Shown here: positions 1 to 64,000 of the stretch, one piece after another | Layout of the letters: the number at the start of each line of letters is the position of its first letter | Numbering within the stretch: position 1 is the stretch's first letter | Notes under the pieces: model-generated | What the model saw: only the letters and a program-made list of their open reading frames with translations | Database searches by the model: none | Told to the model about the DNA's origin: nothing | Program-made: the position numbers and the translations under genes | NCBI GenBank assembly: GCA_021845925.1 | Contig: JAJZUW010000002.1 | Location: 145,529 to 209,528, forward strand | DNA length: 64,000 nucleotides | Direction of reading: 5' to 3' | DNA from: Pseudomonadota bacterium | GTDB taxonomy: Bacteria; Pseudomonadota; Gammaproteobacteria; Burkholderiales; Sulfuriferulaceae

Positions 1-1901
1 CCAAAGGTGTCCATGCCGACAACGGCGCCTTCCAGACCGACGTACTTGTACCAGAAGCCGGTGACACCAGCTTCGATGGCCACGCGCACGACACCGGCAG
101 GCAGTACGGAGGACTTGTAAGCCGCATCCTGGCGATCGAACACGTTGGTGGACGGCATGGATACCACGCGGGTGGCAATGCCTTCGGCAGCGAGTGCTTC
201 ATGTGCCTTGACAGCCAGTTCGACCTCGGATCCGGTAGCAATCAGCACGGCGCGCGGGTTTGCCATGTCCTTGAGCACGTAGCCGCCACGCGAGATGTTG
301 CTGATGGTGGCATCGGTACGCGCCATGAATGGCAGGTTCTGCCGGCTCAGTATCAGGCTGGTCGGGCCGGTTTGCCGGCTGACGCCGGAACCCCAGGCCA
401 CGATGGTTTCCACGGTGTCGCACGGACGCCAGATGTCCATGTTGGGGATCATGCGCAGGGTGGCGGTTTGTTCCACAGGCTGGTGGGTCGGGCCGTCTTC
501 GCCCAGGCCGATCGAGTCGTGGGTAAACACGTAGATCACGCGCTGGTGCATCAGGGCTGCCATACGCAGGGCATTGCGTGCGTATTCGGAGAACATCAGG
601 AAGGTGCCGCCAAACGGCAGAACGCCACCGTGCAGCGCCATGCCGTTCATGATGGCAGACATGCCGAATTCACGCACGCCATAGGAAATGTAGTTGCCGG
701 TGCTCTTGCCGTGTACATGGTGGCAACCAGTCCAATTGGTCAGGTTCGAGCCGGTCAGGTCGGCCGAACCGCCGATGAATTCGGGCAGCGCCGGTGCCAG
801 AGCATTGATGGCAATCTGGGATGCCTTGCGGGTGGCCACGGTTTCGCCCTTGGCATTGACGGCTGCAATGGCCTGCTGCAGGAAGTGTTCCCAGTTGGCT
901 GGCAGGTCGCCTGCCATGCGGCGGGTGAATTCGGCTGCTTCGGCTGGATAGGCTTCTGCATAGGCAGAAAACTTGTTGTTCCACAGTTCTTCCAGGCCTT
1001 CGCCCTTGATGCGGGCATCCCAGCCTTCGTAGACGTCGGCGGGGATTTCGAATGCCGGGTGATTCCAGCCGATATGCGCACGGGTGGCTGCGATTTCGGA
1101 GGCGCCCAGTGCTGCGCCATGCACATCGTGCGTGCCTTCCTTGTTGGGCGAACCCTTGCCGATGATGGTCTTGCAGCAGATCAGGCTGGGTTTGTCGGTG
1201 ACCGCCTTGGCGGCTTCCAGGGCGGCGTCGACTGCGACTGCATCGTGACCGTCAACATCGGCAATCACGTGCCAGCCGTAAGCTTCAAAACGGGCAGGGG
1301 TGTTGTCGGTGAACCAGCCATCGACGTGGCCGTCGATCGAGATGCCGTTGTCATCCCAGAAAGCGATCAGCTTGCCCAGACCCCAGGTGCCGGCCAATGC
1401 ACAGGCTTCATGGGAAATGCCTTCCATCATGCAACCATCGCCGAGGAAAACGTAGGTGTGGTGGTTGACGATTTCATGACCGGGCTTGTTGAACTGGGCA
1501 GCCAGCAGTTTTTCTGCCATGGCCATGCCGACAGCGTTGGTAATTCCCTGTCCGAGAGGGCCGGTGGTGGTTTCCACGCCGGGGGTGTAACCGTATTCCG
1601 GGTGTCCAGGCGTCTTGGAATGCAGTTGGCGGAACCGCTTGAGTTCTTCAATGGGCAGGTCGTAGCCGGTCAGATGCAGCAATGCATAGATCAGCATCGA
1701 GCCATGGCCGTTGGACAGCACGAAACGGTCGCGATCCGCCCATTTCGGGTTCGCCGGATTGTGACGCAGGTGGTGATTCCACAGGACTTCGGCAATTTCG
1801 GCCATGCCCATTGGAGCACCCGGATGGCCGGATTTGGCCTGTTCGACAGCATCCATCGCCAGCGCGCGAATCGCGTTTGCGAGATCGTTACGTGTTGCCA
1901 T
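1..1901 (-). CDS. tkt: Transketolase, 3' end cut by window edge
   Basis: Thiamine-diphosphate enzyme of the non-oxidative pentose phosphate pathway, moving two-carbon units between sugar phosphates in the cytosol. Reading the minus strand from an ATG at 1901, the protein begins [18 protein letters not shown] and carries [11 protein letters not shown], the TPP-binding motif [13 protein letters not shown] and the pyrimidine-domain stretch around [18 protein letters not shown]. About 633 of an expected 660-670 codons are present; the C-terminal end lies beyond base 1. An AAGGAA-type ribosome site precedes the ATG. A 573-codon open frame on the opposite strand is only its shadow. Identity is secure from the many conserved transketolase blocks. 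Confidence 0.96.
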
Positions 1902-2069
1902 TTGATTTCCTTGAAGGTTTGAAAAACGGGTTGTCGCAACGGCGACGGAATTGTGTGATTATCGCCGAGAGAGTGCGATTCGGCAAGCGCTCGCGCAGGT
2001 TAACCATACCTGCGCGCGGGTGTGATGTGTTCAGGCTGGCGCGGACAGCCTGGTCTGGCTGCCAGCGCG

Positions 2070-2906
2070 TCAGTGGCTGCCTTGCCGGCTGGCCGCATCC
2101 GGCTGTCCGGTCACGAATTCTCCCTGCCGGGCAGTTTCGATCCAGGTGCACCAGCCACTGTAGAGCTCGCTGTCCAGTGCGGCGATCACTGACCGTTGCC
2201 AGGGATCCTCATTCCAGAAATCGCTGTTTTCCAGCGTGCGGAAATATCCGCCGGCTTCCTGCAGGATCAGGCTTCCGGCGGCGTAGTCCCACAGTTTCTG
2301 GCCGCCATGCAGGTAAATGTCGAGCCGGCCGGCTGCCACATAGCACCAGTCCAGGGTGCTGGCACCGAAATTGCGCTGCGAGCTGAAAGGTGGCTGTCCG
2401 GCCAGTTGCAGGGCAATATTGCGCGGAATGCGCTTGAATTCGATCCCTGCCATGGCATGGTGCATGCTTCGGGTGTGCTGACTGATGGGCAGCGGGCTGT
2501 CATTCAGCCAGGCGCCACGGCCGGTTTCCGCGCTGAACATTTCGTCCAGCACCGGGTCGTAGACCACACCGAGCACGCTCACGCCGTTGCGCAACAGCGC
2601 GACGGAAATGCCAAAGTACGGAATGCCATGCACGAAGTTGGAAGTGCCGTCGATCGGATCGATGCACCAGACGCCATCGTGACCTGCTTCCCAGCTGGCG
2701 TGATGCTCGGCTTCGCTCATTTCTTCACCGATGACCGGACATGGCAGTATGCGCTGAAGGGCCTCGACCAGTGCGTTCTGACAGGCAAGGTCGGCTTCGG
2801 TAAACAGGCTGCCGTCCGCCTTGCGACTGTGGGCCACCTTCAGATAGCGTGGCATGACCTCTCGTTGGGCAATGGCTTTGACCGCCTGGCGCACCTGATC
2901 GAGCAT
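2070..2906 (-). CDS. Inositol monophosphatase family phosphatase (HisN/SuhB-like)
   Basis: Predicted cytosolic Mg2+-dependent sugar- or amino-alcohol-phosphate phosphatase of 278 residues. Metal-site motifs are visible: VIGEEMSE near residue 65, DPIDGTSNFVHG near 90 and WDYAAGSLILQEAGG near 215. The ATG at 2906 is preferred because a GGAG ribosome site sits just upstream and the protein then starts where the family normally does; an in-frame extension to 3089 overlaps the neighbouring redoxin gene and looks spurious. The gene starts 5 bp after the redoxin stop, so the two are probably co-transcribed. HisN (histidinol-phosphatase), SuhB and CysQ cannot be separated from sequence alone; the length and GEEMSE motif fit the HisN-like group somewhat better. 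Confidence 0.85.
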   Translation of the reverse strand: MLDQVRQAVKAIAQREVMPRYLKVAHSRKADGSLFTEADLACQNALVEALQRILPCPVIGEEMSEAEHHASWEAGHDGVWCIDPIDGTSNFVHGIPYFGISVALLRNGVSVLGVVYDPVLDEMFSAETGRGAWLNDSPLPISQHTRSMHHAMAGIEFKRIPRNIALQLAGQPPFSSQRNFGASTLDWCYVAAGRLDIYLHGGQKLWDYAAGSLILQEAGGYFRTLENSDFWNEDPWQRSVIAALDSELYSGWCTWIETARQGEFVTGQPDAASRQGSH

Positions 2907-2910
2907 CCGT

Positions 2911-3513
2911 CTATTCTCCGTCCGTTTTCCATTTGATTGAGCAGCCCATGCTGGGAATCTGTTCCAGAGGACCTTTCTGGCTGGTTGCGATTTGCACCAT
3001 GGCTTCAAAAAGATCGCGCCGGACGCCTTCGGGAGCCGCTTCCTTGCGCGAAGCGTCGAAACGGCCCCGGTACTGCAGCTGACCCGCACGGTTCAGACCA
3101 AAAAAATCCGGTGTGCAGATGGCGTCCCAGGCTTTGGCCACCGACTGGGTTTCATCGATGACATAAGGGAAGGGGAACTGACGTTCGTCGGCGATGCGCT
3201 TCATGTTGTCAAAGGAATCTTCCGGATAGTCGGCCGGGTCGTTCGACATGATGGCGATGCTGTTGATGCCATGCTGGTCGCGCAGTTCGGCGGCGTCGCG
3301 CAACAGGCGCGGCAGGATCGCCTGCACATAGGGACAATGGTTGCAGATGAACATCACCAGCAGGCCGTTTTTGCCCATGCTGCCTGTCAGCGTGTGCAGT
3401 TTGCCATCGGTGCCGGGCAGGCTGAATTCGGGGGCTTGCCAGCCGAACTGGCAGACAGGGGTTTGCAGACTGACCACGACTTTTTGCTCCAGAGCTGGGT
3501 GTGAGAGCTTCAA
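2911..3513 (-). CDS. Thioredoxin-family redoxin with CNHCPYV motif
   Basis: Cytosolic thioredoxin-fold protein of 200 residues. The fold markers are APEFSLPGTDGK (AhpC/TSA-like start), LLVMFICNHCPYVQA with a CxxC redox pair at about residues 57-60, and the cis-proline region AICTPDFFGLN. No signal peptide is seen. This redoxin family is often annotated as thioredoxin family protein or alkyl hydroperoxide reductase-like; the substrate is unknown. It is divergent from rsmE with a 70-bp shared promoter region and is upstream of the phosphatase gene in a likely two-gene unit. Confidence 0.8.
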   Translation of the reverse strand: MKLSHPALEQKVVVSLQTPVCQFGWQAPEFSLPGTDGKLHTLTGSMGKNGLLVMFICNHCPYVQAILPRLLRDAAELRDQHGINSIAIMSNDPADYPEDSFDNMKRIADERQFPFPYVIDETQSVAKAWDAICTPDFFGLNRAGQLQYRGRFDASRKEAAPEGVRRDLFEAMVQIATSQKGPLEQIPSMGCSIKWKTDGE

Positions 3514-3583
3514 ATGATACCATGACTGTCTGCTGGCAAGGGTAGTCTCCCCGCCCGCCAGACGATGCTGCTAGAATAATCGC

Positions 3584-4312
3584 ATGCCAAGATTTTTTGT
3601 TCCCGATTTGCCGGAAACGGCCGGTCCTGCTGCGTTACCGGCCCAGGCTGCCCATCATGCGATTCGCGTTCTGCGCCTGGAGCCAGGCGACAGGGTCGAA
3701 CTGTTTGATGGCAGCGGGCGTGAGTGGCCGGCCACCATTGCGGCTGTGACCCGGCAGACGGTGATGGTTGACTGCGCCGCGCCGGAAGCGGTATCGCGCG
3801 AGTCGCGCTTGCGCATTACGCTGTTACAGGGAATTTCTTCCGGCGATCGCATGGATTACACCTTGCAGAAAGCGGTGGAGCTTGGCGTAACGCGCATCGT
3901 GCCATTGGCCTGTGAGCGCAGCGTGGTCCGCCTGTCCGGCGAACGTGCCGACAAACGCCGGCAACACTGGCAGCAGCTGGTGGTGTCGGCCTGTGAACAA
4001 TGCCGGCGAAACGTAGTGCCGGAGGTGTCCGCGGTTGCCGATTTCGGTCAGGCTGTTGCTTCAATGGCCGGCAGCACGGGGTTTCTCATGGACCCGCGCG
4101 CGCCTGCAAGCCTGCGCGACATGCCGCCGCCGGCTGGCGAAGTGGTCTTGCTGGCCGGTCCCGAAGGTGGATTCACGACGGTTGAAGAGAACGTTGCGCA
4201 AAAGGCCGGCTTTGTGCCGGTGCGGTTTGGCCCGCGAATCCTGCGCACGGAAACGGCAGCCGTTGCCGCTGTCAGTATCATGCAGGCCATGTGGGGCGAC
4301 TTGCTCGACTGA
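3584..4312 (+). CDS. rsmE: 16S rRNA m3U1498 methyltransferase RsmE
   Basis: SAM-dependent SPOUT (trefoil-knot) methyltransferase that methylates N3 of U1498 in 16S rRNA. The 242-residue length is typical. The N-terminal PUA-like RNA-binding part begins MPRFFVPDLPETAG; knot motifs LLAGPEGGFTTVEE and FGPRILRTETAAVAAVS lie in the last 70 residues. It is divergent from the redoxin gene and convergent with the DUF3108 gene, 13 bp away, so it is probably monocistronic. Confidence 0.95.
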   Translation: MPRFFVPDLPETAGPAALPAQAAHHAIRVLRLEPGDRVELFDGSGREWPATIAAVTRQTVMVDCAAPEAVSRESRLRITLLQGISSGDRMDYTLQKAVELGVTRIVPLACERSVVRLSGERADKRRQHWQQLVVSACEQCRRNVVPEVSAVADFGQAVASMAGSTGFLMDPRAPASLRDMPPPAGEVVLLAGPEGGFTTVEENVAQKAGFVPVRFGPRILRTETAAVAAVSIMQAMWGDLLD

Positions 4313-4325
4313 GCAGTCGTTCTGC

Positions 4326-5435
4326 CTAGTGTTGCGGCTGCGGAGCCTGATCGGGATCATGATCCACAACATCCGTCAGTGTCTGGTCGATGACTCCCCA
4401 GGTGCTGTGGTGGATCAGCACGCGTACCGGAATGTGATGCAGGTCTTCGGCCAGCCAGATGTCCATGCTGTCGCCATCGTGGTCTGGCGGTCGCTGGAGA
4501 TGGATGGTGCGGAGTTTTCCCAGTGACGTGTCCAGCGTCTCTTCACCGGCCATCCTGAAATGGTAGGGTTTGAAAGCCTTGCCGGAGCTGACGGCCAGAT
4601 CGACCGGTTTTGTCAGCGGACTCAGGCTGGCCAGGTCAAACACAACACTGAGCAGATCCTGGGCCTGGTCTGGCAAAGGTTCGTCACTGTTGGTCTGATG
4701 TCGTGTCACATGGGCGATGCCGGCGTTGTGGTCCATCCGGATGATGGTGCGATTTTCCGGCGCATTGTCCCCGCGCCGGATTTCGTAACGTTCCGGTTGC
4801 AGGCCAGCGGAGGTGATGTGTCCGCTGCTGATCTGGAGCAGCTGGCCCTTTTCGAGCAGACTGGCCAGCCCGCGCGCCTCAATGCTGCTGGCGAGCACAT
4901 ACTGGTTTCCGCGACAGAGCCAGACGAAACTTGACCGGCCATGTATCAGACCACCGGGGCCGGCATTGACCCGGTAATGCAGTTCGAAATAGGCGGGTAA
5001 CAGAGTCAGGCCGGGAGGTGTGCTGGTCGTGGATAAGCCGGTCCGGGCCTGGGGCGCGCTGGCTGTCTGGCCGGTACCGGATGGTGTGACCGCCTGTTGT
5101 CCGGGCAGGCTGCTTGCCGGGTTGTCGGGGGTGGGGGTGGGGGTGGGGGTAACGGGCTGGACTGGCGGTGGTGAATGGACCATAGGCGTTCTGGTGCGGG
5201 TTTCTGCGATCATTCGTCGGGAGGAGGGGAGCGGCCGTGCAGGCTGTGTGGTCTTTATCGGGGATTCGGGAGCCAGACGGATTTGCAGTGTCGGGTAGCT
5301 GGTTTGCCGGGCTGCATGCGGCAGATGAAACCGGAAGCCGCCGATCAGCCAGCCATGCAGCAGCAGCGAGACGAGCAGCGCCCAGAACAGGGGGTGGCGC
5401 AGAAAGGTTGAACAGCGGCGGTGGACGCAGGACAC
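4326..5435 (-). CDS. DUF3108 protein with TonB-like membrane anchor
   Basis: Predicted envelope protein of 369 residues. Residues about 15-33 (PLFWALLVSLLLHGWLIGG) form an uncleaved N-terminal membrane anchor. Next comes a Pro/Thr-rich linker of roughly 90 residues, including a run of Thr-Pro repeats encoded by the GT-rich tract at about 5120-5150, as in TonB-type stalks. The C-terminal two thirds match the DUF3108 type: a beta-rich periplasmic domain with LPAYFELHYRVNAGPGG near its start and KPYHFRMAGEETLDTSLG further on. DUF3108 genes next to purN are common in betaproteobacteria. The role is unknown; a lipid- or LPS-binding role has been suggested for the fold but nothing here proves it. 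Confidence 0.75.
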   Translation of the reverse strand: MSCVHRRCSTFLRHPLFWALLVSLLLHGWLIGGFRFHLPHAARQTSYPTLQIRLAPESPIKTTQPARPLPSSRRMIAETRTRTPMVHSPPPVQPVTPTPTPTPDNPASSLPGQQAVTPSGTGQTASAPQARTGLSTTSTPPGLTLLPAYFELHYRVNAGPGGLIHGRSSFVWLCRGNQYVLASSIEARGLASLLEKGQLLQISSGHITSAGLQPERYEIRRGDNAPENRTIIRMDHNAGIAHVTRHQTNSDEPLPDQAQDLLSVVFDLASLSPLTKPVDLAVSSGKAFKPYHFRMAGEETLDTSLGKLRTIHLQRPPDHDGDSMDIWLAEDLHHIPVRVLIHHSTWGVIDQTLTDVVDHDPDQAPQPQH

Positions 5436-5470
5436 AGGACATCCTTTCCGGACAGCATCGCCCGGCTGTT

Positions 5471-6103
5471 TCAGTCGTCGTGGAACAGTTTCCCCTGTTC
5501 TGACCGTCCGGCCTGAGCCAGGTTCACGATGCCCTGCGGGGTGATCTTCAGACGGCCGTCAAGAAACCAGCGAATCGCCTCCGGCAGGATGTGATGTTCG
5601 GCAAGCAGTACCCGGCTGGCCAGGATGTCTTCGTTGTCGTCGCTCAGCACCGGCACTGCTGCCTGAATGATGATGGGGCCGTGATCGAGTGTGGGGGTGA
5701 CGAAATGCACGGTGCAACCGTGGATGCGCACCCCGTCTTCCAGAACCTTGCGGTGGGTGTCCAAACCAGGGTAGGCGGGCAACAGCGACGGATGGATGTT
5801 GATAAGCCGGCCGGAATAGTGATGGACAAACGCATCGGACAGGATGCGCATGTAACCGGCCAGTACCACCAGATCCGGCTGGTGCTGGTCGATTTCGTTG
5901 CGCAGCGCAAGGTCGAACGATTGTCGGTCGGCATGGTCGCGCTGGTGCACGACGCTGGTCGGGATGTTGTGTCCGCGCGCCAGCGTGAGGCCAATGGCAT
6001 CTTCCCGGTTGCTGATGACTGCCACCACTGGCAGGCCGGCTGCCAGAATGGCTGCCAGATTGGAGCCACGGCCGGAAATCAGCACGACAATGCGCTGGTT
6101 CAT
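5471..6103 (-). CDS. purN: Phosphoribosylglycinamide formyltransferase PurN
   Basis: Folate-dependent GAR transformylase of de novo purine synthesis, 210 residues, cytosolic. Visible motifs are [14 protein letters not shown] (phosphate loop), [13 protein letters not shown], the catalytic region [19 protein letters not shown], and [17 protein letters not shown] containing the conserved His and Asp. The ATG overlaps the stop of the upstream ABC-F gene by four bases (ATGA), so the two are translationally coupled. Confidence 0.95.
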
Positions 6104-7695
6104 GACAGACCGCGACTGTTCAGCAGTTCTTCGTAATTGCCGTTGAAGATGTCGGCACGCTGGTCACGAATTTCGATCAGCCGGTTAGCCAGCGAGGACA
6201 CGAACGAACGGTCGTGAGATACGAAAATCACGGTTCCCTTGTAGAGTTCCAGTGCCGTGTTGATCGATTCGATGGATTCCATGTCCAGGTGATTGGTGGG
6301 TTCGTCCATCACCAGAACATTGGTGCGCGAAAGCATCAGCTTGCCGAACAGCATGCGCCCCTGCTCGCCACCCGACAGAACGCGCACCGGTTTTTTGACA
6401 TCGTCGCCGGAAAACAGCAGTTTGCCCAGCACGCTGCGGATGGACTGGTCGTCATCACCCGGCTGCGCCCATTGCTTCATCCAGTCGAACAGGTTGAGAT
6501 CGCTGTCAAAATCTTCCGAGTGATCCTGCGCGTAATAACCGATACGGGCGTTTTCAGACCATTTCAGTTTGCCAGCCAGTGGCTGTTTTTCGCCAATCAG
6601 GGTTTTGACAAACGTGGACTTGCCGACGCCGTTTTCGCCGAGGATGGCCACCCGGTCACCGGCCTCGATGATCAGGTCCAGCCGGTCAAACAGCGGATTG
6701 TCATACCCCACGGCAAGGTTCTCGATTTCGACGACATTGCGGTGCAGCTGTTTTTCCTGCTCGAAACGGATGTATGGATACTGGCGGGATGATGGCGTCA
6801 GCACCGTCATGTCCTGTTTGAGCTTGTCGATCTGCTTCAGGCGGGATGTGGCCTGACGTGCCTTGGAAGCGTTGGCCGAAAAGCGGGACACAAAGGTTTG
6901 CAGTTCGGCGATTTTTTCCTTGGCCCGGGCATTGGCAGCCTGGTCACGTTCGCGCTGCTGCTGGGCAGCCATCATGTATTCATCGTAATTGCCTGGAAAT
7001 ATCTGAATCTTGCCATAGTCCAGATCGGCCATGTGCGTACACACCGAATTGAGGAAGTGGCGGTCGTGCGAGATGATGATCATGGTACAGTCGCGTTCGT
7101 CCAGCACGCTTTCCAGCCAGCGGATGGTGTTGATGTCCAGGTTGTTGGTTGGTTCGTCCAGCAGCATGATGTCCGGATTGCCGAACAGCACCTGCGCCAG
7201 CAGGACGCGCAGTTTCCAGCCGGGCGCCACGGCGGACATCAGACCGGAATGCTGCTCCGACGGAATGCCGAGGCCCAGCAGCAGTTCGCCCGCCCGTGCT
7301 TCAGCAGAATAGCCATCCAGTTCGGCAAACACGCCTTCCAGTTCTGCGGCGCGCATGTAGTCTTCTTCGCTGGCTTCGGGATTGGCGTAGATGCTGTCTT
7401 TTTCGTGCTTGACAGCCCATAGTTCCGCATCGCCCTGCATTACCACGTCGAGCACTACCTGGTCTTCGTAACCGAACTGGTCCTGGCGCAGCCAGCCCAG
7501 CTTTTCGCCCGGATCCAGACTGACATGACCGCTGGTTGGCGTGAGCTGTCCGGCGAGAATCTTCATGAACGTCGATTTGCCGCAACCATTGGCACCAATC
7601 AGGCCATAGCGGTTGCCATCGCCGAATTTGATGCTGACGTTTTCAAACAGCGGCTTTGCGCCAAACTGGATGGTGATGCCTTGCGTTACAAGCAC
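6100..7695 (-). CDS. ABC-F ribosome-associated ATPase, YbiT type
   Basis: Soluble tandem ATPase of the ABC-F family, 531 residues, no membrane segments; members bind the ribosomal E site and modulate translation. Two nucleotide-binding domains are visible: Walker [11 protein letters not shown] near residue 36 and [10 protein letters not shown] near 350; the first signature is the YbiT-type [15 protein letters not shown] and the second is [14 protein letters not shown]; Walker B segments [11 protein letters not shown] and [11 protein letters not shown] charged linker with coiled-coil character joins the domains. Length and the degenerate first signature point to YbiT rather than EttA or Uup. 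The stop overlaps the purN start. Confidence 0.92.
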
Positions 7696-7753
7696 GATGG
7701 GATTCCGGACAGTTCTAAAGTCAGCATTCTACAACGAAGCGGACATGCACGCA

Positions 7754-7843
7754 TCAGTGACCGAAACAGACCGCAATGGCATAGCAGGCAATACAGGCAA
7801 TCAGAACAACAGCATCTGTGTCAAAACCGGACAATTGGCGCAT
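7754..7843 (-). CDS. Candidate 29-residue membrane microprotein
   Basis: A short minus-strand frame opens with ATG at 7843 and ends at TGA 7756-7754. It is preceded by a strong ribosome site (AAGGAGAT, about 7 bases from the ATG). The peptide has a charged start (MRQLSGFDTD) and then one hydrophobic segment, AVVLIACIACYAIAVCFGH, with three cysteines, so a single-pass inner-membrane peptide is predicted. It sits between luxI and the ABC-F gene, behind a perfect 11-bp inverted repeat. I do not recognise a family. The combination of good ribosome site and clean transmembrane profile argues for a real gene; chance occurrence cannot be excluded. Confidence 0.42.
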   Translation of the reverse strand: MRQLSGFDTDAVVLIACIACYAIAVCFGH

Positions 7844-7883
7844 GGCGCATCTCCTTGAGAATGGATGACGCCAGTATGCGGTC

Positions 7884-7910
7884 AAGGTGGCTCATAGCGT
7901 GAGCCACCTT
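7884..7910. terminator. Perfect 11-bp inverted repeat downstream of luxI
   Basis: Stem AAGGTGGCTCA / TGAGCCACCTT around a 5-base loop, lying 16 bases past the luxI stop. There is no T tract on either side, so it may be a processing or mRNA-stabilising hairpin, or a weak terminator, between luxI and the downstream microprotein frame. Confidence 0.45.
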
Positions 7911-7925
7911 GGAAACGGTCCATGA

Positions 7926-8585
7926 TCAACCGATGATGGACGAGCTGCGGTTGGCCTGTTGCGGATGCAGTTCGTGCGGTTCTGGTCTGATTGCCGACAG
8001 TATTTCGGGGTGGCTGGCCGTCTGTTTCGTTGCGTCGCACTCAATCCAGCAGGCAAAGATTGGATGGCGGCCGACCATCATCGGTGGGCCTGCGCGATGG
8101 GCCTGAAATCCGGCGCGCCTGAGCAGGCGTTCCACGCCGACGGGAGAGACCGTGATGATCCGTCTGGCGCCGTGCGTCCGGGCGCAGAGGATGGCTTCCT
8201 GCAACAGCCTGACGGCAACCGGGGATGAAAACTGTCCGGCGGCAGACGAAGTCTGGCTGTTGAAATCGACGGCAGCAAAACGTGACAGTTCCCAGATGTC
8301 CTGAGAGCAGGGCGGTGGCAGGCCGTTCAGCAGTTGCGGAAACACGTCGCCCAGCAGATAGGGCTGACTGGTCGGCAGCAGACGTCCATAACCGCTGATG
8401 GCGCCCTGGTCATTGCGGATAATCACATGTACGGTGTCGTCATGATCGAACTGATCGCGTTCCAGGCCATGTTGGGTCGGCAGTTCCCAGCCCAGCATGT
8501 CGATGAAGACCTGATAACGGTAACGCGAGAGCTGTTCATACATCTCGCTGGAAAGGTGTCTGGTAGTCCCGGTGATCACGTCCAC
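7926..8585 (-). CDS. luxI: LuxI-type acyl-homoserine-lactone synthase
   Basis: Makes an N-acyl-homoserine lactone from SAM and an acyl-ACP. The 219-residue protein shows the conserved family blocks: RYRYQVFIDMLGWEL (with the invariant Arg and Trp), ERDQFDHDDT, GYGRLLPTSQPYLL and IWELSRFAAVD; the acyl-chain pocket region follows around ITVSPVGVERLLRRAGF. Translation starts at GTG 8585, supported by GGAGG six bases upstream; no ATG gives the right N-terminus. A candidate lux box lies 62 bp upstream. The gene is downstream of the rsaM-like gene on the same strand, with luxR divergent, a typical proteobacterial quorum-sensing arrangement. The acyl chain length cannot be read from sequence. Confidence 0.92.
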   Translation of the reverse strand: MDVITGTTRHLSSEMYEQLSRYRYQVFIDMLGWELPTQHGLERDQFDHDDTVHVIIRNDQGAISGYGRLLPTSQPYLLGDVFPQLLNGLPPPCSQDIWELSRFAAVDFNSQTSSAAGQFSSPVAVRLLQEAILCARTHGARRIITVSPVGVERLLRRAGFQAHRAGPPMMVGRHPIFACWIECDATKQTASHPEILSAIRPEPHELHPQQANRSSSIIG

Positions 8586-8646
8586 ATCTGCCTCCGAAAG
8601 TGTTAACTGCCGGAGGGTTATTTAATGGGATGTTGGCGTGCAGGAT

Positions 8647-8667
8647 AACTGTCAGAATTAACAGGTT
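8647..8667 (-). promoter_or_regulatory. Candidate lux box / LuxR-regulated luxI promoter
   Basis: The dyad CTGT-N8-ACAG (8649-8664) has the CTG-N10-CAG core of LuxR-family operators. On the minus strand an AT-rich hexamer resembling a -10 element (8618-8626) follows at about the distance expected when LuxR sits at -42. The box overlaps the last codons of the rsaM-like gene. Spacing and core are seen; binding is inferred. Confidence 0.48.
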
Positions 8668-9122
8668 GGGCGCTGCCTGCTGAAGGCAGGGATCACGATG
8701 CCGATATGTCTGCCGACCAGGCTGATCCAGTCGAGCCGATCGACGAAGCGCCCGGTTTGCCATGCAGAACAGGCGGAAGGACAATCCCTGCCGTCATCAC
8801 GCTGCAACAGGATATTGCTGCGCGGGTCGTTGATCCTGCGCAGGCTGACTTTGCGGTCGTGCATGTCGAGCAACCAGTCCCAGCCGATGGATACGGCGGG
8901 CCATGTGTTGCTGATCCACTCGGTGTATCCGCTGATCAGGGTGGTTGTTGCAGCATCGCGGAGCTGGCCTGGTTCTTCGTCGAGACCCGAGGTCAGGTGA
9001 CTGAAATCCAGTCCGAGCAGCATGCTCCAGGTCAGACGGATATATCCATCATCAGAGACGGTGAGCGCAGGTGCGCTGCTTCGGTGAAGCCAGTCATTGT
9101 TGCCGGATTCGGTTTGGGTCAT
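8658..9122 (-). CDS. rsaM: RsaM-like (DUF4902) quorum-sensing modulator
   Basis: A 154-residue soluble protein encoded between luxI and luxR. The central block TLISGYTEWISN...VSIGWDWLLD and the following SNILLQRDDGRD resemble the DUF4902/RsaM family, whose members in Pseudomonas fuscovaginae and Burkholderia lie between AHL synthase and receptor genes and restrain AHL production. No classical helix-turn-helix is visible. It is divergent from luxR and upstream of luxI, separated by 72 bp that hold the luxI promoter. The family call rests on my memory of the motif and on context, so it is less certain than its neighbours. Confidence 0.65.
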   Translation of the reverse strand: MTQTESGNNDWLHRSSAPALTVSDDGYIRLTWSMLLGLDFSHLTSGLDEEPGQLRDAATTTLISGYTEWISNTWPAVSIGWDWLLDMHDRKVSLRRINDPRSNILLQRDDGRDCPSACSAWQTGRFVDRLDWISLVGRHIGIVIPAFSRQRPTC

Positions 9123-9509
9123 GGTCGGGAACCTGGACAGACAAGTTGTGTCATCAACATTTCATACGCCAGAGTGCGCGTATGGTTCGATTGTTGTTGA
9201 GTATTGCGTTGCTGGAATATGGCCGGTTGCATATGCTACACCAGCAGTGTCCCGGCCAGTCAATGTCAAGATTGACAGCCTTGGCTGATGCATGCATTCA
9301 CACTGTTGTTGCAAAGGTCTTGTCAATGCGACTATCCTACATTTACTGCGTATCATTTTCATAATAAAAAATCGATCACATGGGCATCGCGAAATCCATC
9401 ACGGGCCGGACAAGGGCAAGGCGCGGCGCGAAATCTGTCAACGGCGTACGCAGCCATTAATTCAGTGCAGCAGATTGATGGGGTTGATGACCAGTGTGGA
9501 GGGGGAATC
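9123..9509. promoter_or_regulatory. Divergent rsaM/luxR control region
   Basis: 387 bp without a gene, AT-rich around 9340-9380. It holds an inverted repeat GTCAAT-N6-ATTGAC at 9259-9276 that could be an operator for either divergent promoter. An open frame running through the right half in phase with luxR (from 9288) has no ribosome site and is not part of LuxR. Confidence 0.4.
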
Positions 9510-10220
9510 ATGCTTGAGTGGCAGGAATCACTGATACAGGGGTTGGCGCAGGCAGAATCGGAAGAAGATCTGTTTGCCTTGCTGTCGGCAGCGGCCAGAA
9601 CACTGGGTTTCGATTACTGCGCGCATGGTTTGCGTGTGCCACTGCCGGTGTCCAATCCGAAGGTGTTCATGATGAACAACTATCCCGAGGAATGGCAGAA
9701 ACAGTATGCTCGAGAACAGTACATCGCCATCGATCCAACAGTTGCCCATGGCATGCGTTCGCTGATGCCGCTGGTCTGGAGCCAGGAACTGTTCTCGGAT
9801 TGCCGTTCATTCTGGGAAGAGGCGCGTTCGCATGGCTTGCGCAATGGCTGGGCGCAGTCCTGTCATGATGCCCGAGGCAATGCCGGACTGCTGACTCTGG
9901 CCAGATCGCATGACGACATTTCGCGTGACGAACTGCGCGCCCATTCGTTGCAGATGTCCTGGCTGGCACATGCCGTCCATGAAGGAATGGTGCGGCTGGT
10001 GGCCGGCAGGCTGGTGCCCGATGCAGCCAAAGAGCTGTCCGCGCGGGAAACCGAGGTCCTGCGCTGGACTGCGGATGGCAAAACATCGGCTGATGTCAGC
10101 GACATCATGCATATTTCGGAACGTACGGTTAATTTTCACCTCAACAATGCCATGGCCAAACTGGGGGTTTGCAACAAGACGGCGCTGGCGGTCAAGGCAA
10201 CGGTTCTGGGTCTGCTCTGA
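9510..10220 (+). CDS. luxR: LuxR-family AHL receptor and transcription factor
   Basis: A 236-residue quorum-sensing regulator. The N-terminal autoinducer-binding domain (about residues 15-165) keeps the ligand-pocket pattern: W and Y in PEEWQKQYAREQYIAIDP, the Asp-Pro pair, W in PLVWSQ and the Gly of RGNAGLL. The C-terminal GerE helix-turn-helix covers about 172-230 (LSARETEVLRWTADGKTSA...ISERTVNFHLNNAMAKLGV). Start ATG 9510 follows a GGAGGGGG ribosome site. It is divergent from the rsaM-like gene and should respond to the product of the nearby LuxI. Confidence 0.93.
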   Translation: MLEWQESLIQGLAQAESEEDLFALLSAAARTLGFDYCAHGLRVPLPVSNPKVFMMNNYPEEWQKQYAREQYIAIDPTVAHGMRSLMPLVWSQELFSDCRSFWEEARSHGLRNGWAQSCHDARGNAGLLTLARSHDDISRDELRAHSLQMSWLAHAVHEGMVRLVAGRLVPDAAKELSARETEVLRWTADGKTSADVSDIMHISERTVNFHLNNAMAKLGVCNKTALAVKATVLGLL

Positions 10221-10314
10221 CAGCATCCGGTTTGGCTGAACGGCAATTCGCCTGGTCGTGTGCCGGGCAGCCGGCGTGAAGCGCGCTCTATTTGCAGCCA
10301 CGTGCAGATGGGTG

Positions 10315-11292
10315 CTAAGGTTTGCCGGCGTACAGTGCTGCCGCGTCCGTCAGGGTCTGGTGCAGCTGGGCGCGCAGGCTGGCTGGCGCGAGGACTTCCA
10401 CATCGGCGCCATGTCGCAGGATATCCATGACCAGTTCGCGCTGGTCACTGTATGGCAATTCAAGCAGCCAGTTGCCGTACTGGTCGAACCGCCCACGTTG
10501 CTGCGGATGCCAGATTTCATCGGCTACCCAGCGCGCCCGCGCGGGGCTGAAGCGCAATTGTGCCCAGGTCAGCGATGTGCCGGAAAAGATACCATAGCCG
10601 GTTTCAAAATGCTGGCGCAGCAAGGTTTCGTCGATGGCGATGGCCGCCGAATCCAGTCGCTCGGCCTCGCGCACCGCGTCCAGCGAAAAGCTGCGCAGTC
10701 CGTCACGCAGGTGGCACCATGCATCGAGATACCAGTGATCGCGATAGTAGACGATCTGTTGTGGCGACACGTCGCGGGTTAGCGTTTCGTCGCGTTCACG
10801 GTTGTAATGGACCAGCCTGACCCGCTGACGGTTGAGGGTGGCGGATGCGATCAGTCCGAAGTGAGGAATGTCAGGTTTGCGCCGGGCAGCATGCACCAGC
10901 CGGAAACGCCGCTCGACTTCCTCCGGGCTGTGCTCCCCGCTGGCGATCAGCGCGCGCAGCCTGGCTTGCAGCGGAGCAACATGCGGCCCCAGAAGTTCCG
11001 GATGCAGTTCGCCCAGCAGCTGTTGCATCATCAGCAGCGCATGGGCCTCCGAGGCATTGAACCACAGACCGGGCAGGGCAAACGCCGGGCCGCTGGCGGG
11101 TTGGTCATAGCGGTAGCCACCAGCATCGCGGTCCCAGACGATTGGCGCATTGAGGCGGTCGCGCAGGTATTCCAGATCCCGTTTGAATGTTGCTCGCGAG
11201 ACTTCCAGTTCGGCAAGAAAACGTTCAAGGCTGACCACGCTGTCACGTAGCAGCAACTGGTCTATCCGGTAAAAACGCTCGCTGCGATCCAT
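10315..11292 (-). CDS. WYL-domain transcriptional regulator (YafY type)
   Basis: A 325-residue DNA-binding protein. An N-terminal winged helix (SERFYRIDQLLLRDSVVSLERFLAELEVSRATFKRDLEYLRD in positions 3-44, shown only as its span) recognises DNA; the WYL ligand-binding domain starts near residue 135, with RQRVRLVHYNRERDE and the family signature YYRDHWYLDAWC; a WCX-type C-terminal domain follows. It lies convergent to luxR and 12 bp upstream of nothing obvious on its own strand except the helicase start region, so its target is unknown. Confidence 0.85.
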   Translation of the reverse strand: MDRSERFYRIDQLLLRDSVVSLERFLAELEVSRATFKRDLEYLRDRLNAPIVWDRDAGGYRYDQPASGPAFALPGLWFNASEAHALLMMQQLLGELHPELLGPHVAPLQARLRALIASGEHSPEEVERRFRLVHAARRKPDIPHFGLIASATLNRQRVRLVHYNRERDETLTRDVSPQQIVYYRDHWYLDAWCHLRDGLRSFSLDAVREAERLDSAAIAIDETLLRQHFETGYGIFSGTSLTWAQLRFSPARARWVADEIWHPQQRGRFDQYGNWLLELPYSDQRELVMDILRHGADVEVLAPASLRAQLHQTLTDAAALYAGKP

Positions 11293-11304
11293 GCTGCCTC
11301 TGCT

Positions 11305-12942
11305 TCAGGGTTGTTGGCCGCTCAGGCTGGACAGGTGTTTGCAGGCGCGCTGGGAGGCTACCATGACCAGTTTCATGCTGGCGCGACTGGCGCCCACAAA
11401 AAGCTTGCGCCGGGTCATGTCATCCAGGTGGTCAAAGTCGATTTCGGTCAGCACGATGCATGGTGCTGACTGACCTTTGAACCGGTAGACCGATTCAATC
11501 AGGATATCTCCTGGCCGATAAACCGGATTGCCCAGCAGGTCATACTGGCCGGTAAATCGCATCAGCGGATAGTCGCCCAGCCGCTCGTGACCGGACAGGG
11601 CTGATTGTTCGCGGCCGCGAAACGTAATGATCGCGATGTCTTCGCGCCGGAAACCGGCGGCCAGGCAATCGCGCACGGCCAGCCGGGTCTGTTCGGCCAG
11701 ACGGTCAGACGAGTCGAGGCAGGTGAGACTCAGCGCATCGGGGTGTGCCAGCGGGCTGCCGCTGGTGATGCCAGAGCCGGTGAGCCTGTCCAGAAAGGCT
11801 GCTATCTGTGCCGGACAGCGATAGGTTGTCTGGGTGCCTAGTGTGACCCAGCCAGCAAAATCGGCCTCTTCGCGTTGGTAAAGATTCTGCAGCGGGTCTT
11901 CCAGCCACCAGACCTGACTGTCATTGCCGGTGAACTTGAGCAGGTTGTCCCGCCAGCCAGGCGAAAAATCCTGTCCTTCATCCACAATCAGCACATCAAC
12001 CCGTTCATTGGTTTGCCACTGATCGAAAAAGGCTTCCAGGCGGGAAAATGCGCCCGGACTGGACAGGTTGGCCGGTGCCAGATCGCCGGCCAGTTGTCGC
12101 GCCAGCTGGTGGTAGGTGAGCACGCGACAACCCGGAGGGGCCATGCGGGTAAGACTGTCGGCCAGAGGCCGGTTGTAACATACGTAGAGTGCGGATTGTT
12201 CGTTGCGCTGGCAGTCCTGCAGGATGGCCAGCGCCAGTTGGGTCTTGCCCGATCCCGCTGTTCCCTGGATGCGCAGGCGGAACGGTGAGAAAGACAACCG
12301 GCGTGCCCATTCGGTCAACCCGCCAGACAGTTTTGTGTACAGGTCGCGCGCCAGGCCGATGTGCGCGCTGACATCCGGCACAAGAGCCAGCCATTCAGCC
12401 AGAAAACGGTGCAGTTGTCCGGTCAGCGCCGGTTGTGGCGGCGTGCTGCCAGCGAGTTGCTGCAGAATCTCGGCCAGCTGGTTGCGCCGGCTGGCGTCAA
12501 TGATCTGTTCGGCTGGCAGACCGGCTGTTCCCGGGTTTCTGATCCGGTAATCCGGACAGAAAAACAGGGCGGTCAGTTCCGGTGGCGGCTGTTTCAGCCA
12601 TTCGCGCAGCCGGCCAGCCAGTGCTGCGGCATGGCGGGCCAGACGGGTGTAGACCAGTTGCGTCCCGTTCCGGGTATGGATTGTGAGCCCATTGTCCGAT
12701 TCGACGGGAAATCCCGATTTCTGTTCGATCAGGAACAGATGACCATCCGGCGCGAGCACCAGAAAATCGATTTCGTCCTGTTGCGTCGAACCGGCACTTT
12801 GTCGTTGCGTCCAGTGAACTGCGTGGTAGATGCGCCAGTCCGCTGGCAGGCTGTTGGCCAGTCGCTCCAGTGTGGCGAGTTTGCGTTCGCGCGGCCCGCT
12901 CTGTCGGGAGTGCTGCCAGCCATCGGGAAAGGTGAGTGCCAT
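11305..12942 (-). CDS. NERD-domain superfamily 1 helicase
   Basis: A 545-residue protein joining an N-terminal NERD nuclease-related domain (about residues 20-130; EIDFLVLAPDGHLFLIEQKSG carries the D...E-x-K nuclease pattern) to a UvrD/Rep-like helicase. Helicase motifs are Walker A GTAGSGKTQLA, motif II DEGQDFSPGW, motif III-like WWLEDPLQNLYQ, TTYRCP (motif IV), and the C-terminal IESVYRFKGQSAPCIVL and FVGASRASMKLVM. ATG 12942 is chosen because the NERD domain begins just after it; the open frame reaches 13071 without a ribosome site. Likely DNA repair or DNA processing; some NERD helicases belong to defence loci but nothing here places this one in such a locus. Divergent from amtB. Confidence 0.85.
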   Translation of the reverse strand: MALTFPDGWQHSRQSGPRERKLATLERLANSLPADWRIYHAVHWTQRQSAGSTQQDEIDFLVLAPDGHLFLIEQKSGFPVESDNGLTIHTRNGTQLVYTRLARHAAALAGRLREWLKQPPPELTALFFCPDYRIRNPGTAGLPAEQIIDASRRNQLAEILQQLAGSTPPQPALTGQLHRFLAEWLALVPDVSAHIGLARDLYTKLSGGLTEWARRLSFSPFRLRIQGTAGSGKTQLALAILQDCQRNEQSALYVCYNRPLADSLTRMAPPGCRVLTYHQLARQLAGDLAPANLSSPGAFSRLEAFFDQWQTNERVDVLIVDEGQDFSPGWRDNLLKFTGNDSQVWWLEDPLQNLYQREEADFAGWVTLGTQTTYRCPAQIAAFLDRLTGSGITSGSPLAHPDALSLTCLDSSDRLAEQTRLAVRDCLAAGFRREDIAIITFRGREQSALSGHERLGDYPLMRFTGQYDLLGNPVYRPGDILIESVYRFKGQSAPCIVLTEIDFDHLDDMTRRKLFVGASRASMKLVMVASQRACKHLSSLSGQQP

Positions 12943-13103
12943 GCGGTCAGTATAACTTCGCTGCCGAAAGCTGACTACCAGCGCAGGCTGGCTGGACTCA
13001 TGTTGCGTTCTCGTGCGTCGTCGGCAATATTTTAGGGCGCCATGTTGTCTTGCGTGCATTATTTGCACCATAATGGCCCATTTCGCAAAAAACTGGAGGG
13101 AAA

Positions 13104-14303
13104 ATGGGGACCGCGAAATTTGGCGGCGATGCGCTGTTCATCCTGCTGGGGGCCATTCTGGTCTTTTTCATGCATGCCGGCTTTGCCTTTCTGGAACTGG
13201 GCACGGTGCGCAGCAAGAACCAGGTGAATGCGCTGGTCAAGATCCTCATGGATTTTGCCGTGTCCACCCTGGCCTATTTTTTTATTGGCTACTATGTGGC
13301 GTATGGGACGCAGTTCTTTCATGGCGCAACTGCCCTGTCTGCCATGAACGGTTATGAGCTGGTCAAGTTTTTCTTTCTGCTGACCTTTGCTGCCGCAGTG
13401 CCGGCCATTATTTCGGGTGGTATCGCCGAACGTGCCCGCTTTGAACCGCAAATGATGGCGACCTTTGTTCTGGTCGCACTCGTGTACCCGTTTTTTGAGG
13501 GGATTGCCTGGAACAACCATTTTGGCATTCAGGACTGGCTGACGCACCAGTTTGGCAGTGCGTTCCACGATTTTGCCGGTTCGGTGGTCGTGCATGCGGT
13601 TGGTGGCTGGATTGCGCTGCCTGCCGTGCTGTTGCTGGGGCCGCGCAAGGGACGTTACACCCGTGACGGCAAGGTGGCTGCCGTGCATCCTCCGTCCAGC
13701 ATTCCGTTCCTGGCTCTGGGCGCGTGGATTCTGGCAGTGGGCTGGTTTGGTTTTAATGTGATGAGCGCGCAGACGCTGGACAAGATCAACGGTCTGGTGG
13801 CGATCAATTCATTGATGGCCATGGTTGGCGGCACCTTGACTGCCTGGTGGGCAGGACGCAATGACCCGGGTTTTGTCTACAATGGCCCACTGGCCGGGCT
13901 GGTTGCAGTGTGTGCCGGTTCGGATGTCATGCATCCGCTGGGAGCGCTGGTAGTTGGTGGCATCGCCGGGCTGCTGTTCGTGCATATGTTTACCCTGGTG
14001 CAAAATCGCTGGAAAATCGACGATGTGCTGGGAGTCTGGCCCCTGCACGGCTTGTGCGGCGCCTGGGGCGGAATTGCTGCCGGCATTTTTGGCCTGCCGG
14101 CGCTGGGCGGGCTTGGTGGCGTGAGTGTTGTCAGTCAGGTGCTGGGTACGCTGGCAGGCATTGGTATTGCCCTGGCTGGTGGTGGCGTGGTGTATGGCGT
14201 GCTCAGGCGCGTTGTCGGGCTGAGGCTGGATGAAGAGGCAGAATTCATGGGGGCCGACCTGTCCATCCACCGCATCAGCGCAACACCGGAAAGAGAACTG
14301 TGA
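13104..14303 (+). CDS. amtB: Ammonium transporter AmtB
   Basis: Inner-membrane ammonium channel with about 11 transmembrane helices, 399 residues, starting directly in the membrane part (no long signal peptide). Pore residues are visible: DFAGSVVVHAVGGW with the conserved Asp and first twin His, and PLHGLCGAWGG with the second His. Start ATG follows GGAGGG. No glnK is adjacent, which is unusual because amtB is normally preceded by a PII gene. Functionally it fits with the amide-hydrolysis locus at 38-46 kb, which releases ammonia. Confidence 0.95.
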   Translation: MGTAKFGGDALFILLGAILVFFMHAGFAFLELGTVRSKNQVNALVKILMDFAVSTLAYFFIGYYVAYGTQFFHGATALSAMNGYELVKFFFLLTFAAAVPAIISGGIAERARFEPQMMATFVLVALVYPFFEGIAWNNHFGIQDWLTHQFGSAFHDFAGSVVVHAVGGWIALPAVLLLGPRKGRYTRDGKVAAVHPPSSIPFLALGAWILAVGWFGFNVMSAQTLDKINGLVAINSLMAMVGGTLTAWWAGRNDPGFVYNGPLAGLVAVCAGSDVMHPLGALVVGGIAGLLFVHMFTLVQNRWKIDDVLGVWPLHGLCGAWGGIAAGIFGLPALGGLGGVSVVSQVLGTLAGIGIALAGGGVVYGVLRRVVGLRLDEEAEFMGADLSIHRISATPEREL

Positions 14304-14308
14304 TGCAC

Positions 14309-14340
14309 AGGCAGCCGGCGTCAGTCGGTGCCGGCTGCCT
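14309..14340. terminator. Bidirectional terminator between amtB and psiE
   Basis: A 10-bp GC-rich stem (GGCAGCCGGC / GCCGGCTGCC) with a 10-base loop lies 5 bases after the amtB stop and is followed by CTCTTTG on the plus strand. It overlaps the last codons of the convergent psiE gene. Confidence 0.6.
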
Positions 14341-14746
14341 CTTTGTCGCGAGCTTCCTTGCTGGCATAAGGGAAACGCACGTGGCCGTAGCGGATCATCA
14401 GGATGGCCAGTGACAGCAGCAGGATGGCGGAGCTGATTCCCAGCAGCCGCCATTCATTCATCGATTTCATGTCCAGGATCATGTAGCGAGCCATGGCCAC
14501 GATGGCAATGTACAACGGGAAACGCACCGGCATTTCGCCGGAAGTGTAATAGCGTTGCACCATGGCGATCACTTCCAGGTACAGAAACAGCTTCAGCAGA
14601 TCCGTCAGGTCAACCGTGCGCGTGGTGATCATGTTGACCACTTCGCTGCTCATGGATACCACTGTGGCGATGGCAATCACCAGCAGACCGATGTGTTCGA
14701 TGGACGTCAGGGCAAGAATGTGCAGTCGTTGCAGGGGCTGTTTCAT
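14321..14746 (-). CDS. psiE: PsiE-family membrane protein
   Basis: A 141-residue inner-membrane protein with four predicted helices (ALTSIEHIGLLVIAIATVVSM; LTDLLKLFLYLEVIAMVQRYY; PLYIAIVAMARYMILDM; LGISSAILLLSLAILMIRYGH). The charged loop FYLEVIAMVQRYYTSGEMPVR and pattern IVAMARYMILD fit the phosphate-starvation-inducible PsiE family. Function is unknown. Convergent with amtB; a divergent promoter region separates it from the next gene. Confidence 0.8.
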   Translation of the reverse strand: MKQPLQRLHILALTSIEHIGLLVIAIATVVSMSSEVVNMITTRTVDLTDLLKLFLYLEVIAMVQRYYTSGEMPVRFPLYIAIVAMARYMILDMKSMNEWRLLGISSAILLLSLAILMIRYGHVRFPYASKEARDKEAAGTD

Positions 14747-14893
14747 GGGTGGTTGGCAATGCGGCGATGAGCAATGCAGCAGTGGATGATGTCAGGTATA
14801 TTACCGGAAGCCAGCCAGGTCGGGTAGCCGGTCGTGAGCCAGGCTGGCAGTCAGTGGTATCATGTGCGACCTGATTCACAATGTGCAGAAACG

Positions 14894-15331
14894 ATGTCGG
14901 TGGCAGACCTGGAAAAATTCTACAAGGCCATTCCTCTGGAGGAACGGCTGGACATGGCGTTGTCCGAAACCTTGCGTGAGGATTTTCGTCCATTCATGGT
15001 GCGTGAACAATGGATGGTAGTGAAATGCTACTTTGCCAGACGCGCCGATCTGTCGCACGATGAAGCGATGGCACTGCTGCACGACCAGGATCATGTCATT
15101 CGCATGTGTATTGCCAAACGGCCGGATCTGACCGAAGACATGGTCTCCATGTGTGTGGCCGATCGCAACCCGAACGTGCGGCACGCCATTTCGCGCAATC
15201 CCTGTCTGGGTGCGCAACAACGCCAGCAACTGATGCAGGACGAAGACCCGCTGGTTTCACGGGCTGCAGCCAAGGGGCCGCGCGAGGTTGAATATCGTCA
15301 GCGGCCCGGGCAGGCACGGGTCATTCGTTGA
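14894..15331 (+). CDS. Small alpha-helical repeat protein, unknown function
   Basis: A 145-residue soluble protein with repeated helical units of the type HDEAMALLHDQDHVIRMCIAKRPDLTEDMV followed by ...DRNPNVRHAISRNP and ...DEDPLVSRAAAKGP (each unit about 20-24 residues), recalling leucine-rich-repeat-variant or HEAT-like proteins (DUF2336-type). ATG 14894 gives the natural start; an in-frame GTG at 14834 has no better ribosome site. No partner gene is obvious; it is convergent with rlhA. Confidence 0.6.
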   Translation: MSVADLEKFYKAIPLEERLDMALSETLREDFRPFMVREQWMVVKCYFARRADLSHDEAMALLHDQDHVIRMCIAKRPDLTEDMVSMCVADRNPNVRHAISRNPCLGAQQRQQLMQDEDPLVSRAAAKGPREVEYRQRPGQARVIR

Positions 15332-15345
15332 AACGCACCTGGCGG

Positions 15346-17340
15346 TTACCGCCGGCCAGCTGGCGGATGGAATGTCAGCGGCACCACTGACGGTGGCGGA
15401 GACTTGAGGATGTGTGGTCTGATTTTTCCCATGACATGCATTTCGCAGGCCTTGCAGTCAAACCGCAGGGTCAGCCGGTCATTGCCGTTGACCAGTGTCA
15501 TGGGCTCTGCACGGACCTGGCCCTGTACCCCAGTCACGCCTTTTGCTTGTTTCGGACACAGACTGAACGAATAACGCAGACAGTGGCGGGTGATCATCAG
15601 GGAGACTTCTCCGGTTTCCTCGTGCGCTTCAAAAGCCGCAGCAATCAGGCTGACGCCGTGTTTTTCGTAAAAACGCCGCGCTGCCTGATTGTAAACGTTG
15701 GCGAGATAACTCAGGTTGTCTTCCGGATAACGGGTGGGCGGCTGACTGGCAGGGCGGCGACGCCGGAAAGGGTGTGCTGCCAGACGGGTGGTTTCGAGAC
15801 TGGCCAGCGCTTCGCGGCGCAACCGGTTAATGGCGGAAGCCGGGATGAACCAGGCCTGCTGCCAGTCGATGGCGAGATCAGTCAACAGAAAATCGCTGTT
15901 GCCGAAACGGTCGAGTTGCGCACGCAGGGCGGGTTCTGCCTGGCTCTGGTCACGGGCCGGCTCTTTTGCGCAGGTGAGTGTTGCGCTGGATGTCAGGCCA
16001 TCTTCATCGGTCAGTTGCAGGCAAAAACCGTTCGGCTGTTCGCTGAATCGCGCAGCGAGACGGATGCGACGTTCTGCGGAAGTCTGGTTGAGCGCCTGTT
16101 CCCAGGCATGGTCGCGGTTGCGTGAAATCACAGTGCCCGGCCCGAGACCAGCCAGCTGGCTGACCGGCTCATTGACGTGTACCCGCCACACACCCTTTTC
16201 GACCTGATGGACGGTGTTTGCCAGCAGACCACGCGATTCACGTTTGTGGAGCCATGCCAGACCATCGCCATTGGACAGTGACTGGCTGGTTTCCAGGTCG
16301 AACCAGTCCGGCCCGGTTCGGCTAACGGTGCCGATCGTCAGGCCAATATGGGTCGGCGAATCAAACGCGCCGATGTCCGCCTGTCTGCCATTGGCAAAGT
16401 AGTCGGTCGATCCACGGTGAAAACTGCGTTGTGGATCGGGGGTGAACATTAGCTGGGTTCGGCCGCTGGACATGGCCTTGTCATTCGGGTGTGCGTCGAT
16501 CAGGCTGTCAATCAGCTGCCGGTAATGGCCGGTGATATTCTTGACATAGCTGGCATCCTTGTAACGTCCCTCGATCTTGAAACTGGCAATGCCTGCCCGC
16601 ACCAGAGCGGCCAGATTGTCGCTCTGGTTGTTGTCCTTGACCGACAGCAGGTGTTTCTCGAACGCCACCACACGCCCTTGTGCATCTTCCAGGGTATAAG
16701 GCAGCCGGCAGGCCTGAGAACAGTCGCCACGATTGGCGCTGCGGCCGGTATGGGCATGGCTGATGTAGCACTGGCCTGAATAGGCGACACACAGCGCTCC
16801 GTGGACAAAGTATTCCAGCTCGACGTCAAGCGGCACGGCGTCACGGATGGCGGCAATCTGTTCCAGCGAAAGTTCGCGCGCCAGCACCAGTTGCGAGAAT
16901 CCGGCATCGGCCAGGAATCGGGCTTTTTCGGGAGTGCGGATGTCGCATTGGGTGGAAGCGTGCAGATCGATCGGCGGCAGGTCGAGTTCGAGCAGTCCCA
17001 TGTCCTGGATGATCAGGGCATCGACACCGGCATCGTAAAGTTCATGGATCAGCTGCCGGGCAGGTTCCAGTTCGGCATCATGCAGGATCGTGTTTAGCGC
17101 GACATAAATGCGCACATGAAAACGATGGGCAAATGCGACAAGACTGGCGATGTCGCTCACCGGGTTGCTGGCGTTGCTGCGTGCGCCAAAAGTCGGACCG
17201 CCGATGTAGACCGCATCTGCACCGTGCAGAATGGCCTGACGGCCAATGTCAGCCGTACGAGCGGGAGCGAGCAGCTCGAGACGGCGGGCGGGGGCAGGTT
17301 GTTCGGGCGAACGGGCAGGCATGTCGGATTGACAGTTCAT
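15346..17340 (-). CDS. rlhA: RlhA-type U32 protein (23S rRNA ho5C2501 synthase)
   Basis: A 664-residue protein of the U32 'peptidase' family. It matches the RlhA (YdcP) type along its length: LELLAPARTADIGRQAILHG, AVYIGGPTFGARSNASN, LHASTQCDIRTPEKA, FVHGALCVAYSGQCYISH, RSANRGDCSQACRLPY (the clustered cysteines that bind an Fe-S or metal site), SFKIEGRYKDASYVKNIT, and the C-terminal LANVYNQAARRFYEKHGV and CKACEMHVMGKIRPHIL. RlhA hydroxylates C2501 of 23S rRNA with help of prephenate-derived chemistry and iron. TrhP/YegQ is excluded by the longer C-terminal half. It is divergent from uppP. Confidence 0.93.
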   Translation of the reverse strand: MNCQSDMPARSPEQPAPARRLELLAPARTADIGRQAILHGADAVYIGGPTFGARSNASNPVSDIASLVAFAHRFHVRIYVALNTILHDAELEPARQLIHELYDAGVDALIIQDMGLLELDLPPIDLHASTQCDIRTPEKARFLADAGFSQLVLARELSLEQIAAIRDAVPLDVELEYFVHGALCVAYSGQCYISHAHTGRSANRGDCSQACRLPYTLEDAQGRVVAFEKHLLSVKDNNQSDNLAALVRAGIASFKIEGRYKDASYVKNITGHYRQLIDSLIDAHPNDKAMSSGRTQLMFTPDPQRSFHRGSTDYFANGRQADIGAFDSPTHIGLTIGTVSRTGPDWFDLETSQSLSNGDGLAWLHKRESRGLLANTVHQVEKGVWRVHVNEPVSQLAGLGPGTVISRNRDHAWEQALNQTSAERRIRLAARFSEQPNGFCLQLTDEDGLTSSATLTCAKEPARDQSQAEPALRAQLDRFGNSDFLLTDLAIDWQQAWFIPASAINRLRREALASLETTRLAAHPFRRRRPASQPPTRYPEDNLSYLANVYNQAARRFYEKHGVSLIAAAFEAHEETGEVSLMITRHCLRYSFSLCPKQAKGVTGVQGQVRAEPMTLVNGNDRLTLRFDCKACEMHVMGKIRPHILKSPPPSVVPLTFHPPAGRR

Positions 17341-17523
17341 CGGGACGGACCGGCAATTCTACCAGAAAAAAATACGCAGACATCAACAGGTTGTCGTCAG
17401 TAACACTTGAAAATCTCTACCGAAGTCCGCCACGAATCCTGTGGTTTTGGTCGCGGCTTCCATTATAATGGCAACGCCCGCCAGCCGCGTGCGGCCTCTT
17501 TCTCATTCAGTCCAGGAGTTCCA

Positions 17524-18384
17524 ATGACGTTGTCGCAGATCCTGATTCTTGCAATCATCCAGGGCGCCGCCGAGCTGCTGCCCGTTTCCAGTTCGGCGCA
17601 TGTCATTGTGGCCGAAAAACTGATGGGGCTGGATCCGACGGCACCAGAAATGACTTTGTTACTGGTCATGCTGCATACGGGCACCATGTTTGCCGTGATC
17701 GGTTATTTCTGGCGTTCCTGGCGGGAGAGTTTCTTTTCGTCACGGGAGGCGCTGGCCGATGTGTTCCGGCTGGTGGTGGTTGCCACGCTGATGACCGGCA
17801 TCATCGGTCTTGGTCTCAAGACCCTGATTGAACATGTGTTCATGAAAGGCATGCAGCATGCGGAAATTGAAGACCTGTTCGGCAATACCACGCTGATCTC
17901 GGCTGCATTGTTTGCAGTTGGCATCCTGATCCTGATTGCCGGTTTCAGCCGGCGCGAGCAGGGCCGTACCGGCAAGCCCATGACTACATTCGATGCCGCC
18001 GTGATTGGTGCTGTGCAGGGCATCTGTCTGCCATTCCGGGGTTTTTCGCGTTCGGGTGCCACCATTTCGACCGGGCTTTTGCTGAATGTGTCGCGCGCCA
18101 GAACCGAAGAATTCAGCTTTGCCCTGGCCGTGGTGCTGACACCGCCGGTGATTGCACGCGAAACATGGCGGTTGCTGCGCGATCAGCATGTGCCGCTCAC
18201 CGGACCGGCCATGTTGCATGTGTTCATGCCGGGACTGCTGGCCATGTGCATGAGTTTTGTGGCCGGGCTGCTGGCGTTACGCTGGCTGTCGACCTGGCTG
18301 GAGAATGGTCGCTGGCAGCTGTTTGGCATCTATTGCCTGCTGGCTTCGCTGGTGGTGTACGTGCTGAACGAAGCGGTATTCTGA
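17524..18384 (+). CDS. uppP: Undecaprenyl-diphosphatase UppP (BacA)
   Basis: Integral membrane enzyme (286 residues, about eight helices) that recycles undecaprenyl pyrophosphate to the monophosphate carrier used for peptidoglycan and polysaccharide assembly. Signature motifs are IQGAAELLPVSSSAHV at the N-terminus and PFRGFSRSGATIS in the middle; these form the active site facing the periplasm. ATG 17524 follows CAGGAG; the longer open frame from 17407 includes the promoter. It supplies lipid carrier also needed by the polysaccharide operon 5 kb away. Confidence 0.95.
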   Translation: MTLSQILILAIIQGAAELLPVSSSAHVIVAEKLMGLDPTAPEMTLLLVMLHTGTMFAVIGYFWRSWRESFFSSREALADVFRLVVVATLMTGIIGLGLKTLIEHVFMKGMQHAEIEDLFGNTTLISAALFAVGILILIAGFSRREQGRTGKPMTTFDAAVIGAVQGICLPFRGFSRSGATISTGLLLNVSRARTEEFSFALAVVLTPPVIARETWRLLRDQHVPLTGPAMLHVFMPGLLAMCMSFVAGLLALRWLSTWLENGRWQLFGIYCLLASLVVYVLNEAVF

Positions 18385-18453
18385 TGGCTGGTCAGATTTA
18401 TCCGTTCTGCGGACGGTTGTCTGACCGCCGGGCGACAGGGTGACTGAATCTTC

Positions 18454-19503
18454 ATGCTGGCAAGAGATACCGGCGTAACGCGGATTTTTCGCAGCCCGCA
18501 CTGGCTTGGCCTGCTTGCCGGTGGCGGGCTTCTGTTGCTGGTCACCCTGGCCGGAACGCTGGGTTATCACTATATCGGACGTCCGTCTGCCACCTGGGTT
18601 GACAGTTTTTACATGACGTTCATCACCATCTCGACGATCGGATTTACCGAGGTGGTTGATTTGTCCAGGCATCCCTGGGGACGTTTGTTTACAGTGCTGA
18701 TTGCCGTTCTTGGCATTGGTTCGATGAGTTACCTGTTTTCGCGACTGGTGGCTTTGCTGATCGATGCCGACCTGGATGGCAGTTTGAGAAGGAAGCGCAT
18801 GGAAAAACAGATTGCTGCCCTGCAGGGGCATTACATTGTTTGTGGTGTGGGACGGGTGGGTTCCAATGTGGCGGGTGAACTGGTGCATACCGGACGACCA
18901 TTCGTGGCGATCGACAGCAACCAGGAAGTGATGAAACTCTGGCTGCAGCGTCACCCGGACAGTCTGTATCTGGTCGAGGATGCGTCGGATGACGATGTGC
19001 TCAAACGGGCAGGTGTCCTGCAGGCAGCTGGTGTGTTTGCCCTGACATCGGATGACAGCCACAACCTGATGATTGCCCTGTCGGTCAAATTGTTGAATCC
19101 GCAGGTTCGCGTGGTTGTCAGGCTGCATGACATCCGGAATGAAAACAAGGCGCATCGTGTCGGAGCCGACCAGATCGTGTCGCCTGATTTCAGCGGCGGC
19201 ATGCACATTGCCTCAGCCATGCTGCGTCCGCATGTGGTCAATTTCATGGACCGCATGATGCAGAGTGAAGAAGCCTTACGCATGGAAGAAGTCACCGTGC
19301 CAGCCGGCATGCCACCCACGCTTTTTGGCGAATTGCGCGGTCGCACACGACACTATCTCCTGGTGGCTACCCATGAGCATGGACGCTGGGTGTTCAATCC
19401 GGATGACAGTCACGTGATCCGGCCCGGTACCACGCTGGTGATGATGACGACGCCCGAAGGCCGTGGCCAGATGGAAGACCTGCTGGCAGGGTTGGTCAGG
19501 TAA
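18454..19503 (+). CDS. Two-helix K+ channel with RCK (TrkA-N/TrkA-C) domains
   Basis: A 349-residue protein with two membrane helices (about residues 20-45 and 75-105) around a pore loop, then a TrkA-N Rossmann domain (HYIVCGVGRVGSNVAGEL, FVAIDSN) and a TrkA-C domain in the last 80 residues. It would form a tetrameric ligand-gated potassium channel. The pore sequence reads ITISTIGFTEVVD, so the filter is T-I-G-F-T rather than canonical T-V-G-Y-G. It begins 70 bp after uppP on the same strand. Directly downstream lies the repeat block. Confidence 0.86.
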   Translation: MLARDTGVTRIFRSPHWLGLLAGGGLLLLVTLAGTLGYHYIGRPSATWVDSFYMTFITISTIGFTEVVDLSRHPWGRLFTVLIAVLGIGSMSYLFSRLVALLIDADLDGSLRRKRMEKQIAALQGHYIVCGVGRVGSNVAGELVHTGRPFVAIDSNQEVMKLWLQRHPDSLYLVEDASDDDVLKRAGVLQAAGVFALTSDDSHNLMIALSVKLLNPQVRVVVRLHDIRNENKAHRVGADQIVSPDFSGGMHIASAMLRPHVVNFMDRMMQSEEALRMEEVTVPAGMPPTLFGELRGRTRHYLLVATHEHGRWVFNPDDSHVIRPGTTLVMMTTPEGRGQMEDLLAGLVR

Positions 19504-19508
19504 ACCCC

Positions 19509-19611
19509 GTCATTCCGCACCCTCCGTCATTCCGCACCCTCCGTCATTCCGCACCCTCCGTCATTCCGCACCCTCCGTCATTCCTCACCCTCCGTCATTC
19601 CGCACCCCTCC
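19509..19611. repeat. Six 17-18-bp tandem repeats
   Basis: Units of GTCATTCCGCACCCTCC start at 19509, 19526, 19543, 19560, 19577 (one C to T change) and 19594 (one extra C). The seventh position at 19612 begins the 98-bp palindromic element with the same first nine bases. The array begins 6 bp after the channel gene stop. Confidence 0.93.
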
Positions 19612-19709
19612 GTCATTCCGCGCGTAGTCGCGGAATCCACAGATCCGGCAGGAGGCACACATGGTTAAAGGTGGATTCTGCGACTTCGCTTCGCTCCGCG
19701 CAGAATGAC
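19612..19709. repeat. 98-bp palindromic repeat element, copy 1
   Basis: Ends are inverted repeats (GTCATTCCGCGCG / CGCGCAGAATGAC). The left arm contains a hairpin (ATTCCGCG / CGCGGAAT around CGTAGT). It looks like a non-autonomous intergenic repeat of the MITE/REP type. Identical by eye to the copy at 19831. Confidence 0.88.
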
Positions 19710-19802
19710 AGGTGTGGGAGGTGCAGAATGACAGGTGTGGGGGGCGCAGAATGACGGGTGTGGGGGGCGCAGAATGACGGGTGTGGGAGGCTGCAAAATG
19801 AC
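19710..19802. repeat. Four 23-24-bp tandem repeats after copy 1
   Basis: Units resemble AGGTGTGGGAGGTGCAGAATGA plus C, starting at 19710, 19733, 19756 and 19779 (the last degenerate). The end GCAGAATGAC is the inverse of the GTCATTC start of the 17-bp units, so the arrays on the two sides face each other. Confidence 0.9.
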
Positions 19803-19830
19803 AAAACATGCTGCTGTTTCGTACACCGTC

Positions 19831-19928
19831 GTCATTCCGCGCGTAGTCGCGGAATCCACAGATCCGGCAGGAGGCACACATGGTTAAAGGTGGATTCTGC
19901 GACTTCGCTTCGCTCCGCGCAGAATGAC
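19831..19928. repeat. 98-bp palindromic repeat element, copy 2
   Basis: Same sequence as the copy at 19612-19709 over all 98 bases as read, in the same orientation, 219 bp downstream. Confidence 0.9.
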
Positions 19929-20020
19929 AGGTGTGGGAGGTGCAGAATGACAGCTGTGGGAGGTGCAGAATGACAGCTGTGGGAGGTGCAGAATGACAGG
20001 TGTGGGAGGCGCAGAATGAC
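19929..20020. repeat. Four 23-bp tandem repeats after copy 2
   Basis: Units at 19929, 19952, 19975 and 19998 differ by one or two bases (AGGTGT or AGCTGT starts). The array stops 8 bp before the stop codon of the PAS/GGDEF/EAL gene. Confidence 0.9.
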
Positions 20021-20027
20021 GGGGTTT

Positions 20028-23000
20028 CTATGCCGACCATTCTGCGGGCAGATGAAATCCGGCAATCCAGTCCGCAACTGTGTCTGCTGGCATAGGCCGG
20101 GCAATGCCATACCCCTGAGCGGATTCGCATCCCATGGCGAGAAGCTCGCGCCCATGTTCCAGTGTTTCGACGCCTTCCGCGATGACCTGTTTCTGGAACG
20201 CATCGGCCAGCCCGATGACACCCTTGACGATAGACAGGTCATTCGGATCTTCCAGCATGTCGCGCACGAACGACTGGTCGATCTTGATGGTATCGGCCGG
20301 CAACCGTCGCAGATAGGACAATGAGGCATATCCGGTGCCGAAATCGTCCAGCGAGAACGACACGCCAGTTTGAATGCAGCGTTCCATTTTTTCGATGGCC
20401 GAGCCGATGTCGCCCAGCGCGGCGGTTTCCAGAATTTCCAGTTTGAGAATGTTCTGTCCAATATTTGGCCAGGCTGCCATGGTGGCCGAAATGAAACCAA
20501 TAAAATCGCGCGACAGCAAGTGACGGGCTGGCAGGTTGACGCTCACAGTCAGGTTCAAACCAAGTTTGTGCCACAGGCTGACCTGGCGCATGGCCTCGCG
20601 GATGACCCATTCGGACAGGGTGTTTTCAAATTCGCTGTTTTCGACCAGCGGCAAAAATTCGCCTGGCGACAGCAGGCCGCGCTGGGGATGCTGCCAGCGA
20701 ATCAGCGCTTCCATGCCGGTCACCGTGCCATTGCGCATGTTGACCTGGGGCTGGTAATAAAGCACCAGTTCATGCAGGTTGAGTGCCTGTTCGATACGGG
20801 AAAGACCTTCCGAGCGCACCTGGGCCATGTGGTCGTGTACGGCATCAAAAAAGTGGATTCGGCGCCGTCCCAGTTGCTTGGCCACATACATGGCCTGGTC
20901 GGCATGGCGTAGCAGCGCAGTCCCGTCAGTGACGTGATCTGGATACATCGCCACACCGATGCTGGTTGAGATCAGGATTTCATGACCACCGATGACGAAC
21001 GGCTTGCTGATGGCGTCAATGACGCGCTGCAGCATGCTGGCGCATTCCGCTTCGCCGGACAGTTCGGTCAGTATCAGGATGAATTCGTCCCCGCCCAGCC
21101 TTGCTATGGTGTCGGTTGCGCGTGAAATCGATGTCAGCCGGTTGGCCGCTTCGACCAGCAGAGTGTCACCAGTGGCATGGCCGAAGGTGTCGTTGATCAG
21201 TTTGAAGTTGTCCAGATCCATGAAGCAGACTGCAATACTGCCACCATGCCGGCTGGCCTGGGAGATCGCCATGTCGAGGCGGTCATTCAGCAATACCCTG
21301 TTTGGCAGGCCGGTCAGCGAATCGTGGTGGGCCAGGAATTCCAGTTGGTGCTGGTGATTGCGCAGCTCGGTGATGTCTTCGACGATGATGACAAAGTATT
21401 CCAGCTTTCCGACGTTACTACGTACCCCGCGTACTGCTATATGCGCGTAGATTGTTCTCCGGTCCTTGCGGATGAATCGCTTGTCCATTTCGAACTCGCC
21501 GATTTCATCGCGCAGAACCCGGTTGACCTGACGCATGTTTTCGTCGAGATCGTCCGGATGGGTCACGTCGATCCAGGTCATGCGGATGAGTTCTTCCCTG
21601 GAATAGCCCAGCATCTTGCACAGTGCATCGTTGACTTCCAGCCAGCTGCTGCTGGGCGAGGTCGCCGCCATGCCGACCATGGCGCGTTCGAAATAGGCGC
21701 GAAAGTGGCGTTCGCTTTCCCGTACTGCAACGCTGCTGATCTGGCGTTCATGTTCGCGATCAAAGTTGTCCAGGGCGAATGAAATATCGCGGATCATTTC
21801 ATCCAGCAGAGCGACAGCCTGCTGGTCAAAGGCTTCGGCATCGCGGTGATACACGATCATGATGGCAAATACCTTGCCTGCCCGCATGATCGGGAAAGTG
21901 CCACTGCTGTTCCAGCCGACACGCCTGGCATTGTCATGCCAGGGACGGGTCATTTCGCTGTCCAGAAAATGGTTGACGATGACATTGTGTCTTTCGCGAT
22001 ATGCGATGGCCGATGGCCCGCGGCCTTCCGGAAACGAGGCGTCCAGCGTGATCACCAGTCCCTGCAGGTATTCCGCGCCAGTGCCGTGGCTGAAGGTGAA
22101 CTGGATCCGGTTGTCTGCCGGATTGACGCGGCCGATGGCGGCCAGCATCATGCCGCCCAGATTGACAGCCGTCCGGCAGACCAGCGGAAACAGGTAATCC
22201 TCGTTTTCCATGCGCAGGAGGCCCTGGTTGATTTCGCTCAACGCTTTGTAAAGTTGGCTCATGCGGTGCAGTTTTGCTTCGGCGAGCTTGTGTTCGGTGA
22301 CTTCATACAGCACCACGAGATGGATGCCTCCGAGGTCTTCCTTGAGCTGTGTCGGGCTGATCAGGAAAATGCGAACCTGTCCATCGGCGCAAACCACACT
22401 GGCTTCGACCGGCGAGGAGATGCCGGTGGCCTGAATGTTTGTCATTGAGGCTTGCCAGGCCTGCTGGATCTGTTGCCGGTATTCCGGGTCGGGATAGGCT
22501 TTCAGCCACCAGGTCTGCAAGTCGGGTGTGCTTTGCGTATCGTAGCCGGTGCTTTGCGTGAATGCGCGGTTGACACAGGTGATTTTTCCCTGGTCGTTGT
22601 TCATGGCCAGCGGAACCGGCACATTGTCAAACACAGTGCGAAAACGTTCTTCGGTGCGCTTGCGCTCATGAATGTTGAATGTCACCCCGATGAAGCGGCG
22701 GTGGTTGCCATCGCGATCCATGATCTTGCCATAGTTGGCATACCAGACCCAGTGTCCAGCTTTGGATCGGATGCGGAATTCCGCACGATATCTTTCAGTT
22801 TTGCCCTGCAGGTGTTGGTTCAGGGCGTTTTGCACCGATACAACATCATCCGGGTGAATCAGGCTGAACAAGTCATCGATGCGGGAAGCGGTTTCTTCCG
22901 TACCATAACCGAGTTCAGCAAAAATGCGTGTTGCATGGCGGGTAACCGTGCCGGAAACGAGATCGTTTTCCCACAGGTCCATACCGGCAGCTTCGAGGGC

Positions 23001-23033
23001 GAGGGCGAGACGTTCTTCGTTCTGGTTATGCAT
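20028..23033 (-). CDS. PAS-PAS-GAF-PAS-GGDEF-EAL cyclic-di-GMP protein
   Basis: A 1001-residue cytosolic signalling protein. In order: two PAS/PAC domains (about 5-130 and 135-255), a GAF domain (275-430), a third PAS (440-560), a GGDEF domain with ARLGGDEFILILTEL (about 650) and an EAL domain from about 745 with TGMEALIRWQHPQRG and LDDFGTGYASLSYLRR. Both catalytic signatures are intact, so both diguanylate cyclase and phosphodiesterase activities are possible. No membrane segments are seen. It faces away from the exopolysaccharide operon and shares its upstream region, which makes a role in controlling that operon or its product plausible. Confidence 0.93.
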   Translation of the reverse strand: MHNQNEERLALALEAAGMDLWENDLVSGTVTRHATRIFAELGYGTEETASRIDDLFSLIHPDDVVSVQNALNQHLQGKTERYRAEFRIRSKAGHWVWYANYGKIMDRDGNHRRFIGVTFNIHERKRTEERFRTVFDNVPVPLAMNNDQGKITCVNRAFTQSTGYDTQSTPDLQTWWLKAYPDPEYRQQIQQAWQASMTNIQATGISSPVEASVVCADGQVRIFLISPTQLKEDLGGIHLVVLYEVTEHKLAEAKLHRMSQLYKALSEINQGLLRMENEDYLFPLVCRTAVNLGGMMLAAIGRVNPADNRIQFTFSHGTGAEYLQGLVITLDASFPEGRGPSAIAYRERHNVIVNHFLDSEMTRPWHDNARRVGWNSSGTFPIMRAGKVFAIMIVYHRDAEAFDQQAVALLDEMIRDISFALDNFDREHERQISSVAVRESERHFRAYFERAMVGMAATSPSSSWLEVNDALCKMLGYSREELIRMTWIDVTHPDDLDENMRQVNRVLRDEIGEFEMDKRFIRKDRRTIYAHIAVRGVRSNVGKLEYFVIIVEDITELRNHQHQLEFLAHHDSLTGLPNRVLLNDRLDMAISQASRHGGSIAVCFMDLDNFKLINDTFGHATGDTLLVEAANRLTSISRATDTIARLGGDEFILILTELSGEAECASMLQRVIDAISKPFVIGGHEILISTSIGVAMYPDHVTDGTALLRHADQAMYVAKQLGRRRIHFFDAVHDHMAQVRSEGLSRIEQALNLHELVLYYQPQVNMRNGTVTGMEALIRWQHPQRGLLSPGEFLPLVENSEFENTLSEWVIREAMRQVSLWHKLGLNLTVSVNLPARHLLSRDFIGFISATMAAWPNIGQNILKLEILETAALGDIGSAIEKMERCIQTGVSFSLDDFGTGYASLSYLRRLPADTIKIDQSFVRDMLEDPNDLSIVKGVIGLADAFQKQVIAEGVETLEHGRELLAMGCESAQGYGIARPMPADTVADWIAGFHLPAEWSA

Positions 23034-23379
23034 GACGGATCAGGGCGGGTTGCGCTCATATTGCATATTGACCGAAATGTTTGCATTTGCCAAGAGAGGC
23101 CGGTGTGGGTGTTGTCAACGATACGGGCCGCAAAAATGGTTGGTTAGTCAGTCAATTGACGATTGACTCTGTCATGAATTATGTATTACGATAAGCTGGC
23201 GTCTGCGTGTGTGCTGTTGTCGCGCGCATATGCCAGTTTCAGAGTTTTCGTGCCTGGGGAGCGGCGGACCATTGAATTGTCTGCCGGCGAAAATGAGAAA
23301 GTGACTGTCTGCTATCTACAGGCAGGAGCAGCTGGTTGCAGGTCATTCCATAAGCATAAAATTTTTGAAGGATGGCGGC
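23034..23379. promoter_or_regulatory. Divergent promoter region before the polysaccharide operon
   Basis: 346 bp without a gene between the GGDEF/EAL gene and the operon. It contains a compact dyad at 23146-23168: AGTCA, the perfect palindrome GTCAATTGAC (23151-23160), then GATTGACT, which is a good operator candidate. AT-rich -10-like stretches follow (ATTATGTATTACGAT, 23174-23190). No long hairpin terminator is seen. Confidence 0.45.
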
Positions 23380-24291
23380 GTGCGTACGGCACTTATCATA
23401 CCGACACGAAATGCCGGATCGCATCTCGATTGCCTGTTGCCAGCTCTCGCCAGTCAAACCTTGCGCATTGATGACTGGCTGGTGGTGGATACCGAGTCAA
23501 CCGACGACACAGCCGAGCGTTGCCGGGCCGCTGGTGCCCGGGTGCATGTCATCCGTCAGGCAGAATTCAACCATGGTGGTACGCGCCGCTGGGCATCCGA
23601 GCATGTCGATGCGGATGTTCTGATTTTTCTCACCCAGGATGCCATTCCGGCTGAACCCGACAGTTTGCAGAAACTGCGGGATTCGCTGCTGTCCGATGAG
23701 CATTACGGTCTGGCATACGGTCGCCAGATGCCGCGACCGGATGCTGGCGTGCTGAGCCGGCATGCCAGGGAGTTCAATTACCCGGCTGTCAGTCGGACCA
23801 AGACCTTTGATGATGCCCGCTATCTGGGCATTAAAACCTGTTTCTGTTCCGATGCTTTCTGCGCTTACCGGCGCACAGCCCTCACCGAAGCGGGGGGCTT
23901 CCCCCGCGATGTCATCGGTACCGAAGATGCTTACGTTGCCGGTGCCATGCTGCGAAAAGGCTGGTGGGTTCGCTATGAATCGGATGCGACAGTGTATCAT
24001 TCGCACAACTACTCATTCTGGCAGGAATTCAAGCGTAATTTTGACATCGGCGTGTTCTATGGCCGCGAGCGTTGGATCGGCGAAACGTTTGGCCGGGCAG
24101 AAGGCGAAGGTCTCCGTTTTATCCGGTCGGAAGTTCGTACCGTGGTTGATCTGGGTAAATACTGGCTGTTGCCGGTTATTTTTGTTCGCAGTTTGTGCAA
24201 GCTGGCGGGATACCGGATGGGAAAGCTGGAAAAATATCTTCCTGTCGCGGTCAAGCGCCATATCAGCATGTATGCAGGGTACTGGAAATGA
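23380..24291 (+). CDS. Family 2 glycosyltransferase (rhamnosyltransferase-like)
   Basis: First gene of the polysaccharide operon, about 303 residues, GT-A fold: RTALIIPTRNAGSHL (nucleotide-sugar start), DWLVVDTESTDDTAE, FLTQDAIPAE (the D-x-D-like metal site) and GTEDAYVAGAMLRKGW. It should transfer one sugar to the lipid-linked repeat unit at the inner face of the membrane. GTG 23380 is preferred because AAGGA lies 8 bases upstream; a TTG at 23365 is the other option. Its stop overlaps the next ATG (ATGA). Confidence 0.85.
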   Translation: MRTALIIPTRNAGSHLDCLLPALASQTLRIDDWLVVDTESTDDTAERCRAAGARVHVIRQAEFNHGGTRRWASEHVDADVLIFLTQDAIPAEPDSLQKLRDSLLSDEHYGLAYGRQMPRPDAGVLSRHAREFNYPAVSRTKTFDDARYLGIKTCFCSDAFCAYRRTALTEAGGFPRDVIGTEDAYVAGAMLRKGWWVRYESDATVYHSHNYSFWQEFKRNFDIGVFYGRERWIGETFGRAEGEGLRFIRSEVRTVVDLGKYWLLPVIFVRSLCKLAGYRMGKLEKYLPVAVKRHISMYAGYWK

Positions 24292-25073
24292 ATATTGACT
24301 GGCTGAAAACAATTTCGGGTATGGGTTTGATCTGTCTGGCGCTGTCCGGTTGTACAACGCCCAGCACCATTGACAGACCTTCGGGCGACGTCATGGCGGC
24401 GCATCAGATCGAGACCATTGGCTATGACAAACTACCAGCGCCGGTGGCCAGAATCCTGCCTGGCGATGTGCTCAGCATCGTGCGTGATGAAGAGTCATTC
24501 AACGGTTGGCAGGCGATCAATAATCCCGATCATGTGACCTATTCCGTGCGCACCGATGGCATGTTCGCCTATCCGTATGCTGGTTCGATTCACGCACGCG
24601 GACTCACGCCGGAGCAGGTTGGCGCAGAAATCAGTCATCGGCTGGCCAAGCTGTACCGTCATCCCGAAGTCACGGTGAACATCGATTCCAGTTCGGCCAA
24701 CCGGGTGTTTGTGGGTGGAGCCGTGCGCAATCCCCAGGCAGTGGACATGGGATCTGCCGAATATGTTCAGCAGGCCATCATTTCTGCAGGCGGGGTGTTG
24801 CCGACGGCGGACAGCAGCCATGTGGCGCTGTTGCGTCTGGCGGATAACGGCGAATACACCGTTTACTTCTTTGATTACAGCCAGTCGCTCGCTGCGACCG
24901 GCCAGCATGGCATCCAGCTTCAGCGTGGCGATATCGTGTTTGTTCCGAAATCGACGGTGGGTAATGCGATTGAGTGGGTGGATCTCTACCTGAATCAGTT
25001 GTTGCCATTCAGCAAATCACTGGCGCTTGGATTTGCCTACAACATCAATCCGATTTACTACAAACTCCAGTAA
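24288..25073 (+). CDS. Polysaccharide export outer-membrane lipoprotein (OPX)
   Basis: A 261-residue Wza/GumB-type exporter. The lipobox LALSGC puts the acylated Cys at residue 20. A polysaccharide-export (PES) domain (LPGDVLSIVRDEE, AYPYAGSIHARGLTPEQ) and an SLBB domain (NRVFVGGAVRNPQAVDM) follow. There is no long C-terminal region for a Wza-like outer-membrane barrel; the ending NINPIYYKLQ is short, so a partner outer-membrane protein may be needed. Overlaps the preceding gene by four bases. Confidence 0.9.
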   Translation: MNIDWLKTISGMGLICLALSGCTTPSTIDRPSGDVMAAHQIETIGYDKLPAPVARILPGDVLSIVRDEESFNGWQAINNPDHVTYSVRTDGMFAYPYAGSIHARGLTPEQVGAEISHRLAKLYRHPEVTVNIDSSSANRVFVGGAVRNPQAVDMGSAEYVQQAIISAGGVLPTADSSHVALLRLADNGEYTVYFFDYSQSLAATGQHGIQLQRGDIVFVPKSTVGNAIEWVDLYLNQLLPFSKSLALGFAYNINPIYYKLQ

Positions 25074-25084
25074 GACAGGCCATC

Positions 25085-27061
25085 ATGATAGAGATCCGCT
25101 CGTTTCGCGATATTGTCCGGCTGTATTTCATTTTTCAGAAGGAATTCCGGCTGGCTTTGATGACCACTGTCGTTGTGGCGGTGCTGGGCGCCTTTCTGTT
25201 GCCATACCGATACGAATCCGAATCCCGCCTGCTGGTGAAACCCGGGCGGGATAACGATACCGTGCCGATCGAATACACCGACCGGCGCACACTGATTTCG
25301 CCCAGTACGCAGCGTGATCCGGTGATCGATGAAGAAAGCATGTTGACCGGACGCCCGATCGTGCGTGCCGTGGCACGTTATTATCTGGACAACATTTCTT
25401 CGCCGCCACCGACCACGCTGTGGAAAAAAATCAAGGCCGAAGTCAAGAAAATGGCTGGCGATATCCAGGACGGGCTGCGTTCCATGCTGGTGCTGGTCGG
25501 TGTGGTTGAACCGCAAACCGCGGAAGACAGGCTGGCCACCAAACTGGCCAAGAGCTTCAAGGTGACCCATGCCAGCGGTTCCATGGTCATGGCGATCAGC
25601 TTTACCTGGGATGATCCGGTTATCGCCCAGCGCGTGATGGACAAATGGGTGCAGATTTATCTCGATCAGCGCACGCAGGCGCTCGAACGCAAGAGTCTGT
25701 ATGACTTTTACGTGACCCAGAGCAATCGTCTGGCAAAACGGATAGCCGATACCAAGGATGCGATTGCCAAATATCTTCTGGCCGTTGGCGGATCCAGTTC
25801 GAAGGAGCGGCTGGATGCCCTGACCCAACGCATCGAAGAATTGCAGAACAAACGTGCCGATGCCTATGTGGAACTGCTAGGCCTGCAACAGGGGGTTGGC
25901 AGTGCGCACGTCCAGATGGGTGGTTTGCCGGCCGAAATCACCAGTGAACGGCAGTCCGACCTGAGTCCTGCCTGGCGGGACATGTCTCTCAAGCTGGGTA
26001 ATTTCCGTCAGCAACGCGAGTCTGCGCTGCGTGAGTATGTGCCGGGTTCGCAGCCGATCCAGGATCTGGATGCCGAAATTGCCGGACTTAAACAACAATT
26101 GACCGAAGAAAAATCGATGATTCCACAACGGGAAACCGTGGTGCCGAATGATCTGGTGACCATGCTGAAGCGTGATTCGATGCAGAACCTCATCAAGGTC
26201 AGCGAGTTGCAAAAAAATATCATTGGCTATGATGGTGAACTGGAAAAGCTGGGTGCAGAGCGGCGTCAGCTGCTGGAGATCGAACCTGCCTTGTCCAGTC
26301 TGGAAGACCAGCTGACGGTTGATGAAAAAAATTATGCCCTCTATCTCAACAGTCTGGAAAATGCGCGTATCGACCAGGAACTGGACAAGAACCGGATCAG
26401 CAACATTGCGGTTATCGAGCAGGCCACCTATGAGCCGGCGCGAGTGTTCCCGAAAAGTCTGATCATTTTGCTGGCGGCGTTGCCTGCCGGTATCGCCGTC
26501 GGTCTGTTTGTCATTTACCTGTCTTATCTGATGGATCAACGGATTCATGACGGCGGACGGATGCAGGAAAAATTCGGAGTGCCATTGTGGAGCACACTGA
26601 TGGAAATGGCGTCTTCGCCAGGTAGTCAGTTGCTGTTCCAGGCCGGCGTGCAGCGCCTGTTCAGTTTGTTGCCGCTTCAGCACATCATGGAAACCGGACT
26701 GACTGTCGGGTTGACCTCGGCCAAACCCGGTGAAGGGGTAACATACGTTGCCAATGCCTTTCTCAAGGTATTGCAGGACCGCAAGATCAACGTGCGTCTT
26801 GCCACCAACGAAGATGATCGCGCTAAGCCGGGCGAAGTGCTGATTGTGGATGCCGGGTCGCTGAGCAACAACCAGAAAGTGTTCGTCGTGCTGAAGAATG
26901 TCGATATCCTGCTGCTGGTGGTCCAGGCGCGGCGCGCCTCTGTACCCGTGGTCGATAACGCGCTGTCGATGCTGCGCATGGCGTTTGGCCGGGTGGATGG
27001 TATTGTGCTTAACCGGCGTCGTCTTGAAATTCCGGCTGGTCTCTGGTCTCGCCTGACCTGA
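25085..27061 (+). CDS. Polysaccharide chain-length/export protein with degenerate kinase domain
   Basis: A 658-residue inner-membrane co-polymerase of the Wzz/GumC type. A first helix (LALMTTVVVAVLGAFLL) and a second near residue 460 (SLIILLAALPAGIAVGLFVI) flank a large periplasmic coiled-coil region (about 90-440). The C-terminal part has the fold of a BY-kinase, but the Walker A region reads SAKPGEGVTYVAN, lacking the Lys-Ser/Thr of PGEGKS/T; a Walker-B-like EVLIVDAGSL remains, and the Tyr-rich tail is absent. It is therefore expected not to bind ATP or phosphorylate tyrosine. ATG 25085 starts 11 bp after the OPX gene. Confidence 0.88.
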   Translation: MIEIRSFRDIVRLYFIFQKEFRLALMTTVVVAVLGAFLLPYRYESESRLLVKPGRDNDTVPIEYTDRRTLISPSTQRDPVIDEESMLTGRPIVRAVARYYLDNISSPPPTTLWKKIKAEVKKMAGDIQDGLRSMLVLVGVVEPQTAEDRLATKLAKSFKVTHASGSMVMAISFTWDDPVIAQRVMDKWVQIYLDQRTQALERKSLYDFYVTQSNRLAKRIADTKDAIAKYLLAVGGSSSKERLDALTQRIEELQNKRADAYVELLGLQQGVGSAHVQMGGLPAEITSERQSDLSPAWRDMSLKLGNFRQQRESALREYVPGSQPIQDLDAEIAGLKQQLTEEKSMIPQRETVVPNDLVTMLKRDSMQNLIKVSELQKNIIGYDGELEKLGAERRQLLEIEPALSSLEDQLTVDEKNYALYLNSLENARIDQELDKNRISNIAVIEQATYEPARVFPKSLIILLAALPAGIAVGLFVIYLSYLMDQRIHDGGRMQEKFGVPLWSTLMEMASSPGSQLLFQAGVQRLFSLLPLQHIMETGLTVGLTSAKPGEGVTYVANAFLKVLQDRKINVRLATNEDDRAKPGEVLIVDAGSLSNNQKVFVVLKNVDILLLVVQARRASVPVVDNALSMLRMAFGRVDGIVLNRRRLEIPAGLWSRLT

Positions 27062-27074
27062 CCGGAGACGCGTG

Positions 27075-28268
27075 ATGCGCATTGCGATTCTGTCGCCGTT
27101 ACCGCCCGAACAAAGCGGAATCGCCGATTATGCGCAGGCATTCTGTCAGGCATTGGCGGATGCCGACACCCAGGTGGTGACACCGATGCGCGGACAGGTG
27201 TTGTCCGTAGAGCCCGAACAGCTCTCTCGTCAGATGCAGTCAGCAGACTGGCAGGGCATTGATCTGGTACATGTGGAACTGGGCGGCGGACGCAATGGCG
27301 AGTATCTGGCCATCCAGTGGCTCGCCCGCCATCGCCCGGATTTGCCGGTCACGGCGACCGTGCATGATCCGGACCGCCTGATCTGGAAACCTGCTCATCT
27401 GCCGGGCTGGACGAAGTGGCTGCCGGCCATTGTCTACCAGGCGCTGGTTCTGTTGCTCAATCCGTTGACGCTGGCCAATGAAAGACGGACTGCTGCGCGC
27501 CTGGCAGGACTGGTCACGCTGACACGCGTGGGGGGCGAATGCCTGCGTGAGCGCATGCGACTGCCCGAGGACAAAGTGCGCATCATCGCACATGGCAATG
27601 CCAGGATTGCACCGGTTGCGTTGCCTGCCCTGCCTGGCAGTGGCCCCCTCAAGCTGTTGTATTTCGGATTCATTTATCGCGGTAAGGGAATTGAAGACCT
27701 GATCGATGCGCTGGCAATTCTGGCGGAAAACCAGCCGGACAGCCCGGCGCGGATCGAACTGACGCTGGCTGGCGGAACAAAACCGGATGTGGCGTTTGGA
27801 CATCAGGGGGGGTATCTGGACAGTTTGCGCCAGCGCCTGCAGGAACGGGGACTGGCGCGCATGTCTGTTCAGTGGCGCCTGGATATTGCCACCGATGAGA
27901 TTCCTGCACTGATCCAGACGCATCATGTCATGGTTCTGCCTTATCGTGAATCTGCCAAACTGGCCTGGCTTGGCCGGATGCGCGGCACCAGTGGCGCACT
28001 GTCGTGGGCGGCCGCTTGCGGACGTAGCGTCATCGCCTCCGATGCGCGTGCATTTGCCGAAGAAATCTCTTATGGTAACGGGGCAGTCTATCCACAAGGG
28101 GACTGTCACGCTCTGGCGAAGGAGATTGCCCTGTTGCTTGCCAGCCCCGACGTACTGGTCCGGCGCAGCGAGGCGGCCCGAAAGTTGGGCGAATCCCGTG
28201 AGTGGTCGTGTATCGCGGCAGAGTTTCGTCAGATGTTCCTGCGGCTTGCGCAAAGGAGTACGACATGA
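27075..28268 (+). CDS. Family 4 glycosyltransferase
   Basis: 397 residues, GT-B fold. N-terminal acceptor domain begins MRIAILSPLPPEQSGIADYA; the C-terminal donor domain contains KLLYFGFIYRGKGIEDLIDAL and ends in a typical surface-charged helix. Start chosen at ATG 27075 (GTG at 27072 is adjacent), after GGAG. Predicted to add a sugar during assembly of the exopolysaccharide repeat unit. Its stop overlaps the glycosidase start (ATGA). Confidence 0.82.
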   Translation: MRIAILSPLPPEQSGIADYAQAFCQALADADTQVVTPMRGQVLSVEPEQLSRQMQSADWQGIDLVHVELGGGRNGEYLAIQWLARHRPDLPVTATVHDPDRLIWKPAHLPGWTKWLPAIVYQALVLLLNPLTLANERRTAARLAGLVTLTRVGGECLRERMRLPEDKVRIIAHGNARIAPVALPALPGSGPLKLLYFGFIYRGKGIEDLIDALAILAENQPDSPARIELTLAGGTKPDVAFGHQGGYLDSLRQRLQERGLARMSVQWRLDIATDEIPALIQTHHVMVLPYRESAKLAWLGRMRGTSGALSWAAACGRSVIASDARAFAEEISYGNGAVYPQGDCHALAKEIALLLASPDVLVRRSEAARKLGESREWSCIAAEFRQMFLRLAQRSTT

Positions 28269-29584
28269 AGATGATCTGTCAACGCATGGTTTGCCTGTTG
28301 CTTGTTCTGGCCGGATTCTGGGTCCCCGCTGCTGTTGCCGGAACCCAGCTGGTTGCACCGCGTCCGGTGGTCTGGAAAGATTTTCTTGGCGTCAATGCAC
28401 ATTTTCTCTGGTTTTCTCCCAGTCAGTACCAGCGGCAGCTGGATCTTCTACGGGCGCTTGGTCTGCAATGGGTGCGGGTGGATCTGCACTGGGACCGCTT
28501 GGAACCAGCCGAGGGCCGGTTCGATTTTCAGCCACTGGACCAGTTGGTCAATACATTGGCGGATGACCGGATCAAGTCGGTGTTCTATCTGGTCGGTTCG
28601 GCCCCATTTGCCACCAGCGCCCCGTTTTTTGCGTCGAACAAGGACCAGTATCCACCGGCGGACGTGCAGCAGTTTGCCGATGCCATGGGGCAGCTGGCCG
28701 AGCGTTATCCAGCGGTCAATGCCTGGCAGGTCTGGAATGAACCCAATCTGCCGGCCTTCTGGCAACCGCTTCCCAGCCCGGCCGGCTACCGTAACCTGTT
28801 GGCGGCCACCGAGCAGGAACTGCACCGGATGGCGCCTGGCAAGACAGTGGTGGTCGGCGGAATGGCGTATTACAGCCAGATGCCCGGGCGCGGTGATCTG
28901 ATGCTGGAGGACCTAGCCCGTCTTGGCGCGTTGGGCAATGGTGTGGTCGTGGCCTACCATCCGTACAGCCAGACACCCGAATCCGACCAGCCGGGCGCCA
29001 ATGATTTCATCCTGCGCGCCCGCCAGGTCAATCAGGCCTTGCGTGGGATGCATGTGGCGGGGATCTGGGCAACGGAGTGGGGCTGGTCCAGTTATGCCGG
29101 TCCGGTTGAAGAGCAGCCGATCATTGGCGTGTCCGGGCAGGCCGATTATCTGTTGCGTCGTCTGGCATTGATGAGCGCGCTGGATTACGACCGGGTTTTC
29201 CTGTTTGCTCTGTCCGACCTTGACCAGCGTGCCAGCGTACGCGACCGTAGCTATGGGTTGCTTGACCTGGCGGGCAATCCCAAGCCGGCTTATGTTGCCT
29301 TGCAGAATTTCCTGCGCATGACGGGGCCGGTGCTGGATCCGGACAGCCCACCGGCGATCAGCAATGCTCCGGCTGATCTGTACAGTGTGGCCTGGCGCAA
29401 GCCCGACGGTACGCATGTCTGGATGTACTGGGGCGGGCAGCAAGGTGGCAGCGTCGACGTGGCCGGCATCACCAGCGCCAGCCTGTGTCGACCGATGAGC
29501 GGCGCGTGTCGCACTGTCGATTCCGGCAATGGCAGCCTGCATCTGCCGGTATCGGATCACCTGAAACTGCTGGAGTGGCGCTGA
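28265..29584 (+). CDS. Secreted clan-A glycoside hydrolase (PslG-like)
   Basis: A 439-residue exported (beta/alpha)8-barrel glycosidase. Signal peptide MKMICQRMVCLLLVLAGFW then AVAG. The acid/base Glu is in VWNEPNLPAF (about residue 160) and the nucleophile Glu in WATEWGWSSYAG (about 265), the spacing seen in GH39/GH5-like clan A enzymes such as Pseudomonas PslG, which trims its own exopolysaccharide in the periplasm. The location inside the operon suggests the same editing role here. Sugar specificity cannot be read. Confidence 0.82.
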   Translation: MKMICQRMVCLLLVLAGFWVPAAVAGTQLVAPRPVVWKDFLGVNAHFLWFSPSQYQRQLDLLRALGLQWVRVDLHWDRLEPAEGRFDFQPLDQLVNTLADDRIKSVFYLVGSAPFATSAPFFASNKDQYPPADVQQFADAMGQLAERYPAVNAWQVWNEPNLPAFWQPLPSPAGYRNLLAATEQELHRMAPGKTVVVGGMAYYSQMPGRGDLMLEDLARLGALGNGVVVAYHPYSQTPESDQPGANDFILRARQVNQALRGMHVAGIWATEWGWSSYAGPVEEQPIIGVSGQADYLLRRLALMSALDYDRVFLFALSDLDQRASVRDRSYGLLDLAGNPKPAYVALQNFLRMTGPVLDPDSPPAISNAPADLYSVAWRKPDGTHVWMYWGGQQGGSVDVAGITSASLCRPMSGACRTVDSGNGSLHLPVSDHLKLLEWR

Positions 29585-30841
29585 ATGTCAGACGCCGTTG
29601 CAGCCACCAGCGAATCGCCGGCCGCGAATCTGCAGCCGGGGTTGCAGATTCTCTGGATTCTGCCTTATCTGCCCTGGCCGACGACCAGTGGTGGAAAACT
29701 GCGTCAGTATCACCTGTTGAAGCGGATGACGGACAAGGGGCACCGGATCACGTTGCTGGTACAAAGCAAAACTGCAGCAGATCCGGAAACCCGTCGGGTG
29801 CTGGAAAGCGTCGCGACGAGACTGATTGTGCTGGAACGGCGTCCGCTGAGACACTGGCGCACACTGCTGGCAGCCGCATTCGCGCCTTATCCGTTGCTGG
29901 TCAGCGTGAACGGGCTGTCACCGCTGCTGGAACAACAGTTTGCCGAGTTGTTGCAACAGCATTGGGACGTCATCCAGATCGAACACAGTTATACGTTGCA
30001 GCCCTATCTGAACAGCCTGTTGCGCGCAGGAAAGCCTTTTCTGCTCTGCGAGCATAATATCGAATCCGGGTTGGGCGCGGCGACTTACCAGAACATGCCG
30101 GGATGGCTGGCGCCTTATATTCTGTACGACCAGTGGCGTTACCGGCGCTGGGAGCGGCAGGTGTACCGGGCTGCAGAACGGCTGGTGGCCGTCACGCCGG
30201 ATGATGCGCAGCGCATGGCCCAGGTACGCGGCAGGCCGGTGGATGTGGTTATCAATGGCGTTGATGCACCTGCCTTCGCAGAAGTCAGACCGGATGTTGC
30301 CAGCCGGCGTATTCTTTTTGTCGGCAATTTCGAATACCCGCCGAATGTGGATGCCGTGACCTGGTGCGTGGATGCCATCATGCCAATTGTTTGGCGGGAA
30401 ATGCCGGAGGCCCGCCTGGTGATTTGTGGGTTTGCCATGCCAGAGCGCTGGTCGAAGCGCTGGCCGGATTCGCGCATTGAGTGGCGCGGATATGTGCCGG
30501 ATTTGCGTACTGAACAACAACGGGCCGCCATGTTTGTAGCGCCACTGCGCGAAGGCGGCGGTTCCAAGCTCAAGGTGCTGGAGGCGCTGGCTGCCGGGTT
30601 GCCGCTGGTCAGCACAAGTCAGGGTGTTTCGGGGCTGGCATTGACCGACCAGGAATTCGTGTGTGGCGAGACAGCTGACGAACTGGCGCGCGGACTGGTC
30701 CGGTTGCTGGCTGATGGCAGCCTGGCCAGACGAATGGGCGAGGCAGGCAGAAGCCATGTTCAGGCTTCGCATGACTGGTCGGTGGCGGCCACCCAGCTGG
30801 ATGCGGTGTACCGGAAGATGAATCATGCGGATCGGACTTGA
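29585..30841 (+). CDS. Family 4 glycosyltransferase
   Basis: 418 residues, GT-B fold, starting directly after the glycosidase stop. Motifs are ILWILPYLPWPTTSGGKLRQ at the N-terminus (glycine-rich acceptor loop), RILFVGNFEYPPNVDAV in the donor domain, and APLREGGGSKLKVLEALAAG, the E-x7-E region that binds the nucleotide sugar. Cytosolic or peripheral to the inner membrane. The next gene begins 17 bp before its stop. Confidence 0.84.
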   Translation: MSDAVAATSESPAANLQPGLQILWILPYLPWPTTSGGKLRQYHLLKRMTDKGHRITLLVQSKTAADPETRRVLESVATRLIVLERRPLRHWRTLLAAAFAPYPLLVSVNGLSPLLEQQFAELLQQHWDVIQIEHSYTLQPYLNSLLRAGKPFLLCEHNIESGLGAATYQNMPGWLAPYILYDQWRYRRWERQVYRAAERLVAVTPDDAQRMAQVRGRPVDVVINGVDAPAFAEVRPDVASRRILFVGNFEYPPNVDAVTWCVDAIMPIVWREMPEARLVICGFAMPERWSKRWPDSRIEWRGYVPDLRTEQQRAAMFVAPLREGGGSKLKVLEALAAGLPLVSTSQGVSGLALTDQEFVCGETADELARGLVRLLADGSLARRMGEAGRSHVQASHDWSVAATQLDAVYRKMNHADRT

Positions 30842-31949
30842 TTACCGGCCTGTGACGGCGGCGCCGAACTCCGGTATTGCACGCCAGGTGCTGGCCATGG
30901 AACAAGCCATCCTGTCGCAACCGGGGATTGAACTGTTGCGTTTTACGGCGGCACCAGCCGATCATCCGCACCGCAATCTGGCAATTTGTCCGCCGTGGCA
31001 AAGTCCGGCGCATGGTTTGCATCGGCCACGCGAGCGGTGGCGGTTTGAGAAGGATTTCTTGCCTGCCCGCATGCGCGAGCTGATGCCGGATGTGTATATT
31101 GCCACAGCCAACACCGGGCTTCCGGTTGGGTGTCCTGGCGCAACCCGATATGTTCTGTTGTTGCACGACCTGTTTCAGCTGACCATGGATAACCACCACA
31201 GCCACTGGATCAAGGCCAGAGCTTATCGCTGGATAGACCGTTTTGCCATTGGTTATTCACTGACACATGCGCATGCTATCTGGGTGCCATCGCGGTTTAC
31301 CGCCAGCGAGGTTGCGCGGTTGTTCCCGGCCGCCGCAAGCCGGATTGCGGTGTTGCCGAATGCAGTACCGGACAGCCAGGCCGATCCGTCACTGGCTTTG
31401 CCCTATGTGCTGCCGGACAGTTATTGGCTGGTGGTGGGCATGCGCGAGCCGCGCAAGAACATGCCCTGGTTTGTGCGCCAGTGGGCGCAGGCACGTGAAG
31501 ATCATCCTGCTGTTCCGCCATTGGTGGCGGTTGGCAGTCCAGCCGATTTGCCCCCTGAACTGCGCACATTGCCCGGTCTGTCGATCATCAGCCAGCTGAG
31601 CGATCCGCAATTGCGTGTGGTGTACGCGCGAGCCGGAAGGTTGTGGCAACCTTCACGTGCGGAGGGATTTGGTCTGCCGGTGGTGGAAGCGCTGGTGCAG
31701 GGAACGCCAGTTGCTGTGGCGCGTGGTTCGGCGCTTGACGAAGTGGCACCGCCGGATGCGCCGCGTTTCGACCCGGATGATGCAAAGGCGTTAGGTATCC
31801 TGATGGTGAAATTGGCGCAGCAACCCGTTATCGACGCAGAAGAAAAACAGCGACTGCGTGACTGGGCCGGACAGTTTTCCATGCCGGCTTACCGTCAGCG
31901 GTTGTGGCACTTGCTGGATAGCCTGATGGCACAAGGAATAGCAGCATGA
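30825..31949 (+). CDS. Family 4 glycosyltransferase
   Basis: 374 residues, GT-B fold: MRIGLDYRPVTAAPNSGIAR at the N-terminus, VGMREPRKNMPWFVRQW in the hinge and RLWQPSRAEGFGLPVVEALV with the E-x7-E donor-binding residues. It overlaps the previous gene by 17 bp and the next by four, so it is part of the same transcript. Similar architecture to mannosyltransferase-like GT4 enzymes; donor unknown. Confidence 0.84.
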   Translation: MRIGLDYRPVTAAPNSGIARQVLAMEQAILSQPGIELLRFTAAPADHPHRNLAICPPWQSPAHGLHRPRERWRFEKDFLPARMRELMPDVYIATANTGLPVGCPGATRYVLLLHDLFQLTMDNHHSHWIKARAYRWIDRFAIGYSLTHAHAIWVPSRFTASEVARLFPAAASRIAVLPNAVPDSQADPSLALPYVLPDSYWLVVGMREPRKNMPWFVRQWAQAREDHPAVPPLVAVGSPADLPPELRTLPGLSIISQLSDPQLRVVYARAGRLWQPSRAEGFGLPVVEALVQGTPVAVARGSALDEVAPPDAPRFDPDDAKALGILMVKLAQQPVIDAEEKQRLRDWAGQFSMPAYRQRLWHLLDSLMAQGIAA

Positions 31950-33349
31950 ACGGAATCCGGAAATGGTTTGCCCTGTTCAGCGGGCTTGTGTTCGCCACGA
32001 TACTGGTGTTTCTGTCACCAGCGAAAATGGCTCTGGCCATTGCCGTGGCGACAGCCACCCTGGTGGTCATCCGCTCCCCGATGGTTGGCATGCAGCTGTT
32101 TGTGTTTCTGGCCATTCTGGCTCCATTTTCGACCTTCCGTCTCGGTATTCGCATCACCTTGTCCGAAGCGGCACTGGTATTGACCTGGATGGGTGTCGGT
32201 CTCCAGTTGCTGACCGGACGTCTTGCCTGGCGTATTGGTTTGACCGAACGGCGGGTCATCTGGCTGATGCTTTACAGCCTGGTGCCATTTGTGGCTGGTC
32301 AGATCATGGTGCATGCCGATGGCAATGGGGTGGTCAACTGGTTGCGCTGGCTGCTGAACCTGTCACCACTGTTTCTGGTGGGCATTCTGGTGCGTGACGC
32401 ACGTCAGCGTGAACAGGTGATGGTGGCCTTGCTGCTTGGCTTGCTGGCCATGCTGGTGCTGTCGATTGGTTACTTTCTCAAGGACCGGGATGCCAATACG
32501 TTCATTCCGGTGCTGAAGGCGCTGCATTATGCCCATCCGGATGCGGTGACCGACATTTTTTCGGCCAACTACAAACGCATGGCATCACCCTGGGTGCATC
32601 CCAATCTGACGGGAGGCGTGCTGGTTCTGTTTCTGCCAATGGCGTTTTTTCTGGCCCAGGTCAAGCGAGGCTGGGTGCGAGCGCTGGCCATCGCTGTCGC
32701 AGTACTCGGCGCGGCTGGTCTGCTGTTCAGCATTTCGCGCGGAGCCATTGTCAGCCTGGCGCTGGTGCTGCTCTGGCTTGCCTGGCGACGCGCACCGAAT
32801 GCTGGACGGGTCCTCGGCGTGGGAGTCGCGCTGACGGTCTGTCTGGTGATGTTCTATCCGCCATTGCAACACCGGCTGGCCACCACGTTTTCTGCGGAAA
32901 ACGCGAGTACCAAGATTCGTCTGGATGAGTACCGTCATTTTCCTGACGCGGTCAAGCGATATCCTCTCGGCATCGGATTCAAGACCGATCCGCCGCCAGA
33001 CAGTGATCTGCTTGGCATTTCCAATCTCTGGCTGAATGATGTCTACAAGATCGGCGTGCCTGGCATGCTGCTGTTCGTTGCCGCAACCCTGGCCTGGTGG
33101 CGTGAAGTCCGTTACCGGGGCTGGCTGGATCGCCTGAATGAAGCCAGGGCCCTTCGATTCGGCATTCAGGCCGGTTTGCTGGCAGCCTTGCTGACCGGTC
33201 TGTTTGACCACTATTACAGTTTTACCATGGTGCTGGTGGCGCTGTTCTGGACCATGATGGCATTCAGCCTGCAGCTTTCCCGTGCCGATGACCGCGTGCC
33301 GGAATTGCCGGCGGAGCGTGATTTTTTACCCGACCGAGGTAATGCATGA
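31946..33349 (+). CDS. O-antigen ligase/polymerase family membrane protein (Wzy-like)
   Basis: 467 residues with about 11-12 hydrophobic helices and the large periplasmic loop typical of the Wzy/WaaL superfamily (loop around residues 305-365, containing TKIRLDEYRHFPDA and YPLGIGFKT). In an operon with OPX, PCP and a flippase it most likely polymerises the repeat units rather than ligating O-antigen. Overlaps both neighbours by four bases. Confidence 0.82.
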   Translation: MNGIRKWFALFSGLVFATILVFLSPAKMALAIAVATATLVVIRSPMVGMQLFVFLAILAPFSTFRLGIRITLSEAALVLTWMGVGLQLLTGRLAWRIGLTERRVIWLMLYSLVPFVAGQIMVHADGNGVVNWLRWLLNLSPLFLVGILVRDARQREQVMVALLLGLLAMLVLSIGYFLKDRDANTFIPVLKALHYAHPDAVTDIFSANYKRMASPWVHPNLTGGVLVLFLPMAFFLAQVKRGWVRALAIAVAVLGAAGLLFSISRGAIVSLALVLLWLAWRRAPNAGRVLGVGVALTVCLVMFYPPLQHRLATTFSAENASTKIRLDEYRHFPDAVKRYPLGIGFKTDPPPDSDLLGISNLWLNDVYKIGVPGMLLFVAATLAWWREVRYRGWLDRLNEARALRFGIQAGLLAALLTGLFDHYYSFTMVLVALFWTMMAFSLQLSRADDRVPELPAERDFLPDRGNA

Positions 33350-34167
33350 AACACCGGATATACCATTCCAGTTCCCTGCGCGAGCGACTGAACGACTATG
33401 CTGTCCGACTGGCAGTGACGCCTGCCGAACTGGCGGAAGCCTATCAGTGGATGCTGGACAATGATGTGGCCTTCGAGGAAGGTGATGCCGGCGCTCCGCG
33501 TGTGTCTATCTCCTCGGTCAATATCGAGACCCGGATCGAGCATCTCCTCGCCAGGCGGTTTTATGCCATGCTGCGCGATGAAATTCCGACCACCTTTGTG
33601 CCATTGATGGGATTCAACTGGCCCACCTTCAAGGATCGCTGGTTGCGGGCGTGGGAGATGTGGTACAACATTCTCATCAACAAGATTCCCAGTCACAACA
33701 TCCGCTTGCTGTGGTTGCGGCTGGGTGGTGCCAGAATCGGCAAACGATCGACAGTCTGGCGCAATACCGAAGTTCTGGGCATGAACAGTCTGGTCGTGGG
33801 CGAAGACAGTTGTATTGCCTGGCACTGCCAGATTGATGCGCGCGCCGGACTGATTATTGGCGATCACGTTGCGGTGGCCTCATATGTCAAAATCATTGCC
33901 GGCAGCCATGATCTGGAAGCGGCCGAATTCTGGTCGATCTCTGCACCGATCTACATCGAAGATTACGTCTGGATTGCAACCGGAGCACTGATCGGACATG
34001 GTGCCCGTCTTGGTCGCGGCAGCGTGGTGACGGCCAACACACTGGTCAGCAAGGAGGTTGCACCTTACAAGATCGTTGGTGGCAGTGGCGCAAAGCCAAT
34101 GGGCGAACGCCCGCACAACCTTAACTACAAAGTGGGTGGCAAGGGTCTGTTCACCCTGTTCCACTGA
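33346..34167 (+). CDS. Hexapeptide-repeat acyltransferase (WcaF/WcaB type)
   Basis: 273 residues. About 115 N-terminal residues are not recognised; the rest is a left-handed beta-helix with hexapeptide repeats (GARIGKRSTVWRNTEV, IGDHVAVASYVKI, IGHGARLGRGSVVTAN) and the catalytic His in IAGSHDLE. It probably acetylates a sugar of the exopolysaccharide. The long N-terminal domain is larger than in ordinary WcaF proteins. Its TGA shares one base with the next ATG. Confidence 0.8.
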   Translation: MKHRIYHSSSLRERLNDYAVRLAVTPAELAEAYQWMLDNDVAFEEGDAGAPRVSISSVNIETRIEHLLARRFYAMLRDEIPTTFVPLMGFNWPTFKDRWLRAWEMWYNILINKIPSHNIRLLWLRLGGARIGKRSTVWRNTEVLGMNSLVVGEDSCIAWHCQIDARAGLIIGDHVAVASYVKIIAGSHDLEAAEFWSISAPIYIEDYVWIATGALIGHGARLGRGSVVTANTLVSKEVAPYKIVGGSGAKPMGERPHNLNYKVGGKGLFTLFH

Positions 34168-35594
34168 TGCTGGGCACGACAGCACTGCTGACACTGGTGA
34201 CTCTGGCCGGTCTGGCCAGCGGCTTTGCGCGCGAGTGGCTGCTGGTGGCCGACTGGGGCGTCGGGCCACGCACGGATGCCTTTCTGGTGGCCATGTTCAT
34301 CCCGGATGCGGTGCGTACCATGCTGGCTGGCGGCCTGCTGGCGGCGGCGGCCCTGCCATTGTGGCACGAATTTCATGGCGAACGGCGGCAGGGATGGTTC
34401 GCCGGCCAGGTGCGTCACTGGACTCTGTTTGGCTGTCTGGCAAGTCTCGTGCTGGCACTCGGGTCTGCCGGCGTGGTGCGTCTGATCGGTCCCGGATTGA
34501 CGTCGCCGTGGCGCGAAATGGCCGCCGAAACATCGTTCTGGCTGGCCCTGGCGTTGCCCGGACTCATGCTGCAGGCCATCCTGAGCGTGTCTTCCCAGGC
34601 GCGTAACCATTTTCTGATGCCGGGGGCCGGCTCTGTCCTGTTCAATCTGCCGGCGGTATTCTATCTCTGGCAATCCGGTCATCAAGCGAATCCGGTGGTG
34701 CTGGCGCAATGGTTTGTTGCAGGCAGTCTGCTCATGCCGGCAGTGTTGCTGCCGGATGCCTGGCGACACGGCTGGCGCCCCTGGCACGCCGCCGAACCGG
34801 GTGACCGGCGCCTGTTCTGGAAGCGGTTATGGCCGTTGTTGACCAGCAGTCTGGCCAGTCAGGGACTCATGATGGCGGAACGACTGGTGGCATCCCTGTT
34901 GGGGGCTGGTGCCGTCACGCTGATCAATCTGTCACGCAAACTGGTGAATATTCCGCTGATCGGACTGATGAGCCTGAACCAGATTGTGCTGGCCAGAATG
35001 AGTGGTTCGGCAGCACTGACCCGGCGAAAAACCCTGGAACATGCGCTGCAACTGATTTCGCTGTTGACCCTGCCGGCTGCGGTGGTGATGATTGCCGGAG
35101 CGCCGGCCATCGTTGGCATCGCGTTTCCGGGGCATCTGTCGGACAGCGCATTGCCGGGTCTGGTGGCGACATTCGCGGCAACCCTGATTTTTGGCAGCTG
35201 GAATGCCATGCTGGCCCGGTATTATTATGCGCATGGCAATACGCACACGCCCCTGTATTGCGAACTGACCGGTAGCGTGGCGCAGTTGTTGCTACTGTTT
35301 CTGCTGGCCTGGCTCGCTGGTCTGCATGGCGTTGCCTGGGCGGTGATGGGTGGGGTGCTGGTGACGGCTGTCCAACTGGTGTACCGTATTGATCATGGTC
35401 TGGTGCACCGGTTTGCGGAAATGGCTGTCTGGTCGGTGGTCTGCTGCGGACTGGCGGCCGGCCTGATGGTCTGGCATCCAGATGCCGGACATGTGGTCAG
35501 GATGCTGCTGGCAAGCCTGGCCGGGTTGCTGGTGTCTGGTCTGCTGGTGCTGCGTTTTCATCCGTTCCGGCAGAAAACCGGCACGCCGGAGTGA
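34167..35594 (+). CDS. MurJ/MVF-type lipid-linked oligosaccharide flippase
   Basis: 475 residues with 12-14 predicted helices. The start GLASGFAREWLLVADWGVGP followed by TDAFLVAMFIPDAVR is the MVF/MurJ pattern (family relation to lipid II flippase), and the last gene position in the operon fits a Wzx role, moving the polysaccharide repeat unit to the periplasmic face. The housekeeping murJ is normally elsewhere, so this is taken as an operon-specific flippase. Confidence 0.78.
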   Translation: MLGTTALLTLVTLAGLASGFAREWLLVADWGVGPRTDAFLVAMFIPDAVRTMLAGGLLAAAALPLWHEFHGERRQGWFAGQVRHWTLFGCLASLVLALGSAGVVRLIGPGLTSPWREMAAETSFWLALALPGLMLQAILSVSSQARNHFLMPGAGSVLFNLPAVFYLWQSGHQANPVVLAQWFVAGSLLMPAVLLPDAWRHGWRPWHAAEPGDRRLFWKRLWPLLTSSLASQGLMMAERLVASLLGAGAVTLINLSRKLVNIPLIGLMSLNQIVLARMSGSAALTRRKTLEHALQLISLLTLPAAVVMIAGAPAIVGIAFPGHLSDSALPGLVATFAATLIFGSWNAMLARYYYAHGNTHTPLYCELTGSVAQLLLLFLLAWLAGLHGVAWAVMGGVLVTAVQLVYRIDHGLVHRFAEMAVWSVVCCGLAAGLMVWHPDAGHVVRMLLASLAGLLVSGLLVLRFHPFRQKTGTPE

Positions 35595-35641
35595 TCCTGT
35601 CCGCTCGTGCCAGGATGAAACTTTGAACGTGTGGAGTCTGC

Positions 35642-36823
35642 ATGCAGTCTAGGGAAGCACTGATCAAATCCCGCGCGGTTGCGACGAAGCATCGTAGTCC
35701 CGGCTACGACCTGCGGCGTATTCCTCGTGATCATCACCATTTGATCAGCAACGCGATCCGTGGAGGATTTAATCAGCGCTTCCCCAGGTCGTCTGGTCAG
35801 TTCGACGCAACGCAATGGCGTTCATTGGCCCCTTATGCACTGGTGATTGTGGTTCTGCACCTGGCAGGCTGGGCCATCTGTCTTGCCTACGCTGCCACGT
35901 ATCCGGCACTGTTCGGACTAGGTCTGGCGGCCTACCTGTTTGGCTTGCGCCATGCGTTTGATGCCGACCACATTGCAGCCATAGACGATACGGTGCGCTT
36001 TCTGCTGCAAAAGGGGCGGATGCCGGTTGGTGTGGGTTTCTTTTTTTCGCTCGGGCATTCCACGGTTGTGCTGGTACTGGCCATTCTGGTGGCCCTGGTG
36101 GCAAACCAGGTCACGCACTATCTGCCGGGATTGCAGAATTTTGGTCAGGTGGCCGGCAGCCTGGTTTCCGGGTTGTTTCTCTGGTTGATCGGCTTTCTCA
36201 ATCTGGCTGTGCTGCTGGACATGTTGCATGTCTGGCGGTATCGCCATGTCGGCCATGATCATCACCACTGGCAGAATCTGCTCGCCAGGCGCGGTCTGGT
36301 GCGGCGTCTGTTCGGGCAACGGCTGTTCCGGGTCATCGAACACAGCTGGCAGATGTATCCGGTGGGACTGTTGTTCGGGCTTGGCTTCGACACAGCATCC
36401 GAGATCGCCATGCTATCGCTGGCCGGCAGCGCGGCTGTCACCCGCATGCCGACGCTGGCGGTTCTTTCACTGCCGGTTCTGTTTGCGGCAGGCATGTCGC
36501 TGATGGATACCGCCGATGGCCTGGTCATGACGCGAGCCTATGGCTGGGCCATGTTCAATCCGGTACGGCAGGTGTTCTACAATCTGGCGTCTACCTTCCT
36601 GTCCGTCAGTGTTGCGTTGCTGATCGGATCGCTGGAGCTTGGCCAGCTGGTGGTGGGTTTGTTTCATCTGCATGGTGTCTGGCCGGACCGGATTGCGGCC
36701 TGGTCGGTTGACCGGTTGGGGTATGTCATTGTCGTGCTGTTTGTCGTGGTATGGCTGGGTTCATTCCTGGTCTGGCGCAGGCACGCCGCTGCTGACCATG
36801 CAGCCGGCCACTTGCCGGACTGA
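35642..36823 (+). CDS. NiCoT-family nickel/cobalt permease with MITE-encoded N-terminus
   Basis: 393 residues, eight helices. Family signatures are GLRHAFDADHIAAIDDT (the HX4DH metal site), FFSLGHSTVVLVL, LGFDTASEIAMLS and GMSLMDTADGLVM. Translation starts at ATG 35642 behind GGAG; codons 4-48 then read through a 133-bp inverted-repeat element that stays in frame, giving a basic, His-rich leader (RDHHHL) not part of the family. The permease proper starts around residue 55 (QWRSLAPYALVIVV). Metal specificity is unknown; no urease genes are in the window to explain a nickel need. Confidence 0.88.
   Translation: MQSREALIKSRAVATKHRSPGYDLRRIPRDHHHLISNAIRGGFNQRFPRSSGQFDATQWRSLAPYALVIVVLHLAGWAICLAYAATYPALFGLGLAAYLFGLRHAFDADHIAAIDDTVRFLLQKGRMPVGVGFFFSLGHSTVVLVLAILVALVANQVTHYLPGLQNFGQVAGSLVSGLFLWLIGFLNLAVLLDMLHVWRYRHVGHDHHHWQNLLARRGLVRRLFGQRLFRVIEHSWQMYPVGLLFGLGFDTASEIAMLSLAGSAAVTRMPTLAVLSLPVLFAAGMSLMDTADGLVMTRAYGWAMFNPVRQVFYNLASTFLSVSVALLIGSLELGQLVVGLFHLHGVWPDRIAAWSVDRLGYVIVVLFVVVWLGSFLVWRRHAAADHAAGHLPD
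35652..35784. mobile_element. 133-bp MITE-like element inside the nickel permease gene
   Basis: Terminal inverted repeats of 20 bp, GGGAAGCACTGATCAAATCC at the left and its near-perfect complement at the right (18 of 20 pairs), flank an internal sequence with a further dyad (CGTAGTCCCGGCTACG). No transposase gene is inside. Target duplication is not clear (CTA on the left, CAG on the right). Confidence 0.75.
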
Positions 36824-36919
36824 ACACGGATTCGGGTTGGCCCTGTTGCAGGAACGTTTGTTGCTTCTTGCATCATGACCGGTTTTGTACCGGCAGACAG
36901 ATGTGACAGGGAGAATGAC

Positions 36920-37837
36920 ATGAACGATCAGTGGCGACCGGTGGCAGGCTTGTCTTCGGTGCTGATTGTCGATGACGTGCCGGAAAATCTGAGCATGTTG
37001 CATGATGCGCTGGACGAAGCGGGGCATGAAGTCAGGGTGGCGTTGCACGGCGAGGCGGCTTTGCTGAGCGTGCAAACCCGTTTGCCGGATGTGATTTTGC
37101 TGGATGCCGTGATGCCAGGCATGGATGGTTTCGAGGTGTGTCGCCGCCTGCGTGAGCATGAGAGCGCCTGCGATGTGCCGGTTATCTTCATGACCGGGCT
37201 GAGCGAGGCGGAGCATGTCATGGCCGGTTTTGCAGCAGGTGGTTCGGATTACATCACCAAACCAGTGAGGCCGGATGAAGTGCTGGCGCGTATCGCCGTG
37301 CATGTGGGGCAGGCGCGCCATGTCCGCCAGGCCAGAACTGCCCTCGATGCGCATGGTCGCGCCATGTTTGCCATGCATCCTGAAACCGGTTACGTGGTCT
37401 GGCAAACGCCGCTGGCACGGCAGATCCTGCAGGCAGAGTCGCAATGCCACGAACTGGTGCATGGCTGGCTGAAACAGTGCATCCACAATCTGGCTGATGT
37501 TCACGATGGGCAGATGCTTCGGATGGGCGAAGCGGAACACCAGCTGGTGTTTTCGCTGAGTCATCAAACCGATGATGGTGAATGGCTGGTTTGTGTGCGG
37601 GAGTCGTCCTCCTCGCGTCTGTTTGACCGGATGGTCAAGGAACTCGGTCTGACCCCGCGCGAAGCCGAAGTGATGTACTGGGTGATTCACGGCAAAACCA
37701 ATCGTGACATCGGCGAAATTCTGGGCGGCAGCCCGCGAACGGTCAACAAGCATCTCGAACATATTTTCAGCAAGCTGAATGTGGAAACCCGCACAGCCGC
37801 AGCATCGGCAGTCATGAACCGTCTTGGTGAGCACTGA
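36920..37837 (+). CDS. Response regulator: REC + LuxR-type helix-turn-helix
   Basis: 305 residues. The receiver domain (about 12-130) has the phospho-acceptor Asp in PDVILLDAVMPGMDGFE and the Lys in YITKPVRPDE. A middle region of about 100 residues is not recognised and could be a second sensor. The GerE-type DNA-binding domain is at the end (LTPREAEVMYWVIHGKTN, SPRTVNKHLEHIFSKLNV). Start follows GGGAGAATGAC. It lies 244 bp before the porin gene and is the likely partner of the permease-kinase at 46-49 kb, with the amide operon as target. Confidence 0.88.
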   Translation: MNDQWRPVAGLSSVLIVDDVPENLSMLHDALDEAGHEVRVALHGEAALLSVQTRLPDVILLDAVMPGMDGFEVCRRLREHESACDVPVIFMTGLSEAEHVMAGFAAGGSDYITKPVRPDEVLARIAVHVGQARHVRQARTALDAHGRAMFAMHPETGYVVWQTPLARQILQAESQCHELVHGWLKQCIHNLADVHDGQMLRMGEAEHQLVFSLSHQTDDGEWLVCVRESSSSRLFDRMVKELGLTPREAEVMYWVIHGKTNRDIGEILGGSPRTVNKHLEHIFSKLNVETRTAAASAVMNRLGEH

Positions 37838-38081
37838 CGCCATCCATCCGACTTTTCACGCCAACCCAAACATAACCACTGATTGTTGTCCGCAGGGCAT
37901 TTGCGCAAACCGTAATTTTTTTCTGGCTTGCGCGCATTTGCGCGCCTGTTGATATTCAAAAAACAAAATTCCAATCTGCTGTCATTTTGATCTATGCGTC
38001 AATCAACGTATTGGGTCAAACATTCCCCCTCCCTAGAATGGTTCCTGAAAGCGGTGTTTTGTTCACAGAAGGGAGTTGGAA

Positions 38082-39296
38082 ATGAAACAACTGAAAAAAG
38101 CAGGAAAGGGAAGCTTGCCGACGGCAAGACTTGGCGGGGTGGCACTGGCACTGCTGTTCGGTTTGGGGGCCGGTTGTGCCGAAGCCGACCAGACATTCCA
38201 GATGGGTACCGATTCGTCGCTCAGTCTCGGGTTTGGCGTGCGTACCAGTTATACGAATCTTCAGTATGGTGCGCCGAATGGCAGTTCGGCATCGAACAAT
38301 TTCAATGTCGATGATTTTCGCTTGTACGTGAGCGGCCAGATGAACAAGGTCATTGGCGGAACATTCAATACCGAGCGCGATTCGTCGGGCAATATTGTCC
38401 TGATGGACGGCATTACCCGCTTTGAGTTCACGCCGGATTTCAATGTCTGGGCCGGCCGCCTGCTGCCGCCAAGCGACCGTTCGAACCTGGATGGCCCGTT
38501 CTATCTGAACGTCTGGAGCTATCCGCTGGTATCCATGTACCCAAGTGTGGCCATCGGACGTGACAATGGCGCCGTGATCTGGGGCAAACCGATGGGTGGC
38601 AAGGTGGTGTATTCGGTAGGTGCTTTTGGTGGTCACAATGATGGTGCGGGTGACTCCAATAATTCGGGCGATCTGTTGTATGCAGGCCGTCTGGTGTTCA
38701 ACTTCCTGGATCCGGAACCGGCGCCGGCCTACTACAACGCCAGTACCTATTATGGCGCGAAAGACATTCTGAGTCTGGGTCTGGTCTGGCAGTACCAGCA
38801 GAATGGTGTGGGTAATTCACCTTCCACGGCCGGTGATTACAGTTCCGGCAACCTTGACCTGCTGTTTGAGAAAAAGCTGGCCGGCAACGACGTGCTGACG
38901 ATCGAAGGCGCCTACTACCACTATGGTCTGGGTGCGGTCGACTGTGGTTCAGGCGAGCCCGGCTCGCAACCTTGCGCATACACCAGTTCGGGCAATTCGG
39001 ACTTTGGTGGCCTGGTGGATGGTCATGCCTATCTTGCCACCCTGGAATACATGTTCGGTGAAAAATTCGGTCCGGATGGATTCCGTGGTCAGTGGCAGCC
39101 GTTTGTACGCTATCAGGAGCTGGACCGTACCTTGTCCGGCACGACCGACAAACAGACCGATGTTGGCGTTAACTACGTCATCAACGGATTCAATGCCAAG
39201 CTCAGCGCCGTGTATTCCAAGCTGGAAGACAACCGGATGATTGCGCCGCTGAACAACGTGAACCAGTTCATTGTGGGTTTCCAGTATCAGTACTGA
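38082..39296 (+). CDS. fmdC: Outer-membrane porin, FmdC-like
   Basis: 404 residues with a signal peptide ending around GAGCAEA (about residue 33) and a beta-barrel-like remainder (alternating hydrophobic strands, terminal aromatic FQYQY). The gene begins the amide locus; Methylophilus methylotrophus has an equivalent porin gene, fmdC, in its formamidase operon, and the resemblance is mainly positional plus overall type. It would let short amides or urea cross the outer membrane. ATG 38082 follows GAAGGGAG. The gap to the binding-protein gene is 56 bp. Confidence 0.75.
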   Translation: MKQLKKAGKGSLPTARLGGVALALLFGLGAGCAEADQTFQMGTDSSLSLGFGVRTSYTNLQYGAPNGSSASNNFNVDDFRLYVSGQMNKVIGGTFNTERDSSGNIVLMDGITRFEFTPDFNVWAGRLLPPSDRSNLDGPFYLNVWSYPLVSMYPSVAIGRDNGAVIWGKPMGGKVVYSVGAFGGHNDGAGDSNNSGDLLYAGRLVFNFLDPEPAPAYYNASTYYGAKDILSLGLVWQYQQNGVGNSPSTAGDYSSGNLDLLFEKKLAGNDVLTIEGAYYHYGLGAVDCGSGEPGSQPCAYTSSGNSDFGGLVDGHAYLATLEYMFGEKFGPDGFRGQWQPFVRYQELDRTLSGTTDKQTDVGVNYVINGFNAKLSAVYSKLEDNRMIAPLNNVNQFIVGFQYQY

Positions 39297-39352
39297 CATC
39301 GTCAGGGTCAGGCAGTACCCCGTTTTGTTGACACCAGGAAAGGATGCAAATC

Positions 39353-40603
39353 ATGAAACAGAAACAGTTTGCCATTGAAAGCAAAACCAGCCGACGGATG
39401 CTGACCGCGCTGTCCGCTGCCATGCTGCTCGCACTGGCCGGATCTGCCAGTGCGGGCGGACCGCCAACTGCCAAAGTGGACGCCACAGGTCTGGCAGTGA
39501 CCGATACCGATGTGACAGTTGGTATCCTGCATTCGTCCACCGGCACCATGGCGATTTCAGAAACCGGTGCCCAGGAAGCCGAAAAGCTGGCGATCAGCCA
39601 GATCAATGCCATGGGTGGCGTTCTGGGGCGCAAGATCAAGATTGTGCAGGAAGATGGTGCTTCCGACTGGCCAACCTTCGCCGAGAAAGCCAAAAAGCTG
39701 CTGGAAGAAAACCACGTGGCCGCCATCTTCGGCTGCTGGACATCGGCTTCCCGCAAGGCAGTGCTGCCGGTGCTGGAACGTGATAACGGTCTGTTGTACT
39801 ACCCGACGTTCTACGAAGGGCTGGAACAGTCCAAGAATGTGGTCTACACCGGCCAGGAAGCGACCCAGCAGGTGTTTGCCGGTCTGGACTGGGTGGCCAA
39901 AACCAAGCACGCCAAGACATTCTATCTGATCGGGTCCGATTATATCTGGCCGCGCACCACGATGAAGCTGGCACGTGAATACATCACCCGGGTTCTGCAT
40001 GGTACGGTGGTTGGTGAAGAATACGCCGCTCTCGGCAGCACCGACTTTGGTTCCACCATCAACAAGATCCGTCTCAAGCATCCGGATGTCATCTACGCCG
40101 CCGTGGTGGGCGGTTCCAACGTGTCCTGGTTCAAACAGCTCAAGGCGGCCGGCATCACTGGCAAGAGCCAGACTCTGCTGACCTTGTCGGTCACCGAAGA
40201 CGAAGCCAAGGGGATTGGTGGCGAGAATCTGGTCGGATTCTATTCGGCGATGAAATATTTTGAATCGCTGAATACGCCGGAAAACCAGAAATTCGTCAAG
40301 GATTTCCATGCCATGTGGGGGCCGACCGCACCAATTGGTGATGTGACGCAGGCTGCCTACGAAGGTCCGTGGTTGTGGAAGATGGCGGTCGAAAAGGCCG
40401 GCAGCTTCGATACCGACAAGGTGGTGAAAGCGGAGGAAAGCGGCACCATCAGTTTCGACGCACCGGAAGGCATGATCTATCTGGAACCCAACCATCACCT
40501 GAAGACCCGTTTGCGCATCGGCGAGTGGCGTCCGGATGGTCAGGCAGACATTGTCTATACCTCGCCGTACATCATGCCGAATCCGTTCCCGAAAGGATAT
40601 TGA
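39353..40603 (+). CDS. urtA: Urea/short-chain-amide ABC transporter binding protein (UrtA/FmdD type)
   Basis: 416-residue periplasmic Leu/Ile/Val-type binding protein of the urea/amide subgroup: signal peptide MLTALSAAMLLALAGSASA, then VTVGILHSSTGTMAISET, and AAIFGCWTSASRKAVLPVLE in the ligand lobe. In this context, next to formamidase, the ligand is probably formamide, acetamide or urea; UrtA and FmdD are not separable by eye. ATG 39353 is chosen over ATG 39344 because AAAGGA lies at the right distance. Confidence 0.88.
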   Translation: MKQKQFAIESKTSRRMLTALSAAMLLALAGSASAGGPPTAKVDATGLAVTDTDVTVGILHSSTGTMAISETGAQEAEKLAISQINAMGGVLGRKIKIVQEDGASDWPTFAEKAKKLLEENHVAAIFGCWTSASRKAVLPVLERDNGLLYYPTFYEGLEQSKNVVYTGQEATQQVFAGLDWVAKTKHAKTFYLIGSDYIWPRTTMKLAREYITRVLHGTVVGEEYAALGSTDFGSTINKIRLKHPDVIYAAVVGGSNVSWFKQLKAAGITGKSQTLLTLSVTEDEAKGIGGENLVGFYSAMKYFESLNTPENQKFVKDFHAMWGPTAPIGDVTQAAYEGPWLWKMAVEKAGSFDTDKVVKAEESGTISFDAPEGMIYLEPNHHLKTRLRIGEWRPDGQADIVYTSPYIMPNPFPKGY

Positions 40604-40681
40604 ACCGCAATATGACGGAACTTCCGCCAGCCGGGAGTTCTGTCAACCACTGTTGTCAATTTGCATGTTCAGGAGATAACC

Positions 40682-41605
40682 ATGGGTGGCTATTCACTGT
40701 CGGATTTGTGGTCGATTGTCGTGATGCAGGGGTTTTCCGGCCTCAGCCTGTTCAGTGTGCTGTTGCTGATGGCGCTTGGTCTGGCCATCATCTTTGGCCA
40801 GATGGGTGTCATCAACATGGCGCATGGTGAATTCATGACCATTGGCGCCTACATGATTTATTTCTGTTCCCGGATAGTGGCCAAATACATGCCGGGATTC
40901 ATGCCGTACTACTTTGTGTTTGCCATCGTGGTGGCCTTTGTTGTGGCCTTTGCGGTGGGCTATTTTGTCGAATTCCTGTTGATCCGGCATTTATATAAAC
41001 GACCGCTGGATACGTTGCTGGCGACCTGGGGACTCAGTCTGATCATGCAGCAGGTGTTCCGCTCGCTGTTTGGTGCGCGGGAAGTCAGTCCGCAATTGCC
41101 AGACTGGCTGATGGGGGCCTGGAAAGCCACCGACACGATTGATATTCCACTGAACGGATTGTTTGTCATGGCGCTGTCCATTCTGGTCACGTCGGGCGTG
41201 TTTCTGTTCCTGTATCGCTCGTCCTGGGGGCTCAAGGTGCGTGCGACCACGCAGAACCGGGTCATGGCTGGTGCGGTTGGCATCAATACCCGTCTGGTGG
41301 ACCGGCTGACGTTTGCCCTGGGTTGCGGCATTGCCGGGGTGGCGGGTGCGGCATTCACCACGATTGGCTCTACCGGCCCTACCAGTGGTTCGCTGTATAT
41401 CGTGGACACCTTCCTGGTGGTTGCGTTCGGTGGCGCAGGCAGCCTGCTGGGCACCATATTCTCGGCATTCTCGATTGCCCAGGTCCAGTCGCTGCTGACT
41501 TTCTTCCTGACCAACGCCATGGGGAAGGTGACGACCCTGCTGGCGGTGATCGTGATTCTGATGCTGCGTCCGGAAGGGCTGCGTCCGAACAAGGTGCGCA
41601 AATAA
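40682..41605 (+). CDS. urtB: Urea/amide ABC transporter permease (UrtB type)
   Basis: 307-residue inner-membrane permease of the branched-chain amino acid/urea type, about eight helices. Characteristic are LGLAIIFGQMGVINMAHGEF (GxxNMAHGE) and the C-terminal FLVVAFGGAGSLLGT. ATG 40682 has CAGGAG just upstream; an in-frame start at 40661 has none. It pairs with the UrtC-like permease to form the membrane pore. Confidence 0.9.
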   Translation: MGGYSLSDLWSIVVMQGFSGLSLFSVLLLMALGLAIIFGQMGVINMAHGEFMTIGAYMIYFCSRIVAKYMPGFMPYYFVFAIVVAFVVAFAVGYFVEFLLIRHLYKRPLDTLLATWGLSLIMQQVFRSLFGAREVSPQLPDWLMGAWKATDTIDIPLNGLFVMALSILVTSGVFLFLYRSSWGLKVRATTQNRVMAGAVGINTRLVDRLTFALGCGIAGVAGAAFTTIGSTGPTSGSLYIVDTFLVVAFGGAGSLLGTIFSAFSIAQVQSLLTFFLTNAMGKVTTLLAVIVILMLRPEGLRPNKVRK

Positions 41606-41660
41606 TGGCTGCCGGATTGGCCTGGCAAGGTTCTGATTCAAAGCATACAGGAGTCTCATC

Positions 41661-42797
41661 ATGAAATCGTTTTATGAAAACTGGCTGGGCGGGCGCGACG
41701 GTGCTGTCGGAATGCTGGTACTGGCTGTGGTGATCATGGTTGCGTTCCCGCTGATGTTTGACATCTTCCGCCTCAATCTGATCGGCAAATATCTGACGTA
41801 TGCCTTCGCGGCGGTCGGTCTGGTCATGGTGTGGGGTTATGGCGGGGTGCTGAGTCTGGGACAGGGAGTGTTCTTCGGGCTGGGAGGTTACTGCATCGCC
41901 ATGTTTCTCAAACTGGAGGCATCCGATCTGGTGAGCACCCAGCACCAGACCACGCCTGGTATTCCCGACTTCATGGACTGGAACCAGCTCACGGCATTGC
42001 CGGCGTTCTGGCAGCCATTCCACAGCCTGACCTTCGCCATCATTGCAGCACTGGTGTTGCCTGCCCTGTTTGCCTGGGTCATCGGCGTGGCCATGTTCAA
42101 GCGCCGGGTGAGCGGGGTCTATTTCTCGATCATCACCCAGGCTGTGGCGGCCATTCTGACCATTCTGGTGGTGGGGCAGCAGGGCTATACCGGCGGCATC
42201 AATGGCATCACGGACCTGAAAACCTTGCATGGATGGAATATCAACACGACTTCGGCCAAGTATGTTCTGTACTACGTCAATGCTGTCCTGCTGCTGCTGG
42301 CGATCATGGTTTGCCGCTTTGTCCTGACATCCAAGCTTGGCCGTCTGTTATTGGCCCTGCGCGACAAGGAAGACCGGGTGCGCTTTTCCGGCTATGACGT
42401 GGCCAGTTTCAAGATCTTCATCTTTTGCCTGGGCGCGGTGATTTCGGCCATTGGTGGCGCCATGTTTACCTTGCAGGTCGGATTCATGTCGCCATCGTTT
42501 GTCGGCATCGTGCCTTCGATCGAAATGGTGATTTTTGCCGCCATTGGCGGCCGGACGTCGCTGATCGGGGCGGTATACGGCACTTTGCTGGTCAATGCCG
42601 GCAAGACCGCGTTTTCGGAATCTTTCCCGCAACTGTGGCTGTTGCTGATGGGCGGGTTGTTCATCGGTGTGGTGATGCTGTTTCCCAACGGGGTGGCCGG
42701 GTTGTATGACGGCTGGTTCAAACCGCTGGTTGCCCGCTGGAAAAGCCGGCGGCCAGTCATGGTGCGCGTGGCCGACCCACTGGCCAAATCCGAATAA
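41661..42797 (+). CDS. urtC: Urea/amide ABC transporter permease (UrtC type)
   Basis: 378-residue permease, about ten helices, with MVWGYGGVLSLGQGVFFGLGG near residue 57 and FLFCLGAVISAIGGAMFTL-like sequence later; the second inner-membrane subunit of the amide/urea importer. ATG 41661 has an AGGAG site. The cytosolic ATPases follow 17 bp downstream. Confidence 0.9.
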   Translation: MKSFYENWLGGRDGAVGMLVLAVVIMVAFPLMFDIFRLNLIGKYLTYAFAAVGLVMVWGYGGVLSLGQGVFFGLGGYCIAMFLKLEASDLVSTQHQTTPGIPDFMDWNQLTALPAFWQPFHSLTFAIIAALVLPALFAWVIGVAMFKRRVSGVYFSIITQAVAAILTILVVGQQGYTGGINGITDLKTLHGWNINTTSAKYVLYYVNAVLLLLAIMVCRFVLTSKLGRLLLALRDKEDRVRFSGYDVASFKIFIFCLGAVISAIGGAMFTLQVGFMSPSFVGIVPSIEMVIFAAIGGRTSLIGAVYGTLLVNAGKTAFSESFPQLWLLLMGGLFIGVVMLFPNGVAGLYDGWFKPLVARWKSRRPVMVRVADPLAKSE

Positions 42798-42814
42798 GCT
42801 CTGGGAGAACTGTG

Positions 42815-43561
42815 ATGAGTCTGGACAAATCCATTGTACTGGCAATCGAAGACCTGACCGTGTCTTTTGATGGGTTCAAGGCAGTAGACAGCCTGAACCT
42901 GTATGTCGAACGCAACGAACTGCGCGTCATCATCGGACCGAACGGGGCTGGCAAAACCACAGTGCTGGACCTGATCTGTGGCAAAACCAGATCCACGACC
43001 GGGTCAATCCGCTTCAAGGACATCGAATTGACCCGCCTGCCGGAATACCGGATTGTGCAGGCCGGTGTCGGGCGCAAATTCCAGACCCCATCGATCTATG
43101 AAAACCTGTCGGTGTACGAAAACCTGGAGCTGTCCTATCCGGCCGGACGGGGGGTGATGGGTTGTCTTACCTTCAAGCGAACGGAAACGATTCGTGAACG
43201 GATCCGCGAAATTGCCAGCATGATCTTTCTCGATGACCAGATGGAGACCATGGCCGGTCTGTTGAGTCATGGGCAGAAGCAGTGGCTAGAAATCGGCATG
43301 CTGCTGATCCAGGACCCCGAACTGCTGATGCTGGATGAGCCTGTGGCTGGCATGAGTGTATCCGAACGCGAAAAGACTGCCGAACTGCTGAACCGGATCT
43401 CTGCCGGGCGTTCGGTCATCGTCATCGAACACGACATGGAATTTGTCAAACGCATTGCGCACAAGGTGACCGTGCTCCACCAGGGCAAGCTGCTGGCGGA
43501 AGGCAATATGGAATCGGTTCAGCACAATCCGAAAGTCGTCGAAGTTTATCTGGGTCATTGA
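42815..43561 (+). CDS. urtD: Urea/amide ABC transporter ATPase (UrtD type)
   Basis: 248 residues; Walker A IIGPNGAGKTTVLDLI, signature GLLSHGQKQWLEIGMLL (LSHGQKQ in place of LSGGQ, as is usual for UrtD), Walker B LLMLDEPVAGM. The UrtD-specific LSHGQKQW pattern supports the assignment. ATG 42815 is used (a GTG lies three bases earlier). Confidence 0.93.
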   Translation: MSLDKSIVLAIEDLTVSFDGFKAVDSLNLYVERNELRVIIGPNGAGKTTVLDLICGKTRSTTGSIRFKDIELTRLPEYRIVQAGVGRKFQTPSIYENLSVYENLELSYPAGRGVMGCLTFKRTETIRERIREIASMIFLDDQMETMAGLLSHGQKQWLEIGMLLIQDPELLMLDEPVAGMSVSEREKTAELLNRISAGRSVIVIEHDMEFVKRIAHKVTVLHQGKLLAEGNMESVQHNPKVVEVYLGH

Positions 43562-43571
43562 GGAGAACATC

Positions 43572-44273
43572 ATGTCGGACGCCATATTCAGTGTCAGTGG
43601 CCTCAATTCTGGCTACGGACAGAGCCAGGTGCTTCACAGTCTGGAATTCAGCGTGGCCAACCGCGAAATTGTTGCCGTGATGGGGCGCAATGGCATGGGC
43701 AAGACCACCCTGTTCAAGACCTTGATGGGCATTCTGCCCGGCATGGGCGGATCGGTCAGGGTGGGTGAACAGGAACTGGTTGGAATGGAGACGCCGCAAC
43801 GCGTGCGTAGCGGCATTGCCTACGTTCCGCAAGGCAGGATGATTTTTTCCAACATGACCGTACTGGAAAACATCCAGACCGGATTGCCCGCATCAGCGCA
43901 GGGCATTGTGCCGGAAGAACTGTACGCCCTGTTTCCGGTGCTGTTCGACATGCGCGGTCGCAAGGGCGGCAACCTGTCAGGGGGGCAGCAGCAGCAACTG
44001 GCCATTGCCCGCGCCCTGGCAACCAATCCGAAAGTCTTGTTGCTGGATGAACCGACCGAAGGCATCCAGCCATCCATCATCAAGGAACTGGCGCGGACTC
44101 TGCGCGAAATCGTCAAGCTGCGTGATCTGGCGATCGTGGTTTCTGAACAGGTGCTGAGCTTTACGCTGGATGCGGCAGACCGCTTTTTCGTGATCGACAA
44201 GGGGCGCTTCGTGTATGAAAACGTGCGCGCCAATGTCGATGCCCAGGTGATTTCCGGTTATCTGTCCATCTGA
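43572..44273 (+). CDS. urtE: Urea/amide ABC transporter ATPase (UrtE type)
   Basis: 233 residues; Walker A VMGRNGMGKTTLFKTLMG, signature LSGGQQQQLAIARAL, Walker B VLLLDEPTEGIQP. GRNGMGKTT is characteristic of UrtE. It starts 10 bp after the UrtD-like gene, completing a five-gene importer. The next gene (formamidase) follows 44 bp later behind a strong AGGAGGT site. Confidence 0.93.
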   Translation: MSDAIFSVSGLNSGYGQSQVLHSLEFSVANREIVAVMGRNGMGKTTLFKTLMGILPGMGGSVRVGEQELVGMETPQRVRSGIAYVPQGRMIFSNMTVLENIQTGLPASAQGIVPEELYALFPVLFDMRGRKGGNLSGGQQQQLAIARALATNPKVLLLDEPTEGIQPSIIKELARTLREIVKLRDLAIVVSEQVLSFTLDAADRFFVIDKGRFVYENVRANVDAQVISGYLSI

Positions 44274-44317
44274 TGGAAGCCGGGTTTTTGTGCTGTGTCT
44301 GAACAGGAGGTAGTACC

Positions 44318-45550
44318 ATGCCACAAACGCTGATCAAGGTCGATCTGCAACAGTCGCCATACGAAAACGAAATGATCCACAACCGCTGGCACCCGGACAT
44401 TCCGATGGCGTGCTGGGTGAATCCGGGCGATGATTTCATTCTGGAAACCTATGACTGGACTGGCGGTTTCATCAAGAACAATGATAGCGCCGATGATGTC
44501 AGGGATATTGATCTTTCCATCGTGCATTTTCTGTCGGGCCCGGTCGGCGTGCATGGCGCCGAACCCGGCGACCTGCTGGTGGTTGATCTGCTGGACATTG
44601 GCGCCAAGCCGGACAGTCTGTGGGGGTTCAACGGCTTTTTTTCGAAAAAGAATGGTGGTGGTTTCCTGACTGACCATTTCCCGCTGGCGCACAAATCCAT
44701 CTGGGATATCGATGGCATGTTCACCAAAAGCCGTCATGTCCCCGGTGTCAATTATGCTGGTCTGATTCACCCAGGGCTGATTGGTTGTCTGCCAGATGCC
44801 GGATTGCTGGCCCAATGGAACAAGCGTGAAAAAGCACTGATTGATACCGATCCCGAGCGGGTACCTCCACTGGCTGCGCCACCATTTGCCGCCACCGCCC
44901 ACATGGGCAAGCTGAAAGGCGATGCCAAAGCCCAGGCGGCTGCCGAAGGCGCTCGCACCGTTCCGCCGCGCGAACATGGCGGCAACTGCGATATCAAGGA
45001 CCTGTCGCGTGGATCGAAAATCTATTTTCCAGTCTATGTCGATGGCGCGGGCTTGTCGGTTGGTGATCTGCATTTCAGTCAGGGCGATGGCGAGATCACG
45101 TTCTGCGGAGCCATCGAAATGGCCGGTTGGGTGCACATGAAAGTGGAGCTCATCAAGGGCGGCATGGCCAAATATGGCATCAAGAATCCGATTTTCAAAC
45201 CCAGCCCGATCACGCCACAGTACAACGACTATCTGATCTTCGAAGGGATTTCAGTGGATGAAACCGGCACCCAGCATTATCTGGATGTGAATGTGGCTTA
45301 CCGCCAGGCCTGTCTGAATGCGATCGAATACATGACCAAATTTGGCTACACACGCGCGCAGGCGTATTCGATTCTGGGTACGGCGCCGGTACAGGGGCAT
45401 ATCAGCGGGGTGGTGGACATTCCCAATTCCTGCGCGACACTGTGGCTGCCGACCGGCATTTTCGATTTCGATATTCGTCCGAATGCCGCTGGCCCGGTGA
45501 AGAGCGTTTCCAGCAGCAGCGATATTCCGATGTCGCCTGACGTGGAGTGA
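44318..45550 (+). CDS. fmdA: Formamidase / short-chain amidase FmdA
   Basis: 410-residue cytosolic enzyme of the acetamidase/formamidase family; releases ammonia from formamide. Recognisable stretches are VDLQQSPYENEMIHNRWHPD near the start, GPVGVHGAEPGDLLVVDLLD, FPLAHKSIWDIDG, HPGLIGCLPDAGLLAQWN, EHGGNCDIKDLSRGSKIYFP and AYSILGTAPVQGHISGVVD. The context (importer, FmdB, porin) matches the Methylophilus fmd locus. Ammonium produced may be assimilated or exported; amtB is at 13.1 kb. Confidence 0.94.
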   Translation: MPQTLIKVDLQQSPYENEMIHNRWHPDIPMACWVNPGDDFILETYDWTGGFIKNNDSADDVRDIDLSIVHFLSGPVGVHGAEPGDLLVVDLLDIGAKPDSLWGFNGFFSKKNGGGFLTDHFPLAHKSIWDIDGMFTKSRHVPGVNYAGLIHPGLIGCLPDAGLLAQWNKREKALIDTDPERVPPLAAPPFAATAHMGKLKGDAKAQAAAEGARTVPPREHGGNCDIKDLSRGSKIYFPVYVDGAGLSVGDLHFSQGDGEITFCGAIEMAGWVHMKVELIKGGMAKYGIKNPIFKPSPITPQYNDYLIFEGISVDETGTQHYLDVNVAYRQACLNAIEYMTKFGYTRAQAYSILGTAPVQGHISGVVDIPNSCATLWLPTGIFDFDIRPNAAGPVKSVSSSSDIPMSPDVE

Positions 45551-45553
45551 CCC

Positions 45554-45874
45554 ATGCCGATCTATGACTATCATTGCAAGACATGTGGCAGTTTCGAGCT
45601 GATGCGGCGCATGTCGCAGTGCGATGCGCCGGCAGTCTGTCCGCACTGTGGCGGTGCGGCAGGGCGCATTTTACTGACCGCGCCGGGCATTGCCGACATG
45701 CCGGCGGCACGTCGGCACGCCATGGCCACCAACGAACGGGCGAGGCATGAACCCGGCTCATCAGCCACACACCAGCACCATGCTGGTTGTGGTTGCGGCA
45801 AGGCGCATAAACCGGCAGAGACAACGGCAGCCAGGTCATTTGTGGACAAACGTCCCTGGATGATCAGTCACTGA
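45554..45874 (+). CDS. fmdB: FmdB-family zinc-ribbon protein
   Basis: 106 residues. The N-terminus MPIYDYHCKTCGSFELMRRM followed by CPHCGGAAGRILLTAP gives the CxxC...CxxC zinc ribbon of the FmdB family, which in Methylophilus was proposed to regulate the amide operon. The tail is His-rich (HQHHAGCGCGKAH) and could bind metal. It begins 3 bp after fmdA. An 8-bp stem (45884-45911) follows the stop and may end the operon. Confidence 0.9.
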   Translation: MPIYDYHCKTCGSFELMRRMSQCDAPAVCPHCGGAAGRILLTAPGIADMPAARRHAMATNERARHEPGSSATHQHHAGCGCGKAHKPAETTAARSFVDKRPWMISH

Positions 45875-45883
45875 TCAGGGCTG

Positions 45884-45911
45884 CCGGGCAGCCATGTTCG
45901 TGCCTGCCCGG
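45884..45911 (+). terminator. Hairpin after fmdB
   Basis: CCGGGCAG / CTGCCCGG stem with a 12-base loop begins 10 bases after the fmdB stop. No T tract follows, so termination is uncertain; it may separate the amide operon from the permease-kinase gene. Confidence 0.4.
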
Positions 45912-46055
45912 AATCCAGGCGCAATGGACCACCATGCACCAGTTTGGCGCGGAAATTGCTTGCGGTATGGCGATGTGTAAGCAGGGCAACCGGTGCCAGT
46001 CAGGGTCGGTTGCCGGTTTCACCAACTCCGAACCGCGCAAGGAATCCGATCGACC

Positions 46056-49000
46056 ATGACTGAATCTGCTGCCGCTGGCAAACCCTTGCAACAGGTATTC
46101 AAGGTTCGCCGTGATTACAACACCTGGGTGGCCAACGAAACCATCGAAGACTATGCGCTCCGGTTTACGCCGCGGGTGTATCGCAAATGGCCAACCTGGC
46201 TGGTGGCCAACACTGCATTCAGTTCGGCTTCGTTTCTGGTGCTGGAGGCGATTGGCGCCACCTTGCTGGTGGAAGACGGGTTTGTCAATGCGCTGTGGGC
46301 GATTCTGATTGCCGGAGCGATCATTCTCGCGGTCAGTGTACCGATCAGTCGTTATTCTGCCCGTTATGGGCTGGACATGGACCTGCTGACCCGAGGTTCG
46401 GGTTTCGGCTACATGGGGTCAACCATTACGTCGCTGATCTATGCCGCATTCACCTTTATCTTTTTTGCCCTGGAAGCCTCCATCATGGCAACCGGATTGC
46501 AGCTGGCAACAGGCATTCCCCTGGCGATGGGCTACCTGCTCTGCGCGCTGGTGGTCATTCCACTGGTGTTGCGTGGCGTGACAATGATCAGCCGGCTGCA
46601 ATCGCTGACCCAGCCTGTCTGGTTATTGTTGCTGCTGTTGCCCTACCTGTATCTGCTCATGCATCCGCCGGCAGAGCTGGCCGGAGTGTTGTCCTATGGC
46701 GGCTTCGGTCATCGGGCAAGCGGATTCGACTGGCCGCGCTTCAGTGCCGGCCTGACTGTCGTCATGTCGATCATTGCCCAGATGGGTGAACAGGCAGATT
46801 ATTTGCGTTTCATGCCGGAACCCGATGCGACCACCCGCAAGCGCTGGCTGACCAGCGTCATGATGGGAGGCTCTGGCTGGCTGGTACTCAGTGTCGCCAA
46901 AATGATGGGCGGCACCTTGCTGGCCTACATGGTATTGCGGATTTATCTGGCGCCGGAACTGGCCACCAGTCCCAATGAAATGTACCTGCTGGCTTATCAG
47001 CGCGTGTTTGGTCATACCGGTCTGGCAATCGGAATGACGGCGTTGTTCGTTCTGGTGTCGCAGATCAAGATCAACGTGACCAATGCGTATGCTGGCTCGC
47101 TGGCCTGGTCAAATTTCTTTTCCCGTCTGACCCACAGCCACCCGGGACGCGCCGTCTGGCTGATTTTCAATACCCTGATCGCCTTGATGCTGATGGAACT
47201 CGGCTTGCAACAAGCCATGGGGCGGGTTCTCGGCCTGTACTCGAATGTGGCCACTGCCTGGATCATGACCGTTGTTGCGGATCTGGTCATTAACAAGCGC
47301 ATGGGCTGGTCGCCTCCTGGAGTCGAATTCCGGCGGGCCTATCTGCACGACATTAATCCGGTGGGTATCGGCGCCATGACACTCACCTGCCTGATATCAG
47401 TGATGGTTTACCTTGGCGTGTTTGGTCAGGCAGTTCAACCAGACGCCATTTTCCTGTCCATCGGGTTGCCGCTGCTGCTGTCGCCATTGATCGCGCGCGC
47501 AACGCATGGCCGCTATTATGTGGCACGCCAGCCGGAAGATGACGTCAGCGGAAAAACCGGCGTACATGCCTGCTGCATTTGCGGTTCCGGGTTTGAATCC
47601 AGTGACATGGCCTATTGCCCTGCGTATCAGGGCCATATCTGCTCGCTGTGCTGTACGCTCGATGCCCGCTGTCATGACATGTGCAAACCAGATCATGGCT
47701 TTGCCCGTCAGTGGTTGCGGCTGGTTCCGGATCGTTTTCGATCCTATCTGGAAGCTGGTCTTGGCTATTTTCTGTTGTTGATGACCGGCTTTATCGTGCT
47801 GCTGCTTGCGCTAATGGGCTTGCTGTATTACCAGGAAAGCCTTGCCCTGGCCGGAGAAGACCTGATCCTGCACCATCTGCAGGGGGTGTTCCTGCGAATT
47901 TCGGCTGCCTTGTTGCTGGTTTCCGGTGTGGTGACCTGGTGGATGGCGCTGGCCTGGAAAAGTCGTCAGGTGGCGCAGGCTGAGGCCAATTACCAGACCC
48001 AGTTGCTGGTGCAGGAAATCGAATCGCACAGCCGCACCGATGAAGAGTTGCAGCGTGCCAAGCGCAATGCCGATCTGGCCAATCAGGCCAAAAGCCGCTA
48101 TGTGATGTCGATCAGCCATGAATTGCGCACACCGCTGAACACCATACTGGGCTATGCGCAGATTCTGGATGGCGACCAGAGCATTCCGCCCGGACGACGA
48201 CAGGCCATCCATGTCATTCGCCGCAGTGGTGAACATTTGCTGTCATTGATCGAAAGCGCCCTGGATCTGGCCAGAATCGAAAGCGGAAAAGTCAGTCTGA
48301 ACATCAAGACCTTTGATTTTGCGGATTTTGTCCAGCAGCTGGTCAGCATGTTCGAATTGCAGGCACGCAACCGCGGAATCGGGTTCGAATGTCATCCGCA
48401 GGGCGAATGGCCGGTGCTGGTGCGCGCGGATGCGGGACGTTTGCGCCAGATCCTGATCAATATTCTGGGCAATGCCGTCAAGTATACCCAGCGGGGACGG
48501 GTGGTTTTTCATGTGCGTTTCCAGAGCGAACTGGCCACTTTTGAAGTGGAAGACACCGGACCTGGCATGAGCCGTGAAGAGCTGGAGCGGATATTCGAGC
48601 CGTTTGCCCGCGGATCGGCAGCACAGGGCAATGTCACCGGTGGTACCGGTCTCGGGCTGACAATCGCCAGGATGCTAACTGATCTCATGGGAGGGGAGCT
48701 CACCGCCGAGAGTGTGACCGGCCAGGGATCGCGTTTTCGCGTGCGCCTGTTTTTGCCACAGCAGGTCACCGGTGCTGTAGATGCCGGCGACGGCGAAAAG
48801 TCGCCATTGCGTTATCTTGGCTATACCGGCTTGCGACGCAGGATTCTGCTGGTGGATGACGAACGGGCGGACCGTGAATTGCTGGTCAGCATACTGCAGC
48901 CGCTCGGTTTTGAGCTGGCGCAGGCGGAAAATGGCCAGCAGTGCCTGGACATGCTGGATGCATTCTTGCCCGATCTGATCATCATGGATCTGAACATGCC

Positions 49001-49484
49001 GGTACTCGGCGGCTGGGCAACCCTGCAACGCATCAAGGCGGAAGCCAGGGCATTTCCCGTCATGATCCTGTCGGCAAACGTGTTTGAAACGCAGACGGGG
49101 GGGGCTGAACATGGCGTCGAGCCGGCCTGTTTCCTGACCAAGCCGGTCAATGTGGAGGCATTGCTGTCCTCAATAGGCCAACTGCTTGAATTGGCGTGGC
49201 AAGTGCTCGATTTCGGGGATGATCTTCCTCATGATGCCGCGGACGCAGATCAACCCGTGACCGATCTGGTCGGGCCGCCGGTGGAAGAGCTGGTTGCGCT
49301 GAGAGAACAGATCGATCTGGGCTATGTGCGCGGAATTCAGCGGGAGCTGGAACGATTGGCGACCGTGGATGCCAGCTACACCGCCTTTGCCGGACGCATG
49401 TTGTTGTGGGCGCGGCAATACCGGTTTGCCGACATGAAGGCCTGGCTGGATGAACTGGCGGCAGGCGTTCAGTCATCGCGTTGA
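46056..49484 (+). CDS. NCS1-permease-fused hybrid histidine kinase
   Basis: About 1142 residues. Residues 35-470 form a complete NCS1 (purine/cytosine/allantoin-type) permease with about 12 helices (EDYALRFTPRVYRKWPTWLV at the start, SQIKINVTNAYAGSLAWSN in the core). Then comes a cysteine-rich module at about 503-545 (CCICGSGFESSDMAYCP, CSLCCTLDARCHDMCKP), two more helices (569-635), a histidine kinase (H-box SHELRTPLNTILGYAQIL about 687, N-box RQILINILGNAVKYTQ, G-box GTGLGLTIA) and a receiver (phospho-acceptor in IIMDLNMP), ending with a helical tail of about 100 residues. ATG 46056 follows AAGGA. It lies at the end of the amide locus and should sense a transported amide or nucleobase. Confidence 0.87.
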   Translation: MTESAAAGKPLQQVFKVRRDYNTWVANETIEDYALRFTPRVYRKWPTWLVANTAFSSASFLVLEAIGATLLVEDGFVNALWAILIAGAIILAVSVPISRYSARYGLDMDLLTRGSGFGYMGSTITSLIYAAFTFIFFALEASIMATGLQLATGIPLAMGYLLCALVVIPLVLRGVTMISRLQSLTQPVWLLLLLLPYLYLLMHPPAELAGVLSYGGFGHRASGFDWPRFSAGLTVVMSIIAQMGEQADYLRFMPEPDATTRKRWLTSVMMGGSGWLVLSVAKMMGGTLLAYMVLRIYLAPELATSPNEMYLLAYQRVFGHTGLAIGMTALFVLVSQIKINVTNAYAGSLAWSNFFSRLTHSHPGRAVWLIFNTLIALMLMELGLQQAMGRVLGLYSNVATAWIMTVVADLVINKRMGWSPPGVEFRRAYLHDINPVGIGAMTLTCLISVMVYLGVFGQAVQPDAIFLSIGLPLLLSPLIARATHGRYYVARQPEDDVSGKTGVHACCICGSGFESSDMAYCPAYQGHICSLCCTLDARCHDMCKPDHGFARQWLRLVPDRFRSYLEAGLGYFLLLMTGFIVLLLALMGLLYYQESLALAGEDLILHHLQGVFLRISAALLLVSGVVTWWMALAWKSRQVAQAEANYQTQLLVQEIESHSRTDEELQRAKRNADLANQAKSRYVMSISHELRTPLNTILGYAQILDGDQSIPPGRRQAIHVIRRSGEHLLSLIESALDLARIESGKVSLNIKTFDFADFVQQLVSMFELQARNRGIGFECHPQGEWPVLVRADAGRLRQILINILGNAVKYTQRGRVVFHVRFQSELATFEVEDTGPGMSREELERIFEPFARGSAAQGNVTGGTGLGLTIARMLTDLMGGELTAESVTGQGSRFRVRLFLPQQVTGAVDAGDGEKSPLRYLGYTGLRRRILLVDDERADRELLVSILQPLGFELAQAENGQQCLDMLDAFLPDLIIMDLNMPVLGGWATLQRIKAEARAFPVMILSANVFETQTGGAEHGVEPACFLTKPVNVEALLSSIGQLLELAWQVLDFGDDLPHDAADADQPVTDLVGPPVEELVALREQIDLGYVRGIQRELERLATVDASYTAFAGRMLLWARQYRFADMKAWLDELAAGVQSSR

Positions 49485-49525
49485 GGCGATTCGCTGGTGG
49501 ATGCTGCTGGTGCAGACCTGCCTGC

Positions 49526-51799
49526 TTATTGTTCGCTGAAATAACTCCTGCTGGCACGCAGGAACTTGTCCCAGGTCCTGATTGGCATTGGCCGGCCAAA
49601 CAGATATCCCTGGAATCGTGTGCAACCGGCGGATTGCAGAAACGTTTTCTGTTCACGGGTTTCCACACCTTCAGCGATCACGCTGAGACCCAGGGATGAA
49701 CTCATGGCCAGGATGGCGCGTACGATGGCCGCATCATTCGGGTTGTTGGCCACCTCGTGGGTGAACGAGCGGTCGATCTTGATTTCATCAAAAGGCAGAC
49801 GCTTCAGGTAGGACAGGGATGAAAAACCGGTGCCGAAATCATCCAGTGCAAAACGCACGCCGGTCTGACGGATTTCGTGCATGCGCCGGATGGTGTCTTC
49901 GGCATGGTCGAGCAGGATGCTTTCGGTCAGTTCCAGTATCAGGCCGGAGGCATCAATTCCGGTTCCGGTCAGAATCCGGCGCAGTTGTGCAATGAAATCC
50001 GATTCCCTGAACTGGCGCGCACTGACATTGACCGACAGGGAAAGATTGACCGTACTGGCATGTGCCTGCCAGCGCTTCAGTTGCAGACACGCTTCCCTCA
50101 GCACCCACATGCCAATCGGCACGATCAGGCCAGTATCTTCGGCCAGGGAAATCATCTGTTGGGTGGAAACCTGGGTGGCATCCGGCGACTGCCAGCGCAG
50201 CAGGGCTTCGGCTCCGGTAATCTGTCCGGACAGACTGATCTGTGGCTGGAAATGCAGACACAGCTCGTCCTGTTGCAGTGCTCTGCGCAACGCATTTTCC
50301 AGATGGGAACGGGCATCAATGGCGGCCTGCATCGCAGGATTGAAAAACCGGATGGCGTTGCGTCCGGCAGCCTTGGCCTGGTACAGCGCCAGATCGGCCT
50401 GTTTCATCAACAGGTCAAGATTGGTTTCCCGACCCTGGAACAGGGTGACACCCAGGCTGCAGGAACAATGGTGCCCCGCTTCGTGAACATGCAGCAGATA
50501 GGGGGCATTGAGCAGATTGCGCAAATGATTGGCAATCCCTTCGACCTGACTGGCCGCATGCGATTCATCGGTGCCTAATGATTCTATCAACAGGATGTAT
50601 TCGTCCCCGCCCAGGCGCGCAATGGTGTCTTCACTGCGCAGGTTTTCGCGCAGACGGTGGGCGACTTCGATCAGCAACTGATCGCCGGTGTCGTGTCCGC
50701 GGGTGTCGTTGAGCAGCTTGAAGTTGTCGAGATCCAGCATGACCAGCGCGCCATAATCACCGGTGCGTTCGCTGGACAGCATGGCCTGGGCCAGCCGGTC
50801 CAGCAGCAGGCGCCGGTTTGGCAGTCGGGTCAGCGGATCGTAATATGCCAGTTCGTGGATGCGCTTTTCATCCTGTCGGCGGCGTGAAATATCGATGAAC
50901 GTGGCAACTGCACCAATGATCTGACCATTCAGCAACATCGGGCGTGCCCATCCTTCAATCGGAAACACCCGGCCATCCCGTGCCTGGATGACATCATTAT
51001 CCACATGTGTTTCCTGACCGGTCCGCATGGCCCGGTGGATATAACAGTCTTCGGAAGAAATGCCGGATCCATCGGTATGCCGGTGTTGCGCGAGCGTGTG
51101 CATGTGCTGGCCGATGAGCGTGTTTTCATCTGGATAGCCCAGCAGTCGCAGGCAGGTTGGGTTGGCAAATGTGCAGCAACCTTCCAGATCGATGCCAAAA
51201 ATACCTTCACCGGTGGAATCCAGAACCAGGCGCAAACGGGTGCTTTCCGCTTCAATGCGTTTGAACAGCCACGCATTGTCAATCGCAATGCTGGCCTGAT
51301 TGGCAAACAGCGTGAGCAGGGTCAGATCGTGAGGCGTGAAGGCCTGGCCATTTTCCTTGCCCATGGCGGACAGTCCACCGATGATCTTGCCGCGGCAGAT
51401 CAGAGGAACCAGTAGACTGGAAGCCATGCCCGGCAGCCAGGTGGCATGTTGGTCCATTTCGTAGCTGCCTCCCTTGCCAAACAGCAATGGGCGGCGATTG
51501 CGGATCACCCAGCCGCAACTTCCCTCGTGCAGCGGAAAGGTCTGATCGAGCAGGATATCGCTGTGCTTGCCTGCAGCGGCCCGGTAGGTGAAGCATTGCT
51601 GGATGTCATCGATGATCGGAACCACCATGGTCTCGGCGTCGACAACTTTACGCGCGGACTGTGCAACCAGGCTGAATACGGTATCCAGATCCAGTTCCTG
51701 CGTCAGGTGGGTTCCGAGAGCAACCAGTTGGCCCAGTTCTTCATGACTCAATTCGCTTGGCGGTGTGCCGGAAACATCACTCAGAGTCTGGAACAGCAT
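49526..51799 (-). CDS. GAF-PAS-GGDEF-EAL cyclic-di-GMP protein
   Basis: 757 residues, no membrane segment. A GAF domain (about 20-175), a PAS domain (180-310), a GGDEF domain with IARLGGDEYILLIESLG (GGDEY, a tolerated variant) and an EAL domain (about 490-745) with GAEALLRWQSPDATQ and LDDFGTGFSSLSYLKRL. Its ATG directly abuts the stop of the DsrE-like gene on the same strand, so it is third in a TusA-like/DsrE-like/GGDEF-EAL operon. Convergent with the permease-kinase. Confidence 0.92.
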   Translation of the reverse strand: MLFQTLSDVSGTPPSELSHEELGQLVALGTHLTQELDLDTVFSLVAQSARKVVDAETMVVPIIDDIQQCFTYRAAAGKHSDILLDQTFPLHEGSCGWVIRNRRPLLFGKGGSYEMDQHATWLPGMASSLLVPLICRGKIIGGLSAMGKENGQAFTPHDLTLLTLFANQASIAIDNAWLFKRIEAESTRLRLVLDSTGEGIFGIDLEGCCTFANPTCLRLLGYPDENTLIGQHMHTLAQHRHTDGSGISSEDCYIHRAMRTGQETHVDNDVIQARDGRVFPIEGWARPMLLNGQIIGAVATFIDISRRRQDEKRIHELAYYDPLTRLPNRRLLLDRLAQAMLSSERTGDYGALVMLDLDNFKLLNDTRGHDTGDQLLIEVAHRLRENLRSEDTIARLGGDEYILLIESLGTDESHAASQVEGIANHLRNLLNAPYLLHVHEAGHHCSCSLGVTLFQGRETNLDLLMKQADLALYQAKAAGRNAIRFFNPAMQAAIDARSHLENALRRALQQDELCLHFQPQISLSGQITGAEALLRWQSPDATQVSTQQMISLAEDTGLIVPIGMWVLREACLQLKRWQAHASTVNLSLSVNVSARQFRESDFIAQLRRILTGTGIDASGLILELTESILLDHAEDTIRRMHEIRQTGVRFALDDFGTGFSSLSYLKRLPFDEIKIDRSFTHEVANNPNDAAIVRAILAMSSSLGLSVIAEGVETREQKTFLQSAGCTRFQGYLFGRPMPIRTWDKFLRASRSYFSEQ

Positions 51800-52345
51800 T
51801 CAGATCACCACATTGTATTGGGAGGAAGAAGCATCCAGATAGTAGCTGGATGCGCCTTTGACTTCGACCGGGTACAGGAAATCGTCCGGAGTAATGGCCA
51901 TGCTGTCGACGCAAATCTGGCAAATATAAAAGCGCACGCCGAGATCATGGGCATTGCGTATCATGCCTTCCAGGGAACAGATCCGCTTTTTGCGCATCAC
52001 CTGACGCAACAGGATTGGGCCCAGACCACCAAAATTGAGCTGGGACAATGGCAGATGGTTGGCACCCTCCGGATTGAGTCCTTTGATCACATGCTGCAGA
52101 AAGGTATCCGTTTCAGGCATCCGGCCCGGCCCGCCGCGAAACTTGCGGAACCATTTGGCTGGTGAAAAGCGGCTGCGCGGCTTGCGGATGCAGTTGGCGC
52201 CATACAACAGGAACCAGAGACTCATTTGCATGCCCATGGCCTGAAATGCGCCGGCCACTTCGAATGCGGCAAGCGCCCGGTCGAACTCGCCGCTTGCCAG
52301 CAGGATGGTGCCCTTGGGTGAATCATCCGCCACGTCGGCCCCCAA
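51800..52345 (-). CDS. DsrE/DsrF-like (peroxiredoxin-family) protein
   Basis: 181 residues with the DsrE-like alpha/beta fold: TILLASGEFDRALAAFEVAG start, FLLYGANCI, and the C-terminal NAHDLGVRFYICQICVDSMA with two cysteines where family members carry a persulfide-accepting Cys. DsrE-like proteins carry sulfur in relays with TusA, whose homologue is encoded immediately upstream with a 23-bp overlap. Cytosolic. Substrate route unknown. Confidence 0.78.
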   Translation of the reverse strand: MGADVADDSPKGTILLASGEFDRALAAFEVAGAFQAMGMQMSLWFLLYGANCIRKPRSRFSPAKWFRKFRGGPGRMPETDTFLQHVIKGLNPEGANHLPLSQLNFGGLGPILLRQVMRKKRICSLEGMIRNAHDLGVRFYICQICVDSMAITPDDFLYPVEVKGASSYYLDASSSQYNVVI

Positions 52346-52568
52346 TCCGCAGTGTGATACGCGTGGCGCCGGGCCCGGCGGGTTCGCTGGCGATCAGGGC
52401 GTGCCCCCGCGCCTGGCAGAAGTCCTGCACTGCGTTGGCAAACAACGGATCATTGCCGGTGACTTCCAGCAGTTGTCCTGTCTGCATCTGGCTGGTGGTT
52501 TTGGCCAGCTGGATGACAGGCACCGGACAACAGGTTCCGCATACATCAAGTCGGGTGATCTCCGCCAT
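52323..52568 (-). CDS. TusA-family sulfur carrier
   Basis: 81 residues. The start TRLDVCGTCCPVPVIQLAKTT has the TusA-type CPxP motif (CCPVPVI, preceded by an additional CGTC). The remainder (LEVTGNDPLFANAVQDFC) fits the alpha/beta TusA fold. It lacks the acidic patch of E. coli TusA, so it may be a TusA-like member in a different relay. First gene of the operon with the DsrE-like and GGDEF/EAL proteins; about 348 bp of sequence lie upstream. Confidence 0.8.
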   Translation of the reverse strand: MAEITRLDVCGTCCPVPVIQLAKTTSQMQTGQLLEVTGNDPLFANAVQDFCQARGHALIASEPAGPGATRITLRIGGRRGG

Positions 52569-52916
52569 GATCGTCTCCTGGATTGGTGTGTTTGTTATTG
52601 GTGTTGATCAGCCCTGCAAACATTTGCGCTGGTTTTGTGGTGCGATAGTTATGGCGAATTGGTTTGTCCATTCTTAATATGTTTCTGCTATTCGAGGTTC
52701 AGTCTAGGCATTTTTGCATGGTGATGCAAGCAGTTTGCGTTGGGTTTTGTGTCTTGAACGCCGAAGCCAGGCGCTGAACGATCACGCTCAACTGTAACGG
52801 CCAGGTCGGTGTCTGTATCAGGCCATCTGCGTGACCGTCATGCAATGGAAATGATTTGCTAATTTTCAGGCTGGTATATTGAACAACCAAGTCAATTCCG
52901 AATGTCAGGAGATACC
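52569..52916. other. Intergenic region between tusA-like and propeller genes
   Basis: 348 bp, AT-richer than its flanks (many TTTG/GTTT stretches), holding divergent promoters. I see no long hairpin, tRNA or small gene with a good ribosome site; a ribosome site AGGAG at 52906 serves the propeller gene. Confidence 0.5.
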
Positions 52917-53894
52917 GTGATCAGGATGAATGTTGTCATGCTGTTTGCTTTTTTGCTGATGGTGGCACTGGAGGTGCGGGCCGCCGGTATGCCGCTGGTT
53001 GAATCGGCTGCAATACCGTTACCAGGCAATGCGACGCGGCTGGACTATGCGAGCATCGATCCGGTCACCCATCGCCTGTTCATTGCCCATCTGGGCGATA
53101 GCGCCGTTATTGTGGTTGATACCGCGCATGACAAAGTCATTGCCGATATTGCCGGCATAGGGCATGTTCACGGTGTTCTCGCCGTACCGGCCTTGGGCAG
53201 GATTTATGCTTCCGCCACGGCGACGGACGAAATCGCCGTGATTGATGAAAACAGCCTGAAGGTCGTTGCCCGCATTCCAGGTGGTTTTTATCCGGATGGC
53301 ATGGCCTACGCACCGAAGCAGAACAAGCTGTATGTTTCTGACGAACATGGTGAAACGGAAACGGTGATTGATCTGCGCCGGAATCAGAGAATCGCCACCA
53401 TCAGGCTCGATAGCGAAGTCGGCAATTCCCAGTACGACCCTGTGTCCGGGCATGTTTTCATGAATGCGCAGACATCCGGCAAACTGATTGAAATCGATCC
53501 GGCAACCGACAGGATCATCGCACGTCATCCGTTACCGGGTTGTGACGCTCCTCACGGACTGCTGATCGATTCCGGCGACCGGCTTGTGTTCGTTGCCTGT
53601 CAGGACAACAGCAGGCTGCTTGTATTGAACCAGCAATCCATGGCTGTTTCCCACGTTTTTACCATCGGCCAGGATCCCGATGTGCTGGCGCTGGATCCCG
53701 GAGTCCATCGGCTTTACGTCGCCGGAGAGGATGGTATCGTTGCCATGTTCGATCTGTCGGGCGGCATGAAAAAAATCTGGCAAGGCTTCCTGGGTGACAA
53801 TGCCCATGTGGTTGCGGTGGATCCACAGACGCATGAGGTTTATTTTCCGCTGAAAAATGTGGGGGGCAAACCCGTGCTTGAGATCATGAAATGA
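52917..53894 (+). CDS. Periplasmic beta-propeller protein (YVTN/YncE type)
   Basis: About 325 residues with a signal peptide (VMLFAFLLMVALEVRAAG) and repeated propeller blades (LDYASIDPVTHRLFIAH, GVLAVPALGRIYASAT, AYAPKQNKLYVSDE, YDPVSGHVFMNAQTSGK, LALDPGVHRLYVAGEDG, AVDPQTHEVYFPLKN). Start GTG 52917 behind AGGAGA is preferred over ATG 52902 (upstream of the ribosome site) and ATG 52926. Ligand and role unknown; in Gram-negative bacteria such proteins are often near metal or cytochrome genes, which is not the case here. Confidence 0.82.
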   Translation: MIRMNVVMLFAFLLMVALEVRAAGMPLVESAAIPLPGNATRLDYASIDPVTHRLFIAHLGDSAVIVVDTAHDKVIADIAGIGHVHGVLAVPALGRIYASATATDEIAVIDENSLKVVARIPGGFYPDGMAYAPKQNKLYVSDEHGETETVIDLRRNQRIATIRLDSEVGNSQYDPVSGHVFMNAQTSGKLIEIDPATDRIIARHPLPGCDAPHGLLIDSGDRLVFVACQDNSRLLVLNQQSMAVSHVFTIGQDPDVLALDPGVHRLYVAGEDGIVAMFDLSGGMKKIWQGFLGDNAHVVAVDPQTHEVYFPLKNVGGKPVLEIMK

Positions 53895-54096
53895 GGAAAC
53901 GGCAGTTAGCGACGGGTTTTTCTGAATTGCCCGGAGTTTTGTGGTGGCTGTCTGGTTCAGGTAACGTTGGCAGTTTTCAGCTTGGCTGGCTGTATTGTGC
54001 TTCGGATTCTGCGGACAGTATGTGGCAAACTTGTCGCAAAAGGAGATTTGTGCCAAACCTGCCGACTCTTGATTCAGTCGGAATCCGTATGGTGTC
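53895..54096. other. Backbone-to-island junction, left flank
   Basis: 202 bp between the propeller gene and the tRNA remnant, with no gene. The last part contains GATTCAGTCGGAATCCGTAT and then the CCA-end complement of the tRNA fragment. Confidence 0.5.
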
Positions 54097-54141
54097 TGGC
54101 GCGCCCGACAGGAGTCGAACCTGTGACCTTTGGCTTCGGAA
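54097..54141 (-). tRNA. Orphan 3' half of tRNA-Arg(CCG); candidate att site
   Basis: Read on the minus strand this is the anticodon loop TTCCGAA (anticodon CCG), the 3' side of the anticodon stem, variable region, T-arm (GGTTCGACTCC) and acceptor end GTCGGGCGCGCCA. The 5' half is missing: the next bases are AT-rich DNA (CGCGAAAATTTTACATC) that do not pair with the stem. The break in the anticodon loop is typical of tyrosine-integrase crossover sites, and the integrase begins 106 bp further on. Not a functional tRNA. Confidence 0.82.
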
Positions 54142-54247
54142 CGCGAAAATTTTACATCATAACGCCATAAATATAAAAGAAAATTTGATTTTTTTGATGG
54201 CATTTGGGACAATGGTGGGACAGTGAGATTCCCGAAGGTGGCCCATT
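54142..54247. other. AT-rich island end next to integrase
   Basis: 106 bp with an A/T-rich stretch (ATAAATATAAAAGAAAAT, 54169-54186), in contrast with the GC-rich backbone. A likely place for the integrase promoter and arm-binding sites. Confidence 0.4.
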
Positions 54248-55405
54248 ATGGCGACAATTCAGAAGCGCAGTGGCAATTGGCAAGTCAAGATTCGCAGGGG
54301 TGGTTGGCCAGTTCAAACCCGTACATTTGATGTTCGTGAGGATGCAGAAAAGTGGGCACGTGCGCTTGAACGCGAAATGGATGTCGGCTCTTTCATCCAG
54401 CGTGACGACTCCGAGCGGGTGACCTTTGCCCAGGCAGCAAAGCGTTATGAACAGGAAATCTTGCCCGAGAAACGAGGGCGTGTGCAGGATGCCAGTCGTT
54501 TGCGACAACTGGTCAGGGCATTTGGTCCATATAGCCTGATTGCGCTCACAAATATCCGCATCGCGGAATATCGTGATCAGCGATTGAAACAAATCTCACC
54601 ACAAAGTGTGGTGCATGAATTGGGGGTGCTGACACGTGTGCTGAAGGCATGCGTCATGGATTGGGGCATCATGCTGCCACATGGCATTCCCACTGCAATG
54701 GTGCGGAAACCAAAGATCAGGAACGAACGCAGCCGGCGGCTTGATCCGCTTGAAGAGCAATACCTGTTTGAAGCCATCCGCAACCCTGGCACCCAGCACC
54801 CCAATCCCTGGACAATGGCACTGGTCGTGCTCGCACTGGAAACCGCAGGGCGCCGTTCCGAATTGTTGTCCTTGCGGTGGGATGAAATTGATCTGAACCG
54901 TCGTGTGGCAAGGTTGCGTGGAGCCGATGGCGGTGTCACCAAGAACAATGAGCCATGGCGTGACATACCCTTGTCATCCCGGGCGGTCGCCATGCTGAAA
55001 GAGTTGCCCCGCTCTCTGGATGGCAGGGTATTGCCGATGACTCCCAACGCAGCACAGACATCATGGGAACGTGCAGTGCTGCGGGCAAGGCAGAATTATC
55101 TGCATGACATTCTGAAACAGCGATTGCCTGCCATGGGGCTGGATGCCGAATCGGAAATCCGGGCGCTGGTGTTCAAGAAACGTGAGCCGCATGCGCAAAC
55201 AGTAAAGATCTTGACCGAACTGAACTTGCGAGACAAGACACTGGTTGATTTGCATTTCCATGATTTGCGCCATGAAGCCACCAGCCGTTTGGCGGACAAA
55301 TTGCAAATGCACGAACTGATGAAAGTCACCGGGCACAAGACCAGCAAAATGCTGGCACGGTATTATCACCCCCGTGCTGAGGATCTGGCAGCCAAGATCG
55401 GGTAG
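54248..55405 (+). CDS. int: Tyrosine recombinase (phage-type integrase)
   Basis: 385 residues. N-terminal arm-binding region starts MATIQKRSGNWQVKIRRGGW; the catalytic domain carries the Arg in TAGRRSELLSLRWDEID (about 201), the HxxR box in DLHFHDLRHEATSRL (about 340) and the final His and Tyr in TGHKTSKMLARYYHP. The residues R-H-R-H-Y appear complete. It would excise or integrate the island by recombination at the tRNA-Arg site. Codon usage and composition are less GC-rich than the backbone genes. Confidence 0.93.
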   Translation: MATIQKRSGNWQVKIRRGGWPVQTRTFDVREDAEKWARALEREMDVGSFIQRDDSERVTFAQAAKRYEQEILPEKRGRVQDASRLRQLVRAFGPYSLIALTNIRIAEYRDQRLKQISPQSVVHELGVLTRVLKACVMDWGIMLPHGIPTAMVRKPKIRNERSRRLDPLEEQYLFEAIRNPGTQHPNPWTMALVVLALETAGRRSELLSLRWDEIDLNRRVARLRGADGGVTKNNEPWRDIPLSSRAVAMLKELPRSLDGRVLPMTPNAAQTSWERAVLRARQNYLHDILKQRLPAMGLDAESEIRALVFKKREPHAQTVKILTELNLRDKTLVDLHFHDLRHEATSRLADKLQMHELMKVTGHKTSKMLARYYHPRAEDLAAKIG

Positions 55406-55461
55406 CCGTGAAGTGTGGGCCAAATCGTGTATTATCTGTCTGATCAGCCAAGGATGTAACA

Positions 55462-55722
55462 GTGCCAATTATAAGTCGATTTTTTGGGATCATTATACGC
55501 ATGTTTTTTAATGAGCACGCGCCGCCCCACTTTCATGCGGAATATGGTGAATACCGTGTGGTAGTCGATATCAATACGCTGGAGGCGATTGAAGGTCATT
55601 TCCCGCGCAGGGCACTGGAATTGGTGTTGGATTGGGCGGAGTTGCATCAGAAAGAATTGTTGCAGGATTGGAGTTTGTGCCAACAACATCAGCAACCGAC
55701 TGAAATTGAGCCTTTAGAGTGA
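55462..55722 (+). CDS. DUF4160 small protein
   Basis: 86 residues, starting at GTG 55462 behind AAGGA. It begins MPIISRFFGIIIRMFFNEHA (M for GTG) with PPHFHAEYGEYR, the pattern of the DUF4160 family. DUF4160 genes are usually followed by a DUF2442 gene, as here, and the pair is often noted as a toxin-antitoxin-like or regulatory module on mobile DNA. Function is not established. Confidence 0.85.
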   Translation: MPIISRFFGIIIRMFFNEHAPPHFHAEYGEYRVVVDINTLEAIEGHFPRRALELVLDWAELHQKELLQDWSLCQQHQQPTEIEPLE

Positions 55723-55731
55723 GGTGGTGTC

Positions 55732-55986
55732 ATGGATTGGGATGTTATTGAAGCCAAAGTCGTTGAGCCGGGAAAATTTTTAGTGCGTTTTGCTGATGGC
55801 CTGCAAGGGGTTGTGCAGTTTGCCCCCAGTGCTTACCGTGGTGTGTTCGAAAAACTGCGTGATCCTGTTGAGTTCAACAAACTATATGTGAATGGTTACT
55901 TCGTCACCTGGCCGGGTGAGCTTGATCTGGCGCCTGATGCCATGCATAGCCAGATCAAACACACCGGGGAGTGGGTGATTCAATAA
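55732..55986 (+). CDS. DUF2442 small protein
   Basis: 84 residues (MDWDVIEAKVVEPGKFLVRF, VNGYFVTWPGELDLAPDAM). Matches the DUF2442 pattern and lies 9 bp after the DUF4160 gene. Possibly an antitoxin-like partner. The last seven bases overlap the end of the convergent excisionase-like gene. Confidence 0.85.
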   Translation: MDWDVIEAKVVEPGKFLVRFADGLQGVVQFAPSAYRGVFEKLRDPVEFNKLYVNGYFVTWPGELDLAPDAMHSQIKHTGEWVIQ

Positions 55987-56303
55987 TTTTCCCAACCAAC
56001 CGGTGGTTGTTGGCTGCGTGGACGACCACGAACTCCTTTTTTGGTTGGGGTGATGATTTTCTGACCTGCCGAAGGTTCGCTAATTTCTCCAGCAAAAAAC
56101 CGGCACAGATCAGCCAGCAAAACCCCCTGACGCCCTGTTCTTGTTGTGATGGGCACAGGAAATTTTCCCCGATGAATGGCACGACGAGCCCCAGCCTCAC
56201 TGAGACTCAATGCCTGTAACAGATAACCATCGTTAACGGCCATCCAGTCACGCGCACCATTTTTCAAATGTATTTCATACAAATCATTGCTGTTCATCTT
56301 CAT
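55980..56303 (-). CDS. Small putative DNA-binding protein (excisionase/PrtN-like)
   Basis: 107 residues. A helix-turn-helix-like segment LSLSEAGARRAIHRGKFPVP is followed by a wing-like ITTRTGRQGVLLADLCRFF and a basic tail (TKKGVRGRPRSQQPP), the layout of AlpA/PrtN/excisionase-type winged-helix proteins in phages and islands. It is the only minus-strand gene near the integrase, so a directionality-factor role is plausible. I do not recognise the exact family. Confidence 0.5.
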   Translation of the reverse strand: MKMNSNDLYEIHLKNGARDWMAVNDGYLLQALSLSEAGARRAIHRGKFPVPITTRTGRQGVLLADLCRFFAGEISEPSAGQKIITPTKKGVRGRPRSQQPPVGWENY

Positions 56304-56344
56304 GCTCCAAAAATATGTCCTGCACGGAAAATGGAGCGCGGATT

Positions 56345-56369
56345 TTTTCGAGCCAATAATATAAATTTG
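56345..56369. repeat. 25-bp direct repeat, left copy
   Basis: TTTTCGAGCCAATAATATAA followed by ATTTG. Matches the copy at 57710-57734 in 22 of 25 bases, in the same orientation; both contain a TATATTAT-type promoter-like core on the minus strand. Confidence 0.75.
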
Positions 56370-56614
56370 ACCGGTGCATGGAGCCTGATTTCAGTCCAAA
56401 CGACCGCCGAGAGCCGTCATTGAGCCGGGAGGGATAAATGGAAGGGACCCACGAAGTGGGGAGGTGCCGTTTATGCTCACGGCGATATTGACGGTGTGAG
56501 GCGGGAGGTACGCTCTGGCATGGGGTCGAGATGGTTTTCAATCTCGGCCCCTGCCCCCCCGGCGAGGGGGAAGGTGGTTTTTGTTCCGGCGAATCTATCC
56601 GTATGTTATGTAAT

Positions 56615-56641
56615 AAAAAAACCCCGCCGAAGCGGGGTTTT
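56615..56641 (-). terminator. Rho-independent terminator, minus strand
   Basis: Stem AACCCCGC / GCGGGGTT with a four-base loop, followed on the minus strand by a run of seven T (TTTTTTTATT). On the plus strand only TTTT follows, so it is stronger leftward. It would end transcripts arriving from 57.7 kb. Confidence 0.8.
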
Positions 56642-57210
56642 GGGGACGAGTTGATCCATACGCCGCTTGTGGCGGCGTTGGTTTATACGAGGCAAAGCCA
56701 CGTGAAAGTTCATTTCCGGGGATCCTCCCGTCGATGAACGAATGTGCCAATTCCAATGGTGCCAGCCACTGGAGTCTCAACGCGGCCAGGCGTTGAGACT
56801 TGGTGTTACATACACTGCCGGGGGCGTCACTCCCCTGAACCTTCTTTTGTGTCGATCCCGCCTTTCTTACCCGGTCAGATTCGCCGGTTCGTACTCCCAC
56901 CGCATGAGTCAGCAGTTGTACGTCTCATACTCAGCAAGTCTCCCTCTCTTGCGCCGTTTTCTCGGGTGCCAACCCGGTACAGACCGTCAGAGATTCCCCA
57001 CTTAGCCTGTTGCTACTGCGTGCATTTAGCGGTCGACTCATTTTGCTGGCTTAGGTCAAAGACCCTACCCCGTTAGATTCAACGGGTTTCGGAGGCTAAA
57101 GATTCCCAAAACGCTCTCCTACTACCAGAAAAATATCAACGTCTACTCATACACCGCCGCATCATGCACTCTGCACAGCATCCTCCGGGTTGAATTCCCG
57201 TGGATTACCG

Positions 57211-57536
57211 TTACACGTTTGAGCTGTCATCGACCCCCGATTTCGCGAGGTGCCCTTCATCCACAGCACATGGGTTATTGACCCTGTGCCCGCCTTGCGG
57301 CGCATGAAGCAATGCCATTACTGACATAAGAAGCCATCGTGTGCAGTACACGTCGCGCTGTTGCCATACGCGCCGTGACCCGGACTTTCGCCGGATTTCG
57401 CAAACAGACAGGTCACACAGGCATTTCCTCCTGTGCGCCGTTTCATGGTCGCCCAATATTCAGGATTGGAATGGGTGGAAGCGGGCATTACAGCCCACAG
57501 CCCCCGTTGCAGCCGCGCCAGCCCTATTAGAGGCAC
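57211..57536 (-). pseudogene. Possible frameshifted small gene (uncertain)
   Basis: Two short minus-strand frames, 57536-57318 and 57456-57211, each look protein-like in part (MKRRTGGNACVTCLFAKSGE; LLMSVMALLHAPQGGHRVNN) and would make one longer product if joined by a shift near 57365. This could be the remnant of a small island-borne gene of the P4 ash/Icd type, or chance frames across a structured RNA. I cannot decide from sequence. Confidence 0.25.
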
Positions 57537-57709
57537 GCGGCTACATCGACACTTACCCGGTTGGCGACCGGGCTTGCAGGCTTCTGCCTGCGAAGGTTAA
57601 CAGTGAGGGGCCTGGCCGCCCGTCACTGCGTTACAGTGTATTCAGGGTGGCGGCCCAGCTATCCGTTGCCGGATTGAGCGTACACACCGTGGAAAAGTAC
57701 CCGTCTGAA

Positions 57710-57734
57710 TTTTCGGTCCAATAATATAAATTCG
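57710..57734. repeat. 25-bp direct repeat, right copy
   Basis: TTTTCGGTCCAATAATATAA followed by ATTCG, 1365 bp to the right of its partner at 56345. Could mark the start of the leftward transcript (AT-rich promoter core) or the edge of an inserted segment. Confidence 0.75.
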
Positions 57735-57780
57735 CGGTTCTGCTCAATGACGATGCTTCAATCCAACTGCTCGCCGCAGG

Positions 57781-57818
57781 GCAGGTGGCCAGATTTAAAT
57801 CCCAATCCGGCCACCTGC
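57781..57818. repeat. Perfect 10-bp inverted repeat
   Basis: GCAGGTGGCC / GGCCACCTGC with an 18-base AT-rich centre (AGATTTAAATCCCAATCC). Long palindromes with AT-rich loops in front of a candidate replication gene are origin-like, though a regulatory RNA hairpin is as likely. Confidence 0.75.
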
Positions 57819-57843
57819 CGCACAGCATGGGTCACTTCATCCC

Positions 57844-57925
57844 GTCAAGGGACTGGTTTGCAACCACGCCACAGTTGCGCGCATCGCGCTTGCCTGTGGC
57901 GGCGCCAGGTTGTGGCGCCCTTGAC
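57844..57925. other. Branched hairpin structure upstream of the 239-residue gene
   Basis: An outer stem GTCAAGGG (57844-57851) / CCCTTGAC (57918-57925) encloses GCCACAG / CTGTGGC (57868-57874 / 57894-57900) and GGCGCCA / TGGCGCC (57901-57907 / 57912-57918). The outer and third stems share one base. It could be an origin-like or regulatory structure for the downstream gene. Confidence 0.55.
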
Positions 57926-57994
57926 TGGCTTTCGTGACGTTGCGGTTTTGCCAAATTCACCGGCTTCCCTCTTCTCTTGGAATCTTCATATGTT

Positions 57995-58017
57995 CTGTTT
58001 CGCTGCGCGCGAAACAG
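57995..58017 (+). terminator. 9-bp hairpin before the 239-residue gene
   Basis: CTGTTTCGC / GCGAAACAG around TGCGC, followed by CCTTATTGTTG. It may be a weak terminator for rightward RNA or a control hairpin 29 bp before the ATG of the next gene. Confidence 0.4.
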
Positions 58018-58046
58018 CCTTATTGTTGTGTATCGGAGAAGCCGAA

Positions 58047-58766
58047 ATGAACCAATTCAAACCCGCAGAAACATTCATCCTCCACCACAAAACCGCTGCC
58101 ATGCAACGCCTGGCCGATCTGGTGCGAACCGGCCACCGGTTTCATGTCAGCGGCACGGTCAGCCCGGAAAAAGTTCAGGGATTAGCCAAGAAATTTACCG
58201 GGCTGTACCAGACCAACCAGACCCGTTTGCAGGCATCCCGTCAACGCAAAACCGGCGAAGCCAGTTTCCGGTTGCTGCTGCAAGGTAAACCTGATGCTAC
58301 GGAAATCCGCTGGTGGTTGTTGCGTACCGATGGGGAAATGCCGGAGGCCGCAAAAAAAGAAAACTGGGCAGACGCCACCCAACGTGGTCAGCACATCGAA
58401 TGGGATGGATACGAACTGGTTCGGCATACGCGGGAAGGTGCAAACAACCCGTCGTGGTCGTGGCGATATACCAAGGAACAGGAAGCATCGCTGCGTGATG
58501 GCCTCGTGAACGCCATCCGCACCCACCGAGATGATCACCTCCGTCAACTGATAGATTCCATCCACCGCACGCCTGGGTTTGCGCTGGCGAGGGAACAGGT
58601 CAAGAAAATGCGCAAGCTGATCACCGATGAATGGAAGCGCCGGGGTAGGGATGGGGCACCACCGGAAATGCCGGGCAGGGTAGGTTATGTGCAGCGGCTG
58701 GCGGATGTTGGGCATCGGGTAGGTGCGACGAAGGATAGGAAGCGCGGGGTGAGGCGGGTGAAATAA
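58047..58766 (+). CDS. Island protein of unknown function, 239 residues
   Basis: ATG 58047 follows GGAGAA; the open frame extends back to 57747 across the palindromes but has no start signal there. The protein begins MNQFKPAETFILHHKTAAMQ and has a mixed alpha/beta middle (IRWWLLRTDGEMPEAAKKEN, WDGYELVRHTREG) and a strongly basic C-terminus (TKDRKRGVRRVK). No membrane segment, Walker motif or signal peptide. Basic charge and position next to palindromes suggest a nucleic-acid-binding, possibly replication, protein. I do not recognise the family; a BLAST-type search would decide. Confidence 0.75.
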   Translation: MNQFKPAETFILHHKTAAMQRLADLVRTGHRFHVSGTVSPEKVQGLAKKFTGLYQTNQTRLQASRQRKTGEASFRLLLQGKPDATEIRWWLLRTDGEMPEAAKKENWADATQRGQHIEWDGYELVRHTREGANNPSWSWRYTKEQEASLRDGLVNAIRTHRDDHLRQLIDSIHRTPGFALAREQVKKMRKLITDEWKRRGRDGAPPEMPGRVGYVQRLADVGHRVGATKDRKRGVRRVK

Positions 58767-58824
58767 AACGAAATATGATTTAATTCGGTAGGCCATTTTA
58801 GGACACCTCGAAAAACCTGGCCTT

Positions 58825-58896
58825 GGCTGGCTGGGCAGGCATGATATGGGCTGGCTGGGCAGGCATGATATGGGCTGGCTGGGCAGGCATGATATG
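58825..58896. repeat. Three 24-bp tandem repeats plus a partial fourth
   Basis: Unit GGCTGGCTGGGCAGGCATGA plus TATG at 58825, 58849 and 58873, all identical; a degenerate partial unit begins at 58897. No spacers, so it is not a CRISPR array. It lies within the left end of the decayed IS. Confidence 0.9.
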
Positions 58897-58918
58897 GGCT
58901 GGTTGAGATGGCGAGGAG

Positions 58919-59250
58919 ATGATCAAGGTCAGTCTGTTCGCAGAGCAGGAACGCGAGAACAAGATGGACAAGATCGGCGATGCGTTGAGCAAACTGTCCG
59001 AACATGTGGACTTCGCGGCGCTGGCATCCATCGTTCCCGACCGAACTGATAATCCGTATCCTGGTCATCTAGCAGTTGTACAACCTCAGCGACGATCAGA
59101 TGGAGTTCCAGTTTCTGGCCCGGTTGAGCATCCAGCGCTTCGTGGGCCTGCGGCAGAGTTCGCAGGCGCTGGTCCGCACGACAATCTGGACCTTCAAGGA
59201 ACGACTGATCAAGGCCGGAGCCAACTCTCTTCTAGGCGATATACTTTCGG
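58919..59250 (+). pseudogene. Decayed IS5-family transposase fragment
   Basis: Remnant of an IS5-family transposase. The first part reads MDKIGDALSKLSEHVDFAAL from 58963; after an internal deletion and a frameshift, the frame starting at 59043 reads ELIIRILVI, stop, QLYNLSDDQMEFQFLARLS and TIWTFKERLIKAGANSLL. A stop codon, the deletion and the missing DDE catalytic domain make it non-functional. A possible IS end lies near 58799 (GGACACCTCGAAAAACC). The fragment stays open, in the first frame, into cas3, which creates a false N-terminal extension. Confidence 0.85.
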
Positions 59251-59353
59251 GATGAAATGGTTTAGTGGCTCATCTGTTGCGCCACTTCATGGCGTAGGAT
59301 GTGAATCTGGTAGCTCGGGTTTTGATTGGAACGACGCAGAGGCGCATAAGAAT

Positions 59354-61993
59354 ATGTTTGGCATCGAAAACGATCTGATTTTCAAATACTGGGGTAAGGC
59401 CGACGATAAATATCCGGCCGAACCCAAGTGGCATCCGCTCGCATATCATTGTCTGGATGTGGCGGCGGTGGGTGCATCTTGGTGGGATACTAGCCCTACC
59501 ATACAGCGTGTCTTCCTTGCCGCTTTCAATCGCACACAATTACAGCAAAACCAACTGCGCGCTTGGGTTTTGTTTTTCATAGCCTTGCACGATCTCGGAA
59601 AATTTGACGTGCGATTTCAGTTAAAAGCTCCCGATGCGCTTGCCGCTGCATGGAAAACGATTGACAAGAGTGATCACGGGCTATCAGGGAAAGACATCAG
59701 CGGATTTGATCATGGCTGGGCAGGCATGGCTTGGGCGAATCAGGAATATCGTTTATGGCTGGAACATCCCGACGCTGACCGTGAGGCGTGGGAACAGTGG
59801 AAGCCTTGGCTGGCCGCTGTAACTGGGCATCACGGTGATTTTTATGAGCCGACGAAAATTTGTGAGCCAGAGGCTGATCCAAAGATCATCGCGCATGATC
59901 GCGCCGCACGCCACGAATTTGTATCGGCGTTAGCCGAGATTTTTCTTACCCCAGAGGGACTTAACTTTCGAGATTTACCCCCGCTTGCATCATTGAGCGC
60001 GCAGTCTTTGCTGGCCGGGTTTTGCGCAGTGTGCGACTGGATAGGTTCCAATACGGATGTTTTCAAGTATCAAAAACCTGACGCCGCGTTACTGGAATAC
60101 CTTAATGCGCGCATCGCAAAAATTCAGACCGACGATGTGCTGCATCGTTTCGGTTTGCTTGCAGCAGCAGTGGAGTACAAAAACGTAAATGCATTACTCA
60201 AGCCAGAAGAATTCCCACGCGGCGTTCAGGTTCAGGTGGATAGCTTGCCGATCACGCCTGGCCTGACATTGATCGAGGCTCCAACGGGCAGCGGGAAAAC
60301 CGAAGCCGCGCTGGCCTACGCTTGGCGGTTACTGGATCAGGGCGTAGCGGACTCCATCGCATTCGCCCTGCCAACACAAGCCACAGCCAACGCCATGCTT
60401 ACCCGTGCCGAGGCATTCGCCAGGCTGGTATTTGGCGATGCCAGTGTGGTGCTCGCCCACGGCAAGAGCGAGTTCAATGACGCATTCCAGCGATTGGCAA
60501 ATACCGGGAAGCATCAAACTGCCCAAGGCAAACTGGAGGCAACCATCCAATGCGCCAGTTGGTTATACAGCAGCCGTAAGCGCGTATTTCTCGGCCAGAT
60601 TGGCGTTTGCACCGTGGACCAGGTGTTGCTCTCCGTGCTACCCGTACGGCACAAGTTCGTGCGCGGTTTTGGCCTCAATAAATCGGTACTCATTGTGGAT
60701 GAAGTTCATGCCTACGATGCTTATATGCACGGCTTATTGGGCGAAGTGTTGCGCCGTCAGAAAGCTACCGGCGGCAGTGCAATCTTGTTGTCCGCTACGC
60801 TTCCAGCCAGTGTGCGTGCCAAATTGCTTGAGACATGGGAATCCAGCGGCGTGGATGATGCGCCGTATCCCGCGCTTTGGCACGCTACACAAGGCGCGGC
60901 GTCTTGCACCACCGTGCCAGATGGCCAACGTCCTGCCCGGCGGGAAGTTGCCATTGAATGCCTCAAACTCCCCGGTGCTTTCCCGGATGATGCCCTGATT
61001 GGTCGCATCATCGAGGCTGCCGAATCCGGCGCATTGGTGGCGGTGGTCATGAACCTGGTTGACGACGCACAGTGGCTTGCCAAGCTGCTACGAAACAATA
61101 CAACGATAGCGGTTGATGTGTTTCATTCTCGCTACCGCTTCATGGACAGGCAAAAAAAGGAAGAGGCCACTCTGGCGAATTATGGTCGTGATGCTATACG
61201 TGAAAAAGGACGCATCCTTGTCGCCACGCAAGTGGTAGAGCAAAGCCTTGATCTGGATTTCGACTGGATGCTCACGCAGATATGCCCGGTGGATTTGTTG
61301 TTTCAGCGGCTTGGCCGCTTGCACCGACATCAACGTGAATATCGACCTGACGGGTTTGAATTACCCCGTTGCACAGTCCTCTCGGTAGAAGGCGAGGACT
61401 ATGGTTTGCATAAGCTGATCTACGGCAACACACGAGTGTTGTGGCGTACTCAGAGGTTGTTATCTGAAGTGACGAGCATCGTGTTTTCTCCTGAGGGGGA
61501 AAAGGAAAAAGATGCCTACCGGGACTGGATAGAGCAGGTTTACCGACGTGATGACTGGGCGGAAGAACCGGATGCTGTTTACAGTGACTACTTGGTATGG
61601 AAAGGGGAGCAAGGCAGGCGCGAGGCAGATGCCAATAGGCTTACCACGATGACAGTCAGCGCATTCCGCGATGAAGATCATGTCGCTACCGCGCTGACCC
61701 GGGACGGAGAAATGAGTTTGACCGTGTTGCTTATCCAGCCGGATGGTCGTCTGCTGAATGGACAAGTGTTAAGCGCATTAAACGAGCGCGATCTTGCGGA
61801 AACGCTTAACCTGCATGCTACGCCAGTGCCTGCCAGTTGGGAGAAACGGCTTGCCAGTTGCCGTCGCGATGACGATGGGCGCGTACTGATGGAAATGGCC
61901 GCTGATGAGCAAGGCGGCTGGTCGGCGATGGACGGGAAATTTTGTTATTCGGACGATTTTGGATTGGAGAGATGCAAAGATGAACCTGCTTGA
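59354..61993 (+). CDS. cas3: Type I-E CRISPR helicase-nuclease Cas3
   Basis: 879 residues, the nuclease-helicase recruited by Cascade to degrade target DNA. The HD nuclease domain has WHPLAYHCLDVAAVG and IALHDLGKFDVRF; the helicase has Walker A EAPTGSGKTEAAL (about 307), the DEVH box in LIVDEVHAYDAYM (about 451), and QSLDLDFDWMLTQICPVDLL followed by QRLGRLHRHQ. The start MFGIENDLIFKYWGKADDKY matches the usual I-E N-terminus (compare E. coli MEPFKYICHYWGKS), so ATG 59354 is chosen; ATG 59252 or the 58919 frame would add sequence from the decayed IS. It overlaps cse1 by 14 bp. Confidence 0.93.
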   Translation: MFGIENDLIFKYWGKADDKYPAEPKWHPLAYHCLDVAAVGASWWDTSPTIQRVFLAAFNRTQLQQNQLRAWVLFFIALHDLGKFDVRFQLKAPDALAAAWKTIDKSDHGLSGKDISGFDHGWAGMAWANQEYRLWLEHPDADREAWEQWKPWLAAVTGHHGDFYEPTKICEPEADPKIIAHDRAARHEFVSALAEIFLTPEGLNFRDLPPLASLSAQSLLAGFCAVCDWIGSNTDVFKYQKPDAALLEYLNARIAKIQTDDVLHRFGLLAAAVEYKNVNALLKPEEFPRGVQVQVDSLPITPGLTLIEAPTGSGKTEAALAYAWRLLDQGVADSIAFALPTQATANAMLTRAEAFARLVFGDASVVLAHGKSEFNDAFQRLANTGKHQTAQGKLEATIQCASWLYSSRKRVFLGQIGVCTVDQVLLSVLPVRHKFVRGFGLNKSVLIVDEVHAYDAYMHGLLGEVLRRQKATGGSAILLSATLPASVRAKLLETWESSGVDDAPYPALWHATQGAASCTTVPDGQRPARREVAIECLKLPGAFPDDALIGRIIEAAESGALVAVVMNLVDDAQWLAKLLRNNTTIAVDVFHSRYRFMDRQKKEEATLANYGRDAIREKGRILVATQVVEQSLDLDFDWMLTQICPVDLLFQRLGRLHRHQREYRPDGFELPRCTVLSVEGEDYGLHKLIYGNTRVLWRTQRLLSEVTSIVFSPEGEKEKDAYRDWIEQVYRRDDWAEEPDAVYSDYLVWKGEQGRREADANRLTTMTVSAFRDEDHVATALTRDGEMSLTVLLIQPDGRLLNGQVLSALNERDLAETLNLHATPVPASWEKRLASCRRDDDGRVLMEMAADEQGGWSAMDGKFCYSDDFGLERCKDEPA

Positions 61994-63485
61994 AGACTCT
62001 TGGATTCCCGTGCGTGCCGATGGCGGCACAGGCGCTTTCCGCCTACTGACCTATCGGCAACTTCTGTGCGAACCGGATGATTGGCAAGTGAGCCTGCCGC
62101 GTGACGATCTGGAATTGGCCTGTGTGCAATTGCTGGCGTGCATGACCCAAGTGATGTACCTGCCGGAAGACGACAAAACTTTGCGGGAACGAATCGCTAA
62201 CCCGTTGTCGCCGGAAAACTTTGCCGTTGGCGTAGCACCTTGCAAGGATTGGTTCGATCTCGATCATCCGACACAACCGTTCATGCAGTCGCGCGGGGTA
62301 AAAGCCGCCGAAGATACACCCATCCAGAAATTGCTGATTGGCCTGCCAGAAGGCAATAACCACGCCTTCTTTAACGAGGCAGGCGAAGTGCGCCATCTTG
62401 GGGGTGCATTAGCTGCTATTGCGCTGTTCAATCAGGCTTCCAATTGCCCGAGTTTCGGCGGCGGATTCAAAGGCAGTCTGCGTGGCGGTGCACCGATTAC
62501 CACATTGGTATATGGCGAAAACTTGCGCGATACAATCTGGCGCAACGTGCTGACACGGCCACGCATAGCAGAACGTCAAATTGCCATACCGGGTTTTGAG
62601 CAGGATCAGCCGACCTGGGTTAAACCCATCTTGGAAAAATCAACCATTCATTGGAACGAAATTGGACTCATGCGCGGTTTGTTCTGGCAACCCGCACGGG
62701 TGGAATTGGTGAAATCCGAAGTACTTACGCCCTGCGATGTGTTGGGTGGCGAGGCAATGCAGGAATATACCGGATTCCGCAAGGAGAAATTCAATTTCAC
62801 CGTGGATGGCGTGTGGCCGCACCCGCACGGTGCGATGACTATGAATCTGAAAAAAGATCCGCCTGTGAAATTTGCCAGCTTTACTACCACAGCACCGGCA
62901 TGGACACATCTATCTGAGTTTGTCGTGCCTAATGCTGTCAACGCTTCTGAATCCAAAGAAGGTTCAATCCCAGCAGGGCCAATTACCCAAGCTAATGAAA
63001 TCGGAGAAGGCGATCTGCATTTGCTGATTGGAGGTTATCGAACCAACCAAGCCTCAGTATTAGAACGCCGTCACGAAATGATGAGTCTTGCCCAAGGATG
63101 GCAGGATGACAAAGGTCGCTTGCCCAAGCTGGTCGAGATTGGCAAGGAGGCAAAAAAAGCTTTGCGCGGCAAACTTTACTTTGCCGTTCAAGGCAACAAA
63201 GATAAGGGACTCAAAGGCATCGGCGCGGCCATACACGAAACTGCCGAAAAACTTTTCTACGCCCGCACCGAAAGTCTTATTCACGAAACATTTTCAAACG
63301 AACTCACATTCAAAGAATGGGCAACTGCCAGGTCAGCTTTTGCCAAACAACTGGCCGATCACTGCCGAGATATTTTCGAGGAACTCACTGATCCTTACAC
63401 GATGAAGCCGGAGTTGATTCCGGTCATCGCATGGGCGCGGCGTAGCCTGAACACTGATCTTAAAAAACTGATGGAGGAAGCATGA
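61980..63485 (+). CDS. cse1: Cascade large subunit Cse1 (CasA/Cas8e)
   Basis: 501 residues; recognises the PAM and recruits Cas3. Strong similarity to the I-E type throughout: MNLLEDSWIPVRADGG, SLPRDDLELACVQLLAC, NPLSPENFAVGVAP, FNQASNCPSFGGGFKGSLRG, GLFWQPARVELVKSE, TGFRKEKFNFTVDGVWPHPH and ERRHEMMSLAQGWQDDKG. The expected cysteine-containing zinc loop of some Cse1 proteins is not evident. It overlaps cas3 by 14 bp and cse2 by four. Confidence 0.95.
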   Translation: MNLLEDSWIPVRADGGTGAFRLLTYRQLLCEPDDWQVSLPRDDLELACVQLLACMTQVMYLPEDDKTLRERIANPLSPENFAVGVAPCKDWFDLDHPTQPFMQSRGVKAAEDTPIQKLLIGLPEGNNHAFFNEAGEVRHLGGALAAIALFNQASNCPSFGGGFKGSLRGGAPITTLVYGENLRDTIWRNVLTRPRIAERQIAIPGFEQDQPTWVKPILEKSTIHWNEIGLMRGLFWQPARVELVKSEVLTPCDVLGGEAMQEYTGFRKEKFNFTVDGVWPHPHGAMTMNLKKDPPVKFASFTTTAPAWTHLSEFVVPNAVNASESKEGSIPAGPITQANEIGEGDLHLLIGGYRTNQASVLERRHEMMSLAQGWQDDKGRLPKLVEIGKEAKKALRGKLYFAVQGNKDKGLKGIGAAIHETAEKLFYARTESLIHETFSNELTFKEWATARSAFAKQLADHCRDIFEELTDPYTMKPELIPVIAWARRSLNTDLKKLMEEA

Positions 63486-63940
63486 CTGCCGAACTGCCAG
63501 ATTTTGTCGCGCTAAAAATGCGATACGACAACGAGTCTTTCCCGACCGGGGCGCGTGCGGAATTACGCCGGGTGGCCGAGCCGGATGATGTTGCACTTAC
63601 GCCTGCGCTCTACCGGCTTTTCCCCGGACAAAAGCCGAATGAACGTCACTGGCGCGTGGCGTACCTGTTGCCATGCTGCGAACACGCTGCCAAGGCCAAA
63701 TCATTGGGCGCACAACTGGCCGAAGCCAATGTTGCCGAAGCACGCGTGTTGCAAGTGGCGCGCGCTCATGCGCCGCTGGATATGGTTCAGTTGCGTCGAC
63801 TCTTGGCGCACGTTGGGCCGACCGTGGACTGGTCAGAATTTGGCCGCATGGTTTGGTACTGGAACGATAGAGCCAAACGTCAACTCGTCGAAGATTTTTA
63901 CATCGCCCGTTTTAACCCCGCCAAAGGAGACAAAAAATGA
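63482..63940 (+). CDS. cse2: Cascade small subunit Cse2 (CasB)
   Basis: 152 residues, all-helical: GARAELRRVAEPDDVALTPA with the conserved arginine-rich surface, YLLPCCEHAAKAKSLGAQLA, MVQLRRLLAHVGPTVDWSEF and DFYIARFNPAKGDKK. Two copies normally line the Cascade backbone. Its ATGA overlaps both neighbours by four bases, giving translational coupling. Confidence 0.93.
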   Translation: MTAELPDFVALKMRYDNESFPTGARAELRRVAEPDDVALTPALYRLFPGQKPNERHWRVAYLLPCCEHAAKAKSLGAQLAEANVAEARVLQVARAHAPLDMVQLRRLLAHVGPTVDWSEFGRMVWYWNDRAKRQLVEDFYIARFNPAKGDKK

Positions 63941-64000
63941 CCACCAAGAATTTCATCAACTTTCACGTTCTCATTTCCCACAGCCCGTCTTGTTTGAATC
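63937..64000 (+). CDS. cas7e: Start of Cas7e (Cse4/CasC), cut by window edge
   Basis: The first 21 codons read [20 protein letters not shown] plus N, matching the standard I-E Cas7 start (E. coli [20 protein letters not shown]). This backbone subunit is present in six copies in Cascade and coats the crRNA. The remaining genes (cas5e, cas6e, cas1, cas2) and any array would lie to the right of the window. Confidence 0.92.
   Translation, partial: [21 protein letters not shown]

Follow-up and report, generated by a model that had tools for sequence, protein, structure and literature searches.

What is encoded at positions 56304-58046 of the window, the whole stretch of 64,000 nucleotides analysed here, is not evident from its open reading frames, and the question is which kind of molecule this DNA specifies and what that molecule may do for the element carrying it. 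A preliminary description had proposed a large non-coding RNA transcribed leftward, and this proposal is supported by strand preference, covariation, a terminator, and the lack of a coding frame; the structured RNA was moreover found to lie within an island bounded by an integrase and a tRNA gene. The frames are indeed short and unconserved across the stretch, and a coding gene was rejected because none of them is conserved. An intrinsic terminator facing left lies exactly where it had been placed (minus strand AAAACCCCGCTTCGGCGGGGTTTTTTTATTAC, 56641-56615), and the presence of the AT-rich core at 57.72 kb was confirmed, this being one of the two copies of a 23-bp direct repeat. The RNA had been given too large an extent: its presence as a structured molecule was confirmed, but the conserved part is narrower than claimed (about 56830-57600), and the segments on either side of it (56304-56614 and 57733-58046) represent promoter, leader, or spacer. 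The features surrounding the RNA are the following.

56345-56367 and 57710-57732: 23-bp direct repeat, TTTTCG..CCAATAATATAAATT, fronting both the RNA and a 107-aa ORF
55980-56303, minus strand: 107-aa ORF downstream of the RNA, preceded by a 91% near copy of the promoter-like sequence at 57710-57732
56615-56641, minus strand: intrinsic terminator of the RNA, from sequence and terminator prediction
58047-58766, plus strand: acpG, 239 aa, divergent to the RNA, from a family that adjoins the RNA in other loci

As inferred from the repeat, the RNA and the 107-aa ORF may share a promoter or operator. Neither a tRNA nor an Rfam match was found in 56304-58046; searches at gathering and relaxed thresholds returned only weak matches, most of which were the terminator hairpin and the others chance. 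GOLLD, ROOL, OLE, and HEARO RNAs were consequently rejected for want of a match to any Rfam model, and the suggested resemblance to GOLLD and ROOL does not go beyond their being large ornate RNAs on mobile DNA. A phage origin was rejected as well, because no relatives were found in phages or viral contigs.

Pieces of the stretch were matched by BLAST in its own genome (L002) and in a plasmid of Burkholderia glumae, and a non-coding element of 600-730 nt with 60-70% identity was found upstream of nearly every relative of acpG (about 35 loci), the element and the acpG relatives spanning alpha-, beta-, and gammaproteobacteria. RNAalifold yielded -242 kcal/mol for the minus strand vs -179 for the opposite one, and -243 vs -184 in a second run. 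In an alignment of 26 copies of the element (A6), 60 of the 79 predicted pairs showed compensatory changes. Two sub-alignments had 90% and 97% of their cells paired, falling to 31-44% when the structures were slid, and reached covariation scores of 0.61-0.62 compared to 0.20 and 0.18 after shuffling. None of 500 shuffles attained any of these measures, so the alignment of homologues that had been recommended as a check of the stems came out in favor of an RNA, with covariation above 500 of 500 shuffles. Strong terminators follow beyond the element on the RNA strand at many loci. In plasmid pMtBL (L022, 3122-3265), the RNA and the protein gene are located on the same strand rather than on opposite ones, so that the RNA is not simply a leader of acpG.

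The affiliation of the RNA became apparent from a covariance model of its 5' domain (R1). It detected the element in each of the 8 genomes with acpG among a sample of 369 genomes of the class, and also gave weaker matches immediately downstream of the reverse transcriptase genes of group II introns; one such match (L102, 5076-5197) sits on the D5-D6 hit of Rfam RF00029 (5078-5151), directly after a reverse transcriptase ORF. The initial reading as a new RNA class was dropped after these matches beside reverse transcriptase genes, which pointed to circularly permuted (CP) group II introns. CP group II ribozymes, formerly known as T-large RNA, have been described by Roth et al. (2021) together with their partner AcpG (PMC8637638), and as judged from the sequence there is hardly any room for doubt that the RNA belongs to them and that the gene at 58047-58766 is acpG. 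The assertion that the RNA fits no known class therefore has to be withdrawn, as it belongs to a described group that is undetected by Rfam 15 at its gathering thresholds. The covariance-model check suggested at the time accordingly gave a divided result, with no family match in Rfam 15 but a match of our own models to a published member: the copy of pTT8 was found by both R1 and the protein HMM. The homologues also include pPNAP05 (L025/L079), whose CP RNA has been shown to be expressed (PMC8637638). Matches to the RNA alone in three genomes (G009, G176, and G307) were weak; one each in G009 (L102) and G176 (L101) adjoins a reverse transcriptase gene, and these two were taken as ordinary group II introns and not as CP RNA. 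The sequence at 3276-5151 of L102, from the related genome G009, represents an ordinary group II intron with a reverse transcriptase, which can serve as a control. The parts assigned to the RNA in the window are listed below.

56615-57715, minus strand: proposed transcription unit of the CP RNA, its start near 57.71 kb inferred from the AT-rich core, its end being the intrinsic terminator
56830-57600, minus strand: conserved structured core, 60-70% identity to homologues, with compensatory changes
57556-57572, minus strand: P2 hairpin, its loop GCCA able to pair with TGGC in the D2 loop (covarying loop-loop scan)
57511-57542, minus strand: D5 hairpin with AGC triad (AGCCG...) and 2-nt UG bulge (R1 alignment, pair counts)
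57473-57505, minus strand: D6 hairpin with bulged branch-point adenosine at 57476 (R1 alignment, pair counts)
57455-57469, minus strand: 15-nt linker CCAATCCTGAATATT between the 3' site UU (57471-57470) and the 5' site GGGCG (57454-57450), the predicted RNA circle
57002-57454, minus strand: D1-like domain, including EBS AATCTT at 57104-57099 (alignments A6/A8, EBS-IBS covariation scan)
56947-56993, minus strand: D2-like domain, with loop TTGGCA pairing with P2

The permuted order is evident from D5-D6 lying at the 5' end, where R1 matches the D5-D6 of ordinary introns, with D1-D4 after them, beginning with the D1-like domain. The splice sites, placed by sequence and by the rule of PMC8637638 (NU, then GGGCG), are reversed around a short linker whose 15 nt correspond to the short end of the published range of 15-86 nt. 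When complementarity to the final bases of the linker was scanned for without bias, one site stood out as the best covarying one (z about 5.7). It is AATCTC-like and corresponds to 57104-57099 in the window, as expected for the EBS, and five of the six positions pair there; the single mismatch is shared with L024 and may weaken the copy in the window. The P2-D2 pseudoknot is represented by CGCCA and TGGCA, with covarying variants elsewhere, and 56830-57600 holds only short frames and no reverse transcriptase. The RNA thus shares with the published CP group II ribozymes the domain order, the D5 and D6 motifs, the GGGCG and NU splice sites, the P2-D2 pseudoknot, the EBS-IBS interaction, the adjacent acpG, and a location on plasmids or chromosomes (PMC8637638), and is set apart from them by its chromosomal tRNA-Arg island with CRISPR-Cas cargo and by the one EBS-IBS mismatch. 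With canonical bacterial group II introns (Rfam RF00029, group-II-D1D4) it has the homology of D5-D6 in common, whereas D5-D6 precede D1, and a reverse transcriptase ORF and an Rfam match are missing. A canonical intron was rejected on these grounds, as neither the order from D1 to D6, nor a reverse transcriptase ORF in D4, nor an Rfam match was met.

Self-processing to a circle and a branched RNA has been reported in vitro for five relatives (PMC8637638). This also bears on the alternative that the conserved structure acts as single- or double-stranded DNA, such as an ornate oriT or hairpin DNA, and not as RNA. Such an interpretation draws on the location of the element where an oriT would be expected, beside a coupling protein (T4CP) gene and a processing gene, but we consider it very improbable in view of the terminators on the RNA strand, the preference of folding and covariation for the minus strand, the group II catalytic motifs, and the splicing of relatives in vitro, one of which is expressed (PMC8637638).

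The protein partner is less revealing. The gene product meets the definition of AcpG by homology and by proximity to a CP RNA, the family HMM matching TTHC007 of pTT8 with an E-value of 1.7e-16. No relative was detected by sequence in Pfam, NCBIfam, PHROG, or PDB, sequence searches gave no match to a relaxase, and an AlphaFold (AF2) model of fair quality built from 8 sequences (mean pLDDT 82.8) had no structural match in PDB or BFVD. Because the structure searches gave no match, no catalytic site of AcpG can be named. Relatives of acpG are present on 26 plasmids of PLSDB and in a few per cent of the genomes of the class, and in the one sample of 369 genomes all eight that carry acpG also carry the RNA. 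The coupling is not absolute, since two acpG plasmids (L029 and L032) have no detectable CP RNA, and CP RNAs without acpG are known (PMC8637638). The hypothetical orf1 of pMtBL, a Pseudoalteromonas plasmid in wide use, is acpG, and the plasmid also has a CP group II RNA.

In the window, the pair resides in an integrative island of 16.6 kb, which extends from 54097 to the window's end at 64000 and on to 70767 in the contig. Its landmarks within the window are as follows.

54097-54141: 45-bp repeat forming the left attachment site, with an exact second copy at 70723-70767 outside the window
54248-55405, plus strand: tyrosine recombinase (integrase), Pfam PF00589 (2e-18), just inside the left repeat

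An intact tRNA-Arg(CCG) gene (70723-70799) has the right repeat at its 3' end. Cas3, Cse1, and Cse2 were identified by Pfam among the cargo, and the ORFs and repeats further right, read by eye, seem to make up the remainder of a type I-E CRISPR-Cas system with its array; units of a 24-bp tandem repeat occur at 58825-58900, just upstream of cas3. A DUF4160/DUF2442 gene pair is found near the CP RNA (55462-55986), and the pTT8 copy is also near a DUF2442 gene (L104, 4026-4199). No T4SS or relaxase gene was seen among the ORFs of the island. Other chromosomal copies are also near integrases or tRNA genes. The genome itself has a second copy of the CP RNA-acpG pair (L057, contig C5), beside an integrase and tRNA-Ser(GCT). 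The proximity of the CRISPR-Cas I-E locus might be taken to indicate a ribonucleoprotein for defense or anti-defense that attacks incoming nucleic acids via reverse splicing, a possibility also raised in PMC8637638; we see only a slight chance for it, as CRISPR is not a common neighbor of the pair and the recurring ones are T4CP, T4SS, and integrases.

The plasmid-borne copies offer a different context. T4SS and T4CP genes are present on acpG plasmids of Escherichia coli, Gluconacetobacter, Paraburkholderia, and Pandoraea, and the VirB11 ATPase gene follows acpG directly or is at most two genes away in the E. coli plasmid (29.8 kb), in Gluconacetobacter, and in L054 and L071. On the E. coli plasmid, acpG and VirB11 are separated by the gene of a T4CP homologue, all encoded on the same strand. 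In Gluconacetobacter, Paraburkholderia, and Pandoraea, the RNA is flanked by acpG on one side and by a divergent T4CP gene on the other; Paraburkholderia and Pandoraea have their VirB genes at another location on the plasmid. All 26 acpG plasmids of PLSDB are typed as non-mobilizable by MOB-suite (ten of them near-clones), compared to 878 of 5000 control plasmids that encode a homologue of VirB11 and 142 of 1368 that encode one of T4CP; kinship was left uncorrected on both sides, and several of the acpG plasmids are themselves without T4SS. Fifteen acpG plasmids lack relaxases of PF03432 and PF08751, and those of the MOBQ, MOBH, and MOBV types are excluded only via the MOB-suite types and the annotation of the records. 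Among 5426 complete genomes of E. coli, at least 15 contain a plasmid of about 30 kb (L081 and relatives) that combines the CP RNA and acpG with a VirB-type secretion system; those found in PLSDB are typed as non-mobilizable. The pair is also found without any T4SS, namely on small cryptic plasmids and on pTT8 of Thermus.

Since most copies are plasmid-borne, pMtBL among them, and origins of the ColE1 type are run by structured RNAs, the pair might instead serve replication, copy control, or stability of plasmids. This appears improbable to us: the plasmids have their own Rep genes, the pair is also found on chromosomal islands, the origin of pMtBL (1918-2759) does not include the RNA and suffices for replication (PMC6848147, PMC10033558), and pTT8 still replicates after removal of most of its copy (PMC8637638). 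A reading as replication origin was set aside on the evidence from pMtBL and pTT8.

The apparent exchange of the pair for the gene of a MOBC-like relaxase is the main new evidence presented here, and the island and plasmid context is likewise the new part of this work. It rests on five sister plasmids (L109-L113) from Pseudomonas aeruginosa, Eleftheria, Vibrio, Proteus, and Klebsiella, which were chosen by similarity of T4CP or VirB11. All five encode a protein of 237-290 aa with a PD...ExE-like motif between a divergent T4CP gene and the T4SS operon, which includes VirB11 in L109, L110, L112, and L113, and a gap of about 1 kb precedes the gene in four of them. The protein is regarded as a putative MOBC-like relaxase because of a MOBC call by MOB-suite in two records, a weak match to PF13814, and the resemblance of the motif. 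An HMM trained on four of the proteins detects the remaining one with an E-value of 2.8e-38 and has no match in the four complete acpG plasmids and six additional loci searched, and the stretches of the sister plasmids examined contain neither an R1 match nor acpG. L109, L110, and L112 are T4SS plasmids typed as non-mobilizable in spite of encoding the MOBC-like protein, indicating that MOB-suite typing may miss some relaxases. The CP RNA-acpG pair and the relaxase gene therefore appear to be alternatives at a matching place, with five plasmids on one side of the comparison and Gluconacetobacter as the closest match in gene order. Like the module of the CloDF13 MobC type, the pair is positioned beside T4CP and T4SS genes; unlike it, AcpG bears no sequence relation to the MOBC relaxase, as examined by HMM and hhalign, and the sister plasmids are without CP RNA. 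While the class of the RNA, its linkage to acpG, the boundaries of the island, and the putative MOBC-like relaxase at the matching place are shown at the level of sequence, binding of the RNA by AcpG, any action on DNA, and any role in transfer are inferred.

The same observations bear on whether the RNA is merely a selfish or passenger ribozyme of plasmids and islands without any role in transfer, its adjacency to T4SS genes being due to chance or to a preference of insertion. No function has been shown for CP RNAs (PMC8637638), their group II relatives are selfish, and small cryptic plasmids devoid of transfer genes harbor the pair as well. Nevertheless, we regard this explanation as rather unlikely: the catalytic features are conserved in the absence of a reverse transcriptase and of any means of moving (PMC8637638), the linkage to acpG persists across classes, and a relaxase holds the matching locus in sister plasmids.

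Position and exclusion evidence suggests, as the simplest reading, that CP RNA and AcpG jointly do the job of a relaxase and an oriT. That they constitute a relaxase-independent DNA-transfer module is the explanation we prefer over the others, although this function is inferred and we give it only about even odds. The RNA probably folds like a group II intron and could splice out the internal 15-nt linker as a circle, as predicted from sequence for the copy in the window, leaving a branched RNA of D5-D6 and D1-D4. Together with AcpG, it would form the DNA-processing module of elements without a relaxase: the ribonucleoprotein would recognize a site on its own element, possibly via the EBS, open or nick one DNA strand, and hand this strand to a coupling protein and T4SS, either their own in the case of plasmids or helper-supplied for the island described here. 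It has been discussed that the branched CP product could in principle reverse-splice into DNA (PMC8637638). That the ribozyme ribonucleoprotein itself substitutes for a relaxase, selecting the transferred strand and cutting it or reverse-splicing into it, and thereby defines a relaxase-independent mobility class of proteobacterial plasmids and islands, remains a tentative proposal that may well turn out to be wrong. A precedent for a mobilizable island that needs an RNA for mobilization is SGI1, whose module consists of MpsA, MpsB, and sgm-sRNA and whose transfer requires its own RNA but no classical relaxase (PMC9299015); it differs in employing a small sRNA and an MpsA of the tyrosine-recombinase type.

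The 2021 description settled on no role for the CP group II ribozyme or for AcpG: it reported the function of the RNA as unknown and contains no transfer hypothesis (PMC8637638). No later paper on this role was found in the literature searched. The apparent swap with a MOBC-like relaxase now offers a concrete and testable role for the CP RNA and AcpG. Such a role would make it understandable how plasmids that have a T4SS but no relaxase found on them could be transferred. If true, the typing of plasmid mobility misses a whole class, for example the E. coli plasmids of about 30 kb, and a large natural ribozyme would be acting in horizontal gene transfer.
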